The notes beneath the pieces are model-generated. The model worked only from the letters and a program-made list of their open reading frames with translations, was not told where the DNA came from and ran no database searches. The translations under genes and the position numbers were made by a program. DNA of 64,000 nt from Alphaproteobacteria bacterium (GTDB lineage Bacteria; Pseudomonadota; Alphaproteobacteria; Acetobacterales; Acetobacteraceae): positions 1 to 64,000 of the forward strand of contig JAPLOI010000019.1 of assembly GCA_026400815.1 (NCBI GenBank). The letters are read 5' to 3'. Shown here one piece after another: positions 1-64,000 of this stretch. Within the stretch, counting starts at the first letter, position 1. Every line of letters starts with the position of its first letter.

Positions 1-7
1 CTTTTTG

Positions 8-31
8 CTTCTTTTTCTTCAGAAAAAGAAG
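8..31. terminator. A-type AT-rich hairpin after hpf (module site 1)
   Basis: Ten-base perfect arms (CTTCTTTTTC and GAAAAAGAAG) around a four-base loop lie 5 nt beyond the hpf stop codon. It is the same hairpin found near 38.0, 42.2, 57.1 and 62.9 kb. Its orientation means any B partner would lie to the left, outside the window. It may terminate hpf transcription, but the downstream U-tract is poor. Confidence 0.6.
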
Positions 32-36
32 AGTCC

Positions 37-618
37 TTAGCTTACTCCGTTCGGATCGATCCAGCCGATGTTGCCGTCGCTGCGGCGGTAGACGACGTTG
101 AGGATGCCGGTGGCGCTGTTGCGGAACATCATCACCGGCTGGTCCGCGAGATCCATGCGCATGACGGCGTCGCTGACCGTGAGCAGGGCGATTTCGGTCG
201 GGGTTTCGGCGACCACCGTGGCGTAGGTGGCGGCCTGGACCTCGCCGTTCCCCGGCGTGTCTTCCTCCTGCTGGAGGACGTATTGGCGGGCGGCTTGCGG
301 GCGTTCGCGGTGGGCGAGGTCGCGGGCGTGGTCGTTCACGCGGCGGCGGTAGCGGCGCAGGCGCTTGGCGATGTGCTCGGCGGCATCGTCGAAGGCGGCG
401 TTGGCATCCGCCGCCTCGCCCTCGCCGCGCAGCATCAGGCCGGGGCCGGCATGGACGTTGATGTCGCAGGTGAAGAAGCTGCGCGCGCGACTGAAGGTGA
501 CGTGGGCTTCGAGCGCGTGGTCGAAGTATTTGGCGGTGATGGTGTCCAGCCCGAGCTCGACGCGCGTGCGCAGCGCTTCGGACAGTTCAACCTGCTTGCC
601 TGAGACCGTGATCCGCAT
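37..618 (-). CDS. hpf: Ribosome hibernation promoting factor, long form
   Basis: This 193-residue protein matches the long HPF type. The N-terminal S30AE/YfiA domain (about residues 1-105, starting MRITVSGKQ) is followed by a short linker and a C-terminal dimerisation domain (about 135-190, with the DQPVMMFRNSATG segment). Long HPF binds the 30S subunit and drives formation of inactive 100S ribosome dimers in stationary phase or starvation. The gene lies 92 nt downstream of rpoN on the same strand, a classic arrangement in Proteobacteria, and may be partly co-transcribed with it. It ends 5 nt before a strong AT-rich hairpin. Confidence 0.93.
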   Translation of the reverse strand: MRITVSGKQVELSEALRTRVELGLDTITAKYFDHALEAHVTFSRARSFFTCDINVHAGPGLMLRGEGEAADANAAFDDAAEHIAKRLRRYRRRVNDHARDLAHRERPQAARQYVLQQEEDTPGNGEVQAATYATVVAETPTEIALLTVSDAVMRMDLADQPVMMFRNSATGILNVVYRRSDGNIGWIDPNGVS

Positions 619-710
619 GGCCGTTCCCGTGGCCTCCCCCCGTGCCCGATCGTTCGGGACCGCCTGCCGGCTTTTGGCGTTGCCGGCCTGCCGGGCGGAG
701 CCGCGAAGGC

Positions 711-2207
711 TCAGGCCGGCACGGCCTTCTCCCGTTTGCGCTGCACCGAGCTGGGTATGCGCAGCGCTTCCCGGTATTTGGCCACGGTCCGGCGGGCAAT
801 GTCCACGCCTTCGCTGCGCAGGGCCGCCACGATGGCGTCATCCGAGAGGATGTCGTTGGCGGATTCACCGTCGATCATGGCCTTGATGCGGAACCTTATC
901 GATTCCGCGCTGTGGGATTCGCCGCCGCCGGTGGCGCCGATGGCGGTGGTGAAGAAGTATTTCAGCTCGTAGGTGCCGCGCGGGGTGGCGATGTATTTGC
1001 TGCTGGTGACGCGGCTGATGGTGCTTTCGTGCAGCTCCGTGGCCTCGGCGATGTCGCGCAGGATGAGCGGGCGGAGATGGGCGACGCCGAGGCGGAAGAA
1101 GCCATCCTGGCGGCGGACGATCTCGCTGGCGACCTTGAGGATGGTTTGCGCGCGCTGCTGCAGGGATTTCACCAGCCAGGAAGCGGTTTGCAGCTTGTCG
1201 GCGATGAAGGCGCGGTCGTCCTTGGTGGCGTTGGCCATGATGCGGGCGGTGAAGCTCTGGTTCACCAGGACGCGGGGCATGGTTTCTGGGTTCAGCTCCA
1301 GCAGCCAGCCGCCATCCTGGGCGCGGCGCATGATGATATCCGGCACCACGGGGGCGGGCGGCGTGGCATCCCAGGTGGCGCCGGGCTTGGGATCCAGCGC
1401 GCGGATTTCCGCGATCATGTCGGTGAGGTCTGCGGCATCGACCTCGCAGAGTTGCATCAGGCGCTTGTGGTCGCGGCGGGCCAGCACTTCGAGGTTGTCG
1501 AGCAGGGCCTGCATGGCGGGGTCGAGGCGGTTTTTCTCGGCGAGCTGGACGGCGAGGCATTCGGCCAGCGAGGTGGCGAACATGCCGGTGGGGTCCAGGC
1601 GCATCATGCGGGCGCGCACGGCTTCGACGCGGGCGAGATCGGTGCCCATGGCATCGGCCAGGGCCTGGGGGCTGGCGGAGAGGCGGCCGGAGGGTTCCAG
1701 CAGGGCGATGAGGTAGGCGCCGATCAGGCGGTCTGCGGCATCGTGGAAGGTGAGGCGCATCTGCTCGCCGAGATGCTCGCGCAGGGTGGGGCCGGCATTG
1801 GCCAGGTCGTCCAGCCCGCGTTCGTCGTCGTCGAAGGTGGTGTTGCCGCCGCTGCCGGTGCGCACGCCATCACCGGCGCCGCCGGGGTCGTAGCTGTTGC
1901 TGTCGTCGATCTCGAGCGGGGCGGAATCAGGGGACGGAAGTTCGCCGGCGGAGGCCGCGGTGGCGGAATCGGCGGGGCCGGTGCCCGGCGGGCCGACGAC
2001 GAGGGCCTGGTCTGGTGCGGGGCGGCTGGTATCGGGCAGTTCCGGGGTTTCATCCCGTTCGAGGAGCGGGTTGCGTTCCAGCTCCTGCTCGACGAAGGCG
2101 GCGGCTTCGAGGTTGTTGAACTGCAGCAGCTGGATGGCCTGACGCAGCTGGGGCGTCATGACCAGGGACTGCGATTGGCGCAGGTCGAGGCGGGGGCCGA
2201 TGGCCAT
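711..2207 (-). CDS. rpoN: RNA polymerase sigma-54 factor
   Basis: The 498-residue protein has the full RpoN architecture. The N-terminal activator-interacting region is Gln/Leu-rich (QSQSLVMTPQLRQAIQLLQ), followed by an acidic, variable region II (about 50-130). Next come the core-binding domain and the C-terminal DNA-binding domain, which ends with the RpoN box (ARRTVAKYRE). It directs core polymerase to -24/-12 promoters that need AAA+ enhancer-binding proteins, typically nitrogen and carbon stress genes. It sits between lptB and hpf, the usual alphaproteobacterial order. A near-consensus sigma-54 promoter lies just upstream (2288-2303), which suggests autoregulation. Confidence 0.96.
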   Translation of the reverse strand: MAIGPRLDLRQSQSLVMTPQLRQAIQLLQFNNLEAAAFVEQELERNPLLERDETPELPDTSRPAPDQALVVGPPGTGPADSATAASAGELPSPDSAPLEIDDSNSYDPGGAGDGVRTGSGGNTTFDDDERGLDDLANAGPTLREHLGEQMRLTFHDAADRLIGAYLIALLEPSGRLSASPQALADAMGTDLARVEAVRARMMRLDPTGMFATSLAECLAVQLAEKNRLDPAMQALLDNLEVLARRDHKRLMQLCEVDAADLTDMIAEIRALDPKPGATWDATPPAPVVPDIIMRRAQDGGWLLELNPETMPRVLVNQSFTARIMANATKDDRAFIADKLQTASWLVKSLQQRAQTILKVASEIVRRQDGFFRLGVAHLRPLILRDIAEATELHESTISRVTSSKYIATPRGTYELKYFFTTAIGATGGGESHSAESIRFRIKAMIDGESANDILSDDAIVAALRSEGVDIARRTVAKYREALRIPSSVQRKREKAVPA

Positions 2208-2287
2208 CAGGCGACGACCCGGTTGCGAATGGCTACGGGCGGCGCGGAGGGGGGCGCCGTGGGTGGGTCAGTGCAAGAAGCATGCTC

Positions 2288-2303
2288 AGCAAGGGGCATG
2301 CCA
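2288..2303 (-). promoter_or_regulatory. Putative sigma-54 (-24/-12) promoter of rpoN
   Basis: On the minus strand the 16 bases read TGGCATGCCCCTTGCT. The sigma-54 consensus is TGGCACG-N4-TTGCW, so only one consensus position differs, and the invariant GG and GC have the correct spacing. It begins about 7 nt after the lptB stop codon and lies about 80 nt upstream of the rpoN ATG. Confidence 0.65.
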
Positions 2304-2309
2304 ACGAGC

Positions 2310-3116
2310 CTACAGGGAAAACCTTTCACCCAGGTAGACACGACGCACATCCTCGTGTGCGACAACCTCTTGCGGGTCGCCCTCCATCAGCACCTGGCCG
2401 TCGTGGAGGATGTAGGCGCGGTCAATGATTTCAAGGGTTTCGCGCACATTGTGGTCGGTGATCAAAACTCCGATACCGCGATCCTTGAGATGGGAGACGA
2501 GATCGCGGATTTCGCCGACGGCGATGGGGTCGATGCCGGCGAGGGGTTCGTCGAGCAGGACATAGCTGGGTTGCGTTGCGAGCGCGCGGGCGATTTCAAC
2601 ACGGCGGCGTTCGCCGCCGGAGAGGGCGAGGGCGGGGGTACGGCGGAGATGGCCGATGCCGAATTCGGCCAGCAGTTCCTCCAGCATGTGTTCGCGCCGC
2701 TCGCGCTCCGGCTCCACCACTTCCAGCGCGGCCATGACGTTCTGTTCCACGTTGAGGCCGCGGAAGACGCTGGCCTCCTGCGGCAGGTAGCCGATGCCGA
2801 GGCGGGCGCGGCGGTACATGGGCAGGGTGGTGATGTCGTGGCCGTCGAGGCTGATGGTGCCGGTATCCGGCTGAACGAGGCCGACGATCATGTAGAAGGT
2901 GGTGGTTTTGCCGGCGCCGTTGGGGCCGAGCAGGCCGACCGCCTCGCCGCGCTTGAGGCTGAGGGAGACGTTCCGGACGACCGGGCGCTTCTTGTAGGTC
3001 TTGCCGACGCCGGTGGCGGCGAGGCCGACGTTGGCGGGTAGGGGCTGGGGGGCTTCCGGCGCGCCTGGAGCGGCGCTGCCGGGCGGGGGCGGGACGACGC
3101 GCAGCGGGGCACTCAT
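2310..3116 (-). CDS. lptB: LPS export ABC transporter ATP-binding protein LptB
   Basis: The 268-residue ATPase carries Walker A (GPNGAGKTT), a Q-loop (PQEASVF), the ABC signature (LSGGERRRVEIARAL), Walker B (YVLLDEPLAGID) and an H-loop (ITDHNVRETL). LptB powers extraction of lipopolysaccharide from the inner membrane with LptF/LptG, which are not in this window. The ATG at 3116 overlaps the lptA stop in an ATGA, which decides the start. It gives a 30-residue Pro/Ala-rich N-terminal extension relative to typical LptB (about 240 aa). It ends with TAG. Confidence 0.95.
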   Translation of the reverse strand: MSAPLRVVPPPPGSAAPGAPEAPQPLPANVGLAATGVGKTYKKRPVVRNVSLSLKRGEAVGLLGPNGAGKTTTFYMIVGLVQPDTGTISLDGHDITTLPMYRRARLGIGYLPQEASVFRGLNVEQNVMAALEVVEPERERREHMLEELLAEFGIGHLRRTPALALSGGERRRVEIARALATQPSYVLLDEPLAGIDPIAVGEIRDLVSHLKDRGIGVLITDHNVRETLEIIDRAYILHDGQVLMEGDPQEVVAHEDVRRVYLGERFSL

Positions 3117-4078
3117 CGGCGGGGGGCCGGCTGGGGTGCGGGGGCAGTGCCTGGGGGCGTGGTGCCGGGGGGTGCAGTGCCCGGGGGGGTGACGCCTTGG
3201 GCGCGGCCGCCGGGGTCGGCGAGCATGCGGGCGACGCCGGTGCGCATGTTCACATCGGCCGCCGGGCCGTTGATCTGGTTCTGGCCGCTGGTGACGCGGA
3301 CATTGCCGATGACGCGGGCAATGCCGGTTTCCGGGAGGTAGAGGGCGCGGTCGCCGCGGATGACGTCGGTTTGGGTGCGGGCTTCCACGTTGCCATAGGC
3401 CTCCAGGCGCTTGAGCTTGCTGCCGGCGCCAGGGGGCTGCTGGCCGGCCTGGGCCTGGGCCTGGGCCTGGGCGGGGGCGGGGGCGGGGGTGGGGCGGGGG
3501 GCGTTGTCGTCCTCGATATAGGCCACCAGCGTATCGGCGGCGAGGCGGCGGGCATCGGTGGTGACGGCGACCGCGTTGCCGCGGCCGACGGCCATGCGCT
3601 TCTGGGCCCAGTATTCCAGGCTGTCGCGCGCGGTGAGGACCTGGGAGGGGGTGGTGAGGCGCAGGGTGCGGCCGGTCATGACCATGACGGCCTGGTCGAT
3701 GTCGTACACCGCGCGATCGCCCACCGCTTCGTCGGTCGCGGTGAAGATGCGGACATTGCCTTCCGCCTCCAGCCGATAGATCTCGTTGCCGCCCTCGCCG
3801 CCGCCGGGAAGGACGGAGCGGGGGGCGCCGGGGGCGGGGGCCGGGGCATCGGCCTTGCGGCGGTAGCGGGCGATGAGGCGGTCGGCGATGACGGTGACGT
3901 TGTCGCGCACGGCACGCGCGTCGCCGGAGGCAATGACCATCTGGTCTGCCTCGCGCCATTCGAAGCCGTCGCGCGCCGTGATGGCGACGGGGCCGCCGCT
4001 GGAGAGGTCGATCTGCTGGGCGGATGCGGGGGTGGCGAGGGCGGCCAGCAGGGCGGCGAGGAGGGCGCGGCGCTTCAC
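3113..4078 (-). CDS. lptA: LptA-like periplasmic LPS bridge protein (OstA family)
   Basis: The protein has an N-terminal signal peptide (MKRRALLAALLAALATPASA) followed by OstA/LptA beta-jellyroll repeats (YRLEAEGNVRIFT and LKRLEAYGNVEART). At 321 residues it is longer than enterobacterial LptA (about 185). The extra length comes from a second repeat unit plus low-complexity Pro/Ala/Gln tracts: a PTPAPAPAQAQAQ stretch encoded by tandem GCCTGG-like hexamers near 3447-3490, and a PPGTAPPGTTPPGT tail. It should bridge inner-membrane LptC and outer-membrane LptD. It has 4-bp overlaps with lptC upstream and lptB downstream, showing translational coupling. Confidence 0.85.
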   Translation of the reverse strand: MKRRALLAALLAALATPASAQQIDLSSGGPVAITARDGFEWREADQMVIASGDARAVRDNVTVIADRLIARYRRKADAPAPAPGAPRSVLPGGGEGGNEIYRLEAEGNVRIFTATDEAVGDRAVYDIDQAVMVMTGRTLRLTTPSQVLTARDSLEYWAQKRMAVGRGNAVAVTTDARRLAADTLVAYIEDDNAPRPTPAPAPAQAQAQAQAGQQPPGAGSKLKRLEAYGNVEARTQTDVIRGDRALYLPETGIARVIGNVRVTSGQNQINGPAADVNMRTGVARMLADPGGRAQGVTPPGTAPPGTTPPGTAPAPQPAPRR

Positions 4079-4758
4079 TTTTTGTCCCCGTTCAGCACCA
4101 GCCGGGCGGGGCCGGTGAACTGCACCACCGCGCCGCGGTCGAGCACGGTGAAGCCCTGGGCATCGAGCACGCCGAAGGGGCCTTCCACATGCACCATCTC
4201 ATGGCCCGCGGCGGCGTTGGCGCTCATGTCCAGGCTGGCGGATTCGGTGACCAGCACGGTGCCGTCATCCCGGTAGAGGGTGACGTCGCCGGCGAGGTCG
4301 AGGCGGTTGGCCTTTTGTTCGTAGATGCCGCGCTTGGCCTGGACCATGAGCCATTCGCCCGATTGCAACTGCATGTCGGCCTTCGGTGCCTCCAGGTCGG
4401 TGCGTTCCGGGCCAACCTGGCGGACGCGGGTGGCGGTGACGGTGTAGGGGCGGCCGTTGTCATCGACGGCCTGGTAATGGGCATCGGTGAGCTGGCCGCC
4501 TTCGGGGGTGATGTCGACGCGGCGGTAGCTGATGCGGTTGCGGTCCCCGGTGCCCTGGATTTCCGGCCAGAAGGCGACCATCAGGAGAAGGCCGAGGGCG
4601 AAGAGGGGCAGGAGGCGCTTGGCCAGGGTGACGAGCCAGCGGCGCTGTGTGCTGGCCAGGCGGGCGGGGCGGCGGTCTTCGCCCAGCTGCCGGTGCAGCG
4701 GGCGGGTGGGGCCGCGCGGCGCGGGGCGCAGGCCGGAGGGCAGCGGGGTGATGCCCAT
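4075..4758 (-). CDS. lptC: LPS export system protein LptC
   Basis: The 227-residue protein has a cytoplasmic N-terminus, a single membrane anchor (about residues 47-64, LLPLFALGLLLMVAFWPEI) and a periplasmic jellyroll domain with the pattern ISYRRVDITPEGG. LptC receives lipopolysaccharide from LptBFG and passes it to LptA. It overlaps kdsD upstream and lptA downstream by one ATGA each. Identification rests on topology, domain pattern and synteny, because LptC sequences diverge strongly. Confidence 0.88.
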   Translation of the reverse strand: MGITPLPSGLRPAPRGPTRPLHRQLGEDRRPARLASTQRRWLVTLAKRLLPLFALGLLLMVAFWPEIQGTGDRNRISYRRVDITPEGGQLTDAHYQAVDDNGRPYTVTATRVRQVGPERTDLEAPKADMQLQSGEWLMVQAKRGIYEQKANRLDLAGDVTLYRDDGTVLVTESASLDMSANAAAGHEMVHVEGPFGVLDAQGFTVLDRGAVVQFTGPARLVLNGDKK

Positions 4759-5741
4759 CAGGCCACGCCCGCGCGCAGCAGGTCGTGGATGTGCAGGATG
4801 CCAAGCGGGCGCTGAGCGGCATCGACCACGAACAGGGCGGTGATCGGGCGCTCGGGCGCGTTCATGATGTGCAGCGCCTCGGCGGCCAGGAAGTCGGGCC
4901 CGATGGTGCGGGGCGCTGCGGTCATGACCTCGCCGAGGCGGCGGGTGAGCAAAGTGGGACCGATGGCGCGGCGCAGGTCGCCATCGGTGAAGATGCCGCA
5001 GAGGCGGCCCTGATCATCAGTGACGCCGAGGCAGCCGAAGCGCTTGCCGGTCATGAGCAGGAGGGCCTGGTCCATCAGCATGTCGGGCGTGGCCAGGGGC
5101 AGGGCGTCGCCGGCGTGCATCAGCTCGCGCACGCGGCGCAGGCGGGCGCCGAGCTTGCCGCCGGGGTGGAACTGGCGGAAATCGGCCGCGCCGAAGCCGC
5201 GGCGGGTGAGCAGGGCCACGGCGAGCGCGTCGCCCAGGGCCATCTGCATGGTGGTGGAGGTGGTCGGCGCGAGGCCCATCGGGCACGCCTCCCGCGCCGG
5301 GGGCAGAAGAAGGGCCACATCGGCCGCGGTGGCCAGCGCGCTGCCGGCGCGGGCGGTGATGGCGACGAGCGGCAGGCCGAAGCGGCGGGAATGGGCGATG
5401 AGGTCGGCCAGCTCTGGGGTTTCGCCGGAATTGGACAAGGCGAGCACGGCATCGCCCGGCACGATCATGCCGAGGTCGCCGTGGCTGGCCTCGGCGGGGT
5501 GGACAAACAGGGCCGGGGCGCCGGTGGAGGCCAGGGTGGCGGCGATCTTGCGGGCGACGTGGCCGGACTTGCCCATGCCGGAGACGACGATGCGGCCGGT
5601 GGCGGCGGCGAGGAGATCGACGGCGCGGGCGAAACCCGCGTCCAGGCCCGCGGCAAGCGCCTGCAGCCCGGCCGCTTCGGTGGCGAGCACGTCTCGGGCG
5701 ACATCGAGGTCGCTCGCCAGGGTTGCGACAGCGGCGGTCAT
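4758..5741 (-). CDS. kdsD: Arabinose-5-phosphate isomerase (KpsF/KdsD)
   Basis: The protein has an N-terminal SIS sugar-isomerase domain (VVSGMGKSGHVARKIAATLASTG, split by SHGDLGM and SNSGETPE) followed by two CBS domains (about 205-325). It converts ribulose-5-phosphate to arabinose-5-phosphate, the first step of KDO synthesis for LPS. The ATG at 5741 gives 327 residues, the usual family length. An in-frame ATG 48 nt upstream would add 16 residues that do not look conserved. It is the first of the tightly overlapping kdsD-lptC-lptA-lptB string, linking KDO supply to LPS export. Confidence 0.93.
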   Translation of the reverse strand: MTAAVATLASDLDVARDVLATEAAGLQALAAGLDAGFARAVDLLAAATGRIVVSGMGKSGHVARKIAATLASTGAPALFVHPAEASHGDLGMIVPGDAVLALSNSGETPELADLIAHSRRFGLPLVAITARAGSALATAADVALLLPPAREACPMGLAPTTSTTMQMALGDALAVALLTRRGFGAADFRQFHPGGKLGARLRRVRELMHAGDALPLATPDMLMDQALLLMTGKRFGCLGVTDDQGRLCGIFTDGDLRRAIGPTLLTRRLGEVMTAAPRTIGPDFLAAEALHIMNAPERPITALFVVDAAQRPLGILHIHDLLRAGVA

Positions 5742-5882
5742 CGGCGGTGCATATCCAGCCAGGAGGTGCGGCGGGATAGGGTGCCGCACGGCAGCGAAGC
5801 TAGGAGTGAGTTATGGTCGGCGCAGCCCGCGGGTCAAGCGGGCTGGCATGCGCGGGGGGCGCACGAGCGCGTTAGGCCCGGT

Positions 5883-6518
5883 TCAGTGGGCGAAGATGTC
5901 GGGCGCTTCCCAGCCCAGCACATCCAGCTGGCCGCGGGCGGGGAGGAAATCGAAGCAGGCATCGGCCAAGGCACGGCGGCCTTCACGTTCCAGCAGGCCT
6001 TCGAGCTTGGCCCAGAGGGCGTGCAGGTGCAGGACGTCCGACGCGGCGTAGGCGAGCTGTTCCGGCGAGAGTTCGGCGGCCCCCCAATCGGAGGTTTGCT
6101 GCTGCTTGGACAGCTCGACGCCGAGCAGGTCGCGGCAGAGATCCTTGAGGCCGTGGCGGTCGGTGTAGGTGCGCACCAGCTTGGCGGCGATCTTGGTGCA
6201 GCGCACGGGGGCGACGCGGATGCCGAGTGCGTGCTGGAGCAGGGCGACATCGAACCGGGCGAAGTGCATCAGCTTGACCACGGCGGGGTCGGAGAGCAGG
6301 CGCTTGAGGTTGGGGCAATCGGCGCCGCGGCCGCCGAGCTGGGGCGGGATGATCTGGACGAGATGGACGATGCCGTCGCCGGCAGACATCTGCACGAGGC
6401 AGAGGCGGTCACGGCGGGAGTCGAGGCCCATCGCCTCGGTATCGACGGCCAGGACGGGGCCAAGCGTGAGGCGCTCCGGCAGGTCGTGCTTGTGCAGGTG
6501 GATCGTGGCGTTGGCCAT
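5883..6518 (-). CDS. rnd: Ribonuclease D, short form
   Basis: This DEDDy 3'-5' exoribonuclease has exo I (VLAVDTEAMGLD), exo II (LMHFARFDVALLQHAL) and exo III (AYAASDVLHLHALW) motifs. The fold covers the whole 211 residues and lacks the HRDC domains of E. coli RNase D, which is typical of the short alphaproteobacterial form. It trims tRNA 3' ends. I chose the ATG at 6518 (MANATIHLHKHDLP); an upstream ATG at 6539 would add seven residues. It lies only about 60 nt downstream of tRNA-Leu(CAG) on the same strand. Confidence 0.9.
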   Translation of the reverse strand: MANATIHLHKHDLPERLTLGPVLAVDTEAMGLDSRRDRLCLVQMSAGDGIVHLVQIIPPQLGGRGADCPNLKRLLSDPAVVKLMHFARFDVALLQHALGIRVAPVRCTKIAAKLVRTYTDRHGLKDLCRDLLGVELSKQQQTSDWGAAELSPEQLAYAASDVLHLHALWAKLEGLLEREGRRALADACFDFLPARGQLDVLGWEAPDIFAH

Positions 6519-6579
6519 GAATTGTATGGTTCCCGCCATCAGGGGTGCCCCCGGCGGGGTGAACCGCCATTCAACCGAT

Positions 6580-6666
<87 letters not shown>

Positions 6667-6852
6667 ATTTCGGCACCCATCCGCGAGGCGGTGCGGGGGG
6701 TGGGCGCGCCGTTTAGCCCCCGCTCGCGCCGGCGTCAACTGGCTGCGGACGAACTGGGGCGAGAAAGAATGGATTGCAGGTGCGGGACGGCATGGCGCTT
6801 GAGGCGGCGGGTTCGGGCCCATATCAAGGGCGGGCGTTTTCGGGAGCGGATC

Positions 6853-7809
6853 ATGAGCGTTGGCGGCAGGGATGTTCGGCAGATCGCCACGGTGTTCGGG
6901 GGCACCGGGTTCATCGGGCGGCATGTGGTGAAGCGGCTGGTGGATGCCGGCCACGAGGTGCGGGTGGCGGTGCGGGATGCCGAGGCGGTGGCCGTGCTGC
7001 GGCCGCTGGGGGTGGTGGGGCAGGTGGTGCCGCTGCATGCCCCGCTGGGCGATGCGGCGGCGGTAGCGCGGGCGGTTGAGGGCGCCAGCTATGTGGTGAA
7101 CCTGGTGGGCATCCTGGCCGAGCGCCGGGCTGGGGATTTCGATCGGGTGCACCATCTGGGCGCGGCGGCGGTGGCGCAGGCGGCTGCGGCGGCGGGGGTG
7201 GCGCGGCTGGTGCAGGTTTCCGCGCTGGGCGCGGATGCGGCGAGCCCGAGCCTGTATGCCAAGAGCAAGGCGGCTGGAGAGGCGGCGGTGCTGGCGGCGT
7301 TTCCGCGGGCGGTGATCCTGCGGCCTTCGGTGGTGTTCGGGGCGGAGGACCAGTTCTTCAACCGGTTCGCGCAGCTGGCGCAGATGCTGCCGGTGATGCC
7401 GGTGTTCGAGGGCGCGACGAAGTTCCAGCCGGTGCATGTGGGCGATGTGGCCGATGCGGTGATTGCAGGGCTGACCCGCGCGGATGTGGAGGGACGGATC
7501 TTCGAGCTGGGCGGGCCGAAGGTGTGGACGATGCGGGAGCTGCTCGCCTGGATCGTGGCGCAGACCGGGCGGCGGCGGATGCTGCTGGATGTGCCCGGCG
7601 CGGTGGCGCAGGTGCAGGCGCGGGTGCTGGAGTGCCTGCCGGGCAAGCTGCTGACTCGCGACCAGCTGATTTTGCTGCGCCGCGACAATGTTGTAGCGCC
7701 GGGAGCGGCCGGGCTGGAGGCGCTGGGGATTGCGCCGCTGGCGGTGGAGCAGGTGGTGCCGGCCTATCTGGCGCGCTATCGGGCTGGCGCTGAACCGACG
7801 GAGCGCTGA
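6853..7809 (+). CDS. NDUFA9-like NAD(P)-binding epimerase/dehydratase
   Basis: The 318-residue atypical short-chain dehydrogenase has an N-terminal Rossmann motif (VFGGTGFIGRHVV) and a modified active site (VSALGADAASPSLYAKSKAAGE, where YAKSK resembles YxxxK). The C-terminal half resembles complex I NDUFA9-family proteins. Alphaproteobacterial members are annotated as complex I NDUFA9 subunit family proteins; their role is probably in quinone or lipid metabolism or complex I assembly. The ATG at 6853 starts directly before the Rossmann domain. It is divergent from tRNA-Leu and followed by a hairpin with a T-run. Confidence 0.8.
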   Translation: MSVGGRDVRQIATVFGGTGFIGRHVVKRLVDAGHEVRVAVRDAEAVAVLRPLGVVGQVVPLHAPLGDAAAVARAVEGASYVVNLVGILAERRAGDFDRVHHLGAAAVAQAAAAAGVARLVQVSALGADAASPSLYAKSKAAGEAAVLAAFPRAVILRPSVVFGAEDQFFNRFAQLAQMLPVMPVFEGATKFQPVHVGDVADAVIAGLTRADVEGRIFELGGPKVWTMRELLAWIVAQTGRRRMLLDVPGAVAQVQARVLECLPGKLLTRDQLILLRRDNVVAPGAAGLEALGIAPLAVEQVVPAYLARYRAGAEPTER

Positions 7810-7811
7810 TG

Positions 7812-7830
7812 GGTCCGAATCGGACCTTTT
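7812..7830 (+). terminator. Intrinsic terminator after the NDUFA9-like gene
   Basis: Six-base arms GGTCCG and CGGACC with a three-base loop are followed directly by TTTT, two bases after the stop codon. The rest of the gap to gltD (to 7969) shows no gene or structure I can name. Confidence 0.6.
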
Positions 7831-7969
7831 ATGCGTGTCGATTTTGGGTGTCTGTTTGGTGTGGCGCCTGAGGGTCGGTATATGGGGCATCAATGCTGAC
7901 GTAATTTGACTCGCCAGCGCGGCGGGGATCGTGTAGCACCGGAATTGGAACTCCGCCGGGAGCTGAACG

Positions 7970-9403
7970 ATGCCCGACCGCATGCTGCAGTTCGTTGCCA
8001 TTCCCCAGCAGACGCCGGATAAGCGCGCGCCGGAGCTGCGCCTGCGGGATTTCGAGGAAATCTACGCCGAGTATGCGCCGGCGCAGGCCGCGACGCAGGC
8101 GAGCCGGTGCAGCCAGTGCGGCGTGCCGTTCTGCCAGGTGCATTGCCCGCTTTCGAACAACATCCCGGATTGGCTGAAGCTGGCGGCCGAGCAGCGGCTG
8201 GAGGAGGCGTATGAGGTCAGCTCCGCCACCAACAATTTCCCGGAGATTTGTGGCCGTATCTGCCCGCAGGACCGGCTGTGCGAAGGCAATTGCGTGATCG
8301 AGAAGGGCTTCGAGAGCGTGACGATCGGGGCGGTGGAGCGTTTCATCACCGATACCGCGTTCCAGGAGGGCTGGGTGAAGCCGGTGCGGCCGCGGCGGGA
8401 GCGGGCGGAATCGGTGGGCATCGTGGGCGCCGGGCCGGCGGGGCTGGCGGCGGCGGAGCAGCTGCGCAAGCTCGGCTACCAGGTCCAGGTGTATGACCGC
8501 TACGACCGGGTGGGCGGGCTGATGATCTACGGGATTCCCGGCTTCAAGCTGGAGAAGGACGTGGTGCTGCGGCGCTGGAAGCTGCTGGAGGAAGGCGGGG
8601 TGCGGTTTCACCTGGATTGCGCCATCGGCCGGGACATCACGCTGCAGGAATTGCGCGCGCGGCATGGCGCGGTGCTGATCGCCACCGGGGTATACAAGCC
8701 GCGCGATATCGGCGGGCCTGGCGCGGGGCTTGTGGGGATTGTGCCGGCGCTGGACTACCTGACCGCGTCCAACCGGCACGGGCTGGGCGACGACGTGCCG
8801 GAATTCGCGGATGGAACGCTGGATGCGCGCGGCAAGCGCGTGGTGGTGGTGGGCGGCGGCGACACGGCGATGGATTGCGTGCGCAGCGCGGTACGCCAGG
8901 GCGCGGCCAGCGTAACGTGCCTGTATCGGCGTGACCGGGCGAACATGCCGGGCTCGCTGCGCGAGGTGAAGAACGCGGAGGAGGAGGGCGTGCAGTTCCA
9001 GTGGCTGGCCGCCCCCGAGGCGTTCCTGGGCGCTGGCGTTGTGAGTGGTGTTCGCGCGGTGCGGATGCATCTGGGGTTGCCGGATGCGTCTGGCCGGCAG
9101 GCGGTGGAGCCGATGGCGGGCAGCCATTTCACCGTGCCGGCGGAGCTTGTGATCAAGGCGCTGGGCTTCGACCCCGAGGATCTGCCGGGGGCATTCGGGG
9201 AGAAGGCGCTGAAGGTGTCGCGATGGGGGACGTTGACAGTGGATCGGCACAGTTTCGAGACCAGCCTGCCGGGCGTGTTCGCGGCGGGCGACATCGTGCG
9301 CGGCGCCTCCCTTGTGGTGTGGGCGATCCGCGACGGGCGGGATGCGGCGGCGGCAATGCACACGCATCTTCAGCGCGCCGCGCAACCGGTGGCGGCGGAA
9401 TGA
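7970..9403 (+). CDS. gltD: Glutamate synthase (NADPH) small subunit
   Basis: The 477-residue flavoprotein supplies electrons from NADPH to GltB. The N-terminal Cys clusters (CSQCGVPFCQVHCP and CGRICPQDRLCEGNC) bind 4Fe-4S centres. They are followed by FAD-binding (GIVGAGPAGLAAAEQL) and NADPH-binding (VVVVGGGDTAMDC) Rossmann motifs and a C-terminal GDIVRGASLVVWAI motif. Together with GltB it makes glutamate from glutamine and 2-oxoglutarate. It overlaps the next gene by 4 bp. Unusually, it precedes gltB and is separated from it by two DUF2059 genes. Confidence 0.96.
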   Translation: MPDRMLQFVAIPQQTPDKRAPELRLRDFEEIYAEYAPAQAATQASRCSQCGVPFCQVHCPLSNNIPDWLKLAAEQRLEEAYEVSSATNNFPEICGRICPQDRLCEGNCVIEKGFESVTIGAVERFITDTAFQEGWVKPVRPRRERAESVGIVGAGPAGLAAAEQLRKLGYQVQVYDRYDRVGGLMIYGIPGFKLEKDVVLRRWKLLEEGGVRFHLDCAIGRDITLQELRARHGAVLIATGVYKPRDIGGPGAGLVGIVPALDYLTASNRHGLGDDVPEFADGTLDARGKRVVVVGGGDTAMDCVRSAVRQGAASVTCLYRRDRANMPGSLREVKNAEEEGVQFQWLAAPEAFLGAGVVSGVRAVRMHLGLPDASGRQAVEPMAGSHFTVPAELVIKALGFDPEDLPGAFGEKALKVSRWGTLTVDRHSFETSLPGVFAAGDIVRGASLVVWAIRDGRDAAAAMHTHLQRAAQPVAAE

Positions 9404-9915
9404 TGCGCGCGGCGGCATGGCTGGCGAGCCTGGTGGCTGCGGCGTTGGCCGGGGCGGCGCTGGCGCAGGGAACGCGGCCGGGAGCGGCGCCGGGGATCGA
9501 CGAGAACCGGCGCGAGGTGCGGCAGATGATGGAGGTGTTCGACATCATCCGCCATGCCGAGGGGATGCTGGGGACGATGCGTAGCGAGATGATCCGCGCC
9601 ACGATGCGGGCCAGCGAGATGCCGGAGCCGGTGGCGACGGCGGTGGTGGACGAGATCCTGATGCCGAATTTCCGCGCCCGCAGCGGCGAGCTGGTGGCGG
9701 AGATGATGGAACCCTATGTGCTGAACTTCACCATTTCCGACCTGAAGGCGCTGCGGGCGTTCTTCGGCTCCCCGCTGGGGCAGAAATGGCTGCGCACAAT
9801 TCCGGTAGCGCGCACGCAGGGCGAGCAGGCGGGGCTGGCGTGGGGCCAGCGGGTGTTCCAGGATTCGGTGGACCGCCACGCGGATGAGCTGCGTGCCCGC
9901 GGACTGAAATTCTGA
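9400..9915 (+). CDS. DUF2059 domain protein, exported
   Basis: The 171-residue protein has a signal peptide (AAAWLASLVAAALAGAALAQ) and a helical DUF2059 domain with the recurring FFGSPLGQKWL pattern. Its role is unknown; the family is predicted to be periplasmic. The start ATG overlaps the gltD stop (ATGA), so translation is probably coupled. It is paralogous to the next gene: both share LMPxF, LxAFF/LRTFYxxPLGxK and a C-terminal run ending in RGxKF. Confidence 0.8.
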   Translation: MMRAAAWLASLVAAALAGAALAQGTRPGAAPGIDENRREVRQMMEVFDIIRHAEGMLGTMRSEMIRATMRASEMPEPVATAVVDEILMPNFRARSGELVAEMMEPYVLNFTISDLKALRAFFGSPLGQKWLRTIPVARTQGEQAGLAWGQRVFQDSVDRHADELRARGLKF

Positions 9916-9928
9916 AGGGGTCGATCGC

Positions 9929-10474
9929 ATGAAAACCACCACTCGGATTGTTGCCGGTGCGCTGCTTATCGGCATGGCGGCCACGAGCGGCGCCTGGGCG
10001 CAGGGCGCGCCCGCACCCACCCAGCCGGCCGCCCCGGCGCCGGTTGTGACCGAGGCAAGCCGGCGCGAGGCGCGGGCCCTGGGCGAGAAGCTCGGCTGGG
10101 AATCCCAGGTGCGCGGCATCATCAACACGCTGCGCACGGCTATCATCGTCAATGTCGCGCAGGTGAACGGCAAGCAGCCGCAGGAAATGATCGCGGTGGT
10201 GGACGACCTGCTGATGCCGGACTTCGTGGGCGATGCCGGAACGCTGCAGGGCATGATCGTGGAAGCCTGGGCCGGCGCATTCACCGCCGATGAGCTGGGC
10301 CGCCTGCGCACATTCTACAACACCCCGCTGGGCGACAAGCTGCTGCGCACCATTCCGCAGCTGAACAACGTGATCAACCAGTCTGGCCAGACCTGGGCGC
10401 AGAAGGTCTATCAGCAGAGCCAGCAGAAGCACGCCGAGGAATTCGCCAAGCGCGGGTTCAAGTTCGCGCCCTAG
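9929..10474 (+). CDS. DUF2059 domain protein, exported (paralogue)
   Basis: The 181-residue protein has a signal peptide (about residues 1-25, ending GAWAQ) and the same DUF2059 helical domain as its neighbour (LLMPDFVGD, FYNTPLGDKLLRTIP, ending RGFKF). It lies 13 nt after the first paralogue and 122 nt before gltB, so it probably belongs to the same transcript. Function is unknown. A tandem duplication inside a glutamate synthase locus suggests a linked envelope role, but that is inference. Confidence 0.78.
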   Translation: MKTTTRIVAGALLIGMAATSGAWAQGAPAPTQPAAPAPVVTEASRREARALGEKLGWESQVRGIINTLRTAIIVNVAQVNGKQPQEMIAVVDDLLMPDFVGDAGTLQGMIVEAWAGAFTADELGRLRTFYNTPLGDKLLRTIPQLNNVINQSGQTWAQKVYQQSQQKHAEEFAKRGFKFAP

Positions 10475-10529
10475 CGCATTCTCCGCGCCGAAGCAGGTGC
10501 GGATGATGCGCCAGGGCCTTTGTTTGGTT

Positions 10530-10572
10530 GCGTGATTCACGTCTTCGGCGAGCTCGCCTTCGACGATCACGC
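10530..10572. promoter_or_regulatory. Nested dyad in the gltB leader
   Basis: Outer arms GCGTGAT/ATCACGC, middle arms CGTC/GACG and a central 12-base palindrome GGCGAGCTCGCC line up as one nested inverted repeat, 25 nt before the gltB start. It could be an RNA stem in the leader or a protein-binding site. An AAGGAG ribosome-binding site follows at about 10579. Confidence 0.4.
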
Positions 10573-10596
10573 ACTCGTCCCGAAGGAGCCGAGACC

Positions 10597-15150
<4,554 letters not shown>

Positions 15151-15159
15151 CGGGGCTGC

Positions 15160-15196
15160 GCCCTTCCTCCGTTCGCGCGGGGGGAGGGCTGCTTTT
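15160..15196 (+). terminator. Intrinsic terminator after gltB
   Basis: A GC-rich imperfect hairpin (GCCCTTCCTCC against GGGGAGGGC) is followed by a CTTTT run. It starts 10 nt after the gltB stop. Confidence 0.5.
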
Positions 15197-15238
15197 GGCG
15201 GTCTGGCGGCGCGGCGGGGGGCGGGCCATCATGGCAGC

Positions 15239-16453
15239 ATGGCACCCTCGGTCGTGTCCTTTCTTCCCGTTCTGCTGGGCATTGCCAGCGCGCAGGTGGC
15301 GCAGGGCATTCTTGGCCCGCTGATCCCGTTGCTGCTGGTGGAGCAGGGGGTTTCCACCTCCTCCATCGGCATGGTTGCCTCGGCGCATTCGGCGGGGTTC
15401 CTGATCGGCTCCATCTTCTGCCAGCGCATCATCCCGCGCCTGGGGCATGGGCGGGCCTTCGTGGTGTTCGCGGTGCTGGCAGCGGATGCGATATTGCTGA
15501 TGGCGCTGTGGCAATCGCCGCTGGGCTGGGCGGTGCTGCGGGCGGCGCAGGGTGCGGCCTATGCCGGGTTGTGCATCATTGCCGAGAGCTGGCTGAACGC
15601 GCGGGCGGATAATGCCAGCCGTGGGCGGATATTCGCGCTGTACATGATCGCCAGCTGGGGCGGGGGGATGCTGGGGCCGGTGGTGCTGAGCCTGGTGCCG
15701 CCTTCGGTGTTGCTGATCGTGGGCGCGGGCATGGCCTATGCCACCGCGCTGCTGCCGGTGGCGCTGGTGCAGCCGGCCAGCCCGGTGGCCAACATGCATG
15801 CGCGGATGGGGTTGCTGGCGCTGCTGCGGGTTTCGCCGGTGGGGTTGGCCTGCGGGCTTTCGGCGGGGTTGGCGAATTCGTCGTTCCATGCGCTGACGCC
15901 GGTGTATCTGCAGAATCTCGGCCATAGCGCTGCCTCGGTCGGGTTGTTCGCGGTGGGGGCGAATTTGGCGGGGCTGTTGATCCAGATGCCGGCGGGCGTG
16001 CTGTCGGACCGGATCGGGCGGCGGCCGGTGGCGCTGATGTCTTTGCTGAGCGCGGGGGCTGTGGCGGTGGGGTTCCTGGTGGCGGGGGCTGCGCCGCTGC
16101 CGGTGCTGCTGGTGCTCGGGGCCGCGCTTTCGGGGCTGGCGGCGCCGCTGTATGGGCTGGGGGCGGGGCTGACCAATGACCGGTTGGATAGTGGGGATGC
16201 GGTGGCGGCGGCCGGCGCGCTGCTGATCGCCTGGTCGGTGGGGGCGACGATCGGGCCGGCCGTTGCCGGGGTGGCGATGGAGCGGTTCGGGCCGGCCGGG
16301 TTGTTCATGTATCTCGTGGCGATCTTTGCCGGCATGGCGCTTTTCACCGCTTGGCGCATGATGCTGCGCGGCGAACCACCGCGTGAGCGCCGTACCGCCT
16401 TCGTGCCGGCGCCCACGCCACCGGCGCGCCTGCCTGCCAACACTGACGCCTGA
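15239..16453 (+). CDS. MFS transporter
   Basis: The 404-residue protein is almost entirely hydrophobic, with about 12 predicted membrane helices. Two halves join near residue 190-210, and an MFS loop signature appears in the second half (GVLSDRIGRRPVALM). A short Pro-rich cytoplasmic tail ends the protein. It resembles YcaD/UMF1-like carriers of unknown substrate. It lies 9 nt upstream of the CoA-transferase gene, so the two may be co-expressed and may take up an acid for activation as a CoA ester; this is inference. Confidence 0.8.
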   Translation: MAPSVVSFLPVLLGIASAQVAQGILGPLIPLLLVEQGVSTSSIGMVASAHSAGFLIGSIFCQRIIPRLGHGRAFVVFAVLAADAILLMALWQSPLGWAVLRAAQGAAYAGLCIIAESWLNARADNASRGRIFALYMIASWGGGMLGPVVLSLVPPSVLLIVGAGMAYATALLPVALVQPASPVANMHARMGLLALLRVSPVGLACGLSAGLANSSFHALTPVYLQNLGHSAASVGLFAVGANLAGLLIQMPAGVLSDRIGRRPVALMSLLSAGAVAVGFLVAGAAPLPVLLVLGAALSGLAAPLYGLGAGLTNDRLDSGDAVAAAGALLIAWSVGATIGPAVAGVAMERFGPAGLFMYLVAIFAGMALFTAWRMMLRGEPPRERRTAFVPAPTPPARLPANTDA

Positions 16454-16462
16454 GGACCCAAC

Positions 16463-17635
16463 ATGAGCACTCTCCCTCTCGCCCGCTTCAAGGTTTTGGA
16501 CCTGACCCGCGTGCGCGCCGGGCCCACCTGCGTGCGGCAGCTGGCCGACTGGGGGGCGGAGGTGATCAAGATCGAGGCGCCGGAGGGTGATGCCGGGTTG
16601 GGCGGGGCGCGGCATGGGCCGGATTTCTGGAACCTGCACCGCAACAAGCGCAGCCTGACGCTGGACCTGAAGGCGGCGGAGGGGCGGGAGATCTTCTACA
16701 AGCTGGTCGCGGCATCCGATGTGGTGGTGGAGAACTACCGGCCGGATGTGAAGGACCGCCTGAAGATCGACTACGCGACGCTGGCGGAGATCAACCCGCG
16801 CATTGTTTACGCCTCGATCTCCGGCTTCGGGCAGGACGGGCCGTATCGGGATCGGCCGGGGTTTGACCAGATCGCGCAGGGGATGGGCGGGTTGATGTCC
16901 ATCACCGGGTTGCCGGGGCAGGGGCCGGTGCGGGTGGGCATTCCGGTGGCGGACCTGACGGCGGGGATTTTCGCGGCGCAGGGCATCCTGATTGCGCTGC
17001 TCGACCGCGAGGTTTCGGGGAAGGGGCAGTGGGTGCAATCCTCCCTGCTCGGCGCGCAGATTGCCATGCTGGATTTCCAGGCGGCGCGCTGGACGATTGC
17101 CGGCGAGGTGCCGGAGCAGGCGGGGAATGACCATCCGACCAGCATTCCCACTGGGGTGTTCGCCACGGCGGATGGGCATATCAACATCGCGGCGGCGGGC
17201 AATGAGATCTACCGGCGGTTGTGCAAGGCGATCGGGCGCGAGGAGCTGGCCACCCACCCGGACTACAACACCGATGCCGGGCGCTCCAGGAACCGCAAGG
17301 GGCTGAATGCGGAGATCGAGAGCGTGACGCGGGGCAAGAGTTCGGCTGCGTGGATCGAGGAGCTGAACGCGGCGAGCGTGCCGTGCGGGCCGATCTATTC
17401 GATGGACCAGGTGTTTGCCGACCCGCAGGTGCAGCATCTGGGCATGGCGCGGGAGGTGCAGCACCCGACGCGCGGCACGGTGGGGCTGGTGGGGCAGGCG
17501 ATCAGCATGAGCCGTTCGAAGTGGGAGGTGCGCAACACCACGCCGGAGCAGGGCGAGCACACGGATGCGATCCTGGGCGAGCTTGGCTACGACGCGGCGG
17601 GGATTGCGGGGTTGCGCGAGAAGAAGGTCATTTGA
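16463..17635 (+). CDS. CaiB/BaiF family III CoA-transferase
   Basis: The 390-residue protein shows the family III fold, with the N-terminal motif VLDLTRVRAGPTCVRQLADWGAEVIKIE and NKRSLTLDLK. Such enzymes move CoA between carboxylic acids through an aspartyl-CoA intermediate. In this copy the position expected for the catalytic Asp (as in formyl-CoA transferase) falls in SSLLGAQIAML and appears to be Gly. The activity may therefore differ or use another residue. The substrate is unknown. Confidence 0.88.
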   Translation: MSTLPLARFKVLDLTRVRAGPTCVRQLADWGAEVIKIEAPEGDAGLGGARHGPDFWNLHRNKRSLTLDLKAAEGREIFYKLVAASDVVVENYRPDVKDRLKIDYATLAEINPRIVYASISGFGQDGPYRDRPGFDQIAQGMGGLMSITGLPGQGPVRVGIPVADLTAGIFAAQGILIALLDREVSGKGQWVQSSLLGAQIAMLDFQAARWTIAGEVPEQAGNDHPTSIPTGVFATADGHINIAAAGNEIYRRLCKAIGREELATHPDYNTDAGRSRNRKGLNAEIESVTRGKSSAAWIEELNAASVPCGPIYSMDQVFADPQVQHLGMAREVQHPTRGTVGLVGQAISMSRSKWEVRNTTPEQGEHTDAILGELGYDAAGIAGLREKKVI

Positions 17636-17737
17636 TTTTGCTGCCTGCCGCGATGGGGGCATGCTTTGGGCATGAGTCATCGCCGCCGGAAGCGGGGTTT
17701 TCGCGACGGATTCAAGGTGAAAGAGGGCGTGAGTTGC

Positions 17738-18040
17738 CTATGGCGGCGCGCGGGCTGACGGCGGCGGGCAGAGTGCGGGCGCGCGATGGCCGGACAGGGC
17801 CATGCCGCGGTTGGGCGTGCCGCGCATGAGCCAGCCGATCTCTGCCCGCAATTGCAGAAGGCGGCGCAGGGCATACGGGTTCTGGGCGGAGTTTAGGTCG
17901 TCGGCGAAATCCGTGTTGGTGGAGAAGAGCCAATCCTGGCGCAGGGTGCGCAGCGTGTGGCCGGAGGTGTCCGCCCTTGAGAATACGGCGAACAGGGCCA
18001 GCAGCAGGAGCTTGAGGGACGCCGGAATCCGGGCGTGCAT
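17738..18040 (-). CDS. Hypothetical small protein with hydrophobic N-terminus
   Basis: The 100-residue ORF has strongly C/G-biased third codon positions like real genes here, and an N-terminal hydrophobic helix (SLKLLLLALFAVF) that could be a signal or anchor. The middle (LRTLRQDWLFSTNTDFADDL) is charged and looks protein-like. I recognise no family. An in-frame ATG at 18127 would lengthen it by 29 residues. The gene fills most of the 763-nt gap between the CoA-transferase and cas9; the rest of the gap holds the tracrRNA. Confidence 0.5.
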   Translation of the reverse strand: MHARIPASLKLLLLALFAVFSRADTSGHTLRTLRQDWLFSTNTDFADDLNSAQNPYALRRLLQLRAEIGWLMRGTPNRGMALSGHRAPALCPPPSARAPP

Positions 18041-18242
18041 GATCGCCCGCGCCCAGGGGCGCGGTGCGTCGGCTTCGCTCGGTGCGGTGCTCAAGTTTGG
18101 CATCACCGCTAACAATGCACGATGCAATGCCGGTGGACAAGGAAATTTTCAGGTTTATGTGAAATTTTCAGTTAGAAAAAATATCTCAAGTGCCGCTGCG
18201 ATCCGTGAGCAGGCCGGGCGTTCCGGACACCCAAAGCCCCAA

Positions 18243-18355
18243 TAACGAGAAACGGCGGGCCGTAGCCCGCCGCTCATTCGGTGCGCCCGGAGGCACTTGT
18301 TAACGGAAGGCCCCCATTCCCCCATCGGCTATGCGTTTGGAACGTAGGGTTTCCA
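18243..18355 (-). ncRNA. tracrRNA of the type II-C CRISPR system
   Basis: Plus-strand bases 18309-18331 are an exact 23-nt match to the reverse complement of the CRISPR repeat, so the minus strand carries the anti-repeat. Beyond the perfect duplex come a small internal mismatch, a CCG pairing block, a bulge and a further AAC/GTT pairing, as in other crRNA:tracrRNA duplexes. Downstream on the minus strand are an imperfect hairpin (18281-18296) and an 8-bp perfect terminator stem (18253-18260 with 18265-18272). That stem is followed by TTTCTCGTTATT. A TTGACC -35-like box lies at 18385-18390. Transcription is divergent from cas9. The ends are estimates. Confidence 0.87.
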
Positions 18356-18398
18356 AAGTTATCTTGCAACTTCGTAGGCATCTCGGTCAAGCTATATC

Positions 18399-19100
18399 AT
18401 GTCATATCGTCTTGCCCTCGACATCGGCGCCAATTCGATCGGTTGGTGCGTTCTCAGCCTAGGTACGACCGGCTCGCCCGCCGGTATCGTCGACATGGGT
18501 GTACGTGTCTTCCCAGACGGGCGCGACCCCAAGACACTGGCTTCCCTTGCCGCAGAACGGCGTTTAGCGCGTGGAATGCGCCGCCGCCGCGATCGGTATC
18601 TCCAGCGGCGCGAAGCACTTTTGAATGCGCTGCAACGGCACGGTTTGATGCCGGCTGATCCAGCAGGACGGCAGGCGCTGGTAGCGCTTAATCCCTATGC
18701 ATTCCGGCGTGATGCGCTGCATCGGCGGCTCGATCCTCATGAACTCGGTCGTGCAGTCTTTCACCTGAATCAACGGCGGGGCTTTCAAAGTAATAGAAAA
18801 ACAGATCGGTCGAACGAGGCGGAACAGGGCAAGATCAGGACGGCGTCTGACAATCTGAAGCAGGAGCTTGCCCGCTCTGGCCACCCGACGCTGGGCGCGT
18901 GGCTGGCCGATCGGCAAGACAAGGCACAAGATGTCCGTACTCGTCTCGTGGGGAGTGGCGTTAAGGCTACTTATGCCTTTTACCCCACACGGGATCTGAT
19001 CCGTGCTGAGTTCGACGCGATCTGGCATGCACAGGCCGGCTGGAACGCATCCCTGACGCCTGCTGCATATGATGCCATTGCCGGTATCCTGTTTCACTAG
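18399..19100 (+). CDS. Cas9 N-terminal fragment (RuvC-I, bridge helix, start of REC lobe)
   Basis: If TAG is read as stop, this 233-residue product is made. It contains RuvC-I with catalytic Asp8, the Arg-rich bridge helix (RRLARGMRRRRDRYLQRR) and the first part of the REC lobe, ending ILFH. It lacks HNH, RuvC-II, RuvC-III and the PAM-interacting region, so it cannot cleave alone. The ATG has no clear Shine-Dalgarno sequence. Confidence 0.8.
   Translation: MSYRLALDIGANSIGWCVLSLGTTGSPAGIVDMGVRVFPDGRDPKTLASLAAERRLARGMRRRRDRYLQRREALLNALQRHGLMPADPAGRQALVALNPYAFRRDALHRRLDPHELGRAVFHLNQRRGFQSNRKTDRSNEAEQGKIRTASDNLKQELARSGHPTLGAWLADRQDKAQDVRTRLVGSGVKATYAFYPTRDLIRAEFDAIWHAQAGWNASLTPAAYDAIAGILFH
19098..19100 (+). 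other. In-frame amber codon within cas9
   Basis: The context is CTG TTT CAC TAG CGT CCC TTG AAG, read in the cas9 frame as L-F-H-stop-R-P-L-K. TAG is also used as the natural terminator of lptB, the second DUF2059 gene, dctM and the tartrate dehydratase gene here, so general amber recoding is unlikely. Confidence 0.9.
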
Positions 19101-19106
19101 CGTCCC

Positions 19107-21542
19107 TTGAAGGACCCGCCTGTCGGGCGATGCTGGCTCAAACCAGACCAACCTCGCGCGCCAAAGGCCTTGCCAGTCGCGCAGGCCTTTCGCATCGCGC
19201 AGGATCTATCGCATTTCGCGATCCGCCGCGTGGGCGAGCCTGATGCGGCACTGACCGACAAGCAGCGAGCACTGCTGGCCGGGTCTTTGTTGGCCGGCAA
19301 GGACTTGTCTTTCAACCAGATCAGGAAGCTTCTTGGACTCTCGAGCGGGGAAACCTTTAATCTCGAATCAAAGGCGAGAGAAAAGCTGAAGGGCGCCGAA
19401 ACGGCGGCACGTCTGGCAGGCAAGGACAAGCCGCTCTCTGCAATCTGGCCGGGCCTGGGATCGGAGTTGCAAGAGGCCGTGGTGCTCGCGCTGCTCAATT
19501 CGACGACGCCGGACCAAGCCGTGGCGGCACTTGTTGCCCTTGGTCTTCCCTCCGATCAGGCCAGGCAAGCCGAGCGCATCACTTTGCCCGACGGGCACGC
19601 CGCACTCTCCGCCGATGCGATGCGAGCCATCCTGCCGCATCTTGAGGCCGGGATGACCTACGACAAGGCTGTGATTGCAGCTGGCTTCCGACATCACTCC
19701 GACGACCGCGACGGCGTCATACTTGATCAGTTGCCATATTACGGCGCGGTGCTTGCTGAGCGCATCGGTACAGGCTCCGGCAAACCCGAGGACACTGACG
19801 AAAAGCGCCTTGGCCGTGTGCCTAATCCGACGGTTCACGTGGCCCTGAACCAGCTGCGCCATGTGGTGAACGCGGTCATCAAGCGGCACGGTCACCCCAC
19901 GCAAATCGTCGTCGAGGTGTTGCGGGAGCTGAACCAGTCTGCGTTCGAGCGCCGACGGATCGAGAAGGAGCAGGCGGAGAACGCAAAGCGGCGCGAGGCG
20001 TGGGCCAGGGATCTCGTAGCCCTTGGGCAACGTGTGAACGGGCGGAACCTTGCCTTGATGCGGCTATGGCATGAACAGTCCGGCGACCCCAAGGAACGAA
20101 TCTGTCCCTACTCCGGGGAACGCATTTCGCTCGCCCGGCTGTTCTCGGGCGAGGTGGAGCAGGATCACATCCTCCCCTTTGCCATTACGCTGGACGATAG
20201 TTTTGCCAACCGTGTCGTTGTGCTGCGCGAGGCGAACCGCCGCAAGTCGCGGCAGACTCCCCACCAGGCCTTTGGCGCCTCGCCGGAATGGCCAGACATC
20301 GTGCAGCGCGCTGCGCAGCTTCCCGGAAGCAAGGCTTGGCGTTTCGCACCGGACGCACTGCAGAAATGGCAGGGTGAGCACAGTGATTTCCTGGCCCGTC
20401 ATCTGACCGACAGCGCCTATCTGGCGCGTCTTGCGCGGCTCTATTTGCGCGCGGTCTGCGACCCCGACCAAGTCTATACGGTGCCGGGGCGCCTGACGTC
20501 GCTGCTCCGCCAGTCGCTTGGGCTGAACAGCGCGGCGCTGCTCGGCAAGGGTGGAGCGCGCAAAGAGCGCAACGATCACCGCCACCACGCAATTGATGCG
20601 CTGACGGTTGGCCTGGTGGACCGCTCGCTATTGCAGCGCGTGGCGACAGCGGCTGGCCGAGCGGAAGATCGCGGCCGACGGCTGATGGACGATCTGGGTG
20701 AGCCGTGGCCGGGTTTTCAGGCGGAGGCAGCATCTCGGTTGCGTGCTGTGGTTGTCTCGTTCAAGCCAGACACGGCACCAGCTGGCCGGCTGCACAACGA
20801 TACCGCCTATGCGACGCTCGTGGATGCCGGGCCGAAAGCGGCCAATGTCGCGCATCGGGTACCGATCCAGGCGCTGGCTGGCTGGAAGCCGGAGGATGTG
20901 CGCGACGCCGTCGCCGATTCACAACTGGCAGATCGCATCATCGGCGCGATCGGCAGTGCCGATGCCAAGCCGGCGCAGGCGGCCGCGCTCGGTGCAATCG
21001 TGCACGATGCCGCTGGGCGCACAGTGCGACGAGTGCGGGTCAGCGAAAGGCTAGACGGCACTGCCGCCATCGCCGACCGGCGGACTGGGCGCCCCTACAA
21101 GCGCGTCAAGCTGGATGCCAACCACCGGGTGGAGTTCTGGCGCTTGCCGCCAAGGGCGGGAAAGCTCGGCAAGGTGCAGATGCTGGTGGTGCCGATGTTG
21201 CATGCTGCGATGGATGCCGAGGCTGCGCGCCTTGGACGCCCTGTCGTCGATCGGCGCCTGCATCCCGCTGCGAAGCTTTTGATGCGTCTGCACAAGGACG
21301 ATGTAGTGGCTTTTGGTGTAGGTGAGGCTAGGCGACTGCTGAGGGTGGTAAAATTTCGGGAGGGGCAGGTAAATCTGGCCGAGGTTCACGAGAGTGGAAA
21401 CCTCAAAGCACGCGATGCGGACAAGGCAGACCCGTTTAAGTATGTGAACGCGAGCATAAGCCGCTTCGCAGCTGAAGGCGCCCGGAAGGTCTTCGTGGAC
21501 CCATCCGGTCGGGTCTTCGACCAGGGCTCCTTGCCATGGTGA
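19107..21542 (+). CDS. Cas9 C-terminal fragment (REC remainder, RuvC-II, HNH, RuvC-III, PI)
   Basis: The open frame resumes straight after the amber codon. The first possible start is TTG at 19107, with no visible ribosome-binding site, so independent translation is doubtful. The 811-residue segment holds the rest of the REC lobe, RuvC-II (fragment residue about 270), HNH (about 354), RuvC-III (about 494-497) and the C-terminal PAM-interacting region. All catalytic residues are intact and there are no further stops, so decay would have to be recent. Confidence 0.75.
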   Translation: MKDPPVGRCWLKPDQPRAPKALPVAQAFRIAQDLSHFAIRRVGEPDAALTDKQRALLAGSLLAGKDLSFNQIRKLLGLSSGETFNLESKAREKLKGAETAARLAGKDKPLSAIWPGLGSELQEAVVLALLNSTTPDQAVAALVALGLPSDQARQAERITLPDGHAALSADAMRAILPHLEAGMTYDKAVIAAGFRHHSDDRDGVILDQLPYYGAVLAERIGTGSGKPEDTDEKRLGRVPNPTVHVALNQLRHVVNAVIKRHGHPTQIVVEVLRELNQSAFERRRIEKEQAENAKRREAWARDLVALGQRVNGRNLALMRLWHEQSGDPKERICPYSGERISLARLFSGEVEQDHILPFAITLDDSFANRVVVLREANRRKSRQTPHQAFGASPEWPDIVQRAAQLPGSKAWRFAPDALQKWQGEHSDFLARHLTDSAYLARLARLYLRAVCDPDQVYTVPGRLTSLLRQSLGLNSAALLGKGGARKERNDHRHHAIDALTVGLVDRSLLQRVATAAGRAEDRGRRLMDDLGEPWPGFQAEAASRLRAVVVSFKPDTAPAGRLHNDTAYATLVDAGPKAANVAHRVPIQALAGWKPEDVRDAVADSQLADRIIGAIGSADAKPAQAAALGAIVHDAAGRTVRRVRVSERLDGTAAIADRRTGRPYKRVKLDANHRVEFWRLPPRAGKLGKVQMLVVPMLHAAMDAEAARLGRPVVDRRLHPAAKLLMRLHKDDVVAFGVGEARRLLRVVKFREGQVNLAEVHESGNLKARDADKADPFKYVNASISRFAAEGARKVFVDPSGRVFDQGSLPW

Positions 21543-22543
21543 GCCCGCTCGGCCGAGTGGTGGAGATCAACGAGGAGGGGCGCCACCTGTCAAAGGAACG
21601 CGGTTTCTTCGTAGTTCAGTCTGGTCGCGAGGAGGTTGGCCGAGTGCCGCTCGACGACCTGATGGCCGTCATGGCGACGGCGCGGGGTACGTCTGTATCG
21701 GTCGCGTTGCTCTCGGCATTGGCCGACCGCGGCGTTCCCTTCATCGTGCCGGGAGCGAACTTCGCCCCTGCAGCGCTGCTTTGGCCTGTGGAAGGGCACC
21801 ATGCTGTCTCCAAGCGCATGGCAGCGCAAATTGACCGCACTCGGCTTATGGAGAAGCGCCTTTGGCAGCAGGTAGTGGCAGCCAAGATCAGACGCCAGGG
21901 CTGGGCGCTGCATCGGGCTGGCATGCCCTCTGGTGCCTTCGGGCGCCTAGCACGCTTGGTCAAGCCCGGAGATCCCGAGAACATTGAGGCTCAGGCCGCG
22001 CGCCGCTACTGGCCGCTTCTGATGGGTGCCGCGTTCCGGCGCGACCAGGAGGCACCTGGTGCCAACGCACAACTCAACTACGGCTATGCGGTGCTTCGTG
22101 CTGCGGTGGCGCGCGCCATCTGCGCCTCAGGATTGCATCCCGGTCTCGGCCTGTTTCATCGGAACTCGCAGAATTCTATGCCTCTTGTTGACGACCTGAT
22201 GGAGCCGTTTCGGCCTATAGTCGACGATGCCGTGCGTTGCCTACTTGCCGATGGTGTGACGGATGTCACCATGGCCGCGAAACGCAGTCTGGTCGCGCTG
22301 CTATGGCAGGACGAGGTCTCAGCAGCCGGTACCTCGCCACTGGCGACGGCAATCCTGCGTACTGCACAGAGTCTGGCGGAAAGCTTCCTGTCCGGGTCGG
22401 CAATGCTTGCCTTTCCGTTCCTCGAGCTGGGGGGCCGCGATGATGGCGACGATGCTGAGCGGCTATCGGATCATGTGGATGGTCTTGATGTTCGATCTAC
22501 CCGTGATGACAAAGCCACAGCGCAAAGCGGCGGCGAAGTTTAG
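21536..22543 (+). CDS. cas1: CRISPR-associated endonuclease Cas1 (type II)
   Basis: The integrase has the active-site pattern Glu (ENIEAQAARRYWPLL), His (GLHPGLGLFHRNSQN) and Asp (LVDDLMEPFRP). With Cas2 it inserts new spacers. Its start ATG overlaps the cas9 stop by 7 nt. The protein is 335 residues; the recognisable family ends near residue 300 (LAFPFLELGG). The last 35 residues (RDDGDDAERLSDHVDG and on) are hydrophilic and overlap cas2 in another frame. This tail may come from a lost stop codon or small frameshift, or be a tolerated extension. Confidence 0.94.
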   Translation: MVSPLGRVVEINEEGRHLSKERGFFVVQSGREEVGRVPLDDLMAVMATARGTSVSVALLSALADRGVPFIVPGANFAPAALLWPVEGHHAVSKRMAAQIDRTRLMEKRLWQQVVAAKIRRQGWALHRAGMPSGAFGRLARLVKPGDPENIEAQAARRYWPLLMGAAFRRDQEAPGANAQLNYGYAVLRAAVARAICASGLHPGLGLFHRNSQNSMPLVDDLMEPFRPIVDDAVRCLLADGVTDVTMAAKRSLVALLWQDEVSAAGTSPLATAILRTAQSLAESFLSGSAMLAFPFLELGGRDDGDDAERLSDHVDGLDVRSTRDDKATAQSGGEV

Positions 22544-22781
22544 ACAATGGCTCCTCGACGAGGGCTGGGAGATGAGCCAATTCAGCGTTTACCTGCGTTG
22601 GTGCGTCGGCAAGGAGCAGGGCAACGCCCGGCTGCGCATGATAGCTCGGCAAGTGCCGAAGGATGGCAAAGTCCATGTGCTGATGGTGACCGACAAACAG
22701 TTCGAGACGATGACGGTGTTCCGCGGTCCAGTGCGGGAGAAAAGGCGGATGGGACGCCATGAGCAGCTGACTTTGTTTTGA
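22452..22781 (+). CDS. cas2: CRISPR-associated protein Cas2 (type II)
   Basis: The protein matches type II Cas2. It has an N-terminal beta strand with the conserved Asp (MWMVLMFDLPV), FSVYLRWCVGKEQGNARLR, KVHVLMVTDKQFE and a C-terminal EQLTLF. Cas2 dimers bridge two Cas1 dimers in the spacer-integration complex. I chose the ATG at 22452 (MLSGYRIMW), where family members begin; ATGs at 22440 and 22443 are also in frame. Any of these overlaps cas1 by about 90-104 nt, much more than the usual few bases. Confidence 0.93.
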   Translation: MLSGYRIMWMVLMFDLPVMTKPQRKAAAKFRQWLLDEGWEMSQFSVYLRWCVGKEQGNARLRMIARQVPKDGKVHVLMVTDKQFETMTVFRGPVREKRRMGRHEQLTLF

Positions 22782-22805
22782 GGGCAAATTTTTGTTGCGT
22801 CCAAC

Positions 22806-22843
22806 CCGCCCTATCGCATTGTGTTTTCAATGCGCTAGGGCGG
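22806..22843. terminator. Hairpin between cas2 and the CRISPR array
   Basis: Fifteen-base arms (CCGCCCTATCGCATT and AATGCGCTAGGGCGG) pair with one mismatch around an 8-base loop. It ends 5 nt before the first repeat. Neither side has a good U-tract. It could end the cas transcript, or cap array transcription coming from the opposite direction. Confidence 0.5.
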
Positions 22844-22848
22844 CTTGG

Positions 22849-23538
22849 AGCCTAGCCGATGGGGGAATGGGGGCCAACCGCAACTACGCGTCTCCACAGA
22901 TCTAGGACGTCCTAGCCTAGCCGATGGGGGAATGGGGGCCAACCGCAACTGACCGTCTGGGGGTTGTTCTCCGGCGCCAGCCTAGCCGATGGGGGAATGG
23001 GGGCCAACCGCAACATATCGTTCCGCCGGTTGGCAGGTTGTGCCAGCCTAGCCGATGGGGGAATGGGGGCCAACCGCAACCTACGAGGCTAGCGTGTTCC
23101 CGCCCATGGAGCCTAGCCGATGGGGGAATGGGGGCCAACCGCAACATCTTGGTCGCGAACCACAGAGGATCGAACAGCCTAGCCGATGGGGGAATGGGGG
23201 CCAACCGCAACGTCGGCAGCGCGGCGCGGCGCACGTTGTTCAGCCTAGCCGATGGGGGAATGGGGGCCAACCGCAACACACGGTTGCACCGCGTCCAGCA
23301 ACGTTTAGCCTAGCCGATGGGGGAATGGGGGCCAACCGCAACTTGCCAGCGTCTTCAGCCCCCGCGCCGTGGAGCCTAGCCGATGGGGGAATGGGGGCCA
23401 ACCGCAACGGCGCCACGAGCGAAGGCTACGCATGAGTAGCCTAGCCGATGGGGGAATGGGGGCCAACCGCAACCGCTCAGCCGCGCCACGCTCAGCCGCA
23501 CTAGCCTAGCCGATGGGGGAATGGGGGCCAACCGCAAC
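22849..23538 (-). CRISPR. Type II-C CRISPR array: 11 identical 36-nt repeats, 10 spacers
   Basis: On the plus strand the repeat reads AGCCTAGCCG, then ATGGGGGAATGGGGGCC, then AACCGCAAC. Repeats start at 22849, 22914, 22979, 23045, 23110, 23176, 23242, 23307, 23373, 23438 and 23503, and I see no base differences among them. Spacers are 29-30 nt and all distinct. Type II repeats in crRNA sense begin GTTG, and the tracrRNA anti-repeat is on the minus strand, so crRNAs are read from the minus strand. The crRNA-sense repeat ends in TAGGCT. This resembles the position of the repeat-embedded -10 box of Neisseria II-C arrays, but that is only suggestive. Confidence 0.97.
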
Positions 23539-23660
23539 ACCTCAGTCTTGTCCTTCCTTTGGTTCCGTCGGGCAAAATGAACGAAATTTGTTGTCGCGGA
23601 AATAAAGAGAGTCTTTCATATCCCTTTCAGGAAATACCAAGCACAAAATCAGAAAAGTTT
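23539..23660 (-). promoter_or_regulatory. Candidate CRISPR leader, AT-rich
   Basis: The segment between the last repeat and the B-type hairpin is clearly AT-richer than its surroundings (for example AAAATGAACGAAATTTG near 23573-23589). It lies at the 5' end of the array in crRNA orientation. No gene is visible. Leader function is inferred from position only. Confidence 0.4.
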
Positions 23661-23663
23661 TTT

Positions 23664-23687
23664 GGTTCTTTTTTTCAAAAAAGAACC
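23664..23687. terminator. B-type AT-rich hairpin after GMC oxidoreductase gene (module site 2)
   Basis: Eleven-base arms (GGTTCTTTTTT and AAAAAAGAACC) with a minimal loop sit 11 nt past the stop codon of the minus-strand GMC gene. There is no A partner or central hairpin at this site. Confidence 0.6.
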
Positions 23688-23698
23688 GCTTTCTTCCT

Positions 23699-25294
23699 TC
23701 ACCCTGCCCGCACATCCTCCAACACCATGGCGGCGCATTTCTCGCCGATCATGATGGTGGGGGCGTTGGTGTTGCCGGAGGTGAGGGCGGGCATGATCGA
23801 GGCGTCGGCCACACGCAGGCCGGCGATTCCGTGCACGCGCAGCCGGCTGTCCACCACGGCGCCCGGGCCTTCGCCCATGCGGCAGGTGCCGACGGGGTGG
23901 TAGAGGGTGTTGCCGTAGTTGCGCATGTAGTCCAGCAGCTGCGCGTCCGTCTGCACATCGGGGCCGGGCAGGGTTTCCATCGTGCTGTGTTTGGCCAGCG
24001 CGGGGGAGGCGAAGATGTTGCGGGTGAAGCGGATGCCGGCGGCCAGCACCTGCTGGTCTGAGACCGCGGAGAGGTAGTTGGGCTGGATGCGTGGGCGGGC
24101 GAACGGGTCGGCCGAGGTGGCCATGATGGTGCCGCGGCTGTCTGGCCGGACGGGGCAGACGGCGACCGTCATGCCGCCTTCGCGTTCCAGTTTGCCGAAG
24201 CGGACGGGGTCGTAGCTGGCGGGGGTGAAGAGCAGTTGCAGGTCGGGCGAGGCCAGGCCTTCGCGGGAGGCGCAGAAGACTTGCGCGGTGGTGACGCCGA
24301 AGGTGAGGGCGCCGCGGCCGGTGAAGACGAATTTTGCCGCCTCGCCCAGCAGGCGCAGCCCGGTGGCGAGCTGGTTGGTGGAGATGCTGCCGGTGACGCG
24401 GTGGGAGACGCGGGCGACGTAGTGGTCTTGCAGGTTCATGCCCACGCCGGGCAGGTGGTGGAGGGGTTCCACGCCGATCGATTGCAGGTGCTCGGCCGGG
24501 CCGATGCCGGAGACGTGGAGCAGGTGGGGCGAGTTGACCGCGCCGCCGCTGATGATCACCTCGCGGCGGGCGCGCAGCTCTCGCATCACGCCGCGTTGGC
24601 GGAAAGTGACGCCGACGCAGCGCTTGCCTTCGAAGAGCAGCTTGCCGGCCTGCGCTTCCGTCTCCACGCGCAGGTTGGGGTAGCCGCGGACGGAGGCGAG
24701 GAAGGTTTGCGCGGTGGAGCCGCGGCGGCGGCCGAGGCGGGTGTTCTGGGAGTAGCCGACGCCGGTCTGCTCGCCGTCGTTGAGGTCGGGGCGGAAGGGG
24801 TGGCCGGCCTGCTGGGAGGCTTCGACGAAGCGGTGCGTGAGTGGAAGGATGGTGCGGTAATCTTCCACCTGCAGCGGGCCTTCGTGGCCGCGGTGGTCGC
24901 CGGTGCCTTGGATGTAGTTCTCCGACTTGCGGAAATAGGGCAGCACGTCGTCGTAGCTCCAGCCGCGGCAGCCCATCTGGGCCCAGCCGTCGAAATCCGC
25001 CGCGTGGCCGCGCACGTAGAGCATGCCGTTGATGGAGGAGGAGCCGCCGAGCACCCGGCCGCGGGGCCAGTGGATGGGGCGGCCGGCGGTGCCCTGTTCC
25101 GGCTCCGAGGCGAACATCCAGTTCACCTTCGGGTTGTGGATGAGCTTCAGCACGCCGGCGGGGATGTGGATCCAGGGCAGCGTGTCTTTCGGGCCGGCTT
25201 CCAGCAGCACGACGCGGGCGCCGGATTCCACCAGCCGTGCCGCCACCACGCAGCCGGCCGAGCCAGCCCCTACCACGATGTAGTCCGCGTCCAT
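23699..25294 (-). CDS. GMC-family FAD-dependent oxidoreductase (choline dehydrogenase-like)
   Basis: The 531-residue protein begins with the FAD-binding motif [17 protein letters not shown]. It then shows GMC signature 1 ([19 protein letters not shown]) and signature 2 ([17 protein letters not shown]). The C-terminal active site includes [10 protein letters not shown], with the catalytic His, and [15 protein letters not shown]. Such enzymes oxidise alcohols, including choline and long-chain or polyethylene-glycol-type alcohols; the substrate cannot be told. The ATG at 25294 follows GGGGAGGA and gives the normal N-terminus. It is divergent from the TRAP permease genes. Confidence 0.9.
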
Positions 25295-25487
25295 TTCGTC
25301 CTCCCCGGCCACCCGCGCGCAGGATCGGGCGGGGCCGGTGCGGCCGCAAGGGGTACGGCGGCGTTTCTCCCCTTCCCTTTTGCGCAACAGTCGGTAAAGA
25401 CGGATTTTGGTGGACGTACAGTAATCGCGCTACCCCTCGTCCGGCCCGGGCGGGCGATAACAACGTGCAGGGAAGGGTGGCGCAGCC

Positions 25488-26030
25488 GTGAAGCCTCTCC
25501 TCGGATTCAGCCAAGCGGTGGACTGGTTCAACCAGCTCCTCGGCAAGGCGTGCGACTGGCTGGTGCTGCTGGCCTGCGTGGTCAGTGCTGGCAATGCGAT
25601 GGTTCGCTATGCCTACGACATCAGTTCCAACGCCTGGCTTGAGGCGCAGTGGTACATGTTCGCCGTGATCGTGATGCTGGGGGCGAGCTACACGCTGAAG
25701 AAGAACGAGCATGTGCGCGTGGATCTTTGGTACATGACCCTTTCGCGCCGCGGCCAGATCTGGGTCGACATCACCGGGACGGTGCTGTTCCTGATCCCGA
25801 CCTGCCTGCTTTTGGCCTGGCTGTCCTGGCCGTTCTTCCTGCAGTCCTTCCCCAATGAGGTTTCCACCAACGCCGGCGGGTTGCTGCGTTGGCCGGTGAA
25901 GATCCTGGTGCCGTTGGGCTTCGTGCTGGTGGCGCTGCAGGGTGTGTCCGAGGTGATCAAGCGCGTGGCGGCGCTGCAGGGCCACGATATTCCCGACCTT
26001 GAGGCCCATTACGAAAGGCCGCTGCAATGA
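25488..26030 (+). CDS. TRAP transporter small permease (DctQ)
   Basis: The 180-residue membrane protein has four predicted helices and DctQ features (EAQWYMFAVIVMLGASYTLKKNEHVRVD). It starts with GTG after an AGGGAAGGG site. With the large permease it forms the sodium-driven TRAP channel, fed by a periplasmic binding protein. It overlaps dctM by 4 bp. Confidence 0.9.
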   Translation: MKPLLGFSQAVDWFNQLLGKACDWLVLLACVVSAGNAMVRYAYDISSNAWLEAQWYMFAVIVMLGASYTLKKNEHVRVDLWYMTLSRRGQIWVDITGTVLFLIPTCLLLAWLSWPFFLQSFPNEVSTNAGGLLRWPVKILVPLGFVLVALQGVSEVIKRVAALQGHDIPDLEAHYERPLQ

Positions 26031-27640
26031 TCCCGCTGGATTGGATGCCGCCGCTGATGTTCGGCGGCCTGGTGGTGTTCATGCTGTTCGGCTTCCCGGT
26101 GGCGTTCTCGCTGGCCGCCGTGGGGCTGTTCTTCGGCTTCATCGCCATCGAGCACGGCTTCTTCACCATGCCGTTCCTGCAGGCGATCCCGGGGCGTGTC
26201 TTTGGCAACATCCTGGCCAACGACCTGCTGTTGGCGATCCCATTCTTTACGTTCATGGGCGCCATATTGGAGAAATGCGGGCTGGCCGAGGACATGCTGG
26301 AGAGCATGGGCCAGCTGTTCGGGCCGCTGAAGGGCGGGCTGGGCTACTCCGTGATCATCGTGGGCTTCATCCTCGGCGCCATCACCGGCACTGTGGCGGC
26401 CCAGGTGATCGCCATGGCCATGATCACCATGCCGGTGATGATGCGCTACAACTACAACATCCGCTACGCGACCGGCGTGCTGGCTGCATCGGGGACCATC
26501 ACGCAGGTGGTGCCGCCCTCGCTGGTGCTGGTGGTGCTGGCCGACCAGCTCGGCCGCTCCGTCGGCGACATGTACCTGGGCGCCTGGGGCCCCTCGCTGG
26601 TGCAGATCGCGCTGTTCGCCGGCTACACCTTCATGCTGACGATCTTCCGCCCGCACTACGTGCCGCCGGTGCCGCGCACGCTGACCGGCTGGCCGCTGCT
26701 CATCAAGTGCATGTGGGGCATCATTCCCGCGGCGGTGCTGATCTTCCTGGTGCTGGGCACGATCATGCTCGGCCTGGCAACGCCCACCGAGGCGGGCGCC
26801 ATGGGCGCGATCGGCGCCATCGTTCTGGCGGTGGTGCGCAACGCACCACTCTCCCGGATGGACTGGGCCATCGCCATCGGCGGTCTGGCGGCTGCCATCA
26901 TCGGCAGCCTGGTGGGCCTGGTGGCGTTCAAGTCGCCGCTGTTCAAGGTGATCTTCACCGTGATGTTCGCCAGCATCATCTGGCTGTGCTGGCGCGCCTG
27001 GCGCACCAAGGATCTGCACGACCTGATCGTGCAGGCGTTCCAGGTGACGATGCGCATCACCTCCATGGTGGCCTTCATCCTGGTGGGCGCCACCTGCTTC
27101 TCCATCACCTTCGCGGGCGTGGATGGCAACCATTGGGTGGAGCACTGGCTGACCGGGCTGCCCGGCGGCGTGTGGGGCTTCCTGGCGGCGGTGAACCTGT
27201 TCGTGTTCTTCATCGCCTTCTTCCTCGATTTCTTCGAGATCGCCTTCATCATCGTGCCGATGCTGGCCCCGGTGGCGCAGAAGATCCTGGCCCCGGTGGT
27301 GGGCGCGGATGCCGCGCTGATCTGGTTCGGCGTGATGCTGTGCGTGAACATGCAGACCAGCTTCATGCACCCGCCCTTCGGCTTCGCGTTGTTCTACCTG
27401 CGCAGCGTGGTGCCCAAGGAGGTGAAGACCAGCGACATCTACTGGGGCTCGCTCCCGTGGGTGGGGCTGCAGCTGATCATGGTGGGGCTGGTGATCGCCT
27501 TCCCGATCTTGGTTACGGGCTTGCTGGACGAGCCTTCGAAGATCGACCCGAGCACGGTGAAGATCGAGATCGCGCCGCCGCCGGCGGATGACGACGATAC
27601 CGCCCCGCCGGTCTTCGCGCCGGCTCCCGCGCGGCCATAG
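26027..27640 (+). CDS. TRAP transporter large permease (DctM), long form
   Basis: The 537-residue membrane protein shows DctM-family features (NDLLLAIPFFTFMGAILEKCGLAEDML and GTITQVVPPSLVLVVLADQLG). It is about 100 residues longer than many DctM proteins. The extra stretch is in the middle, about residues 280-350, and appears to add hydrophobic helices. A Pro/Ala/Asp-rich tail ends the protein. It overlaps dctQ by an ATGA. Its likely partner binding protein is the TakP-like gene just downstream on the opposite strand. It ends with TAG. Confidence 0.9.
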   Translation: MIPLDWMPPLMFGGLVVFMLFGFPVAFSLAAVGLFFGFIAIEHGFFTMPFLQAIPGRVFGNILANDLLLAIPFFTFMGAILEKCGLAEDMLESMGQLFGPLKGGLGYSVIIVGFILGAITGTVAAQVIAMAMITMPVMMRYNYNIRYATGVLAASGTITQVVPPSLVLVVLADQLGRSVGDMYLGAWGPSLVQIALFAGYTFMLTIFRPHYVPPVPRTLTGWPLLIKCMWGIIPAAVLIFLVLGTIMLGLATPTEAGAMGAIGAIVLAVVRNAPLSRMDWAIAIGGLAAAIIGSLVGLVAFKSPLFKVIFTVMFASIIWLCWRAWRTKDLHDLIVQAFQVTMRITSMVAFILVGATCFSITFAGVDGNHWVEHWLTGLPGGVWGFLAAVNLFVFFIAFFLDFFEIAFIIVPMLAPVAQKILAPVVGADAALIWFGVMLCVNMQTSFMHPPFGFALFYLRSVVPKEVKTSDIYWGSLPWVGLQLIMVGLVIAFPILVTGLLDEPSKIDPSTVKIEIAPPPADDDDTAPPVFAPAPARP

Positions 27641-27650
27641 CAGGGAAGAA

Positions 27651-27680
27651 GCCCCTTCGCGGCTGCGGCCGGGAAGGGGC
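27651..27680. terminator. Hairpin between dctM and takP-like gene
   Basis: Perfect 8-base arms GCCCCTTC and GAAGGGGC lie 10 nt after the dctM stop. With the next hairpin it separates two convergent genes. Confidence 0.55.
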
Positions 27681-27696
27681 AGTGCCCAACAGAAAA

Positions 27697-27732
27697 CGGG
27701 CGGCGGGATCACTCCCGCCGCCCGCTTTGTTT
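27697..27732 (+). terminator. Intrinsic terminator between convergent TRAP genes
   Basis: A perfect 11-bp GC stem (CGGGCGGCGGG/CCCGCCGCCCG, 6-base loop) is followed by CTTTGTTT on the plus strand. On the minus strand the stem is followed by TTTTCTG, so it can act in both directions. Confidence 0.75.
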
Positions 27733-27748
27733 CAGGCAGGCTTTCGGC

Positions 27749-28849
27749 TCAGCGGCCGGCGGCGTTCATCGCGTTGATGAAGCTGTCGAACGTGCCCTCG
27801 GCCACGCGGAACCAGGTGATCTCGTCGCCGCGGAAGGCCTTGATGCTGTCCAGCATCTTCTTGAAGTTCGCGTTCTTCGCCGCGACTTCGTCGTAATAGG
27901 CCCAGGAGGCGTTGTAGCAGGCCTCCAGCACCGGGCGGGAGAACGGCTTCAGCACCGTGCCGGACGCCACCAGGCGCTTCAGCGCGGCGGGGTTCACCGC
28001 ATCGTATTTCGGCACCATCCAGGACGAAACCAGGCCCGCGGCCGTTTCCACCATCGCCTGGTAGGATTTCGGCAGCGCATCCCAGTGCTTCTGGCCGATA
28101 TAGAGCGAGCCGACCGAGGCCCCCTCCCACCAGCCGGGGTAGTGGTAGAAGCGCGCCACCTTGTTGAAGCCGAGCTTCTCGTCGTCGTAGGGGCCCACCC
28201 ACTCCGCCGCGTCGATGGTGCCCTTTTCCAGCGCGGGATAGATGTCGCCGGCGCCGATCTGCTGCGGGATGACGCCGAGGCGGGTCAGGATCTCGCCGGC
28301 GAAGCCGCCGACGCGGAACTTCAGGCCCTTCAGGTCATCGACGGTGTTGATTTCCTTGCGGAACCAGCCACCCATCTGGCACCCGGTGCCGCCGAACTGG
28401 AAGCTCTTGATGCTGTAGGCCTTGTAGAAATCCTGCACCAGTTCCTGCCCGCCGCCGAACTTCAGCCAGGAGCTGTACTGGCGCTGGTTCATGCTGAACG
28501 GCAGCCCGGTTTCGTAGACGAAGGAGGGGTCCTTGCCGAAATAGTAGTAGGCGGCCGTCTGCCCCGCCTCCACCGTGCCGTTCTGCACGGCATCCAGCAC
28601 CTGCAGTGCCGGCACGATCTCGCCGGCGGCGAAGGTGCGGATCTGGAAGCGGTTGTCCGACATCTCGCCGATCACCTTGGCGAACAGCTCGGTGCCGCCA
28701 TACAGCGTGTCCAGCGACTTGGTGAAGCTGGACGTCATGCGCCACTTCACTTCCGGCATCGATTGGGCGATGGCCGGCGCGGCCAGCGTGGTGGCGGCCG
28801 CGGCCGCGGTGCCGACGCTGGCGCGCCGGATGAATTTGCGACGATCCAC
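27749..28849 (-). CDS. TRAP substrate-binding protein, TakP-like (2-oxo-acid type)
   Basis: A twin-arginine signal (RRKFIRRAS, then an Ala-rich stretch ending AIAQ) precedes a DctP/TakP-family domain. Several segments match what I know of Rhodobacter TakP, which binds 2-oxo acids through a sodium ion: WRMTSSFTKSLDTLYGG, QMGGWFRKEINTVDDLKGLK, GTIDAAEWVGPYDDEKLGF and FYHYPGWWEG. I place the start at the GTG at 28849, just before the signal; an ATG at 28894 would add 15 residues. It is convergent to dctQM, although all three should form one transporter. Confidence 0.87.
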   Translation of the reverse strand: MDRRKFIRRASVGTAAAAATTLAAPAIAQSMPEVKWRMTSSFTKSLDTLYGGTELFAKVIGEMSDNRFQIRTFAAGEIVPALQVLDAVQNGTVEAGQTAAYYYFGKDPSFVYETGLPFSMNQRQYSSWLKFGGGQELVQDFYKAYSIKSFQFGGTGCQMGGWFRKEINTVDDLKGLKFRVGGFAGEILTRLGVIPQQIGAGDIYPALEKGTIDAAEWVGPYDDEKLGFNKVARFYHYPGWWEGASVGSLYIGQKHWDALPKSYQAMVETAAGLVSSWMVPKYDAVNPAALKRLVASGTVLKPFSRPVLEACYNASWAYYDEVAAKNANFKKMLDSIKAFRGDEITWFRVAEGTFDSFINAMNAAGR

Positions 28850-28974
28850 TTCTGTCAGTCTCCCTGTTCTTCGTTCCCGAACCGGCGCGCGCATGGCCGG
28901 CGGACGCTTCTATGCACGTCGGTGTCAGAGTGGGGACAGAACCGATCCGTTTCAAGAACTCATGGCGGCAAACC

Positions 28975-31900
28975 CTACCATCCATCTACCCAGGCACGCT
29001 TCTTGCCGTGCCGCACCGGGCGCGGCGGCACGGAGCGCAGCCCGGCCACGATCCAGCGCCGCGTTTCCGCCGGGTCGATCACGTCGTCCACCTGGAAATG
29101 GCTGCCGGTGTTGAGCGCCTTGCCGATGTCGTACAGCTCGGCCACGAAACGCTCATAGGTGGCGATGCGCTCGGCGGTGTCCTCGATCGCGGCCAGTTCC
29201 TTGCGCCGGCCCAGCTTCACCTGTCCCTCGATGCCCATGCCGGCAAACTCGCCCGTGGGCCAGGAGACGGCGAACACGCCCTTCTTCATGCCGCCGCCGG
29301 TCATGGCCAGCTTGCCCAGCCCGATCGCCTTGCGGATGATCACGAAGAACAGCGGCACGTCGATATTGGCGCCGATGAGGTAGCTGCGGCAGCAATGCCG
29401 CACCAGCGCGCTCTTCTCCGCCTCCGGCCCCACCATGTTGCCGGGGTTGTCGTTCAGCGACAGGATCGGGATGTCGTGCGCGTCGCACATCTGCATGAAG
29501 CGCGCCGCCTTGTCTGCCGCATCGCTGTCGATCGCGCCGCCCAGATGCATGGGGTTGTTGGCGATCACCCCCATCGGCTTGCCCTCGATGCGGATCAGCG
29601 CGGTGATCATGCCGTGGCCCCAGCCGCGGCGGATCTCCAGCATGCTTCCCTCATCGGCCAGGGTGGCGATCAGTGCGCGCATGTCGTAGCCGCGCAGGCG
29701 GTTCTCCGGCACCACGTGGCGCAGGTGGCGCTGGTCGGCCGCCGACCACTGCTTCACGCTGCCCTGGAAGTAGGAGAGGTATTGCTTGGCCACGCGCACC
29801 GCCTCGGGCTCGTCGCGCGCGGCGATATCCACCACGCCGCTGGCCACCTGCACTTTCATCGGCCCGATCTCCTCGGGCTTGTAGACGCCGAGCCCGCCGC
29901 CCTCGATCATCGCCGGGCCGGCCATGCCGATATTGGCGTTCTCGGTGGCAATGATCACGTCGCAGCAGCCCAGCAGCACGGCATTGCCGGCGAAGCAGCG
30001 GCCGGAGGCGATGCCGATCAGCGGCGCCCCGCCGGAGAGGGCGGCGAAGCGGTAGAACGTGTCGGTCTCCGAGCCGCCGATGGCGTCCGAATCCGATCCG
30101 CGCCCGCCGCCGCCCTCGGCGAACAGCACCAGCGGAATGCGCAGATCATGCGCCAGTTCGAAGAACCGGTCCTGCTTGCGGTGGCCGTTGCGGCCCTGGG
30201 TGCCGGCCAGCACGGTGTAGTCGTAGCTGGCCACGGCGGCGCGGCCCTGTTCCTCCGGGAAATCAGTGCCGTTGATGGTACCGAGGCCGAGAATGATCCC
30301 GTCGGCCGGGGATTGGTCGATCAGCTGCTCCATCGGCGTGGTGCGGCGCCGCGCGGCCAGGGTGAGGGCGCCGTATTCGATGAAGCTGCCGGGGTCGACC
30401 AGCTCGCCGATATTCTCCCGCGCTGTGCGTTGGCCGGTGGCGCGGCGCTTTTCCACCGCCTTGGGCCGCGCCGCGTCCGTGGTGCGGCGGTGCCGGTCCA
30501 GCACCTCGGCGAGGTCCGGCCGGATGTAGTCCAGGTCGATCTTCTTTTCTTCCTGCACCGCGCCGCCCAGTTCCGGCCGTTCCTCGATGAAGGCCAGCTT
30601 CGCGCCCTCGAACACGGTCTCGCCGGCCTCCACCACGAAGCCGCGCACGATGCCGGGGGTGGCGGCGGCGATGCTGTGCTGCATCTTCATCGCCTCCATC
30701 ACCATCACTTCCTGGCCCGGCTGCACGGTGGCGCCCTCGGCCACGGTGAGCGACACGATCGTGCCCTGCATCGGCGCGCGCAGGGCGATGGTGCCGTCCG
30801 GCCCCTCCGCCTCATCCGCCTGCGTCTCTTCCTCCTGCTCGGCGGCCTGCTTGCCGTAATCCACGATGGCCAGTGGATCCCGGCTTTCCAGCCGTGCGCC
30901 GGCCCGCTTCGGGGCTGCCGCCGCGCCGCCGGGGGCTGCGAAGAACTTCACCGGCCCGGTCTCGGCGGCGGTCAGGTCCGCGATGTGCTCGGCGACGAAA
31001 TTGGTGTGCAGCTTGCCGCCCAGCAGCGCCGGATGGCGCAGGAGCGCCTGCAGGAACGCGATGTTGGAAGCAGCCCCCGCCAGCCGGAATTCGGCCAGCG
31101 CCCGCACCGCCTTGCCGGCCAGCTGCGCGAAATCGCCGCGCCCGTGCACGATTACCTTGGCCAGCAGGCTGTCGAAGCGCGGGTTGGTGCGGTAGCCGGC
31201 ATAGCCGTAGCCATCCACCCGCACGCCGGGCCCGCTCGGCGGGTCATAGGCGCTGAGCACGCCACCCGCCGCCTTCACGCTGCCATCCGGCTGCATCGTC
31301 TCCAGGTTCACCCGCGCCTGCAGTGCCATGCCGTGCGGGGACGGGATCTCCGCCTGCGTCAGTCCGAGTGCTGCCAGCGTGCCGCCCCCGGCGATGCCGA
31401 GTTGTGCGGCCACCAGGTCGATGCCGGTCACCTCCTCGGTGACGGTATGCTCCACCTGCAGCCGCGCATTGGCCTCGATGAAGGCGATCGCCGCGCCGTC
31501 GCCGTCCACCGCGGCATCCACCAGGAACTCGAACGTGCCGGCGCCGCGGTATTTTGCCGCCGAGGCCAGCTTCACCGCGGCGGCCAGCAGCCGGTCGCGC
31601 ACGGCCGGGCGCAGGAAGGGCGCGGGCGCGATCTCGATGATCTTCTGCCGCTCGCGCTGCACGGAGCATTCGCGCTCCCACAGGTGCGAAACCGCCCCGG
31701 TGCCGTCGCCCAGCACCTGCACCTCCACATGGCGCGGATGGACGAACAGCCGTTCCACATACAGATCGCCATTGCCGAAGGCGCCCAGCGCCTCTGCCCG
31801 GCAGCGCTCGAAGGCGGCCGGCAGCAGTGCCGCATCGGTCACCGGCCGCATGCCGCGCCCGCCGCCGCCGGCCAGGGCCTTCACCATGATCGCGCCGCCC

Positions 31901-32355
31901 GGCCCGAGATCGGCCAGGAAGGCCTGCGCCTGCTCCAGCGTGGTCGGCCCATCCGTGCCGGCCACGATATCCACCCCGTTCGCCGCCGCGAAGCGCCGCG
32001 CCTGCGCCTTGTCGCCGAACAGGTCCAGCACCTCCGGCTGCGGGCCGACGAAGGCGATGCCCGCCTCCGCGCACAGCCGGGCGAAGGCGGCGTTCTCGCT
32101 GATGAAGCCGTAGCCGGGATGGATCGCATCGCACCCGGCCTCACGCGCCACCGCCACGATCTGCGCCGCATCGAGGTAGGCGGCCGGCCCGGAGCCCTGC
32201 AGTGCCCGCGCTTCGTCTGCCGCGCGCACATGCAGGCTTTGCGCGTCGTCGGCCGAATGCACCGCCACGGTGGCGATGCCCAGCTCCGCGGCGCTGCGTG
32301 CGATGCGGATGGCGATCTCGCCGCGATTGGCGATCAGCAGGCGCGTGATGGGCAT
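28975..32355 (-). CDS. Single-chain biotin-dependent acyl-CoA carboxylase (BC-BCCP-CT)
   Basis: One 1126-residue chain carries all carboxylase activities. Biotin carboxylase comes first (about 1-450: LLIANRGEIAIRIARSA, ATP-grasp KALAGGGGRGMR, EANARLQVEH). The biotinyl domain follows (about 535-610, biotinylated Lys in VMEAMKM), and then the carboxyltransferase (about 630-1110: GSFIEYGAL, LNDNPGNMVGPEAEK, GGGMKKGVFAVSWPTGEFAGMG). Multi-subunit propionyl- and acetyl-CoA carboxylases normally split these parts. This order matches single-chain long-chain acyl-CoA carboxylases known from Mycobacterium and Rhodopseudomonas. It lies 49 nt after the enoyl-CoA hydratase-like gene and is probably co-transcribed. 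Confidence 0.93.
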   Translation of the reverse strand: MPITRLLIANRGEIAIRIARSAAELGIATVAVHSADDAQSLHVRAADEARALQGSGPAAYLDAAQIVAVAREAGCDAIHPGYGFISENAAFARLCAEAGIAFVGPQPEVLDLFGDKAQARRFAAANGVDIVAGTDGPTTLEQAQAFLADLGPGGAIMVKALAGGGGRGMRPVTDAALLPAAFERCRAEALGAFGNGDLYVERLFVHPRHVEVQVLGDGTGAVSHLWERECSVQRERQKIIEIAPAPFLRPAVRDRLLAAAVKLASAAKYRGAGTFEFLVDAAVDGDGAAIAFIEANARLQVEHTVTEEVTGIDLVAAQLGIAGGGTLAALGLTQAEIPSPHGMALQARVNLETMQPDGSVKAAGGVLSAYDPPSGPGVRVDGYGYAGYRTNPRFDSLLAKVIVHGRGDFAQLAGKAVRALAEFRLAGAASNIAFLQALLRHPALLGGKLHTNFVAEHIADLTAAETGPVKFFAAPGGAAAAPKRAGARLESRDPLAIVDYGKQAAEQEEETQADEAEGPDGTIALRAPMQGTIVSLTVAEGATVQPGQEVMVMEAMKMQHSIAAATPGIVRGFVVEAGETVFEGAKLAFIEERPELGGAVQEEKKIDLDYIRPDLAEVLDRHRRTTDAARPKAVEKRRATGQRTARENIGELVDPGSFIEYGALTLAARRRTTPMEQLIDQSPADGIILGLGTINGTDFPEEQGRAAVASYDYTVLAGTQGRNGHRKQDRFFELAHDLRIPLVLFAEGGGGRGSDSDAIGGSETDTFYRFAALSGGAPLIGIASGRCFAGNAVLLGCCDVIIATENANIGMAGPAMIEGGGLGVYKPEEIGPMKVQVASGVVDIAARDEPEAVRVAKQYLSYFQGSVKQWSAADQRHLRHVVPENRLRGYDMRALIATLADEGSMLEIRRGWGHGMITALIRIEGKPMGVIANNPMHLGGAIDSDAADKAARFMQMCDAHDIPILSLNDNPGNMVGPEAEKSALVRHCCRSYLIGANIDVPLFFVIIRKAIGLGKLAMTGGGMKKGVFAVSWPTGEFAGMGIEGQVKLGRRKELAAIEDTAERIATYERFVAELYDIGKALNTGSHFQVDDVIDPAETRRWIVAGLRSVPPRPVRHGKKRAWVDGW

Positions 32356-32404
32356 GGGCGGCGTTCCTTCAGCAAGTCGCAGGCGGAAAGGTCGAAAGCG
32401 CGGA

Positions 32405-33286
32405 TCAGCCGGAACCCTCGCCGCCCTGCCGCTCCGGCTGCGGGGCAGGGGGCGCGGGCTGGCGGCGCGCCTGGTCGCGATGGTACCGGTCGAGCGCCAC
32501 CTGCACCATCGGCCGCCGTGCCTGACCCGGCACGCTCAGGGTGTAGCCAGGGTCCTTCTCGGTGGCCCAGGTCAGCATGTAGTGGCTGTGCGCGCCGGTG
32601 ATGGCCGCCGTGAAGCCCATCGTATCCTGCGCGGAATTCACCGCACGCTTCACCATGCGCATCTGCTGCGGGTCGTTGGCGGCCACATCGGCGGCATAGT
32701 CCAGCACCGCCTGCATCAGCCCGGCCCGCGGCACCACGCGGTTTACCAGCCCCAGCTCCTTGGCCTGGCCAGCATCCACGAAGCGGCCCTGGAACAGGAT
32801 CTCCTTCGCCCGGCGCGGCGGCACATCCCACGGCACCGAGAAATACTGGAACAGGGAGGCGAGGAACATCGCGTCATCGGCCGCGAACACCACATCCGCC
32901 GTGCTCGCGATCATCCAGCCACCGAAGATGCAGTAGCCCTGCACGGCGGCGATCATCGGCGTGGGCACGTTGCGCCAGCGCAGGTGCATATCGACGTAAA
33001 GCTGCCAGGTGCGGTCGTAGAAGCCGCGAATGCCCGGCTCCATCGGGTTGGCCGCGCGATAGGCCTGCTCGTCCGCCGTGCCGAGATCGTGCCCTGCGGA
33101 GAAATGATCCCCGGCGCCGGCCAGCACGATCACCCGCACCGCCGGGTCCGCGCCCGCGGCCAGGATGGCGTGGTCCAGCTCGTGCAGCAGCTCCGTGCTC
33201 TGCGCGTTGCGCTGCTGTGGCCGGTTCAACGTGATCCGCGCGATCCCGTCGGCCACGTCGTAGAGCACGGTACGGTAGGGGGGCAT
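32405..33286 (-). CDS. Enoyl-CoA hydratase/isomerase (crotonase) family protein
   Basis: The 293-residue crotonase-fold protein has an oxyanion-hole region (GAGDHFSAGHDLG) and the conserved MIAAVQGYCIFGGWMIA helix. The usual catalytic Glu segment (PExG followed by GG) is not recognisable; SLFQYFSVPWDVPPRRAKEIL stands in its place. It may catalyse a non-hydratase crotonase reaction. A Pro/Gln-rich tail follows. It lies 9 nt after the tandem CoA-transferase gene and upstream of the carboxylase, so it probably works on the same acyl-CoA. Confidence 0.85.
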   Translation of the reverse strand: MPPYRTVLYDVADGIARITLNRPQQRNAQSTELLHELDHAILAAGADPAVRVIVLAGAGDHFSAGHDLGTADEQAYRAANPMEPGIRGFYDRTWQLYVDMHLRWRNVPTPMIAAVQGYCIFGGWMIASTADVVFAADDAMFLASLFQYFSVPWDVPPRRAKEILFQGRFVDAGQAKELGLVNRVVPRAGLMQAVLDYAADVAANDPQQMRMVKRAVNSAQDTMGFTAAITGAHSHYMLTWATEKDPGYTLSVPGQARRPMVQVALDRYHRDQARRQPAPPAPQPERQGGEGSG

Positions 33287-33295
33287 GGCGAGGTC

Positions 33296-35662
33296 CTAGC
33301 CTGGGGTTGAATAGGTCGCGCCGGCCGCATCCAGCGCCGCGATGGCGGCCTCGTCCAGCCCGGCGAGGTCGCGCAGGATCGCATGCGTATGCTGGCCGAG
33401 GCAGGGGGAGGCGAAACGGTTGCTGCCCGGCGTGCGGGAGAGTGCCATGGGCAACCCCTCCTGCACCGTGGGCCCGATATCGCCGTGCACCAGCTCGGTG
33501 AACCAGCCGCGCGCGGCCAGGTACGGGCTGCGCGCCCCATCCCCGCCATCATGCACCGCCGCCGCGGCCACGCCGAGCGATTGCAGCAGCGCGGCCGCCG
33601 CGTGCTTGTCCTGCGTGGCCGCCCAGCCCGCCACCGCGGCGGCAATCTCGTCCTCATGCGCGCGGCGCTGGTCCAGCGTGGCGAAGCGCGCCAGGTCCGC
33701 TCGCCCCATCGCGCCGCACAGCGCCTGCCACGCCGCATCATTGGTGGCGGCGATGGCGATCCACTGGTCATCCCCCGCGGCCGGGAAGGCATCGTGCGGC
33801 ACCGCCCAATCCACCCGGTTGCCCCGCGGCACAGGGTTCTCGCCGGTGGCCAGCGCGGCCAGGATGTGCTCGCCGATGTAGTGCATGGCGCCCTCCACCT
33901 GCGGCACCTCGATATGCTGGCCCTGGCCGGTGTGCTGGCGATGCAGCAGCGCCGTCAGCACCGCGCCGGCGCCGTGCAGCGCGCCGATCGGGTCCGGATA
34001 TGTCGGCCCGGTCACGGTCGGCTTGCCCCCACCAGAAGAATGGGCGGGGTAGCCGATCATCCCCGCCATTCCCGCCGCCATCTCCATGGAGGGGCCAATG
34101 GCGGTGGCATGCGACAGCGGGCCGGATGACCCGAAGGCCGGCATCTCCGCCACGATGATGTCAGGCCGCAACGCCTTCAGCGCCGCATGGCCGAACCCCA
34201 TCCGGTCCAGCGTGCCGGCGGTGAAGTTGCACAGCACCACGTCGGTCTCGGCGAGTATCCGCAGCATCGCCGCCTTCGCATCCGGCTGCTTCAGCTCCAG
34301 GCTGAGCGACAGCTTGTTGGCGTTCTGCGAGTTGAACAGCGCGCAGCGATCCCATGGCCGCTCACCAGCACCATCGCCGGGAAAGCGCGTGGGGTTGAAC
34401 ACCTGGCCCACCATGCGCCAGCTATCGGTGCGGCTGGCCGATTCCACATGGATCACCTCCGCCCCCAGCCAAGCCAGGATGCGCCCGGCCATCGGCCCGG
34501 CCCAGGCGGTGGTGAACTCCACCACCCGCAGCCCGGCCAGCGGCCCCGTGCCCGCCGGCGGCGGCGCCAGCGCCGGCACCGCCCGCCGCGCTCCGGCGAA
34601 CCCCGTGGCATTCCCCACCGCAGGTGCCCCGCCCCGCACCGCACGCGGCGTGGCGCCCATGCGGAACTGCGGGCCCAGGACCGTCTCGCCGTCCACGCTC
34701 TCCCAGAACCCCCGCATCTCCAGATGCGCGCAGGTGTCCCGCAGCTGGGTCAGGCTGTAGCAGCGCGCCGCCACCACCCGGGCGGATTGCAGCATGGCCA
34801 GCACGTCATCCGCCGCCTCTGCCGCCACGCGCTCCTGCAGCAGCGCTACGAAGGCATCCCAATGCTCCAGCCGCGCCTTCGCCGCCTTGAACCGCGGGTC
34901 CTCCGCCGCCTCCGCCAACCCCAGCGCCGCCATCATCGGCGCGTAGAGATGCACGTGCAGCCAGAAACCAACCCAGCCATCGCGGCACCGCAACAGCCCC
35001 AGCGGCTGGCGTCGCGTGGCCCGAGGCTCCACCATCCCGTTGTAGAGGAACTGGGTCACGAACGGATTGGCCATGCACGCCGCCGCCGCCGCGATATCCA
35101 CCGAAGCCGCCTGCCCCATCCCCCAGCGCCCGCGCGCGAACAGCCCGGCCAGCACGGCGATATAGGCCGACGCGCCCGCCCCATAGCTCGCCCGATCCCC
35201 GCAGCCGAATAACGGCTCCCGCCGCCCATCGCCGGAGGCGTGCATCAGCCCCGCCACGGCCTGGAACACCATCTCGCACCCGGTCCAGTCCCGCCACGGC
35301 CCGTCGGTGCCGAAGGGCGAGACGGTGCACACCACCGCCCCCGGCGCCGCCGCTTCCAGCGCCACCCGGTCTGCCTCTGGCCCGATCACGATCGCATCCG
35401 CCTCGGCCGCCAGCGCCAGCAGCCGCGCCCGCCCACCCGGCGAGGCATCCAGCACCACCGAGCCCTTGCCGGTGTTCAAATGCAGGAAGGCGAAGCTCGT
35501 CCCATCCGCCGCCACCGGCCGCGCCCGCCGCATCGCCCCGCCCCCTGGCCGCTCCACCAGCAGCACCTCGGCGCCGTACTCCGCCAGCATGCGCGTGCAG
35601 AACTGGCCGGCGATGCTGTCGCTGAGATCGAGCACGCGGATCCCCGCGAGTGCGCCGGCCAT
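33296..35662 (-). CDS. Tandem (fused) CaiB/BaiF family III CoA-transferase
   Basis: The 788-residue protein contains two complete family III domains. Domain 1 (about 1-360) begins GIRVLDLSDSIAGQFCTRMLAEYGAEV; domain 2 (about 385-780) begins GLRVVEFTTAWAGPMAGRILAWLGAEVI. Family III enzymes normally work as interlocked dimers of about 400-residue chains, so this fusion is a covalent dimer. The expected catalytic Asp position falls in VDIAAAAAC in domain 1 and VPQVEGAM in domain 2, so Asp is absent from both and Glu is present in the second. I chose the ATG at 35662 by domain start. It is first in a likely operon with the hydratase-like and carboxylase genes. Confidence 0.88.
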   Translation of the reverse strand: MAGALAGIRVLDLSDSIAGQFCTRMLAEYGAEVLLVERPGGGAMRRARPVAADGTSFAFLHLNTGKGSVVLDASPGGRARLLALAAEADAIVIGPEADRVALEAAAPGAVVCTVSPFGTDGPWRDWTGCEMVFQAVAGLMHASGDGRREPLFGCGDRASYGAGASAYIAVLAGLFARGRWGMGQAASVDIAAAAACMANPFVTQFLYNGMVEPRATRRQPLGLLRCRDGWVGFWLHVHLYAPMMAALGLAEAAEDPRFKAAKARLEHWDAFVALLQERVAAEAADDVLAMLQSARVVAARCYSLTQLRDTCAHLEMRGFWESVDGETVLGPQFRMGATPRAVRGGAPAVGNATGFAGARRAVPALAPPPAGTGPLAGLRVVEFTTAWAGPMAGRILAWLGAEVIHVESASRTDSWRMVGQVFNPTRFPGDGAGERPWDRCALFNSQNANKLSLSLELKQPDAKAAMLRILAETDVVLCNFTAGTLDRMGFGHAALKALRPDIIVAEMPAFGSSGPLSHATAIGPSMEMAAGMAGMIGYPAHSSGGGKPTVTGPTYPDPIGALHGAGAVLTALLHRQHTGQGQHIEVPQVEGAMHYIGEHILAALATGENPVPRGNRVDWAVPHDAFPAAGDDQWIAIAATNDAAWQALCGAMGRADLARFATLDQRRAHEDEIAAAVAGWAATQDKHAAAALLQSLGVAAAAVHDGGDGARSPYLAARGWFTELVHGDIGPTVQEGLPMALSRTPGSNRFASPCLGQHTHAILRDLAGLDEAAIAALDAAGATYSTPG

Positions 35663-35769
35663 GGTTTCCTCCGCACCGCCTTGCCGGCGGGAAATTGTCG
35701 ACAAATCATGGGCGCCGCCCGCGCACGCGGTCAATACAGCGCAGCCCGATGATCGGCTAAGGTGCGCGC

Positions 35770-36273
35770 ATGGATCACGATCGCACCGCCCGCCCCAACG
35801 CCATTCCCTGGCCGCCGATCCTCTACGGTGGCGGCGCCCTGCTCGCCGTGCTGCTGCACCAGGCCGCCCCGATCCCCGCCCGCTGGCTTGGCATCCCGCC
35901 GCTGAGCCACCTCGGCGAGGCGATGATCCTGGCCGGCCTGGCGCTCGATCTCTGGGCCATGGCCACGATGTGGCGCGCGAAGGCGAACATCCTGCCGCAC
36001 CGCGCCGCCACCGCGCTGGTTACGCACGGCCCCTTCGGCTTCAGCCGCAACCCGATCTATCTCGGCAACACCATCCTGCTGCTGGGCGCCGGCCTGGCCT
36101 TCGGCATGGTCTGGTTCCTGCCCATCGCGTTCCTGGCCGCGGCGCTGACCGCCCACCTCGCCATCGCCCGCGAGGAAGCCCACCTCAACGCCCGCTTCGG
36201 CCGCGATTGGCGCAACTACACCCTGCGCGTGAACCGCTGGCTCGGCCGCCGCCCCCCCTCGACACGCAAGTGA
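35770..36273 (+). CDS. Isoprenylcysteine carboxyl methyltransferase (ICMT)-family membrane protein
   Basis: The 167-residue protein has about four membrane helices and the family C-terminal pattern THGPFGFSRNPIYLGNTILLLG, followed by EEAHLNARFGRDWRNYTLRVNRW. In bacteria these are S-adenosylmethionine-dependent methyltransferases of uncertain substrate (ICMT/PEMT-like). It is divergent from the CoA-transferase gene and lies 20 nt before the TPP enzyme gene. Confidence 0.82.
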   Translation: MDHDRTARPNAIPWPPILYGGGALLAVLLHQAAPIPARWLGIPPLSHLGEAMILAGLALDLWAMATMWRAKANILPHRAATALVTHGPFGFSRNPIYLGNTILLLGAGLAFGMVWFLPIAFLAAALTAHLAIAREEAHLNARFGRDWRNYTLRVNRWLGRRPPSTRK

Positions 36274-36293
36274 GCCGAAGCCAAGGTGCGGCC

Positions 36294-37907
36294 ATGCCAA
36301 CCGCCGCCGAAACCCTCGTCGCCTTCCTCGCCCAGCAGGGCGTCACCCGGGCCTTCTGCGTCCCCGGTGAATCCTATGTCGCCGTGCTGGATGCCCTGCA
36401 CGCCCACCCCAGCATCGACCTCGTCACCTGCCGTCACGAATCCGGCGCTGGCTTCATGGCCATGGCCGATGCCCGCCTGACCGGCGTGCCGGGCGTCGCC
36501 CTGGTCAGCCGCGGCCCCGGCGCCTGCAACGCCAGCATCGCGGTGCACACCGCCATGCAGGATTCCGTTCCGCTCCTGCTCATCGTCGGCCAGGTGGAAG
36601 CGCGCGACCTGCGGGCCCGTGCGTTCCAGGAAATCGACTACACCAGGATGTTCGACGGCGTCGCCAAGTTCACCGCCGAGGCCACCAACGCCGATCAGGT
36701 GCCCGAGCTGATCTCCCGCGCCTGGGCCGCCATGCTGACCGGCATCCCTGGCCCCGCCGTGCTCGCCCTGCCGGAAGACATCCTCGCCGAAGCCTGCACC
36801 CGCACGCCCCTCGCCCCGGTCCTCTCCAGCGACGCCGCCCCCTCCCCTGATACCGCGGACCAACTCGCCGAACTCCTGCGCGGCGCCGAGCGCCCCATCG
36901 TCATTGCCGGCGGCGACCTGGACCGCCCCGGCGGGCGCGAGGAGCTATTGGCCTTCGCCGAACGCTGGCAACTCCCGGTCGCCGTCAGCTTCCGCCGTCA
37001 GGACCTCTTCCCCAACGCCCATCCGCTCTACGCCGGGGACATGGGCCTCTCCAACCCCAAGCCGCAGCGCGACGCCTTCGCCTGCGCCGACCTGATCCTC
37101 GCCCTCGGCACCCGCCTCGGCGACATCACCACCCAGGGCTACAGCTTCCCCGAACCCGGCCAGCGCCTGGTCCATGTCTGCCCCGACGCCTCCTGGCTCG
37201 GCTGGCGCTTTGAAACCCACCTGGCCCTGGCCGTCCACGCGCTGCCGACCATCGCTGCCCTCTCTGCCCGCAACGCCGCCGCCCCGCCCGGCCGCGCCGC
37301 CTGGAACGCCGAACTCCGCGCCCTGCACAGCGCCGATGCCGCCTGGACGCCGCGCACGGCCGACGACGGCGTGGTCTTCCCCAACCTCGTCGCCGCCCTC
37401 GGCCCGCATCTGCCCGCGGACGCCATCGTCACGCTCGATGCCGGAACTTTCGGCGCGCCCTTCTACCGCAAGATCGCCTGGAAGCTGGGCCAGCGCCTGC
37501 TTGCCCCCATCGCCGGCTCCATGGGCTACGGCATGCCCGCCGCCGTTGCCGCCGCCCTGCGCCACCCCGGCCGACCCGTCATCTGCGCCGTGGGCGATGG
37601 TGGCTTCCTGATGACCGGCAGCGAACTCGCCGTCGCCGCCGCCCGCGGTGCGCCGCTGAAGGTGCTGCTCAGCGAAAACGGCAGCTACGCCTCCATCCGC
37701 ATCCACCAGGAACGCGCCCACCCCGGCCGCACCAGCGGCACCGACCTGGTGAACCCCGACCTCGCCCTGATGGGCAAAGCCTATGGCTATCCCGTGATGG
37801 TGGTGCGTGAGGAATCCGAAATTCCGGCGCTGATCGAGGCGCTCACGGCACCGGGGCCGTTGTTCGCCGTGGTCCACTCTTCCTTGCGTGCGGTGTTGCC
37901 GAAGTAA
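36294..37907 (+). CDS. Thiamine pyrophosphate-dependent enzyme, acetolactate synthase-like
   Basis: The 537-residue protein has the N-terminal PYR domain with the cofactor-activating Glu (TCRHESGAGFMAMADARLTG). The middle domain and C-terminal PP domain follow, the latter with the TPP-binding motif GDGGFLMTGSELAVA extending to ENGSYASIR. It resembles acetolactate synthase, benzoylformate decarboxylase and sulfoacetaldehyde acetyltransferase-type proteins; the substrate is not evident. I chose the ATG at 36294 by the domain start. It is followed by a full B-central-A hairpin module. Confidence 0.85.
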   Translation: MPTAAETLVAFLAQQGVTRAFCVPGESYVAVLDALHAHPSIDLVTCRHESGAGFMAMADARLTGVPGVALVSRGPGACNASIAVHTAMQDSVPLLLIVGQVEARDLRARAFQEIDYTRMFDGVAKFTAEATNADQVPELISRAWAAMLTGIPGPAVLALPEDILAEACTRTPLAPVLSSDAAPSPDTADQLAELLRGAERPIVIAGGDLDRPGGREELLAFAERWQLPVAVSFRRQDLFPNAHPLYAGDMGLSNPKPQRDAFACADLILALGTRLGDITTQGYSFPEPGQRLVHVCPDASWLGWRFETHLALAVHALPTIAALSARNAAAPPGRAAWNAELRALHSADAAWTPRTADDGVVFPNLVAALGPHLPADAIVTLDAGTFGAPFYRKIAWKLGQRLLAPIAGSMGYGMPAAVAAALRHPGRPVICAVGDGGFLMTGSELAVAAARGAPLKVLLSENGSYASIRIHQERAHPGRTSGTDLVNPDLALMGKAYGYPVMVVREESEIPALIEALTAPGPLFAVVHSSLRAVLPK

Positions 37908-37911
37908 GCGC

Positions 37912-38028
37912 GTTCTTTTTTGGAAAAAAAGAACCAAAAAACTTTTATCCATTTGGTGCGGAGAAACTCGGCCTCTTCGCACCAAGCGGACAAAAGTCTT
38001 TTTGCTTCGTTTTCTTCAGAAAAAGAAG
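37912..38028. repeat. Three-hairpin intergenic module, site 3 (reverse orientation)
   Basis: It consists of a B hairpin (37912-37934, GTTCTTTTTT/AAAAAAGAAC), a central hairpin (37953-37964 with 37974-37985, 11 of 12 pairs plus a wobble) and an A hairpin (38005-38028, CTTCGTTTTC/GAAAAAGAAG). It fills the gap between two convergent genes, 5 nt from one stop and 7 nt from the other. It probably works as a two-way transcription end. Confidence 0.7.
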
Positions 38029-38034
38029 ACTTCC

Positions 38035-39486
38035 TTACCCTAGCTTCGCCTTCAGCGCCGCATTGACCAAGGCGGGGTTCCCTTTCCCCGCCATCGCCTT
38101 CATCACATTGCCCACGAAGAACCCGAACAGCTTATCCTTGCCGGAGCGGTATTCCGCCACCTTCTCCGGGTTGGCCGCGATCACCGCATCCACCGCGGCA
38201 TCGATCGCCCCGGTATCCGTCACCTGCCGCAGCCCGCGCTCATCCACGATGGCGGCCGGGCCCTTGCCGGTTTCCACCATCGCCTCGAACACCTCCTTGG
38301 CGATCTTCCCGTTGATGGTGCTGTCCGCCATCAGGTCCAGCAATTGGCCCAGCGCGGCGGCCGACACCGGCGGATCTTCGATCGTGCGCCCGGTGCGGTT
38401 CATCGCCGCGAAGAAATCGCCGGTCACCCAGTTCGCCGCGATCTTGGCATCACGGCCCTTGGCAACGCCTTCGAAGAACAGCGCCGTCGCCTGCTCCGCC
38501 ACCAGCACGCCGGCGTCGTAGCGGGAGAGCCCGTACTCCGCCATGAACCGCGCCTGCTTGGCATCCGGCAGTTCCGGTAGTGCGGCCTTCAGCCCGTCCA
38601 CCCAGCCCTGCTCCAGCACCACCGGCAACAGGTCCGGATCGGGGAAGTAGCGGTAGTCGTGCGCATCCTCCTTGGAGCGCATGGAGCGGGTTTCGCCCCG
38701 GTTCGGGTCGAACAGCCGGGTTTCCTGCTGCACCTCGCCGCCGCCTTCCCACACCGCGATCTGCCGCAGCGCCTCCACCTCCACCGCCTGCATCACGAAG
38801 CGCACGGAGTTGACGTTCTTCACCTCGCAGCGCGTGCGATACGCCTCGCCGGCCTTGCGCACCGAAACGTTCACGTCGGCCCGCAGCGAGCCTTCCTCCA
38901 TGTTCCCGTCGCAGGTGCCGAGGTAGCGCAGGATGGAGCGCAGCTTCTTGACGTACGCCCCCGCTTCCTCCGGCGAGCGGATATCCGGCTCGCTCACGAT
39001 CTCCATCAGCGCCACGCCGGAGCGGTTGAGGTCGATGAAGCTCTTGGTCGGGTGCTGGTCATGCACGGATTTGCCGGCATCCTGCTCCAGATGCAGCCGC
39101 GTGATCCCCACCTCCTTGGTGGACCCATCCGCAAGCTCGATCTCCACCACGCCGGTGCCCACGATCGGGTGCTCGAACTGGCTGATCTGGTAGCCCTGCG
39201 GCAGGTCCGCGTAGAAATAGTTCTTCCGGTCGAACCGGCTGACAAGGTTGATCTGCGCGTTCAACCCCAGCCCGGTCCGCACCGCCTGGGCGATCGCCTC
39301 GCGGTTCGGCACCGGCAGCATCCCGGGAAACGCCGCGTCCACGAAGCTCACCTGCGAGTTCGGGCTCGCGCCATACGCGGTGGCCGCCCCGCTGAACAGC
39401 TTGGATTGGCTGATCACCTGGGCATGAACCTCCAGGCCCACCACCACTTCCCACGGCCCCGTGGAACCCTCGATCGTATAGGCCAT
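38035..39486 (-). CDS. gatB: Asp-tRNA(Asn)/Glu-tRNA(Gln) amidotransferase subunit B
   Basis: The 483-residue protein has the GatB kinase-like domain ([53 protein letters not shown]). The C-terminal tRNA-binding YqeY-like domain is about residues 335-480. GatB activates the misacylated tRNA for amidation. I chose the ATG at 39486 by family start; the 50 residues upstream in frame overlap gatA and are not conserved. It is the last gene of gatC-gatA-gatB. Confidence 0.96.
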
Positions 39487-39490
39487 CGCC

Positions 39491-40978
39491 TTATCCCCCC
39501 GCCCCGGCGCCAGCCCGAATGCCGGGCAGCGCGGTGAAGCCCGCCGCCCGCTCCAGCGCCGCACCCACGGCGAACACCGTCTCTTCGTCGAACGGGCGGC
39601 CCAAGACCTGCAACCCCAGCGGCAGCCCCTGCGCATCCAGCCCCGCCGGCACGGAAAGCCCGGGAATGCCGCTCATGTTCGCTGGCACGGTGAAGATGTC
39701 GTTCAGATACATCGTAATGGGATCATCCATCTTCTCGCCCTGCGCGAACGCGGCCGAAGGCGCCGTCGGCGTCACCAGCGCATCCACCGTCCGGAACACG
39801 TCGGTGAAATCCTTCAGGATGAGCGCCCGCACCTTCTGTGCCTTGAGGTAATAGGCATCGTAGTATCCGGCCGAGAGCACATAGGTCCCGATCAGCACTC
39901 GCCGCCGCACCTCCGCCCCGAACCCTTCGGCGCGCGTGTTTTCGTACAGCGAGGCCAAATCCTCCCCCGCCGTCCGCGCCCCGAACCGCACGCCGTCATA
40001 GCGCGCGAGGTTCGAAGACGCCTCCGCCGGCGCCACGATGTAGTATGTCGCCAGCCCATACTTCGTGTGCGGCAGGGAGACATCGACAATCTCCGCCCCC
40101 GCCTCGCGCAGCCAGCCCAGCCCCTGCTGCCACAGCGCCTCGATCTCGGCCGGCATGCCCTCGGAGCGATACTCCTTCGGCACGCCAATCCGCAGCCCCT
40201 TCACGCCCCGCCGGCAGGCGGCGGCGAAATCCGGCACCGGCAGATCCGCACTGGTGGAATCCTTCGGATCGAACCCGGCCATCGATCGCAGCAGGATCGC
40301 CGCATCCTCCACATTGCGCGCCACCGGCCCCGCCTGGTCCAGCGAGGACGCGAACGCCACCACCCCCCAGCGCGAGCAGCGCCCATAGGTCGGCTTGATC
40401 CCGGTGATGCCGCAGAAGCTCGCCGGCTGGCGGATCGACCCACCGGTATCCGTCGCCGTCGCCCCCAGCGCGATCCGCGCCGACACCGCCGCGGCCGACC
40501 CGCCGGAGGAGCCACCCGGCACCAGCGCCCGGTTATCCCCCCGCCGCGTCCACGGCGAGGTCACCGGCCCGAAGGCGCTGGTCATGTTGGAGGAGCCCAT
40601 GGCGAACTCATCCATATTCGCCTTGCCCAGGAAGATCGCCCCGTCGCGCAGCAGATTCGCCGTCACGGTGCTCTCATAGGGCGGAATGAATGGCTCCAGG
40701 ATGCGGCTGCCCGCCGTGGTGCGCACGCCCTGGGTGCAGAACAGGTCCTTGATCGCCAGCGGAATCCCCGCCAACGGCCCGGCATCGCCACGCGCCAATG
40801 CCGCATCCGCCGCCAGCGCCTGTGCCCGCGCCGCCTCGCCTGTTACGAGCACATAGGCGTTCAGCTTCGGGTTCACCGCCTCGATCGCCGCGAGATACGC
40901 GTCGGTCAGCTCCACGGCGGAAAACTTGCGTGCCCGCAGCCCGTCGCGGGCCTCGGCCAAAGTCAGATCGGTCAGCAT
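39491..40978 (-). CDS. gatA: Asp-tRNA(Asn)/Glu-tRNA(Gln) amidotransferase subunit A
   Basis: The 495-residue amidase-signature protein has the Lys-Ser-Ser triad in context ([30 protein letters not shown]-like [13 protein letters not shown]). It releases ammonia from glutamine for the amidotransferase complex. Its ATG overlaps the gatC stop (TGATG); a GTG one codon upstream is also possible. It lies 4 nt before gatB. Confidence 0.96.
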
Positions 40979-41265
40979 CACTCAACCACCTTCGGCACCG
41001 CGAAAAATTCGCCATTGCGGTCGGGCGCATTGCCCAGCACCGCATCCGCGATCCCGCCATCGCTCACCACATCCTCGCGCAGCCGCAGCGCCATCTGCGT
41101 ACCGCCGGTCAGCGGTTCCACGCCGGTCACGTCCACCTCATTGAGCTGCTCGATCCAGCCCAGGATGGAATTCAGGTCCGTGCGCAGCGCCTCCACCTGG
41201 GCCTCATCCACGCGGATGCGGGCCAGTTTGGCGATGCGGCGAACGGTCGCGGGGTCGAGCGACAT
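40978..41265 (-). CDS. gatC: Asp-tRNA(Asn)/Glu-tRNA(Gln) amidotransferase subunit C
   Basis: The 95-residue GatC has the typical N-terminus [16 protein letters not shown] and the C-terminal [21 protein letters not shown]. It stabilises the GatA-GatB interaction. The much longer in-frame ORF upstream of this ATG lies antisense to ruvX and is spurious. It is divergent from ruvX with about 45 nt between the starts. Confidence 0.94.
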
Positions 41266-41310
41266 TTCTTTTCCTTGGCGGTCGTGGGGCGGCGGACCAT
41301 AAACGTGCCC

Positions 41311-41784
41311 ATGCCGCTCTTCAACATGACCGACCTGCGCGCCCAGCTCCTGCCGGGCCACCGTCTCCTGGGCATCGACCCCGGGGCCAAATCCATCGGC
41401 CTCGCCTTGTCCGATGTCACCCTCATGCTCGCCACCCCGCACTCCACCCTGCGGCGGGACAAGCTGAAGGTAAACGCCGCCTCCATCGCCCGTATCGCCC
41501 AGAAGGAGGGTGTCGGCGGCCTCGTCCTCGGCCTGCCGCTGTCCATGGACGGCACCGCCGGCCCCGCCGCCCAGGCGGCACGGGACTGGGCCCATGCCAT
41601 GTCCACCGAAACCGGCCTGCCCGCCGCCCTGTGGGATGAGCGGCTCTCCACCAGCGCCGTCAACCGCTTCCTGATCCAGGAAGCCGACATGACCCGCAAG
41701 CGCCGTGCCGAGGTGGTGGACCGCATGGCCGCCGCCTACCTGCTGCAAGCCGCGCTTGACGCCAGCCGCCCGCAATCCGCATAA
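41311..41784 (+). CDS. ruvX: Putative Holliday junction resolvase / pre-16S rRNA nuclease YqgF
   Basis: The 157-residue RNase H-fold protein has the conserved acidic and active-site motifs LGIDPGAKSIGLALSD, LGLPLSMDG, WDERLSTSAV and VVDRMAAAYLLQ. The family processes pre-16S rRNA 5' ends and was earlier proposed to resolve Holliday junctions. A second ATG at 41326 is a possible start. Confidence 0.93.
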   Translation: MPLFNMTDLRAQLLPGHRLLGIDPGAKSIGLALSDVTLMLATPHSTLRRDKLKVNAASIARIAQKEGVGGLVLGLPLSMDGTAGPAAQAARDWAHAMSTETGLPAALWDERLSTSAVNRFLIQEADMTRKRRAEVVDRMAAAYLLQAALDASRPQSA

Positions 41785-41819
41785 TCCGGTAGCAAAACAA
41801 TTTTGACTGGAGCGTGACC

Positions 41820-42233
41820 ATGGCGACGATCACCGAAACCGCCCACGCCTTCTTCGAAGCCTGCGAGGCCGGCAAGGGCTGGGCTGCCTGCGCCGAATAC
41901 TGCACGCCAGACGCCACCTTCTCTGCCCAGTCGGAGCCGCTGGTGGATGTGAAGACCCTGTCCGCCTATTGCGAGTGGATGAAGGGCCTGTTCGGCCCGA
42001 TCCCCGATGGCCGCTACGACCTCAAATCCTTCGCCACCGACAACGTGCGCAACAACGTCAGCGCCTATGCCGTGTTTCATGGCACCAACACCGGCGCCGG
42101 CGGCCCGCCCCCCACCGGCAAGGCCGTGGCGACCGACTACGTCTATGTCATGCAGTTCACTGGCGACAAGATCAGCCACATGACCAAGATCTGGCACAGC
42201 GGGCTTGCGCTGCAGCAGCTCGGCTGGGCCTGA
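41820..42233 (+). CDS. NTF2-like / SnoaL-type small protein
   Basis: The 137-residue protein fits the NTF2-like alpha+beta cone fold. It has an N-terminal helix (AHAFFEACEAGKGWAACAEYC), strands around PDATFSAQ, and a C-terminal ISHMTKIWHSGLALQQLGW typical of SnoaL/ester-cyclase-like proteins. No catalytic role can be assigned. It lies 35 nt after ruvX and 13 nt before an A hairpin. Confidence 0.75.
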   Translation: MATITETAHAFFEACEAGKGWAACAEYCTPDATFSAQSEPLVDVKTLSAYCEWMKGLFGPIPDGRYDLKSFATDNVRNNVSAYAVFHGTNTGAGGPPPTGKAVATDYVYVMQFTGDKISHMTKIWHSGLALQQLGWA

Positions 42234-42246
42234 AGGAAGCAGGATT

Positions 42247-42362
42247 CTTCTTTTTCTGAAGAAAAAGAAGCAAAAAGACTTTTATGAAACGATGCGGAGA
42301 GACTCGATCTCTCCGTATCTTAGGAATGAAAGTTTTTTGGTTCTTTTTTTCAAAAAAGAACC
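42247..42362. repeat. Three-hairpin intergenic module, site 4
   Basis: It consists of an A hairpin (42247-42270, perfect 10-bp stem, loop TGAA), a central hairpin (42291-42302 with 42308-42319, 11 of 12 pairs plus a wobble, loop CTCGA) and a B hairpin (42339-42362, 11-bp stem). It fills the gap between the convergent NTF2-like and TetR genes. The central stem shares GCGGAGA and ACTCG with the one at site 3. Confidence 0.72.
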
Positions 42363-42368
42363 GCTTTC

Positions 42369-43016
42369 TTATTTTTCCTTCAGGTAAGCCAACACGGACT
42401 CCACCAGCATCCCCCGATGCCGCGCCCTAAGCGCCGGCGCCAGCGGGTCCTGCCCGAACACGGTGGACAGCGTGTGCCGGTTCGACACGCGGAAGAAGCA
42501 GAACGCCGTCATCAGCAGGTGCACGTCGATCGGCTCGGCGTCGTGCCGGAACACCCCCTCCGCCTGGCCGCGCGCCAGGATCGCGCCGATCGTGCTGATC
42601 ACCGTGGCGTTCAGCCCCTGGATGGTTTCGGAGCGCGCAATGTGGGCGGCGCGGTGGATGTTCTCGATGCTCACCAGCCGCACGAAGCGCGGGTTGGCTT
42701 CCTCGTAGTCGAAGACGAACTCCGCCAGCCGCCGGATTGCCGCCTCGGGCGCCAGCGCCTCCAGGCCCAGCTCGCGCTCGGCGGTACGGATGCCGGCATA
42801 GGCATGTTCCAGCACCGTGCGGTACAGCCCATCCTTGCTGGCGAAGTAGTAGTAGATCATCCGCACCGTGGTGCCGGCCCGCGCCGCGATCGCATCCACC
42901 CGCGCCCCATCCAGCCCGTTGTCGCTGAACTCGATGAAGGCGGCATCCAGAATGCTGCGCTGCGTCGCCACGGGGTCACGGGCACGCCGCACCGGAAGAG
43001 GGGGGGCATCGTTCAT
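42369..43016 (-). CDS. TetR-family transcriptional regulator
   Basis: The 215-residue regulator has an N-terminal helix-turn-helix (ILDAAFIEFSDNGLDGARVDAIAARAGTTVRMIYYYFASKDGLYR) and a C-terminal ligand-binding domain. The conserved EYY-like helix after the HTH is IYYYFASK. An ATG at 43031 would add five residues. It is divergent from an ABC importer operon, and a perfect 24-bp inverted repeat lies between them, so it probably represses both. Confidence 0.9.
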   Translation of the reverse strand: MNDAPPLPVRRARDPVATQRSILDAAFIEFSDNGLDGARVDAIAARAGTTVRMIYYYFASKDGLYRTVLEHAYAGIRTAERELGLEALAPEAAIRRLAEFVFDYEEANPRFVRLVSIENIHRAAHIARSETIQGLNATVISTIGAILARGQAEGVFRHDAEPIDVHLLMTAFCFFRVSNRHTLSTVFGQDPLAPALRARHRGMLVESVLAYLKEK

Positions 43017-43065
43017 GCCGCCTTGTCCCATGCTGCCACCGCCCTGCCTACCCGGCCGGTTGACT

Positions 43066-43089
43066 TGAATTAAGCGCTTACTTAATTCA
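43066..43089. promoter_or_regulatory. Perfect inverted repeat, probable TetR operator
   Basis: Nine-base arms TGAATTAAG and CTTAATTCA are separated by CGCTTA, in the divergent region between the tetR start and the importer start. It overlaps a TTGACT -35-like box (43060-43065) reading toward the importer. It is markedly AT-rich for this genome. Confidence 0.72.
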
Positions 43090-43133
43090 CCCCCAGTGCC
43101 CGCACACCACCGCGCGGGCAACGGGGAAACGTC

Positions 43134-43802
43134 TTGGGCCACAGCCTGGATTTCAGCGTGGTGTACGACAACGCGCCGGCGCTGCTCTGGGGCTGCCTCG
43201 GTACCATCGGCCTCGCTTTGGCCGGCATGGCGCTCGCCCTCGTCATCGGCCTCCTCGGCGTGCTCGCCCGCGCCTCCCGCTTCGCACCCCTTCGCATCGC
43301 GACGGTCGCCTTCATCGAGGTGATCCGCAACACGCCTTTCCTGGTGCAGATCTTCTTCATCTTCTTCGTGCTGCCCTATGCCGGGCTGCGGCTGAACCCC
43401 ACTATCACCGCCATCATCGCGCTCGGCATCAACGGCGGCGCCTATGCCATCGAGATCATCCGCGGCGGCGTGCAATCCATCCCGCGCGGCCAGATCGAAG
43501 CCGGCCTCGCCCTCGGCCTGCACCGGCTGCAGGTCTTTCGCCTCGTCGTCCTCCGCCCCGCCCTGCGCGCGATCTACCCGGCGCTGACCTCGCAGTTCGT
43601 GCTGCTCACCCTCACCACCTCCATCTGCACCTCGGTCGCGGCGTATGAGCTCACCTCGGTGGCCCAGCGCATCGAAAGCGACAGCTTCCGCAGTTTCGAG
43701 GTCTATTTCAGCATCACCTTCCTCTACCTCGCCATGTCCTGGCTGCTGATGACCGGTTTCGCCGCCATTGCCGGCCGCGCCTTTGCGTGGCCGACGAGAT
43801 GA
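43134..43802 (+). CDS. Amino-acid ABC transporter permease (HisM/GlnP type)
   Basis: The 222-residue membrane protein has the polar-amino-acid permease signature (FIEVIRNTPFLVQIFFIFFVLP) and the EAA loop (GQIEAGLALGLHRLQVFRLVVLRPALR). It starts with TTG at 43134; no upstream ATG fits. It overlaps the next permease by an ATGA. It is the first gene of an importer operon controlled by the adjacent TetR regulator. Confidence 0.88.
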   Translation: MGHSLDFSVVYDNAPALLWGCLGTIGLALAGMALALVIGLLGVLARASRFAPLRIATVAFIEVIRNTPFLVQIFFIFFVLPYAGLRLNPTITAIIALGINGGAYAIEIIRGGVQSIPRGQIEAGLALGLHRLQVFRLVVLRPALRAIYPALTSQFVLLTLTTSICTSVAAYELTSVAQRIESDSFRSFEVYFSITFLYLAMSWLLMTGFAAIAGRAFAWPTR

Positions 43803-44452
43803 TCACCAGCTTCGGCCTGCCCCAGTTCGGCTTCCTGCTGACGGGCCTGCAATGGACGCTGGCGCTCACCGCCATCGCGCTGGTCGGCGGCGGCATTGCC
43901 GGCCTGGCCATCGCGCTCGCCCGCGTCGCCCGCAACCCCTGGCTCTGGCGCAGTGCCGCCGGCTACATCGCGCTGTTCCAGGGCACGCCGCTGCTGATGC
44001 AGTTGTTCGTCGTCTATTACGGCCTCGGCCTGCTCGGCCTGAAGCTGCCGGCCTGGGCGGCCGTGGCCATCGGCTTCACCCTGAACGCCAGCGCCTTCCT
44101 GGGCGACATCTGGCGCGGCGCCATCCAGGCCGTGCCGCACGGCCAGGCGGAAGCCGCCAGCGCGCTGGGCCTGCGCTACGCCGCCCGCATGCGCCACGTG
44201 GTGCTGCCGCAGGCCCTGCGCATCGCCCAGCCGGCGACGGTCGGCTACCTCGTCCAGCTCATCAAGGGCACCTCGCTCGCCGCCATCGTCGGCTTCATCG
44301 AGCTGGCCCGCGCCGGCCAGATCGTCGCCAATCAGACCCATTCGCCGCTGCTCGTCTATGGCGTGGTCGGCGCGCTCTACTTCGCCATCTGCTGGCCGCT
44401 CTCGCTCTACAGCGCCCGGCTCGAAACCCGTCTGGCCGTCGCGGCGCGATAG
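43799..44452 (+). CDS. Amino-acid ABC transporter permease (HisQ/GlnP type)
   Basis: The 217-residue permease has GYIALFQGTPLLMQLFVVYYG and the EAA loop GQAEAASALGLRYAARMRHVVLPQALR. It pairs with the preceding permease. I chose the ATG that overlaps the previous stop; a GTG at 43787 is also in frame. No ATP-binding subunit gene follows, so an ATPase must come from elsewhere in the genome. Confidence 0.88.
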   Translation: MITSFGLPQFGFLLTGLQWTLALTAIALVGGGIAGLAIALARVARNPWLWRSAAGYIALFQGTPLLMQLFVVYYGLGLLGLKLPAWAAVAIGFTLNASAFLGDIWRGAIQAVPHGQAEAASALGLRYAARMRHVVLPQALRIAQPATVGYLVQLIKGTSLAAIVGFIELARAGQIVANQTHSPLLVYGVVGALYFAICWPLSLYSARLETRLAVAAR

Positions 44453-44482
44453 CCGGCCCATGAAACCCCAGGGAGACCACGC

Positions 44483-45304
44483 ATGACCCAAACCCGCCGC
44501 CACCTGCTCACCGGTGCCGCAATCGGCGCCGCCGCCCTCCTGCTGCCTCGCGCCGCCGCCGCCGACACGGTGGCCGAGGTCAAGAAGCGCGGAAAAATCA
44601 TCATCGGCATCCAGGGCGACAACCCGCCCTTCGGCTTCGTCAACTCGCAGGGCGTGCAGGATGGCTACGATGCCGATGTCGGCCGCCTGTTTGCCGCCCA
44701 TCTCGGCGTGCAGGCCGAGTTCATGCCGCTCGCGGTCGCCAACCGCATTCCGGCGCTCACCACCGGGCGTGTGGACGTGCTGTTCGCCACCATGGCCATG
44801 CTGCCGGATCGCGCCAAGGCGGTGCAGTACAGCCGCCCCTACGTCTCCAACTACATCACCCTCGTCGCGCCAAAGACCACAGTGGTGAAGGCCAATGCCG
44901 ACATGGGCAAGCTCACCATCGGCGTGCCGCGCTCCTCCGTGCAGGACACGCAGATCACCAACAACGCGCCGGCCGGCACCACCATCCGCCGCTTCGACGA
45001 CGACGCGGCGACCATCCAGGCCATGCTGTCCGGCCAGGTGGAGGCCGTGGGCGGCAACATGTTCTACGTGCAGCGCCTGAACGCGGTGAAGCCGGGCATG
45101 TTCGAGGACAAGATCGAGTTCACCCGCCTGCATAACGGCGCCTGCTCGCGCCTCGGGGACCGCGAGATGAACGCTGCCCTGAACGACTTCCTCGGGAAGG
45201 CCCTGGCCGCCGGCCAGCTCGATGCGCCGTACCAGAAGTGGTTCAACATGAAGCCGCCGAGCTTCCCCACCTCGGTTGAGGGCGTGCCCTTCACCGTCTC
45301 CTGA
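44483..45304 (+). CDS. Amino-acid ABC transporter substrate-binding protein
   Basis: The 273-residue family 3 solute-binding protein has a signal sequence beginning MTQTRRHLLTGAAIGAA (Tat-like double Arg). The mature domain follows (GKIIIGIQGDNPPFGFVNSQGVQDGYDADVGRLFAAHLG). The Asp and Arg pair that often binds the alpha-amino and carboxyl groups is suggested by DGYDADV. It lies 30 nt after the permease and probably feeds it. Confidence 0.9.
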   Translation: MTQTRRHLLTGAAIGAAALLLPRAAAADTVAEVKKRGKIIIGIQGDNPPFGFVNSQGVQDGYDADVGRLFAAHLGVQAEFMPLAVANRIPALTTGRVDVLFATMAMLPDRAKAVQYSRPYVSNYITLVAPKTTVVKANADMGKLTIGVPRSSVQDTQITNNAPAGTTIRRFDDDAATIQAMLSGQVEAVGGNMFYVQRLNAVKPGMFEDKIEFTRLHNGACSRLGDREMNAALNDFLGKALAAGQLDAPYQKWFNMKPPSFPTSVEGVPFTVS

Positions 45305-45305
45305 C

Positions 45306-46319
45306 GTGACACGGCTGCGCCTCGCCCTGGTCGGCGCCGGTCTGATCGGCCGGCGCCACGCCGCCCATATCCAGGCCGACCCCGGCCTGGTGCTCTCCGC
45401 CGTGATCGATCCCGCGGCGGAGGCCCAGGCCTGGGCCGAGGGGCAGGGCGCCGCCTGGCACCCCACGCTCGATGCGCTGCTGTCCGGCACCCCGCCGGAC
45501 GGCGCCATCCTCGCCACCCCCAACGCCCTGCACGTGCCCCAGGCTCTCGCTTTGGTCGCAGCTGGCATCCCGATGCTGGTGGAAAAGCCGATCGCCGACA
45601 GCGTGGAGGCGGCCGAACGCCTCGTCGCCGCCGCGGCGGCAAAGGGCGTGCCGTTGCTCGTCGGCCACCACCGCCGCCACAACCCGATCATCGCAGCCGC
45701 CAAGCAGGCGATCGACGCGGGCCGCCTCGGCCGCCTCACCGCCATCCACGCCACCTGCTGGCTCGCCAAGCCGCCCGGCTATTTCGAAACCCCCTGGCGC
45801 CGCCAGCCCGGCGCCGGCCCGGTGCTGATCAACCTGATCCACGACATCGACCTGCTGCGCCATCTCTGCGGCGACATCACCGACGTCCAGGCCATGGCCA
45901 GCAATGCCGTGCGCGGCCACCCGGTGGAGGAAACCGCCACCGCCCTGCTGCGCTTCGCCAACGGCGCGCTGGGCACCCTCACCGTGTCTGACACGGTGGC
46001 CGCCCCCTGGAGCTGGGAGTTCACCAGCGGCGAGAACCCGGCCTACACCCGCACCACGGAGAGCTGTTACCTGATCGGCGGCACCGAGGCCTCGCTCTCC
46101 CTGCCCGATCTCCGCCTTTGGCGCCACGAGGGCACACCGGACTGGTGGCGCCCGCTCCACGCCGAGGCCCTCTCGGCCGCCGAAGCCGATCCCCTCGCCC
46201 GCCAGCTGCGCCACTTCGCCGAGGTGATCCAGGGCCGCGCCACGCCGCTCGTCTCCGGCCAGGACGGGCTGGAGGCGCTGCGTGTCGTCGCCCGTATCCA
46301 TCAGGCGTCCCGCGCATGA
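45306..46319 (+). CDS. Gfo/Idh/MocA-family NAD(P)-dependent oxidoreductase
   Basis: The 337-residue protein has an N-terminal Rossmann motif (LALVGAGLIGRRHAAHIQ), the EKPI motif (MLVEKPIADSVEAAERL) and a C-terminal domain with LINLIHDIDLLRHLCGDI; the HDID segment carries the usual catalytic His. It starts with GTG, one base after the preceding stop. The substrate is probably a polyol or sugar-acid derivative, and its position suggests it acts on the imported compound. Confidence 0.87.
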   Translation: MTRLRLALVGAGLIGRRHAAHIQADPGLVLSAVIDPAAEAQAWAEGQGAAWHPTLDALLSGTPPDGAILATPNALHVPQALALVAAGIPMLVEKPIADSVEAAERLVAAAAAKGVPLLVGHHRRHNPIIAAAKQAIDAGRLGRLTAIHATCWLAKPPGYFETPWRRQPGAGPVLINLIHDIDLLRHLCGDITDVQAMASNAVRGHPVEETATALLRFANGALGTLTVSDTVAAPWSWEFTSGENPAYTRTTESCYLIGGTEASLSLPDLRLWRHEGTPDWWRPLHAEALSAAEADPLARQLRHFAEVIQGRATPLVSGQDGLEALRVVARIHQASRA

Positions 46320-47146
46320 TCTCCGGTACCACACGCCTCATCGCCCATGTCGGCTACCCCACCGCCGGCTTCCGCTCCCCGCGCATCTACAATCCCTGGT
46401 TCGCCGCGCGGGGAATCGACGCGGTGGTGATGCCGATGGGCGTGGAACGCCCGCTTTGGCCCGACCTCATCCGCCCGCTTTTCCGCCTGCGCAACATCAT
46501 CGGCGCGCTGGTCACCATGCCGCTGAAGGTCGATACGGCCGCGCTGGTCGATGATCTCTCCGTCACCGCCCGCATCGCCGGCGCCTGCAACGCCGTGCGC
46601 GCCACGCCGGAGGGAAAGCTGGAAGGCGAGATGTTCGATGGCGAAGGCTTCGTCGCCGGCATGCGCCGCGCGGGCCGCGATCCCGCCGGGCTGCGCGCCC
46701 TGGTGGTCGGCGCCGGCGGCGTCGGCAGCGCCATTGCCGCCTCCCTCGCCCACGCCGGCGTAGGCGCCCTCGCCCTGCACGATGTCAACGCCCAAGCGGC
46801 CGAAGCGCTCGCCACCCGGCTACGCCAGCACTACCCCGCGTTGGCACTCGCCACCGGCAGCACCGATCCCGCCGGCCACGACATCGTCGTCAACGCCACG
46901 CCGCTGGGCATGCACGAGACCGATCCCCTGCCGCTCGATGCCACCCGCCTCACCCCGACGACCTTCGTCGGCGAGGTGGTGCTGCGTCCATCGCCGACGC
47001 CCCTGCTGCGCGAAGCTCTCGCCCGCGGCTGCCACGTGCAGCAGGGGGAGGACATGCTGTTCGAGCAGATCCCCGCCTACCTCGCCTGGTTCGGCCTTGG
47101 CCCCGCCACTCCGGCGCAGCTGCGCGATGTGGCGCTGCCTCAGTAG
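46316..47146 (+). CDS. Shikimate dehydrogenase-like protein (AroE paralogue)
   Basis: The 276-residue protein has the AroE NAD(P)-binding motif (LVVGAGGVGSAIAASLAHAG), NATPLGM and a catalytic Lys in VTMPLKVD. The N-terminal substrate-binding segment is diverged. Where AroE has a Ser-x-Ser shikimate contact, this protein reads GYPTAGFRSPRIYN. It is therefore more likely a catabolic paralogue than the biosynthetic enzyme. It overlaps the oxidoreductase gene by an ATGA. Its stop overlaps the end of the convergent dppF-like gene by 7 nt. It ends with TAG. Confidence 0.82.
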   Translation: MISGTTRLIAHVGYPTAGFRSPRIYNPWFAARGIDAVVMPMGVERPLWPDLIRPLFRLRNIIGALVTMPLKVDTAALVDDLSVTARIAGACNAVRATPEGKLEGEMFDGEGFVAGMRRAGRDPAGLRALVVGAGGVGSAIAASLAHAGVGALALHDVNAQAAEALATRLRQHYPALALATGSTDPAGHDIVVNATPLGMHETDPLPLDATRLTPTTFVGEVVLRPSPTPLLREALARGCHVQQGEDMLFEQIPAYLAWFGLGPATPAQLRDVALPQ

Positions 47147-48129
47147 AGGTGGCAGGCCACCACATGCCCCTCGCCGGTCGGGCGTGGCGCCGGCCGGTCT
47201 TGCCGGCATACGGCCATCACGTGGGGGCAGCGCGCTGCGAACGCGCAACCGGGCAGCGGGTTGAGAATGGACGGCACCTCGCCCCCCAGCGCCGCACTGC
47301 GCACCCGGTCCGGGTCCGGCCGTGGCACCGCATCCAGCAGCGCCTGGGTGTAGGGGTGCTTCGGCGCGGAGTACAGCACCGTCTTCGGCGCCTGCTCCAC
47401 CAGCGCGCCGGCATACATCACCGCCACATCGGTGGCGATGCTGCGCACCACGGCGAGATCATGCGCGATGAACAGATACGACAGCCCCAGCCGCTCCTGC
47501 AGATCGAGCAGCAGGTTGATGATCTGCGCCTGCATGGAAACGTCGAGCGCCGAGACCGGCTCGTCGCACACCACGAAATCCGGCCGCAATGCGAGTGCAC
47601 GGGCAATGCCGATGCGCTGGCGCTGCCCGCCGGAGAATTCATGCGGGAAGCGTTCCGCCACCGCGCGCGGCAGGCCCACGGTTTCCAAAAGCTCGCTCAC
47701 CCGGTCGGCACGGTCCTTGCGGCTCCAGCCACCGGCGATGTCGATCGGCTCGGCGATGCAGTCGCCCACCCGCATGCGCGGGTTCAGCGAGCCATGCGGG
47801 TCCTGGAAGACGAATTGCAGCTTGCTGCGCACCTTCGCCAGCGCCGCCTCGCCATCCGCCCCGGTGATGGTCTCGCCGAACAACGAGATCTCGCCAGAGG
47901 TCGCCGGGATCAGCCCCACCAGCAGCCGCCCGGTGGTGGATTTGCCGGAGCCTGATTCACCCACCAGCCCCAGCGTGGTGCCGGGCCGGATGTCGAAGCT
48001 GATGTGGTTCACCGCGCGCAAAATCGCCGGCGGCCCGCCGCGCCCGCGGGTGACGTTGAACTCCTTCACCAGGTCACGCACCTGGATGATCGGCGCATCC
48101 GCGGCGGCAGTCTTCAGCGCGGCGCTCAT
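47140..48129 (-). CDS. Dipeptide/oligopeptide ABC transporter ATP-binding protein (DppF/OppF type)
   Basis: The 329-residue ATPase carries Walker A (GESGSGKSTTG), signature (FSGGQRQRIGIARALAL), Walker B (FVVCDEPVSALD) and the C-terminal oligopeptide-type extension with Cys residues (GCAFAARCPHVMAVC). It is the last gene of a five-gene importer operon and overlaps the DppD-like gene by an ATGA. Confidence 0.92.
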   Translation of the reverse strand: MSAALKTAAADAPIIQVRDLVKEFNVTRGRGGPPAILRAVNHISFDIRPGTTLGLVGESGSGKSTTGRLLVGLIPATSGEISLFGETITGADGEAALAKVRSKLQFVFQDPHGSLNPRMRVGDCIAEPIDIAGGWSRKDRADRVSELLETVGLPRAVAERFPHEFSGGQRQRIGIARALALRPDFVVCDEPVSALDVSMQAQIINLLLDLQERLGLSYLFIAHDLAVVRSIATDVAVMYAGALVEQAPKTVLYSAPKHPYTQALLDAVPRPDPDRVRSAALGGEVPSILNPLPGCAFAARCPHVMAVCRQDRPAPRPTGEGHVVACHLY

Positions 48130-49121
48130 GCCACGGTCTCCTTCGCCATCGCCGCCACGCGCGGCGGGCAGCGTGCCTCGCGCTCCGGCCCGGCCGGCAG
48201 CAAGGCGGGGGAATCGCGCCGGCAGCTCTCCTGCACCTGCGGGCAGCGCGGGCTGTAGCGGCAGCCGGGGATCACGGCCGTGGGGTCGGGGATGGAACCG
48301 GCAATGGTCGGCAGCCGGCGCACATCCACGTCCAGCTTCGGGATCGCAGTCAGCAGGCCCTCGGTATAGGGATGCACGGGCCGGCGGAACATCTGCCCCA
48401 CCGGCGCCGTCTCCACCACGCGGCCGGCATACATCACCATCACCCGGCGGGCGAATTCCGCGATCACGCCCATGTCGTGGGTGATCAGGATCACCGACAT
48501 GCCCAACTCCCGCTGCAAATCGCGCAGCAGGTCCAGGATCTGCGCCTGGATGGTCACGTCCAGCGCCGTGGTCGGCTCGTCGGCGATCAGCAGCTTGGGC
48601 CGGCAGGCGATCGCAATCGCGATCATCACCCGCTGGCGCATGCCGCCGGAGAGGCGATGCGGATACTCGTCCACGCGCCGCGCCGCATCGGGGATGCGCA
48701 CGAGGTCCAGCAGCTCGATTGCGCGCTTGCGGGCGGTGGCCTGGTCCACGCCCTGGTGCAGCCGCAGGCTCTCGCCGATCTGGTCGGCGATGGTCAGCAC
48801 CGGGTTCAGCGAGCTCATCGGGTCCTGGAAGATCATCGCGATCTCCCCGCCGCGGATCTGCCGCATCTCGCGCGTGGGCAGGGTCAGCAGATCCTTTCCG
48901 CCATACAGGATCTTCCCCGTTGGCATGCGCGTGGTGGCCGCGGCGTGCAGGCGCAGGATCGACAGGGCGGTGACGCTTTTGCCCGAGCCGCTCTCGCCCA
49001 CGATGCCCAGCGCCTCGCCTTCGCCCACGGCCAGGCTCACGCGGTCCACCGCCGTCATCCAGCCGGCATCGGTGCGGAAGCGGACAGTCAGGTCGTCAAC
49101 GTCGAGAAGGGGTACGGCCAT
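48126..49121 (-). CDS. Dipeptide/oligopeptide ABC transporter ATP-binding protein (DppD/OppD type)
   Basis: The 331-residue ATPase has Walker A (GESGSGKSVTALSIL), signature (LSGGMRQRVMIAIAIAC), Walker B (LLIADEPTTALD) and the C-terminal Cys-containing oligopeptide motif (GCRYSPRCPQVQESC). It forms a heterodimer with the DppF-like subunit. Confidence 0.92.
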   Translation of the reverse strand: MAVPLLDVDDLTVRFRTDAGWMTAVDRVSLAVGEGEALGIVGESGSGKSVTALSILRLHAAATTRMPTGKILYGGKDLLTLPTREMRQIRGGEIAMIFQDPMSSLNPVLTIADQIGESLRLHQGVDQATARKRAIELLDLVRIPDAARRVDEYPHRLSGGMRQRVMIAIAIACRPKLLIADEPTTALDVTIQAQILDLLRDLQRELGMSVILITHDMGVIAEFARRVMVMYAGRVVETAPVGQMFRRPVHPYTEGLLTAIPKLDVDVRRLPTIAGSIPDPTAVIPGCRYSPRCPQVQESCRRDSPALLPAGPEREARCPPRVAAMAKETVA

Positions 49122-49122
49122 C

Positions 49123-50004
49123 TCAGCTCTCCACCTTCAGCCGCGGGTCGAGCACGTCGCGCAGCCCGTCGCCCAGCAAATTCATGCCCAATGCCGCCAG
49201 CGAGATCGCGAAGCCGGGGAACAGCATGATCCACCAGGACTGCACCGCAAACTGGCGGCCCTCGGCGATGATGTTGCCCCAGCTGGGGGCGGGCGGCGGC
49301 GGCCCGATGCCGATGAACGACAGTGCCGCCTCGGCCAGGATGGCGAAGGCGAACACGAAGGTGGATTGCACCAGCAGCGGCCCGGAGGCGTTGGGCAGCA
49401 GGTGCTTGAACATGATCCGCATGCTGGAGGCGCCCGAGACCCGCGCGGCCTCGATGAACTCCAGCTCGCGGGTCACAAGGGCGGAGGCGCGCACGATGCG
49501 GGCGGTGCGCGGGATATAGGCCACGGCCAGTGCGATAATCACGCTGTGCGTCTGCGGGCCCAGTGCCGCGCCGAGGCCGATGGCCAGCAGGATGGCGGGG
49601 GCGGCCATCAGCGCATCCATGATCCGCATCAGCAGCGAATCCAGCCGGCGGAACTGGGCGGAGAGCACGCCGATCGCCGCCCCCACCACGCCGGACAGCA
49701 CTGCCACCGCCAGCCCGATCCACAGCGACAGCTGAGCACCGTAGAGCGTGCGGGTGAACAGGTCGCGGCCGAACTGGTCGGTGCCGAACCAGTTCACCTC
49801 GGACGGTGGGCGGAAGCGCAGGCGCACCCGCATCTGGTTGGGATCGATACCGGTGAGCGGCGCACACAGCGCTGCGATCACCATCACCGCCACGATGATG
49901 AAGCCGGCCATGAAGCTGCGATGGTGCAGCAGCTTGCGGAGCACACGGAAGCGACGGCGGGCGGCAATCGCCTCGCCGGACGCCAGGATGGTTGCTTCAG
50001 CCAT
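49123..50004 (-). CDS. Dipeptide-type ABC transporter permease (DppC type)
   Basis: The 293-residue permease has the DppC N-terminal helix and periplasmic segment ([24 protein letters not shown]) and the EAA loop ([26 protein letters not shown]). It overlaps the DppB-like gene by 8 nt. Confidence 0.92.
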
Positions 50005-50944
50005 AACGCACCCGCGGATCGACGATGGTATAGATGATGTCCACCAGGATGTTGATCACCACGAAGGCGAACCCGAACAGCAGCATGGTGCCCTGCACCA
50101 GCGGATAGTCGCGGTTCAGGATGCCCTGCACGATCAGGCGCCCGATGCCCGGCAGCGCGAAGACCTGCTCGATCACCACGGAGCCGCCGACCAGCAAGGA
50201 CAGCGTGATGCCGAGCACCGTCACCACGGGGATCAGCGTGTTGCGGAAGGCATGCTTGGAGATCGTGGTCCATTCGTCCACGCCCTTGGCGCGGGCGGTG
50301 CGGATGAAGTCCTGGTCCAGCACATCGAGCATGGCGGAGCGGGTGATGCGGGCGAGGAAGCCGATCTGGAACAGCGCCAGCACCACGGCGGGCTGGATCA
50401 GCGAGGCGAGCCAGGGCCCGACGCCGCCTTCGGTCAGCGGTACATAGCCGCTGGGCGGGAACCAGCCGAGCTGGACGCTGAAATACAGCACCGAGAGGAT
50501 GCCGACCCAGAAGCCGGGCAGGGAGACGCCGAGCAGGGCGAGCACCATCACCCAGGCGTCGATCCAGGAATTGCGCCAATAGGCCGCCACCACGCCCAGG
50601 CCAATGCCGATCGGCAGGGTGACGACGAGCGAGACGAAGGACAGCGACAGCGTGACCGGCAGGCGCTCGCCCACCGCGCTGATGACGCTCTGCTTCAGCG
50701 TGAGCGATTCACCGAAATTGCCGACCGCGAGATGGGAGAACCATTCCAGCAGCTGCACGATCAGCGGCCGGTCCAGCCCCAGCTGCTCGCGGATCTTCTG
50801 CACCGCCTCTGGCGACGCATCGGGCCCGGCGATGGCCAGCGCGGGATCGCCCGGCAGCAGGTGCATCAGCATGAACACCATCACCGAGAAGATCAGCAGC
50901 ACAGGCACGGCCTGCGACAAGCGCATCATGACTCCGCGAAACAT
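49997..50944 (-). CDS. Dipeptide-type ABC transporter permease (DppB type)
   Basis: The 315-residue permease has an N-terminal helix ([24 protein letters not shown]) and the EAA loop ([24 protein letters not shown]). I chose the ATG at 50944 (MFRGVMMRL) because the upstream in-frame extension overlaps the binding-protein gene. Confidence 0.92.
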
Positions 50945-50984
50945 CTCACCCCCATTGCCGCGGACGGCCGGCATTCGGCTGCAT

Positions 50985-52520
50985 TCATTGTACCCACGTG
51001 TTCCAGAACCGCTGGTAGAAATACGGCGCCATGCCGTGCAGGCGCGTGTTGTGGGCGCGCACGGCGGCAAGGTCGGCAACCTTGATCAGGTAGGCCTGGT
51101 CCAGCAGCTGCGTCTCGATCTGGCGCCAGGCGGATTGGCGCTGGGCGAAGCCCGGGGAGGCGGAGAACTGGCGCCATGCCTCGTCCAGCCCGGTGCGGTC
51201 GCGCAGGTAGGGCGTGGCCTGGATCTGGCTGCGCCATTGCTGCGGGCCGAGCAGGGGCTGGGAGCAGAAGCCGGTGGCGGTGATGTTCCAGTGCCCGGTG
51301 CCGCGGCGCAGATTGGCGGACTGGGTCAGCCAATCGACCATCTGCACTTCGGTATTGAAGCCGGCTTCGCTCAGCTGGCCGGCGAGCACCAGGATGGCAT
51401 CGCGCATGTAGCTGAAGCTGGCATTGGTCTGCAGGACGATCTTCTCGCCCTTGTAGCCGGCTTCGGCCAGCAGGGCGCGGGCCTCTGCCAGGTTGCGGCG
51501 GTCGTAGAAGGGGGCGGCGGCCTCTTCGGTGTGGTAGGGGCTGCCGGGATAGGTGAGCGAGGGGTTGCGGCGCATCGGCTGGCCGGTGGCGGCAATGATG
51601 TCGTCTACCGACACGGCCGCACGGATCGCCTGGCGGATCAGCTTCTTGGCGGTGGCGCCGTTGCCGGGGTGGGTCGCGAACATCAGTTGGCAGAACTGGA
51701 AGACCCGCATCACGGCGATATCGGGCCGATTGCCCAGGCGGCGGATGGCATCGGGCGGCAGGTTGGAGACGGCATCCGCCTCCCCGGACTGCAGGGCGGT
51801 AACGCGCGCCATCGGCTCGGCGACGAAGTTGTAGCGCACGGCCTCCAGATAGGCGGTCTTGCGGCCGGCGAGCCCATCCGGCCCGGCGGCGGAGCGGTCG
51901 GCGACGTAGGCCTCGTTGCGGCGCAATACGAGGTGGCTGTCCTTCTCCCAGGATTCGAGGGTGAAGGGGCCGGTGCCGATCGGCTCTGCTTCCGTGCCGG
52001 CCATGTCCTTCTGGCTGGCGGGCAGGATGGCGAGCGGATAGGTGGGGGACTTCAGCATCTCCGGGAAGACGGCGTTGCTGGTTTTCAGCCGGACCACGAA
52101 GGTATCGGCATCCGGCACGTCGTACCCGGCGACATCCTCCAGCAGGGCGGTGTTGGTGCTGACGCGGGCGTAGCGCTGGAAGGAGGCGAGCACGTCGGCG
52201 GAGGTGAGGCGGTCGCCGTTGTGGAAGCGCAGGTTGCGGCGCAGCGTGAAGCGGAAGCGGCGTGCCTCGTCGCCCACCTGGATGGAGGCGGCGAGCATGG
52301 GGCGGGCGTTGTAGCTTTCGTCGATGGTGACGAGCGGTTCGAAGATGTGGTGGATGACTTCCAGCTCGGCGATCGAGCCGGAGACGTGCGGATCAAGCGA
52401 GCCGATGCCGCCGGCGGCGGCGTAGGTGATGGCGCCGCCCTTGGTCTGGGCTGCCACGGGGGGTGCAAGCGCGGCCACGAGGGCGCATGCCAAGCCCGCC
52501 CTTCCCAGCCACCGTGCCAT
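50985..52520 (-). CDS. Dipeptide-type ABC transporter substrate-binding protein (DppA, family 5)
   Basis: The 511-residue protein has a signal peptide (WLGRAGLACALVAALAPPVAAQ). The family 5 fold follows, with RNLRFHNGDRLTSADVLASFQRY near the N-terminus and EPIGTGPFTLESWEKD in the middle. It should deliver peptides, amides or a similar ligand to the DppBCDF-like complex. It is divergent from an amidase gene, which may act on the imported ligand; this is inference. Confidence 0.92.
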   Translation of the reverse strand: MARWLGRAGLACALVAALAPPVAAQTKGGAITYAAAGGIGSLDPHVSGSIAELEVIHHIFEPLVTIDESYNARPMLAASIQVGDEARRFRFTLRRNLRFHNGDRLTSADVLASFQRYARVSTNTALLEDVAGYDVPDADTFVVRLKTSNAVFPEMLKSPTYPLAILPASQKDMAGTEAEPIGTGPFTLESWEKDSHLVLRRNEAYVADRSAAGPDGLAGRKTAYLEAVRYNFVAEPMARVTALQSGEADAVSNLPPDAIRRLGNRPDIAVMRVFQFCQLMFATHPGNGATAKKLIRQAIRAAVSVDDIIAATGQPMRRNPSLTYPGSPYHTEEAAAPFYDRRNLAEARALLAEAGYKGEKIVLQTNASFSYMRDAILVLAGQLSEAGFNTEVQMVDWLTQSANLRRGTGHWNITATGFCSQPLLGPQQWRSQIQATPYLRDRTGLDEAWRQFSASPGFAQRQSAWRQIETQLLDQAYLIKVADLAAVRAHNTRLHGMAPYFYQRFWNTWVQ

Positions 52521-52681
52521 GCCGCCACAACTCCCGATGCCGATCGCCCCCTATCCGCGCAAGGTGAGCGTGGCGGGGTGGGGGCGGGAAGTCAATCGAC
52601 TCCGTGGGCGGAATTGACGCGTGTTTGACAGCGCGGCAGCGCAGGACACAGGGTTTGCGCAACGAGGTGCAGGAGGGTGCG

Positions 52682-54172
52682 ATGGCGCAGGAACTGGCGA
52701 TGAGCTGGGCGGAGTGGGGGCGGCACGATGCGGTGGCGCTGGCCGGGCTGGTGCGGCGTGGCGAGGTTTCGCCCACGGCGCTGATGGCGCAGGCGGCGGC
52801 GGCGAGCGGGCGGGTGGACGGCAGGATCGCGGCAGTGCTGGAGATCTTCGCCGACGTGCTGGCCAACCCGGAGGTGGACGGGCCGGCGCATGATGGCGCG
52901 CTGTATGGCGTGCCGATGCTGCTGAAGGACATGGGCTCGGGCCTGAAGGGGCGGACACAGCAATCGGGGTCGAAGCTGACGAAGGCGTTCGTGGTGCCGG
53001 AGACCGATCCGACGATCGCCAATTTCCTGGCCGGCGGGCTGGTGCCGCTGGGGCGCTCTGCCTGCCCGGAGTTCGGGCTGACCTTCGATACCGCGACCGA
53101 TATCGACGCGGTGCGGGTGACGCGCAATCCGTGGAATTTGGCGCATACGCCGGGTGGGTCTTCCGGCGGGTCGGCGGCGGCGGTGGCGGCCGGGGTGGTG
53201 CCGGTGGGGATGTCGGGCGATGGGGGTGGTTCCACGCGGATTCCGGCGGCGTTCACTGGGTTGATCGGGTTGAAGGCTTCGCGCGGGCGGGTGCCGCGGG
53301 GGTTTTCGCATAACGAGTACGGCACGCGGGTGAGTGCCGACGGGGTGGTGACGCGGACGGTGCGGGATACCGCGGCGGTATACGAGCGGCTGGTGCGGAT
53401 GCCGAAGGGGGGCTCGTTCATCCGGATGGGCGAGCCGAAGGAATCGTATTTGGCGGCGATCGGGCGGGAGCCGGGGAAGCTGCGGATCGGGATTTCGACG
53501 GGGATGTGGGGGCGCGGGGTGGCGACCGATCCCGTGGTGGCCGAGCGGGTGCGGCAGGTGGGGCGCGCGATGGAGGCGCTGGGGCACCAGGTGGAGGAGG
53601 TGGCGGATGGCGATATCTGCGACTGGGAGGTGCTGTGGCGTAGCTACATCACGGCGTGGATCCATGGGGCGGCGCTGCTGGATGACCGGGCGCGGGCGCT
53701 GGGGATCGAGCCGCAGGAGCTTTCATCGTACCTGACGCCGATCACGTACCGGCATTTCCTGGGGGCGCAGCGCTACGACAAGCGCGACATCCTGCGGATG
53801 ATGGCGGACAACAATACCGTGACGCGGCAGTTCGGGCGGGTGTTCGACCAGTACGATCTGTTGCTGACGCCGACGCTGGCGATTCGGGTGCCCGAGGCGA
53901 ACGGGCCGTATTCGCTGCTGCGCGACGAGGATCTGGATGTGTGGGTGGGGCGGCTGGCGGATGCGTGCCGCTACACCATGCCGGGGAACGAGACCGGGTT
54001 GCCGGGGATCTCGGTGCCGGCGGGGCTGGATGGGGATGGGCTGCCGATCGGGGTGCAGTTCTATGGTGCGTGGGGCGAGGAGGCGCTGCTGATGCAGGTG
54101 GCGGCGCAGCTGGAGCGGGCGCAGCCGGGCTGGTTCAACCAGACACCGCCGGTGCATGTTTCCGCGGAATAA
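52682..54172 (+). CDS. Amidase (amidase-signature family)
   Basis: The 496-residue protein has the amidase-signature Lys (YGVPMLLKDMG), the Gly/Ser-rich core ([17 protein letters not shown]) and the nucleophile Ser in SGDGGGSTRIPAA, so the catalytic triad looks intact. The C-terminal half has GNETGLPGISVPAGLDGDGLP. The substrate is unknown. It is divergent from the peptide-type importer operon. The ATG at 52682 lies just before the conserved domain. Confidence 0.92.
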   Translation: MAQELAMSWAEWGRHDAVALAGLVRRGEVSPTALMAQAAAASGRVDGRIAAVLEIFADVLANPEVDGPAHDGALYGVPMLLKDMGSGLKGRTQQSGSKLTKAFVVPETDPTIANFLAGGLVPLGRSACPEFGLTFDTATDIDAVRVTRNPWNLAHTPGGSSGGSAAAVAAGVVPVGMSGDGGGSTRIPAAFTGLIGLKASRGRVPRGFSHNEYGTRVSADGVVTRTVRDTAAVYERLVRMPKGGSFIRMGEPKESYLAAIGREPGKLRIGISTGMWGRGVATDPVVAERVRQVGRAMEALGHQVEEVADGDICDWEVLWRSYITAWIHGAALLDDRARALGIEPQELSSYLTPITYRHFLGAQRYDKRDILRMMADNNTVTRQFGRVFDQYDLLLTPTLAIRVPEANGPYSLLRDEDLDVWVGRLADACRYTMPGNETGLPGISVPAGLDGDGLPIGVQFYGAWGEEALLMQVAAQLERAQPGWFNQTPPVHVSAE

Positions 54173-54209
54173 GTTGATATCGAAATGAGATGGCCGCGAC
54201 TGAGGAGGC

Positions 54210-54890
54210 TCAGTCGCGGCCATATTTTTTGAGGAAATAGCGGGCGGTGGCGATCTCGTAGGGGCGCAGGTTCAGTTCGGGGTCGGTGAGTTTCAGGCGG
54301 CGGGGCTTGGGGGGCCGGGGCTTGCGCTGGGGGCGCGGGCGCGGGGGGAGTTTGAGCCACGCGGGCTGGTCGAGGCCGAGGGCGTGGCAGAGGGGGCGCA
54401 GGAGGCGGGCGGCTTGGGGGGCTGCCTGGACGAAGTCCTGGATGTTGGACTGTTGCAGGAGGTCGTGGAGCTGGCCGGCGCTGGGGCCGGCTTCGGGGAT
54501 GCGCCTTGTAACCCAGCCGTAGCCGCGGGGCAGGCGGGTCGGCGCGTCGACCAGGGGCATGCCGGGGGCGGGGAGTTCGGGGATCTGGGGTGCCGGCGTG
54601 CGGACGGTTTTCGGGCGTTGGGTGGTTTTGCGGGGTTTGGGGAGGGTGCCTTGCTGCCAGCTTTCGTAGAGGCGGGTGAGGCGGTTGGCGAGGCGTTCGA
54701 GGCGGAACCAGAGCAGGGTCCAGACGGGGCCGGGGAGCAGGGGGAGGTCGCCGTGGGGGGCGATGATCCAGCGCTGTTCGGGCCCGGCCCAGATCGGGCG
54801 TGCGGGCACGCTTACGACCGGGGCTGCGCGCGCGATGACGCGGCGCAGGCCCTGGATCAGCCCGGTGATGATGTTGGTGAATTGGATCAT
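54210..54890 (-). CDS. Hypothetical protein, basic and proline-rich
   Basis: The 226-residue protein has an N-terminal amphipathic stretch (FTNIITGLIQGLRRV), a Trp-rich middle (QRWIIAPHGDLPLLPGPVWTLLW) and a long Pro/Arg/Lys-rich linker (RPRPQRKPRPPKPRR). The tail reads LNLRPYEIATARYFLKKYGRD. No known family is recognised. The start ATG directly abuts a perfect 22-bp palindrome, leaving no room for a separate ribosome-binding site, so the mRNA may be leaderless. Confidence 0.7.
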   Translation of the reverse strand: MIQFTNIITGLIQGLRRVIARAAPVVSVPARPIWAGPEQRWIIAPHGDLPLLPGPVWTLLWFRLERLANRLTRLYESWQQGTLPKPRKTTQRPKTVRTPAPQIPELPAPGMPLVDAPTRLPRGYGWVTRRIPEAGPSAGQLHDLLQQSNIQDFVQAAPQAARLLRPLCHALGLDQPAWLKLPPRPRPQRKPRPPKPRRLKLTDPELNLRPYEIATARYFLKKYGRD

Positions 54891-54911
54891 GGTTAGTTAT
54901 ATAACTAACCA
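54890..54911. promoter_or_regulatory. Perfect 22-bp palindrome at the start of a hypothetical gene
   Basis: The core GGTTAGTTATATAACTAACC (54891-54910) is fully self-complementary and extends one pair on each side. It is AT-rich in GC-rich DNA. It overlaps the start codon region of the minus-strand gene and contains -10-like TATA sequence. It is a probable operator, possibly with the promoter inside. Confidence 0.6.
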
Positions 54912-55050
54912 ATCAGGTGATGGCAAGGGGGTGTGGGAATTTTTTTCGGGGTGGGGTGATGGGGTGGCATCGCAAGAGCCCCCCTCAGTGATCCGCTTCG
55001 CGGCTCAATCCCACCTGCTTCGCATGGGGGGAGAAGTAAGACAGTAAGAA

Positions 55051-55211
55051 AGAAAGTGGCCACAGAGGCACAGAGGCACAGAGGAGCAAGGCAAGGGAGA
55101 GCAAGAAAGATGGCGGAACCGCTTCGCGTTCCGCCCTACGCGGGGGGGGGGAGTGCTTTCTTCTCCCTTGGCTTGTTTCTCTGTGCCTCTGTGTCTCTGT
55201 GGCCGCTTTCT
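55051..55211. repeat. Long inverted repeat (50-nt arms) around a small hairpin
   Basis: Arms 55051-55100 and 55162-55211 match at 45 of 50 positions in inverted orientation. The arms carry tandem CACAGAGG-type units. Between them lies a GGCGGAAC/GTTCCGCC hairpin (55112-55119 with 55128-55135). The 485-nt gap 54891-55375 holds this repeat, the palindrome near 54900 and no gene I can support. Transcribed, the whole would form a long imperfect stem-loop. Confidence 0.8.
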
Positions 55212-55375
55212 TGATTTTCTTCCACGCGGTGGCGGGCTGAAGACCGCCCTACGGGTGGGGCGAAGCGGGCGGTGTATGCGGTTTGCCTTCAGAACAAGAA
55301 CGGCTGGCCGGCAGCTGACATGACAACGGCGCGGGAGGGCCCGCGCCGTTGGTGGTTTTGGAAGGCTGGGTGGGG

Positions 55376-56752
<1,377 letters not shown>

Positions 56753-57030
56753 GTGTGTCAGCAGCTTTCAGTCGGCCGCGCCCCCGCACAAAGGCTGGGC
56801 GGCGGCGGCCGTGGAAGGGCGCACGTGCGGATGCAGGCGCGCGCGGCTTTCGGGCCGCGAGCCGGCGCAGAATGGGCGAATGGAACGGTGCTACCGGGTT
56901 GCCACGGCCTGCTTGCCTGCCAGCGCCTGAATGAAGAGGGCGGTTGGTCTTGCGGCAAATGGGCCAGCGCCTTGTAAGGACGCAATGTCAGGCCGGCAGC
57001 GCACGGATCAAACTCTCGTCGCGCCGGGTG

Positions 57031-57059
57031 GATATGATTGTGCGGCGCAGCATTGTCAA
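57031..57059 (-). promoter_or_regulatory. Sigma-70-type promoter upstream of rhlE
   Basis: On the minus strand TTGACA (57059-57054) and CATATC (57036-57031) are separated by exactly 17 bases. Transcription would start near 57024, giving an rhlE leader of about 270 nt. The 523-nt gap 56753-57275 contains this promoter, the leader and a three-hairpin module, but no gene. Confidence 0.6.
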
Positions 57060-57085
57060 GGGAAAAATTCAAGGGAAGGAAGGAT

Positions 57086-57201
57086 CTTCTTTTTCTGAAG
57101 AAAAAGAAGCAAAAAGACTTTTGTTCATTTTGGCCTCGTCTGGATAGGAGAAGCCGAGTGGAGTTATGAAAGTTTTTTGGTTCTTTTTTTCAAAAAAGAA
57201 C
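57086..57201. repeat. Three-hairpin intergenic module, site 5 (between divergent genes)
   Basis: It consists of an A hairpin (57086-57109, identical arms to site 4), a central imperfect hairpin (57132-57155, GGCCTCGTCT against AGGAGAAGCC) and a B hairpin (57180-57201, 10-bp stem). The flanking genes are transcribed away from it, so no annotated gene ends here. Confidence 0.7.
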
Positions 57202-57275
57202 GCGCTTCCTTGCTTGCTCCGTTGCCAAGTGCTGCGTGTGCGGCGGAGAATGGGCGGGACACTGGAGGGAAGCCC

Positions 57276-58439
57276 ATGCGCATTGTTGACGTTCGCGAGA
57301 TTACCCGGCCGATCGCTTCGCCGATCCGCAACGCGTATATCGATTTTTCCAAGATGACGAGCAGCCTGGTGGCGGTGGTGACCGACCAGGTGCGCGATGG
57401 GAAGACCGTGATCGGGTATGGGTTCAATTCCAATGGCCGGTATGGCCAGGGCGGGTTGATCCGCGAGCGGTTCCGGGACCGGGTGCTGGAGGCGGATCCG
57501 AAGAGCCTGGTGAACGCGGCGTGGGACAACCTGGACCCGGATGCGGTGTGGGCCGCGATGATGAAGAACGAGAAGCCGGGCGGGCATGGCGAGCGGTCTG
57601 TCGCTGTCGGTACCATCGACATGGCGGTGTGGGATGCGGTGGCGAAGATCGCGGGCAAGCCGCTGTTCCGGCTGCTGGCGGAGCGGCATGGGATTGAGGC
57701 CGATCCGCGCGTGTTCGTGTATGCGGCCGGGGGGTACTATTATCCTGGGAAGGATACGTCGCAGCTTTGCGCGGAGATGCGGTCGTATCTCGACCGGGGC
57801 TACACCGTGGTGAAAATGAAGATCGGCGGGGATTCGGTGGATGCCGATCGTGGGCGGATCGAGGCGGTGCTGCGCGAGCTGGATGGCAAGGCGCGGCTGG
57901 CGGTGGATGCCAATGGGCGGTTCGACCTGGAGACGGCGATTGCCTACGCCAAGATGATGCGGGGCTATGGGCTGTTCTGGTACGAGGAGGCGGGCGACCC
58001 GCTGGATTACCAGCTGCAGGCGGCGCTGGCGGAGTTCTATCCCGGGCCGATGGCGACCGGGGAGAACCTGTTCAGCCACCAGGATGCGCGGAATTTGCTG
58101 CGCCATGGCGGGATGCGGGCGGATCGGGATTTCCTGCAGTTTGATTGCGCGCTGAGCTACGGGTTGTGCGAGTTCCAGCGGACGCTTGGGGTGATCCGCG
58201 ATGCCGGGTGGAGCTGGCGGCGGGTGGTGCCGCATGGCGGGCACCAGATGAGCCTGATGATCGCGGCCGGGCTGGGGTTGGGGGGGAATGAGAGCTATCC
58301 CGATCTGTTCCAGCCCTATGGCGGGTTCCCGGATGGGGTGCGGGTGGAGGACGGGTTCGTGACGCTGCCGGAATTGCCGGGGATCGGGTTCGAGGGGAAG
58401 AGCGATCTGTATGCGCAGATGAGGGCTTTGGCGGAGTAG
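57276..58439 (+). CDS. tarD: D-tartrate dehydratase-like enzyme (enolase superfamily)
   Basis: The 387-residue mandelate racemase/enolase-superfamily enzyme has the KxK pair Lys180/Lys182 (VVKMKIGGD), metal ligands Asp211 (VDANGRFD), Glu237 (WYEEAGD) and Glu263 (TGENLFS), and catalytic His320 (VPHGGHQM). These sit two positions below the residue numbers I recall for Bradyrhizobium D-tartrate dehydratase, suggesting the same function: dehydration of D-tartrate to oxaloacetate. I chose the ATG at 57276 because the in-frame extension upstream starts inside a repeat hairpin. It ends with TAG and leads a three-gene operon. Confidence 0.83.
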   Translation: MRIVDVREITRPIASPIRNAYIDFSKMTSSLVAVVTDQVRDGKTVIGYGFNSNGRYGQGGLIRERFRDRVLEADPKSLVNAAWDNLDPDAVWAAMMKNEKPGGHGERSVAVGTIDMAVWDAVAKIAGKPLFRLLAERHGIEADPRVFVYAAGGYYYPGKDTSQLCAEMRSYLDRGYTVVKMKIGGDSVDADRGRIEAVLRELDGKARLAVDANGRFDLETAIAYAKMMRGYGLFWYEEAGDPLDYQLQAALAEFYPGPMATGENLFSHQDARNLLRHGGMRADRDFLQFDCALSYGLCEFQRTLGVIRDAGWSWRRVVPHGGHQMSLMIAAGLGLGGNESYPDLFQPYGGFPDGVRVEDGFVTLPELPGIGFEGKSDLYAQMRALAE

Positions 58440-58444
58440 CTGGC

Positions 58445-59536
58445 ATGGCCAAGCGGTACCGGGTGGGCGTGGTGGGGTTTGCCCATATGCACGTCAATGA
58501 ACTCGTGGAGCGGGTGGCGGCGACGGGACGGTGCGATTTCGTCGGCGTGGCGGATACCGTGCCGGCGACGCCTTCCTTGACCACGGTGGAGGGGAGCCGG
58601 CGGGCCAATTTGGAGCGGGCGTTGGGGGCGCCGGGTGGGCCGCGGCGGTTCGAGGAGTGGCGCGGGCTGCTGGAGGAGAAGCTGGACCTGGTGATCTTCT
58701 GCCCGGAGATCAGCCGGCATGCCGAGGTGGCGGAGGCGTTCGCGGGGCGGGGGGTGCATCTGCTGACGGAGAAGCCGCTGGCCGGGAGTGTTGCGGATAC
58801 GGACCGGATGATCGCGGCGGCGAAGGCGGCCGGCGTGGCGCTGGTGACGAACTGGCCCATCACCTGGCGGCCGGCGGTGCGGGCGGTGAAATCCATTGTG
58901 GAGAGCGGGGAGATTGGCGAGGTGGTGCAGTTCCGGTGGCGGAACATGGCCTCGCTGGGCCCGATGGCGCATGGGAGTTTGCATCCGGGTTCCACGACGA
59001 TCGGGCTGGTGAGCGAGGCGGAGAAGGCTTCGGAGTGGTGGCACCAGTCGGCGGCCGGGGGCGGGGCGCTGCTGGATTATTGCTGCTACGGGGCGTGCCT
59101 GGCGGCGTGGATCGTTGGGATGCCGCAGGAGGTTCGGGCGATGGCGGTGAACCTGATGAGCCCCGGGGATGCCGAGGACAATGCAACGCTCCTGCTGAAG
59201 TTTGCGCGTGCGGTGGGGACAATCGAGGCGAGCTGGACGAGTTTCCACAACGGGGTGCCGAACGGGCCGATCGTGATGGGGACGCACGGGACGTTGGTGG
59301 TGGATGGCGCGAAGGTGCTGGTGTTCAAGGAGCGTGGGTCGGCGGTGCCGTCGCGGGTGGAGGAAGGGGTTCCGTTGCCCGAGGGGCGGGGGACGATCGG
59401 GGAGGAGATGCTGCACCACATCGAAACCGGGGAGGCGCTGCATCCGACGCTGGATGTGGCGTTGAACCGGGAGGCGGTGGCGATCCTGGAGGCCGGGCGG
59501 CGGGCGGCAGATGGTGGTTCGGCGGTGGTGCTGTGA
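58445..59536 (+). CDS. Gfo/Idh/MocA-family oxidoreductase
   Basis: The 363-residue protein has an N-terminal Rossmann region (RVGVVGFAHMHVNELVERV, less canonical than GxGxxG), the EKP motif (HLLTEKPLAGSVADTDRMI) and a long C-terminal alpha/beta domain. The typical HDxxD-like catalytic stretch is replaced by GALLDYCCYGACLAAW. It lies 5 nt after the tartrate dehydratase-like gene and overlaps the next dehydrogenase gene by 4 bp (GTGA). The substrate is unknown. Confidence 0.86.
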   Translation: MAKRYRVGVVGFAHMHVNELVERVAATGRCDFVGVADTVPATPSLTTVEGSRRANLERALGAPGGPRRFEEWRGLLEEKLDLVIFCPEISRHAEVAEAFAGRGVHLLTEKPLAGSVADTDRMIAAAKAAGVALVTNWPITWRPAVRAVKSIVESGEIGEVVQFRWRNMASLGPMAHGSLHPGSTTIGLVSEAEKASEWWHQSAAGGGALLDYCCYGACLAAWIVGMPQEVRAMAVNLMSPGDAEDNATLLLKFARAVGTIEASWTSFHNGVPNGPIVMGTHGTLVVDGAKVLVFKERGSAVPSRVEEGVPLPEGRGTIGEEMLHHIETGEALHPTLDVALNREAVAILEAGRRAADGGSAVVL

Positions 59537-60597
59537 CGGTTCGGATTGCGGCGGTTGGCTACGGGGATATCGCGCAGCGGCGGCATTTTCCGCAGCTGGC
59601 GGAGTTGGCCGGGCGGGCGGAGCTGGTGGCGATTGCGGGGCGGGATGAGGCCCGGATGGCCGCGTGTGCGGCGCGGTTTGGGGTTCCGCGGTGGTCGACG
59701 GATGTGGCTTCGGTGGTGGGGGACACCGGGGTGGATGCGGTGCTGGTGCTGACGGCGCCTGATACGCACTTGCGATTTGCCGAGATGGCGGTGGCGGCGG
59801 GCAAGCATGTGCTGGTGGAGAAGCCGCTGGTGCCGACGCTAGAGGAGGTGGCTCGGTTGGCCGCGGCGGTGCGGGCGCGGCCGGTGACGTTCATGGCGTT
59901 GCCGTTCATCGAGACGCCGGATCACGTTCTGGCGGCCGGGTTGATCGCGCGGGGGGCGATTGGGGAGGTGGCGGCGATGGAGTGCCATCGGGGGCACAAG
60001 GGGCCGACGCATGCCGGGTGGTTCTATGACAAGGCGCAGGCCGGTGGTGGGGTTCTGGCGGATCTGGGGATCTATCACCTGACCTCGATCGCGATGCTGT
60101 TCGGGGGGGCTTCGCGGTTTACCGTTTCGCTTTCGACGCGGTTTGCCGAGCGGGTGCTGGATGATGGAACGGTGGTGCGGCCGGATGTGGAGGATAGCGC
60201 GCTGGTGAGCCTGGTGCTGGAAAGTGGTGTTGCTGCCTCCATGCATGCGCATTGGAACGGGAGCCAGCCGCATACCGCGACGCGGGCGCGGGTGCTGGTG
60301 ATCGGGCGCGAGGGCTCGCTGTATTTCGGGGCGCCGGATGGGGCGGTGCATCTGTGGCGGCCGGATGGGGCCGGGTTCGGGGGCGAGGCGGGGGTGTTTG
60401 ATTCGCTGCCGGTGCAGAGTTTCAAGACCGCCGGCGGGCCGGCGCAGATCATGCAGGCGTTCGTGGAGCGGATCGAGGCGGGGGACGTTTCGACGCGGAG
60501 CCTCGACGTGCAGGCGCATGTGCTGGAGATTATTGCGCGCAGCTACGAGGGTGGGGCGCAGCCGATTGAGCCCAAAACAAGAGTCGTCATGCTGTGA
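59533..60597 (+). CDS. Gfo/Idh/MocA-family oxidoreductase (second copy)
   Basis: The 354-residue protein has an N-terminal RIAAVGYGDIAQRRHFPQL, EKP motif (HVLVEKPLVPTLEEVARLA) and GGGVLADLGIYHLTSIAMLFG, the normal C-terminal active-site segment with a His. It starts with GTG overlapping the previous stop. Two different dehydrogenases in tandem after a tartrate dehydratase-like enzyme suggest a short sugar-acid or polyol route. Confidence 0.87.
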   Translation: MTVRIAAVGYGDIAQRRHFPQLAELAGRAELVAIAGRDEARMAACAARFGVPRWSTDVASVVGDTGVDAVLVLTAPDTHLRFAEMAVAAGKHVLVEKPLVPTLEEVARLAAAVRARPVTFMALPFIETPDHVLAAGLIARGAIGEVAAMECHRGHKGPTHAGWFYDKAQAGGGVLADLGIYHLTSIAMLFGGASRFTVSLSTRFAERVLDDGTVVRPDVEDSALVSLVLESGVAASMHAHWNGSQPHTATRARVLVIGREGSLYFGAPDGAVHLWRPDGAGFGGEAGVFDSLPVQSFKTAGGPAQIMQAFVERIEAGDVSTRSLDVQAHVLEIIARSYEGGAQPIEPKTRVVML

Positions 60598-60609
60598 GCA
60601 TGGAAGTCA

Positions 60610-60680
60610 TTCGTTTGCGCCGAGGGTAATCCCGGCGCAAACGAATAAAAGTTTTTTGGTTCTTTTTTCAAAAAAGAACC
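60610..60680. repeat. Two-hairpin intergenic element, site 6 (central plus B)
   Basis: A perfect 13-bp hairpin (60610-60622 with 60633-60645, TTCGTTTGCGCCG arm) is followed by a B hairpin (60658-60680, 11-bp stem). It lies between two convergent genes, 6 nt from the minus-strand stop. No A hairpin is present. Confidence 0.7.
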
Positions 60681-60686
60681 GCTTGC

Positions 60687-62852
60687 TTACTCGGGCCACG
60701 CGAACTTCGCCGGGTCCATGAAGCGCTTCAGCACATTGGTGGTGAGGCTTCGCAGGGTGCCGGGGATGGGCATGCTGCCGGCCCAGGTCATGGAGCCCAC
60801 TGAGAACACCGCGCCGCCGGCTGGGGTTTCGAAGAAGCAGGCGTCGGCGCAGGCCCAGTCTTCCTGCGGGAGGGGGTGTTTCTGGGTGAGCATGTCTTCG
60901 TTCACCCAGCCGTAGTCTGGGTGGATGACGATGCCCTTGGCGACGATGATTGTGTGTTCGGGCGAGCCGTATTTGAAGTTCACGCTGTCCAGTTCGTGGC
61001 CGGCGGCGCCGCCGCCCTGGTGGCCGCGGTCGCCGAAGAACGTGCCGGGGGTGGCATCCAGGCCGGGGGTCATGAAGGCGACGCGGGGGTTGTTGATGCC
61101 GTCGGTGAATTTGTAGGGGAAGCCGAGGTGTAGGCCCTGGCAGGAGAAGCCGCTGCCGACCAGTTTGTGGGAGGCGCGGCCGATGCGGCGCCAGAGGCCG
61201 CCATAGGCGCCGCCGAACTGGTTGTAGTTCTCGCCAGGCTCGGTGGCCCAGGTGCGGATGCCGGATTCGGCGCGGCGGACTTCCAGCGCGCCGGGGGCGT
61301 GTTCGCTGGGTTCGGCGCGCCAGTAGAAGCCGTTGCCACCGAGATACATGAGGCGGCCGCCGCCTGAGAGGTAGTCCTCGAAGGACTGCATCATGCGGTC
61401 TGAATGGTATTCTGGGTGCTGGGCGGCGATGACGACGCGGTAGGGGGCGAGGGCTTCGACGCCTTCCTCGTGCAGGTCGTGGTCGGTGATGACGTCGTGC
61501 GCGATGCCTTCGTGGTGGAGCCAGTGGATGAAGTAGCTGTCCACCACGATGCGCTGGCCGCCGGAGCCGTGGGGGTGGACGGGGTCCATGTGGAGCATCT
61601 GGCGCGGGCGGGTATCCAGCTGCGGGCGGAACATGGAGACCAGGCTGACGCCGGAGCCATCCGAGTGGTGGTTGTAGGTGGAGAGGCCGAACTGCGGGTT
61701 CATGTCTGGCGTTTCGAGCAGGGCACCGCGGGCCTGGGCGCGTTCGCGGATTTCGGCGCCCCGGTTGTCGCGCGCGAAGTTGCCGTAGACTTGGTACGTG
61801 TAGGTGGGGGCGAGGAAGGCGACGTCGCTGCTGGGTTTGGCGGGGCGGACGAAGAAGGGGATGTAGTCCTCGCCTGCACCGTTCTTGATGTGGGCGGCGT
61901 AGAAGCCGCTGGGCCAGGTGGTGGGGATGGTCAGCGCGAAGGTTTCGGACCAGCCGAGGTCGCCCTGGTCGTCGTCGTGGAAGTGGATGGCCGCGTATTG
62001 GCTGGGGTCGGCTTTCCAGTCGTGGACGGTGCCGGTCCAGGTGCTGCCGGTCATGGCGCGGGTGGGCAGGGCCATGAGGGTGGCGTGGGCCTGCTGGGGG
62101 CCGGTGTCGAAGGCGGTTTGGGTGGGGATGCCCTTGGAGAAATCCCAGGCTGCCACTGTGGATGTGCCGGCGAGGATGGCGGGGGCTTCGATCTTGCCGT
62201 TGTAGTGGGCGCTGGCGCGCGGGTTGGCGCCGTTATGTAGCAGGGGGGCGGGGGGCAGGGCGGCGATGAAGGCGCGGGCGGGGCCGCCGGGGCAGGGCAG
62301 GGCGCCATGTGCGGTGGCGGTGCCGGCACCCTTCAGCGGCTTGTGGGGGCGTTGGTCCAGCGTGAGGGTGCCGTCGGCAGCCAGGGTGGCGGTGACGGTA
62401 TACCAATGGCGGGCCATCAGCGGGGCGGCGACGGTGGCGGTGACGCTGTGGGCGCCGGACGTGGCGCGGGCGATGGTGCCGCCTTGCGGGCCGATGGCCA
62501 GGGCGAGGGACCAGCCCGGCATGTCTAGCGCGAGGATGCCCTGTTCGCCATTGGTAGGGGTGGTGGGCCAGATCGTGGCGCGCAGGGTGAGGGGGCCGGC
62601 GGGGAGGGCGAGGCCGTCGGCGCGGGCGAAGCTGCCGGCCCAGGCGCCCTGTTCCTGGCTCTGGAGCGTGGCCGGCAGGGGCGAGGGCATTTCGATTTCC
62701 TCGTAGCCCGGGCCTTCGGGATTCGGATCGGCGCAGATGTGGCGAACGAAGCGCAGGGCGAAGGGGGCGCTGCCGGCGCTGGCGATGTGGAAGCGGATCT
62801 CCGCCCCCTGCTTCTGGCCCCAACGGTTCGGGTAGCCGGAGAGCTTATGCAT
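60687..62852 (-). CDS. N,N-dimethylformamidase beta-subunit-like protein
   Basis: The 721-residue protein resembles the large subunit of N,N-dimethylformamidase. It has an N-terminal lectin/LamG-like beta region (about 1-230) and a C-terminal domain with DVAFLAPTYTYQVYGNFA, YNHHSDGSG, VVIAAQHPEYHSDRMM and the class I amidotransferase-like GGRLMYLGGNGFYWR. The family hydrolyses small amides or has unassigned roles; no small alpha subunit is visible here. I chose the ATG at 62852; the in-frame extension upstream is encoded by repeat hairpins. Confidence 0.8.
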   Translation of the reverse strand: MHKLSGYPNRWGQKQGAEIRFHIASAGSAPFALRFVRHICADPNPEGPGYEEIEMPSPLPATLQSQEQGAWAGSFARADGLALPAGPLTLRATIWPTTPTNGEQGILALDMPGWSLALAIGPQGGTIARATSGAHSVTATVAAPLMARHWYTVTATLAADGTLTLDQRPHKPLKGAGTATAHGALPCPGGPARAFIAALPPAPLLHNGANPRASAHYNGKIEAPAILAGTSTVAAWDFSKGIPTQTAFDTGPQQAHATLMALPTRAMTGSTWTGTVHDWKADPSQYAAIHFHDDDQGDLGWSETFALTIPTTWPSGFYAAHIKNGAGEDYIPFFVRPAKPSSDVAFLAPTYTYQVYGNFARDNRGAEIRERAQARGALLETPDMNPQFGLSTYNHHSDGSGVSLVSMFRPQLDTRPRQMLHMDPVHPHGSGGQRIVVDSYFIHWLHHEGIAHDVITDHDLHEEGVEALAPYRVVIAAQHPEYHSDRMMQSFEDYLSGGGRLMYLGGNGFYWRAEPSEHAPGALEVRRAESGIRTWATEPGENYNQFGGAYGGLWRRIGRASHKLVGSGFSCQGLHLGFPYKFTDGINNPRVAFMTPGLDATPGTFFGDRGHQGGGAAGHELDSVNFKYGSPEHTIIVAKGIVIHPDYGWVNEDMLTQKHPLPQEDWACADACFFETPAGGAVFSVGSMTWAGSMPIPGTLRSLTTNVLKRFMDPAKFAWPE

Positions 62853-62887
62853 GGGGGTGGGGTTCCTTTTAGGGGTTAAGGAAGAGT

Positions 62888-63004
62888 CTTCTTTTTGTGA
62901 ACAAAAAGAAGCAAAAAAAACTTTATCCGCTTGCACCCGTGCCAAGTGGTCTGGCGCGGGAGCAAGTCGGAAAAGTTTTTTGGTTCTTTTTTTCAAAAAA
63001 GAAC
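62888..63004. repeat. Three-hairpin intergenic module, site 7
   Basis: It consists of an A hairpin (62888-62898 with 62901-62911), a long imperfect central hairpin (62926-62944 with 62952-62971) and a B hairpin (62983-63004). In the A stem a C-G pair of the other copies is changed to G-C (TTTTTG and CAAAAA), a compensatory change. It lies between two tandem minus-strand genes. Confidence 0.7.
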
Positions 63005-63012
63005 ATGCTTGC

Positions 63013-63783
63013 TTATGCTGGGACGAGAGCCAACACGCGGAGGGGGGACCCGGAACCGCCCTGGATTTTCAAAGGTGGGGCGATGACGAGGGCGCCGGTG
63101 GGGGGGAGTTGGTCGAGGTTACAGAGGCATTGCAGGCCGTAGCGGCCGGCGCCGTGCATGAGGGTGTGGGCGGGGTACATCGGGGTCATGAGGTGGGCCT
63201 GGCCGGCGTCGGTGCCGATGGTCTCCACGCCGAAGCCGAGGACGCCGCGATCGACGAGGAGTTGGACGGCTTCGGTGGTGGGGCCTGGGGTGTGGGCGCC
63301 GTCTTCCTGGACGTTGGCGTAGGCGGCGCCGGAGCGCTTGGACCAGTCGGTGCGGAAGAGGACCCAGGTGCCGGCGGGGATGGTGCCGTGCTGGGCTTCC
63401 CAGGCCTGGATGGTGGCGGGGGTGAGGAGGTAGTCGCCGTTGTTGGCGGCGTCTGCCGAGCAGTCGATGACGCAGGCGGGGGCGATGAGGTTTTGGACGG
63501 GCAGGGTGTCGGTGGTGTTGTTGGGGAGATCCTTGCCGGTGACCCAGTGGATCGGGGCGTCGAAATGGGTGCCGGTGTGTTCGCCGACGGTGATGTTGTT
63601 CCAGTACCAGCCTGGGCCTTTGTCGTCGTAGCGGCTGATGGTTTCCATCGAGAAGGGGGCGCACTGGCCGAACTGGGGCGGCAGCACGATGGTGGGGAAA
63701 TCGGGCGAGAGGGTCTGGGTGAGGTCCACGACGCGGACGCGGCCGGTGAGGAGGTCGGCGGCGAGGGTGGCGAGGGTGGTCAT
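63013..63783 (-). CDS. Cyclase-family hydrolase (kynurenine formamidase-like)
   Basis: The 256-residue protein has the metal-binding [13 protein letters not shown] motif of the cyclase family (HxGTHxDxPxH) and a later pair of conserved residues in [13 protein letters not shown]. Members hydrolyse formamides, isatin or related lactams. Its neighbour is the dimethylformamidase-like gene, so a formamide-type substrate is plausible but unproved. It overlaps the GNAT gene by 4 bp. Confidence 0.88.
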
Positions 63784-64000
63784 GCGTGGTCCTTTCGTGA
63801 GGGCACGAGGGGCTTTTCCATGAAGACGCTGAGCGGGTCGTCCCAGTAGTCGGCGAAGGGCGGGATGCGGGCGAAGCCGTGGCGTTCGTAGAGGCGGATG
63901 GCGGCGTGGCTGTGGATGCCGGTTTCGAGGCGCAGGGCAGTGACGCCTTCGGCGCGGGCGGCTTCTTCCAGCGTGGCCATGAGGGCTTGGGCGCAGCCGG
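63780..64000 (-). CDS. GNAT-family N-acetyltransferase (5' end beyond window)
   Basis: Only the C-terminal part is present (about 73 residues). It shows the acetyl-CoA-binding helix ([26 protein letters not shown]) and the typical [12 protein letters not shown] motif of GNAT proteins. The reading frame stays open to the window edge. Its stop overlaps the cyclase start (ATGA). Confidence 0.85.

Follow-up and report, generated by a model that had tools for sequence, protein, structure and literature searches.

Organization of the CRISPR-Cas locus

The window, a stretch of 64,000 nucleotides on contig C55 (177,462 bases) of an alphaproteobacterial draft genome (5.11 Mb, 89 contigs), contains a CRISPR-Cas locus with cas9, cas1, cas2, a CRISPR array and a tracrRNA (Table 1). 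The cas9 frame starts with the ATG at 18399, is interrupted by a TAG at 19098–19100 and continues in the same frame to the TGA at 21540–21542. Both pieces scored above the cut-off of the Cas9 equivalog profile TIGR01865 (159.7 bits for the N-terminal and 367.5 bits for the C-terminal piece). The remaining part of the REC lobe, RuvC-II, HNH, RuvC-III and the C-terminal region are encoded after the TAG, where the Pfam matches HNH_4, RuvC_III and Cas9_a were found. A preliminary description of this DNA, made from the sequence alone, had the break separate RuvC-I and the bridge helix from the rest of the protein. Both elements do precede the break, but they are not alone there, since the N-terminal piece also includes the first part of the REC lobe. 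The C-terminal piece had one match in its own genome, and a search of plasmid records revealed no match.

Table 1. Features of the CRISPR-Cas locus in the window.
Feature	Position	Strand	Description
tracrRNA (approximate ends)	18240..18340	-	anti-repeat at about 18299-18335, followed by hairpins and a T-rich stretch
Cas9, N-terminal piece	18399..19097	+	ORF of 233 codons; TIGR01865 positions 1-229
In-frame TAG	19098..19100	+	in the column of the conserved QRPL glutamine; from the sequence and the comparison with relatives
Cas9, C-terminal piece	19101..21542	+	813 open codons and TGA; TIGR01865 positions 263-1069
cas1	21536..22543	+	ORF; type II Cas1 (TIGR03639); starts within the end of cas9
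cas2	22443..22781	+	TIGR01573; starts within cas1
CRISPR array	22849..23538	-	11 identical repeats of 36 nt, 10 spacers of 29-30 nt

The tracrRNA was recognized by its sequence and by the pairing of its anti-repeat with the repeat (computed energy of -68 kcal/mol). No Rfam match exceeded its gathering threshold; the tracrRNA is overlapped by a weak match to Xoo2. The minus strand was taken as the crRNA sense of the array on the basis of the flank side in the viral matches described below. In type II-C systems, cas1 and cas2 adjoin cas9, and csn2 and cas4 are absent. Neither csn2, cas4 nor any other cas gene was seen between cas2 and the array within this stretch, and the locus encodes a Cas9 with RuvC and HNH domains, interrupted by the TAG, as well as a tracrRNA with an anti-repeat. 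Judged by this gene content, the locus belongs to CRISPR-Cas type II-C; its alphaproteobacterial host is probably Acetobacteraceae-like, judging from the relatives.

An amber codon in a conserved glutamine column

The column of the TAG was compared among related cas9 genes. Among the best 80 of 185 loci, all 76 relatives that have a residue in this column carry glutamine (codon CAG in 53 and CAA in 23), and four have a gap. A second set, which overlaps the first, gave glutamine in 28 of the 29 distinct genes with a residue and arginine in one, two more rows being gapped. In an alignment to the solved Cas9 structure 9ar4, the TAG site pairs with a QRP. The QRPL motif that had been proposed at the break was thus confirmed by the column. 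An in-frame stop of this kind was found in none of the best 80 of the 185 loci, of which 74 have a full-length cas9 frame, three run off the contig (L079, L096, L116) and three are frameshifted (L087, L093, L113). Broken cas9 genes therefore do occur among the relatives in another form, as frameshifts that may be real or errors.

The residues D8, E506, H590, N613 and D733, which we take to be the catalytic residues of this Cas9, are invariant in eight relatives and are absent from the differences between the window and its nearest intact relative (see below). Profiles and alignments agreed with the preliminary description that the nuclease residues, cas1, cas2, the tracrRNA and 11 identical repeats are all intact. 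In a structural model of the intact Cas9 of that relative, the TAG site is located in a loop between helices; the prediction is poor (mean pLDDT 58.7, pTM 0.33) and the local loop is used here as weak evidence.

The nearest intact relative and selection on cas9

A search of nine genomes of the genus, the own genome included, revealed cas9 matches in three: the own genome, G204 and G203. Two partial matches with 33–35% identity were found in G203, so that a close cas9 is present in one genus-mate only, G204. This genome is the MAG 'Rhodospirillales bacterium RE-23may17-764' (CANHKG010000010.1), here called the sister, and contains the nearest intact type II-C locus. It shares with the window the gene order cas9-cas1-cas2, the tracrRNA (167 of 174 positions of this region identical, 96%), a C-terminal Cas9 part that is 97% identical and the repeat, of which one base differs in most copies. 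Unlike in the window, its cas9 is open over the full length. The two cas9 genes align over 3144 nt with 95.1% nucleotide identity and without any indel, and the TAG is the only difference between them that breaks the frame. The comparison with relatives proposed earlier thus showed an intact gene in the same genus, a glutamine column and no unrelated sequence at the junction; a single in-frame amber codon in an otherwise open cas9 was borne out. A stop at a conserved sense codon together with an intact close relative are signs of a recent pseudogene, a nonsense allele. Apart from the stop, no direct trace of decay was observed, as is expected for a young lesion and also for an error.

The pairwise dN/dS of cas9 between window and sister was 0.089 overall and amounted to 0.151 for the part preceding the stop and 0.079 for the part following it. 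For comparison, the values were 0.083 for cas1, 0.138 for cas2, and 0.110 and 0.048 for two neighbouring genes. Purifying selection was thus evident upstream as well as downstream of the stop. When the changes were polarised with outgroups, 20 nonsynonymous and 57 synonymous changes were assigned to the window lineage and 13 and 45 to the sister lineage, with 18 left unresolved; the slight excess of amino-acid changes on the window lineage was not significant (Fisher p 0.69), as would be expected if the lesion is very young. By another rule, 14 of the 31 differing Cas9 residues fell on the window lineage and nine on the sister lineage, and eight could not be placed; where all seven outgroups side with one of the pair, the window lineage departs at three residues (102, 273 and 954) and the sister lineage at two (504 and 629). 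Arithmetic from the dN/dS and the polarised counts gives about 160 nonsynonymous changes expected on the window branch if it were unconstrained. Compared with the 20 found, this suggests that any neutral period was short and, roughly estimated, took up no more than about a tenth of the time elapsed since window and sister split. The purifying selection observed would be an echo of recent function.

Other genes of the region were scanned for breaks by comparison with the sister. From 58 mechanically chosen sister ORFs of at least 100 aa, 41 matched the window; 22 of these were intact over more than 95% of their length (10,014 aa), 12 were flagged and seven were dropped (identity of 80% or less). 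The flagged ORFs comprised cas9, eight that fail the codon-position criterion for a real frame, and three others. Candidates p3, p4, p7 and p9 were rejected because their changes pile up in position 1, which means that the real frame is another one. The Pfam domains of p6 (TetR) and p8 (shikimate dehydrogenase) lie well inside the ORF and are covered by the open window ORFs 42369–43523 and 46118–47146, so that the stop falls into a false upstream extension. The codon-position pattern of p1 and p10 was ambiguous, and neither had a Pfam match (p10 tested in part). The three others were not retained as broken genes either: the first lies antisense to intact ORFs on the minus strand, the second has a different start and no stop, and the third has its stop ahead of an open ORF of 522 aa. 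In the reverse scan, 40 window ORFs gave 37 matches, of which 23 were intact (11,268 aa), ten were flagged and four were dropped. Two of the ten pass the codon-position criterion: 39491–40981, which stays a candidate, and another one, which was rejected as a gene broken in the sister, where the stop lies far before the Pfam domains.

Spacers and viral matches

None of the ten spacers of the window occurs in the array parts of the sister (two contigs with 11 complete spacers; the closest fit had at least nine mismatches). The arrays have thus turned over since the split. IMG/VR was queried with exact patterns of 22–24 nt from eight spacers (1, 2, 3, 4, 5, 7, 8 and 9), and matches were obtained for five of them (2, 3, 4, 5 and 7) and none for spacers 1, 8 and 9. 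Over the full spacer length, the matches in eight viral contigs had no or one mismatch. Spacers 2 and 4 match the same virus, their sites being 92 bases apart in each of three contigs. Two phage records with an annotated terminase resemble one of these contigs.

Protospacers acquired by a functional type II system are expected to share a 3' flank. In crRNA sense, this flank read NGGCGC for four spacers (2, 3, 4 and 5) and NGGGGC for the fifth (7); GGCGC starts at 0.6% of the positions (481 of 80,410) in four of the matched contigs. The viral matches with their common NGGNGC flank indicate that the system was adapting not long ago, and NGGNGC is the probable flank preference of the compact Cas9 of the window. 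In a limited literature search, none of the 15 papers listed, out of 173 found, mentions 'NGGNGC'. For this compact Cas9, which has a close intact sister, the probable preference provides a usable lead for testing the enzyme.

Origin of the interruption

The preliminary description offered four options: a very recent loss, a read-through Cas9, a split Cas9 or a base-call error. Should the TAG be an error of base calling or assembly, or an allele carried by part of a mixed population, Cas9 would be intact, or mostly so. This would fit the fact that every other part of the locus is intact and under selection; moreover, the genome is a draft in 89 contigs, and the locus was picked at a first stage that selected for oddities. 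Against this, the comparison with the sister over about 55 kb revealed no further break in a clearly coding gene, and the error would have to be a single substitution without any indel. The comparison lowers the chance of a single error without removing it, and we consider this explanation unlikely, although by no means negligible. The gene might instead have been lost as an escape from autoimmunity, with a spacer targeting the own genome. A precedent is Mycoplasma arthritidis, for which PMC6882279 describes a frameshifted cas9 together with a self-targeting spacer. For the spacers of the window, the own genome gave a single listed match beyond the array, on contig C78. It crosses the artificial joint between spacers 7 and 8 of the query and differs from spacer 7 at eight positions, most of them towards the flank. 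No convincing self-match was found, two of 70 first-look own-genome candidates having been scored, a scope in which weak self-matches may escape. In the same search, 211 of 397 family genomes were counted with matches of E no higher than 0.05. Among the matches listed, the best one outside the own genome had an E of 1.2e-4, and several cross joints of the concatenated spacers; these matches were taken as chance. Autoimmunity is therefore given hardly any weight.

The amber codon could also be tolerated or even used, with low-level read-through or two fragments assembling on the guide RNA, and immunity would then be damped. If true, this would make the Cas9 of the window a natural case of a leaky or split enzyme; we regard it as quite improbable overall. 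Read-through, by a suppressor tRNA or natural leakiness, would still yield Cas9 and low-level immunity, and the purifying selection after the stop and the fresh phage spacers would fit it, but a recent mutation accounts equally well for the selection signal. The search for an amber suppressor tRNA that had been suggested was carried out in part: an Rfam search of the own genome gave 42 tRNA hits, of which 41 were covered by ARAGORN on 41 loci and the remaining one is the tRNA-Leu of the window, and no CTA anticodon was found among them. This list is incomplete, which leaves some room for read-through, since six expected anticodons (Ser TGA, Ser CGA, Gly GCC, Arg CCT, Ile GAT and Ala TGC) were not seen. 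A pattern of a CTA anticodon with a canonical T-arm occurred at four places, which correspond to two tRNA-Glu, one tRNA-Arg and one non-tRNA sequence. We judge read-through very improbable. A natural split, in which the second part is made from its own start and both parts assemble on the guide RNA, appears more doubtful still. A TTG 6 nt after the stop and the position of the site in a loop between helices, in the low-confidence model of the intact sister, would suit it, but no anti-Shine-Dalgarno pairing was found upstream of this TTG, and the same break recurs in none of the best 80 of the 185 loci. Among the in-frame ATG, GTG and TTG codons from the stop to 20300, pairing energies were best at GTG 19479 and GTG 19482 (-5.9 and -5.8) and at ATG 19653 (-5.6); starts at the two GTG codons would lose about 125 residues. 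By this weak method, no clear start signal near the break was recognized in that range; weak pairing is no proof, as the annotated cas9 start itself scores only -2.9. A limited literature search found no paper on a natural split Cas9 or on this locus. In summary, neither a split nor a read-through Cas9 received positive support.

The selection analysis, the alignment with the sister and the glutamine column together support a very recent loss best among the four options, and the view first put forward on this point holds. In this recently active type II-C system, a single nonsense mutation in a conserved glutamine codon has probably knocked out Cas9 only very recently, the event being most likely an ordinary one, a young loss of immunity. 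After such a mutation, translation would end after residue 233, in the REC lobe. Cleavage would not be expected from a product lacking HNH, RuvC-II, RuvC-III and the C-terminal region, and interference is predicted to be lost. Because the start of cas1 overlaps the end of cas9 and that of cas2 lies within cas1, the 2.4 kb of untranslated message would probably also lower the expression of cas1 and cas2 by a polar effect. Adaptation would then fade as well, and the array would remain as a record of recent phage encounters. If real, this is a Cas9 immune locus caught at or just after the moment of its loss, in which the memory, the guide-RNA machinery and the selection signal are still fresh and the effector is cut.

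Comparison with known systems

On paper, the two Cas9 fragments resemble the engineered split SpCas9 (PMC4513872). Unlike that system, the window has no intein or dimeriser and no clear second start, and the site is another one. As the split described in that source lies at 573/574, the suggestion that the break is near engineered split sites was not supported.

According to PMC6882279, at least 8 of 21 mollicute systems are predicted to be degraded. House-finch isolates of M. gallisepticum carry four truncated forms of Cas9 according to PMC11893278. As described there, the MgCas9 form V2 resembles the gene of the window: within the REC domain, a glutamine codon CAG has become TAG through a single base change, and the rest of the locus is present. 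The two cases differ in the organism and in that M. gallisepticum is represented by dated isolates and population data, whereas the window comes from one genome. A TAG-for-glutamine lesion in the REC domain of Cas9 is thus already known from M. gallisepticum (PMC11893278). If real, the loss in the window fits the view of CRISPR-Cas systems as often lost, and in M. gallisepticum such alleles have already been documented in dated isolates.

Sequence divergence and repeats around the cas locus

Synonymous divergence between the window and the same-genus sister genome was uneven along the cas locus. In cas9 it was 0.09 before the in-frame stop and 0.18 after it, and values of 0.28 and 0.03 were obtained for cas1 and cas2, respectively. 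This uneven divergence suggests recombination.

The CRISPR repeat of the window array differed by one base from that of the sister array (loci L034 and L164), starting with AGC in all 11 window copies and with AGT in 12 of the 13 sister copies. The sites matched by spacers 2 and 4 lie on one strand of the same phage (viral contigs L187, L188, and L191), separated by 92 bases. A palindromic dispersed repeat of ~130 bp, matching on both strands, was observed in the window; in the sister genome it occupied tens of places among the matches listed.

Coordinates of the features described
Feature	Sequence	Position
Unevenly diverged cas locus	window	18399-22781
CRISPR array	window	22849-23538
Spacers 2 and 4	window	22914-23110
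Dispersed repeat	window	37901-38037
Dispersed repeat	window	42231-42370
tRNA-like gene	locus L157 of contig C60	336-410

A tRNA-like gene and other apparently disrupted cas9 genes

In the genome that the window comes from, the 3348-base contig C60 carries a tRNA-like gene whose anticodon is UCA and which directly follows tRNA-Arg(TCT). ARAGORN called it tRNA-SeC and the Rfam tRNA model matched it only partially. Its codon would be UGA, not UAG.

Apparently frameshifted cas9 genes were observed elsewhere, in a Dehalococcoidia MAG, Ancylobacter lacus and a Rhodobacteraceae MAG (L087, L093, and L113), and cas9 of genome G014 (L012) also looks frameshifted, its pieces being split over two ORFs.
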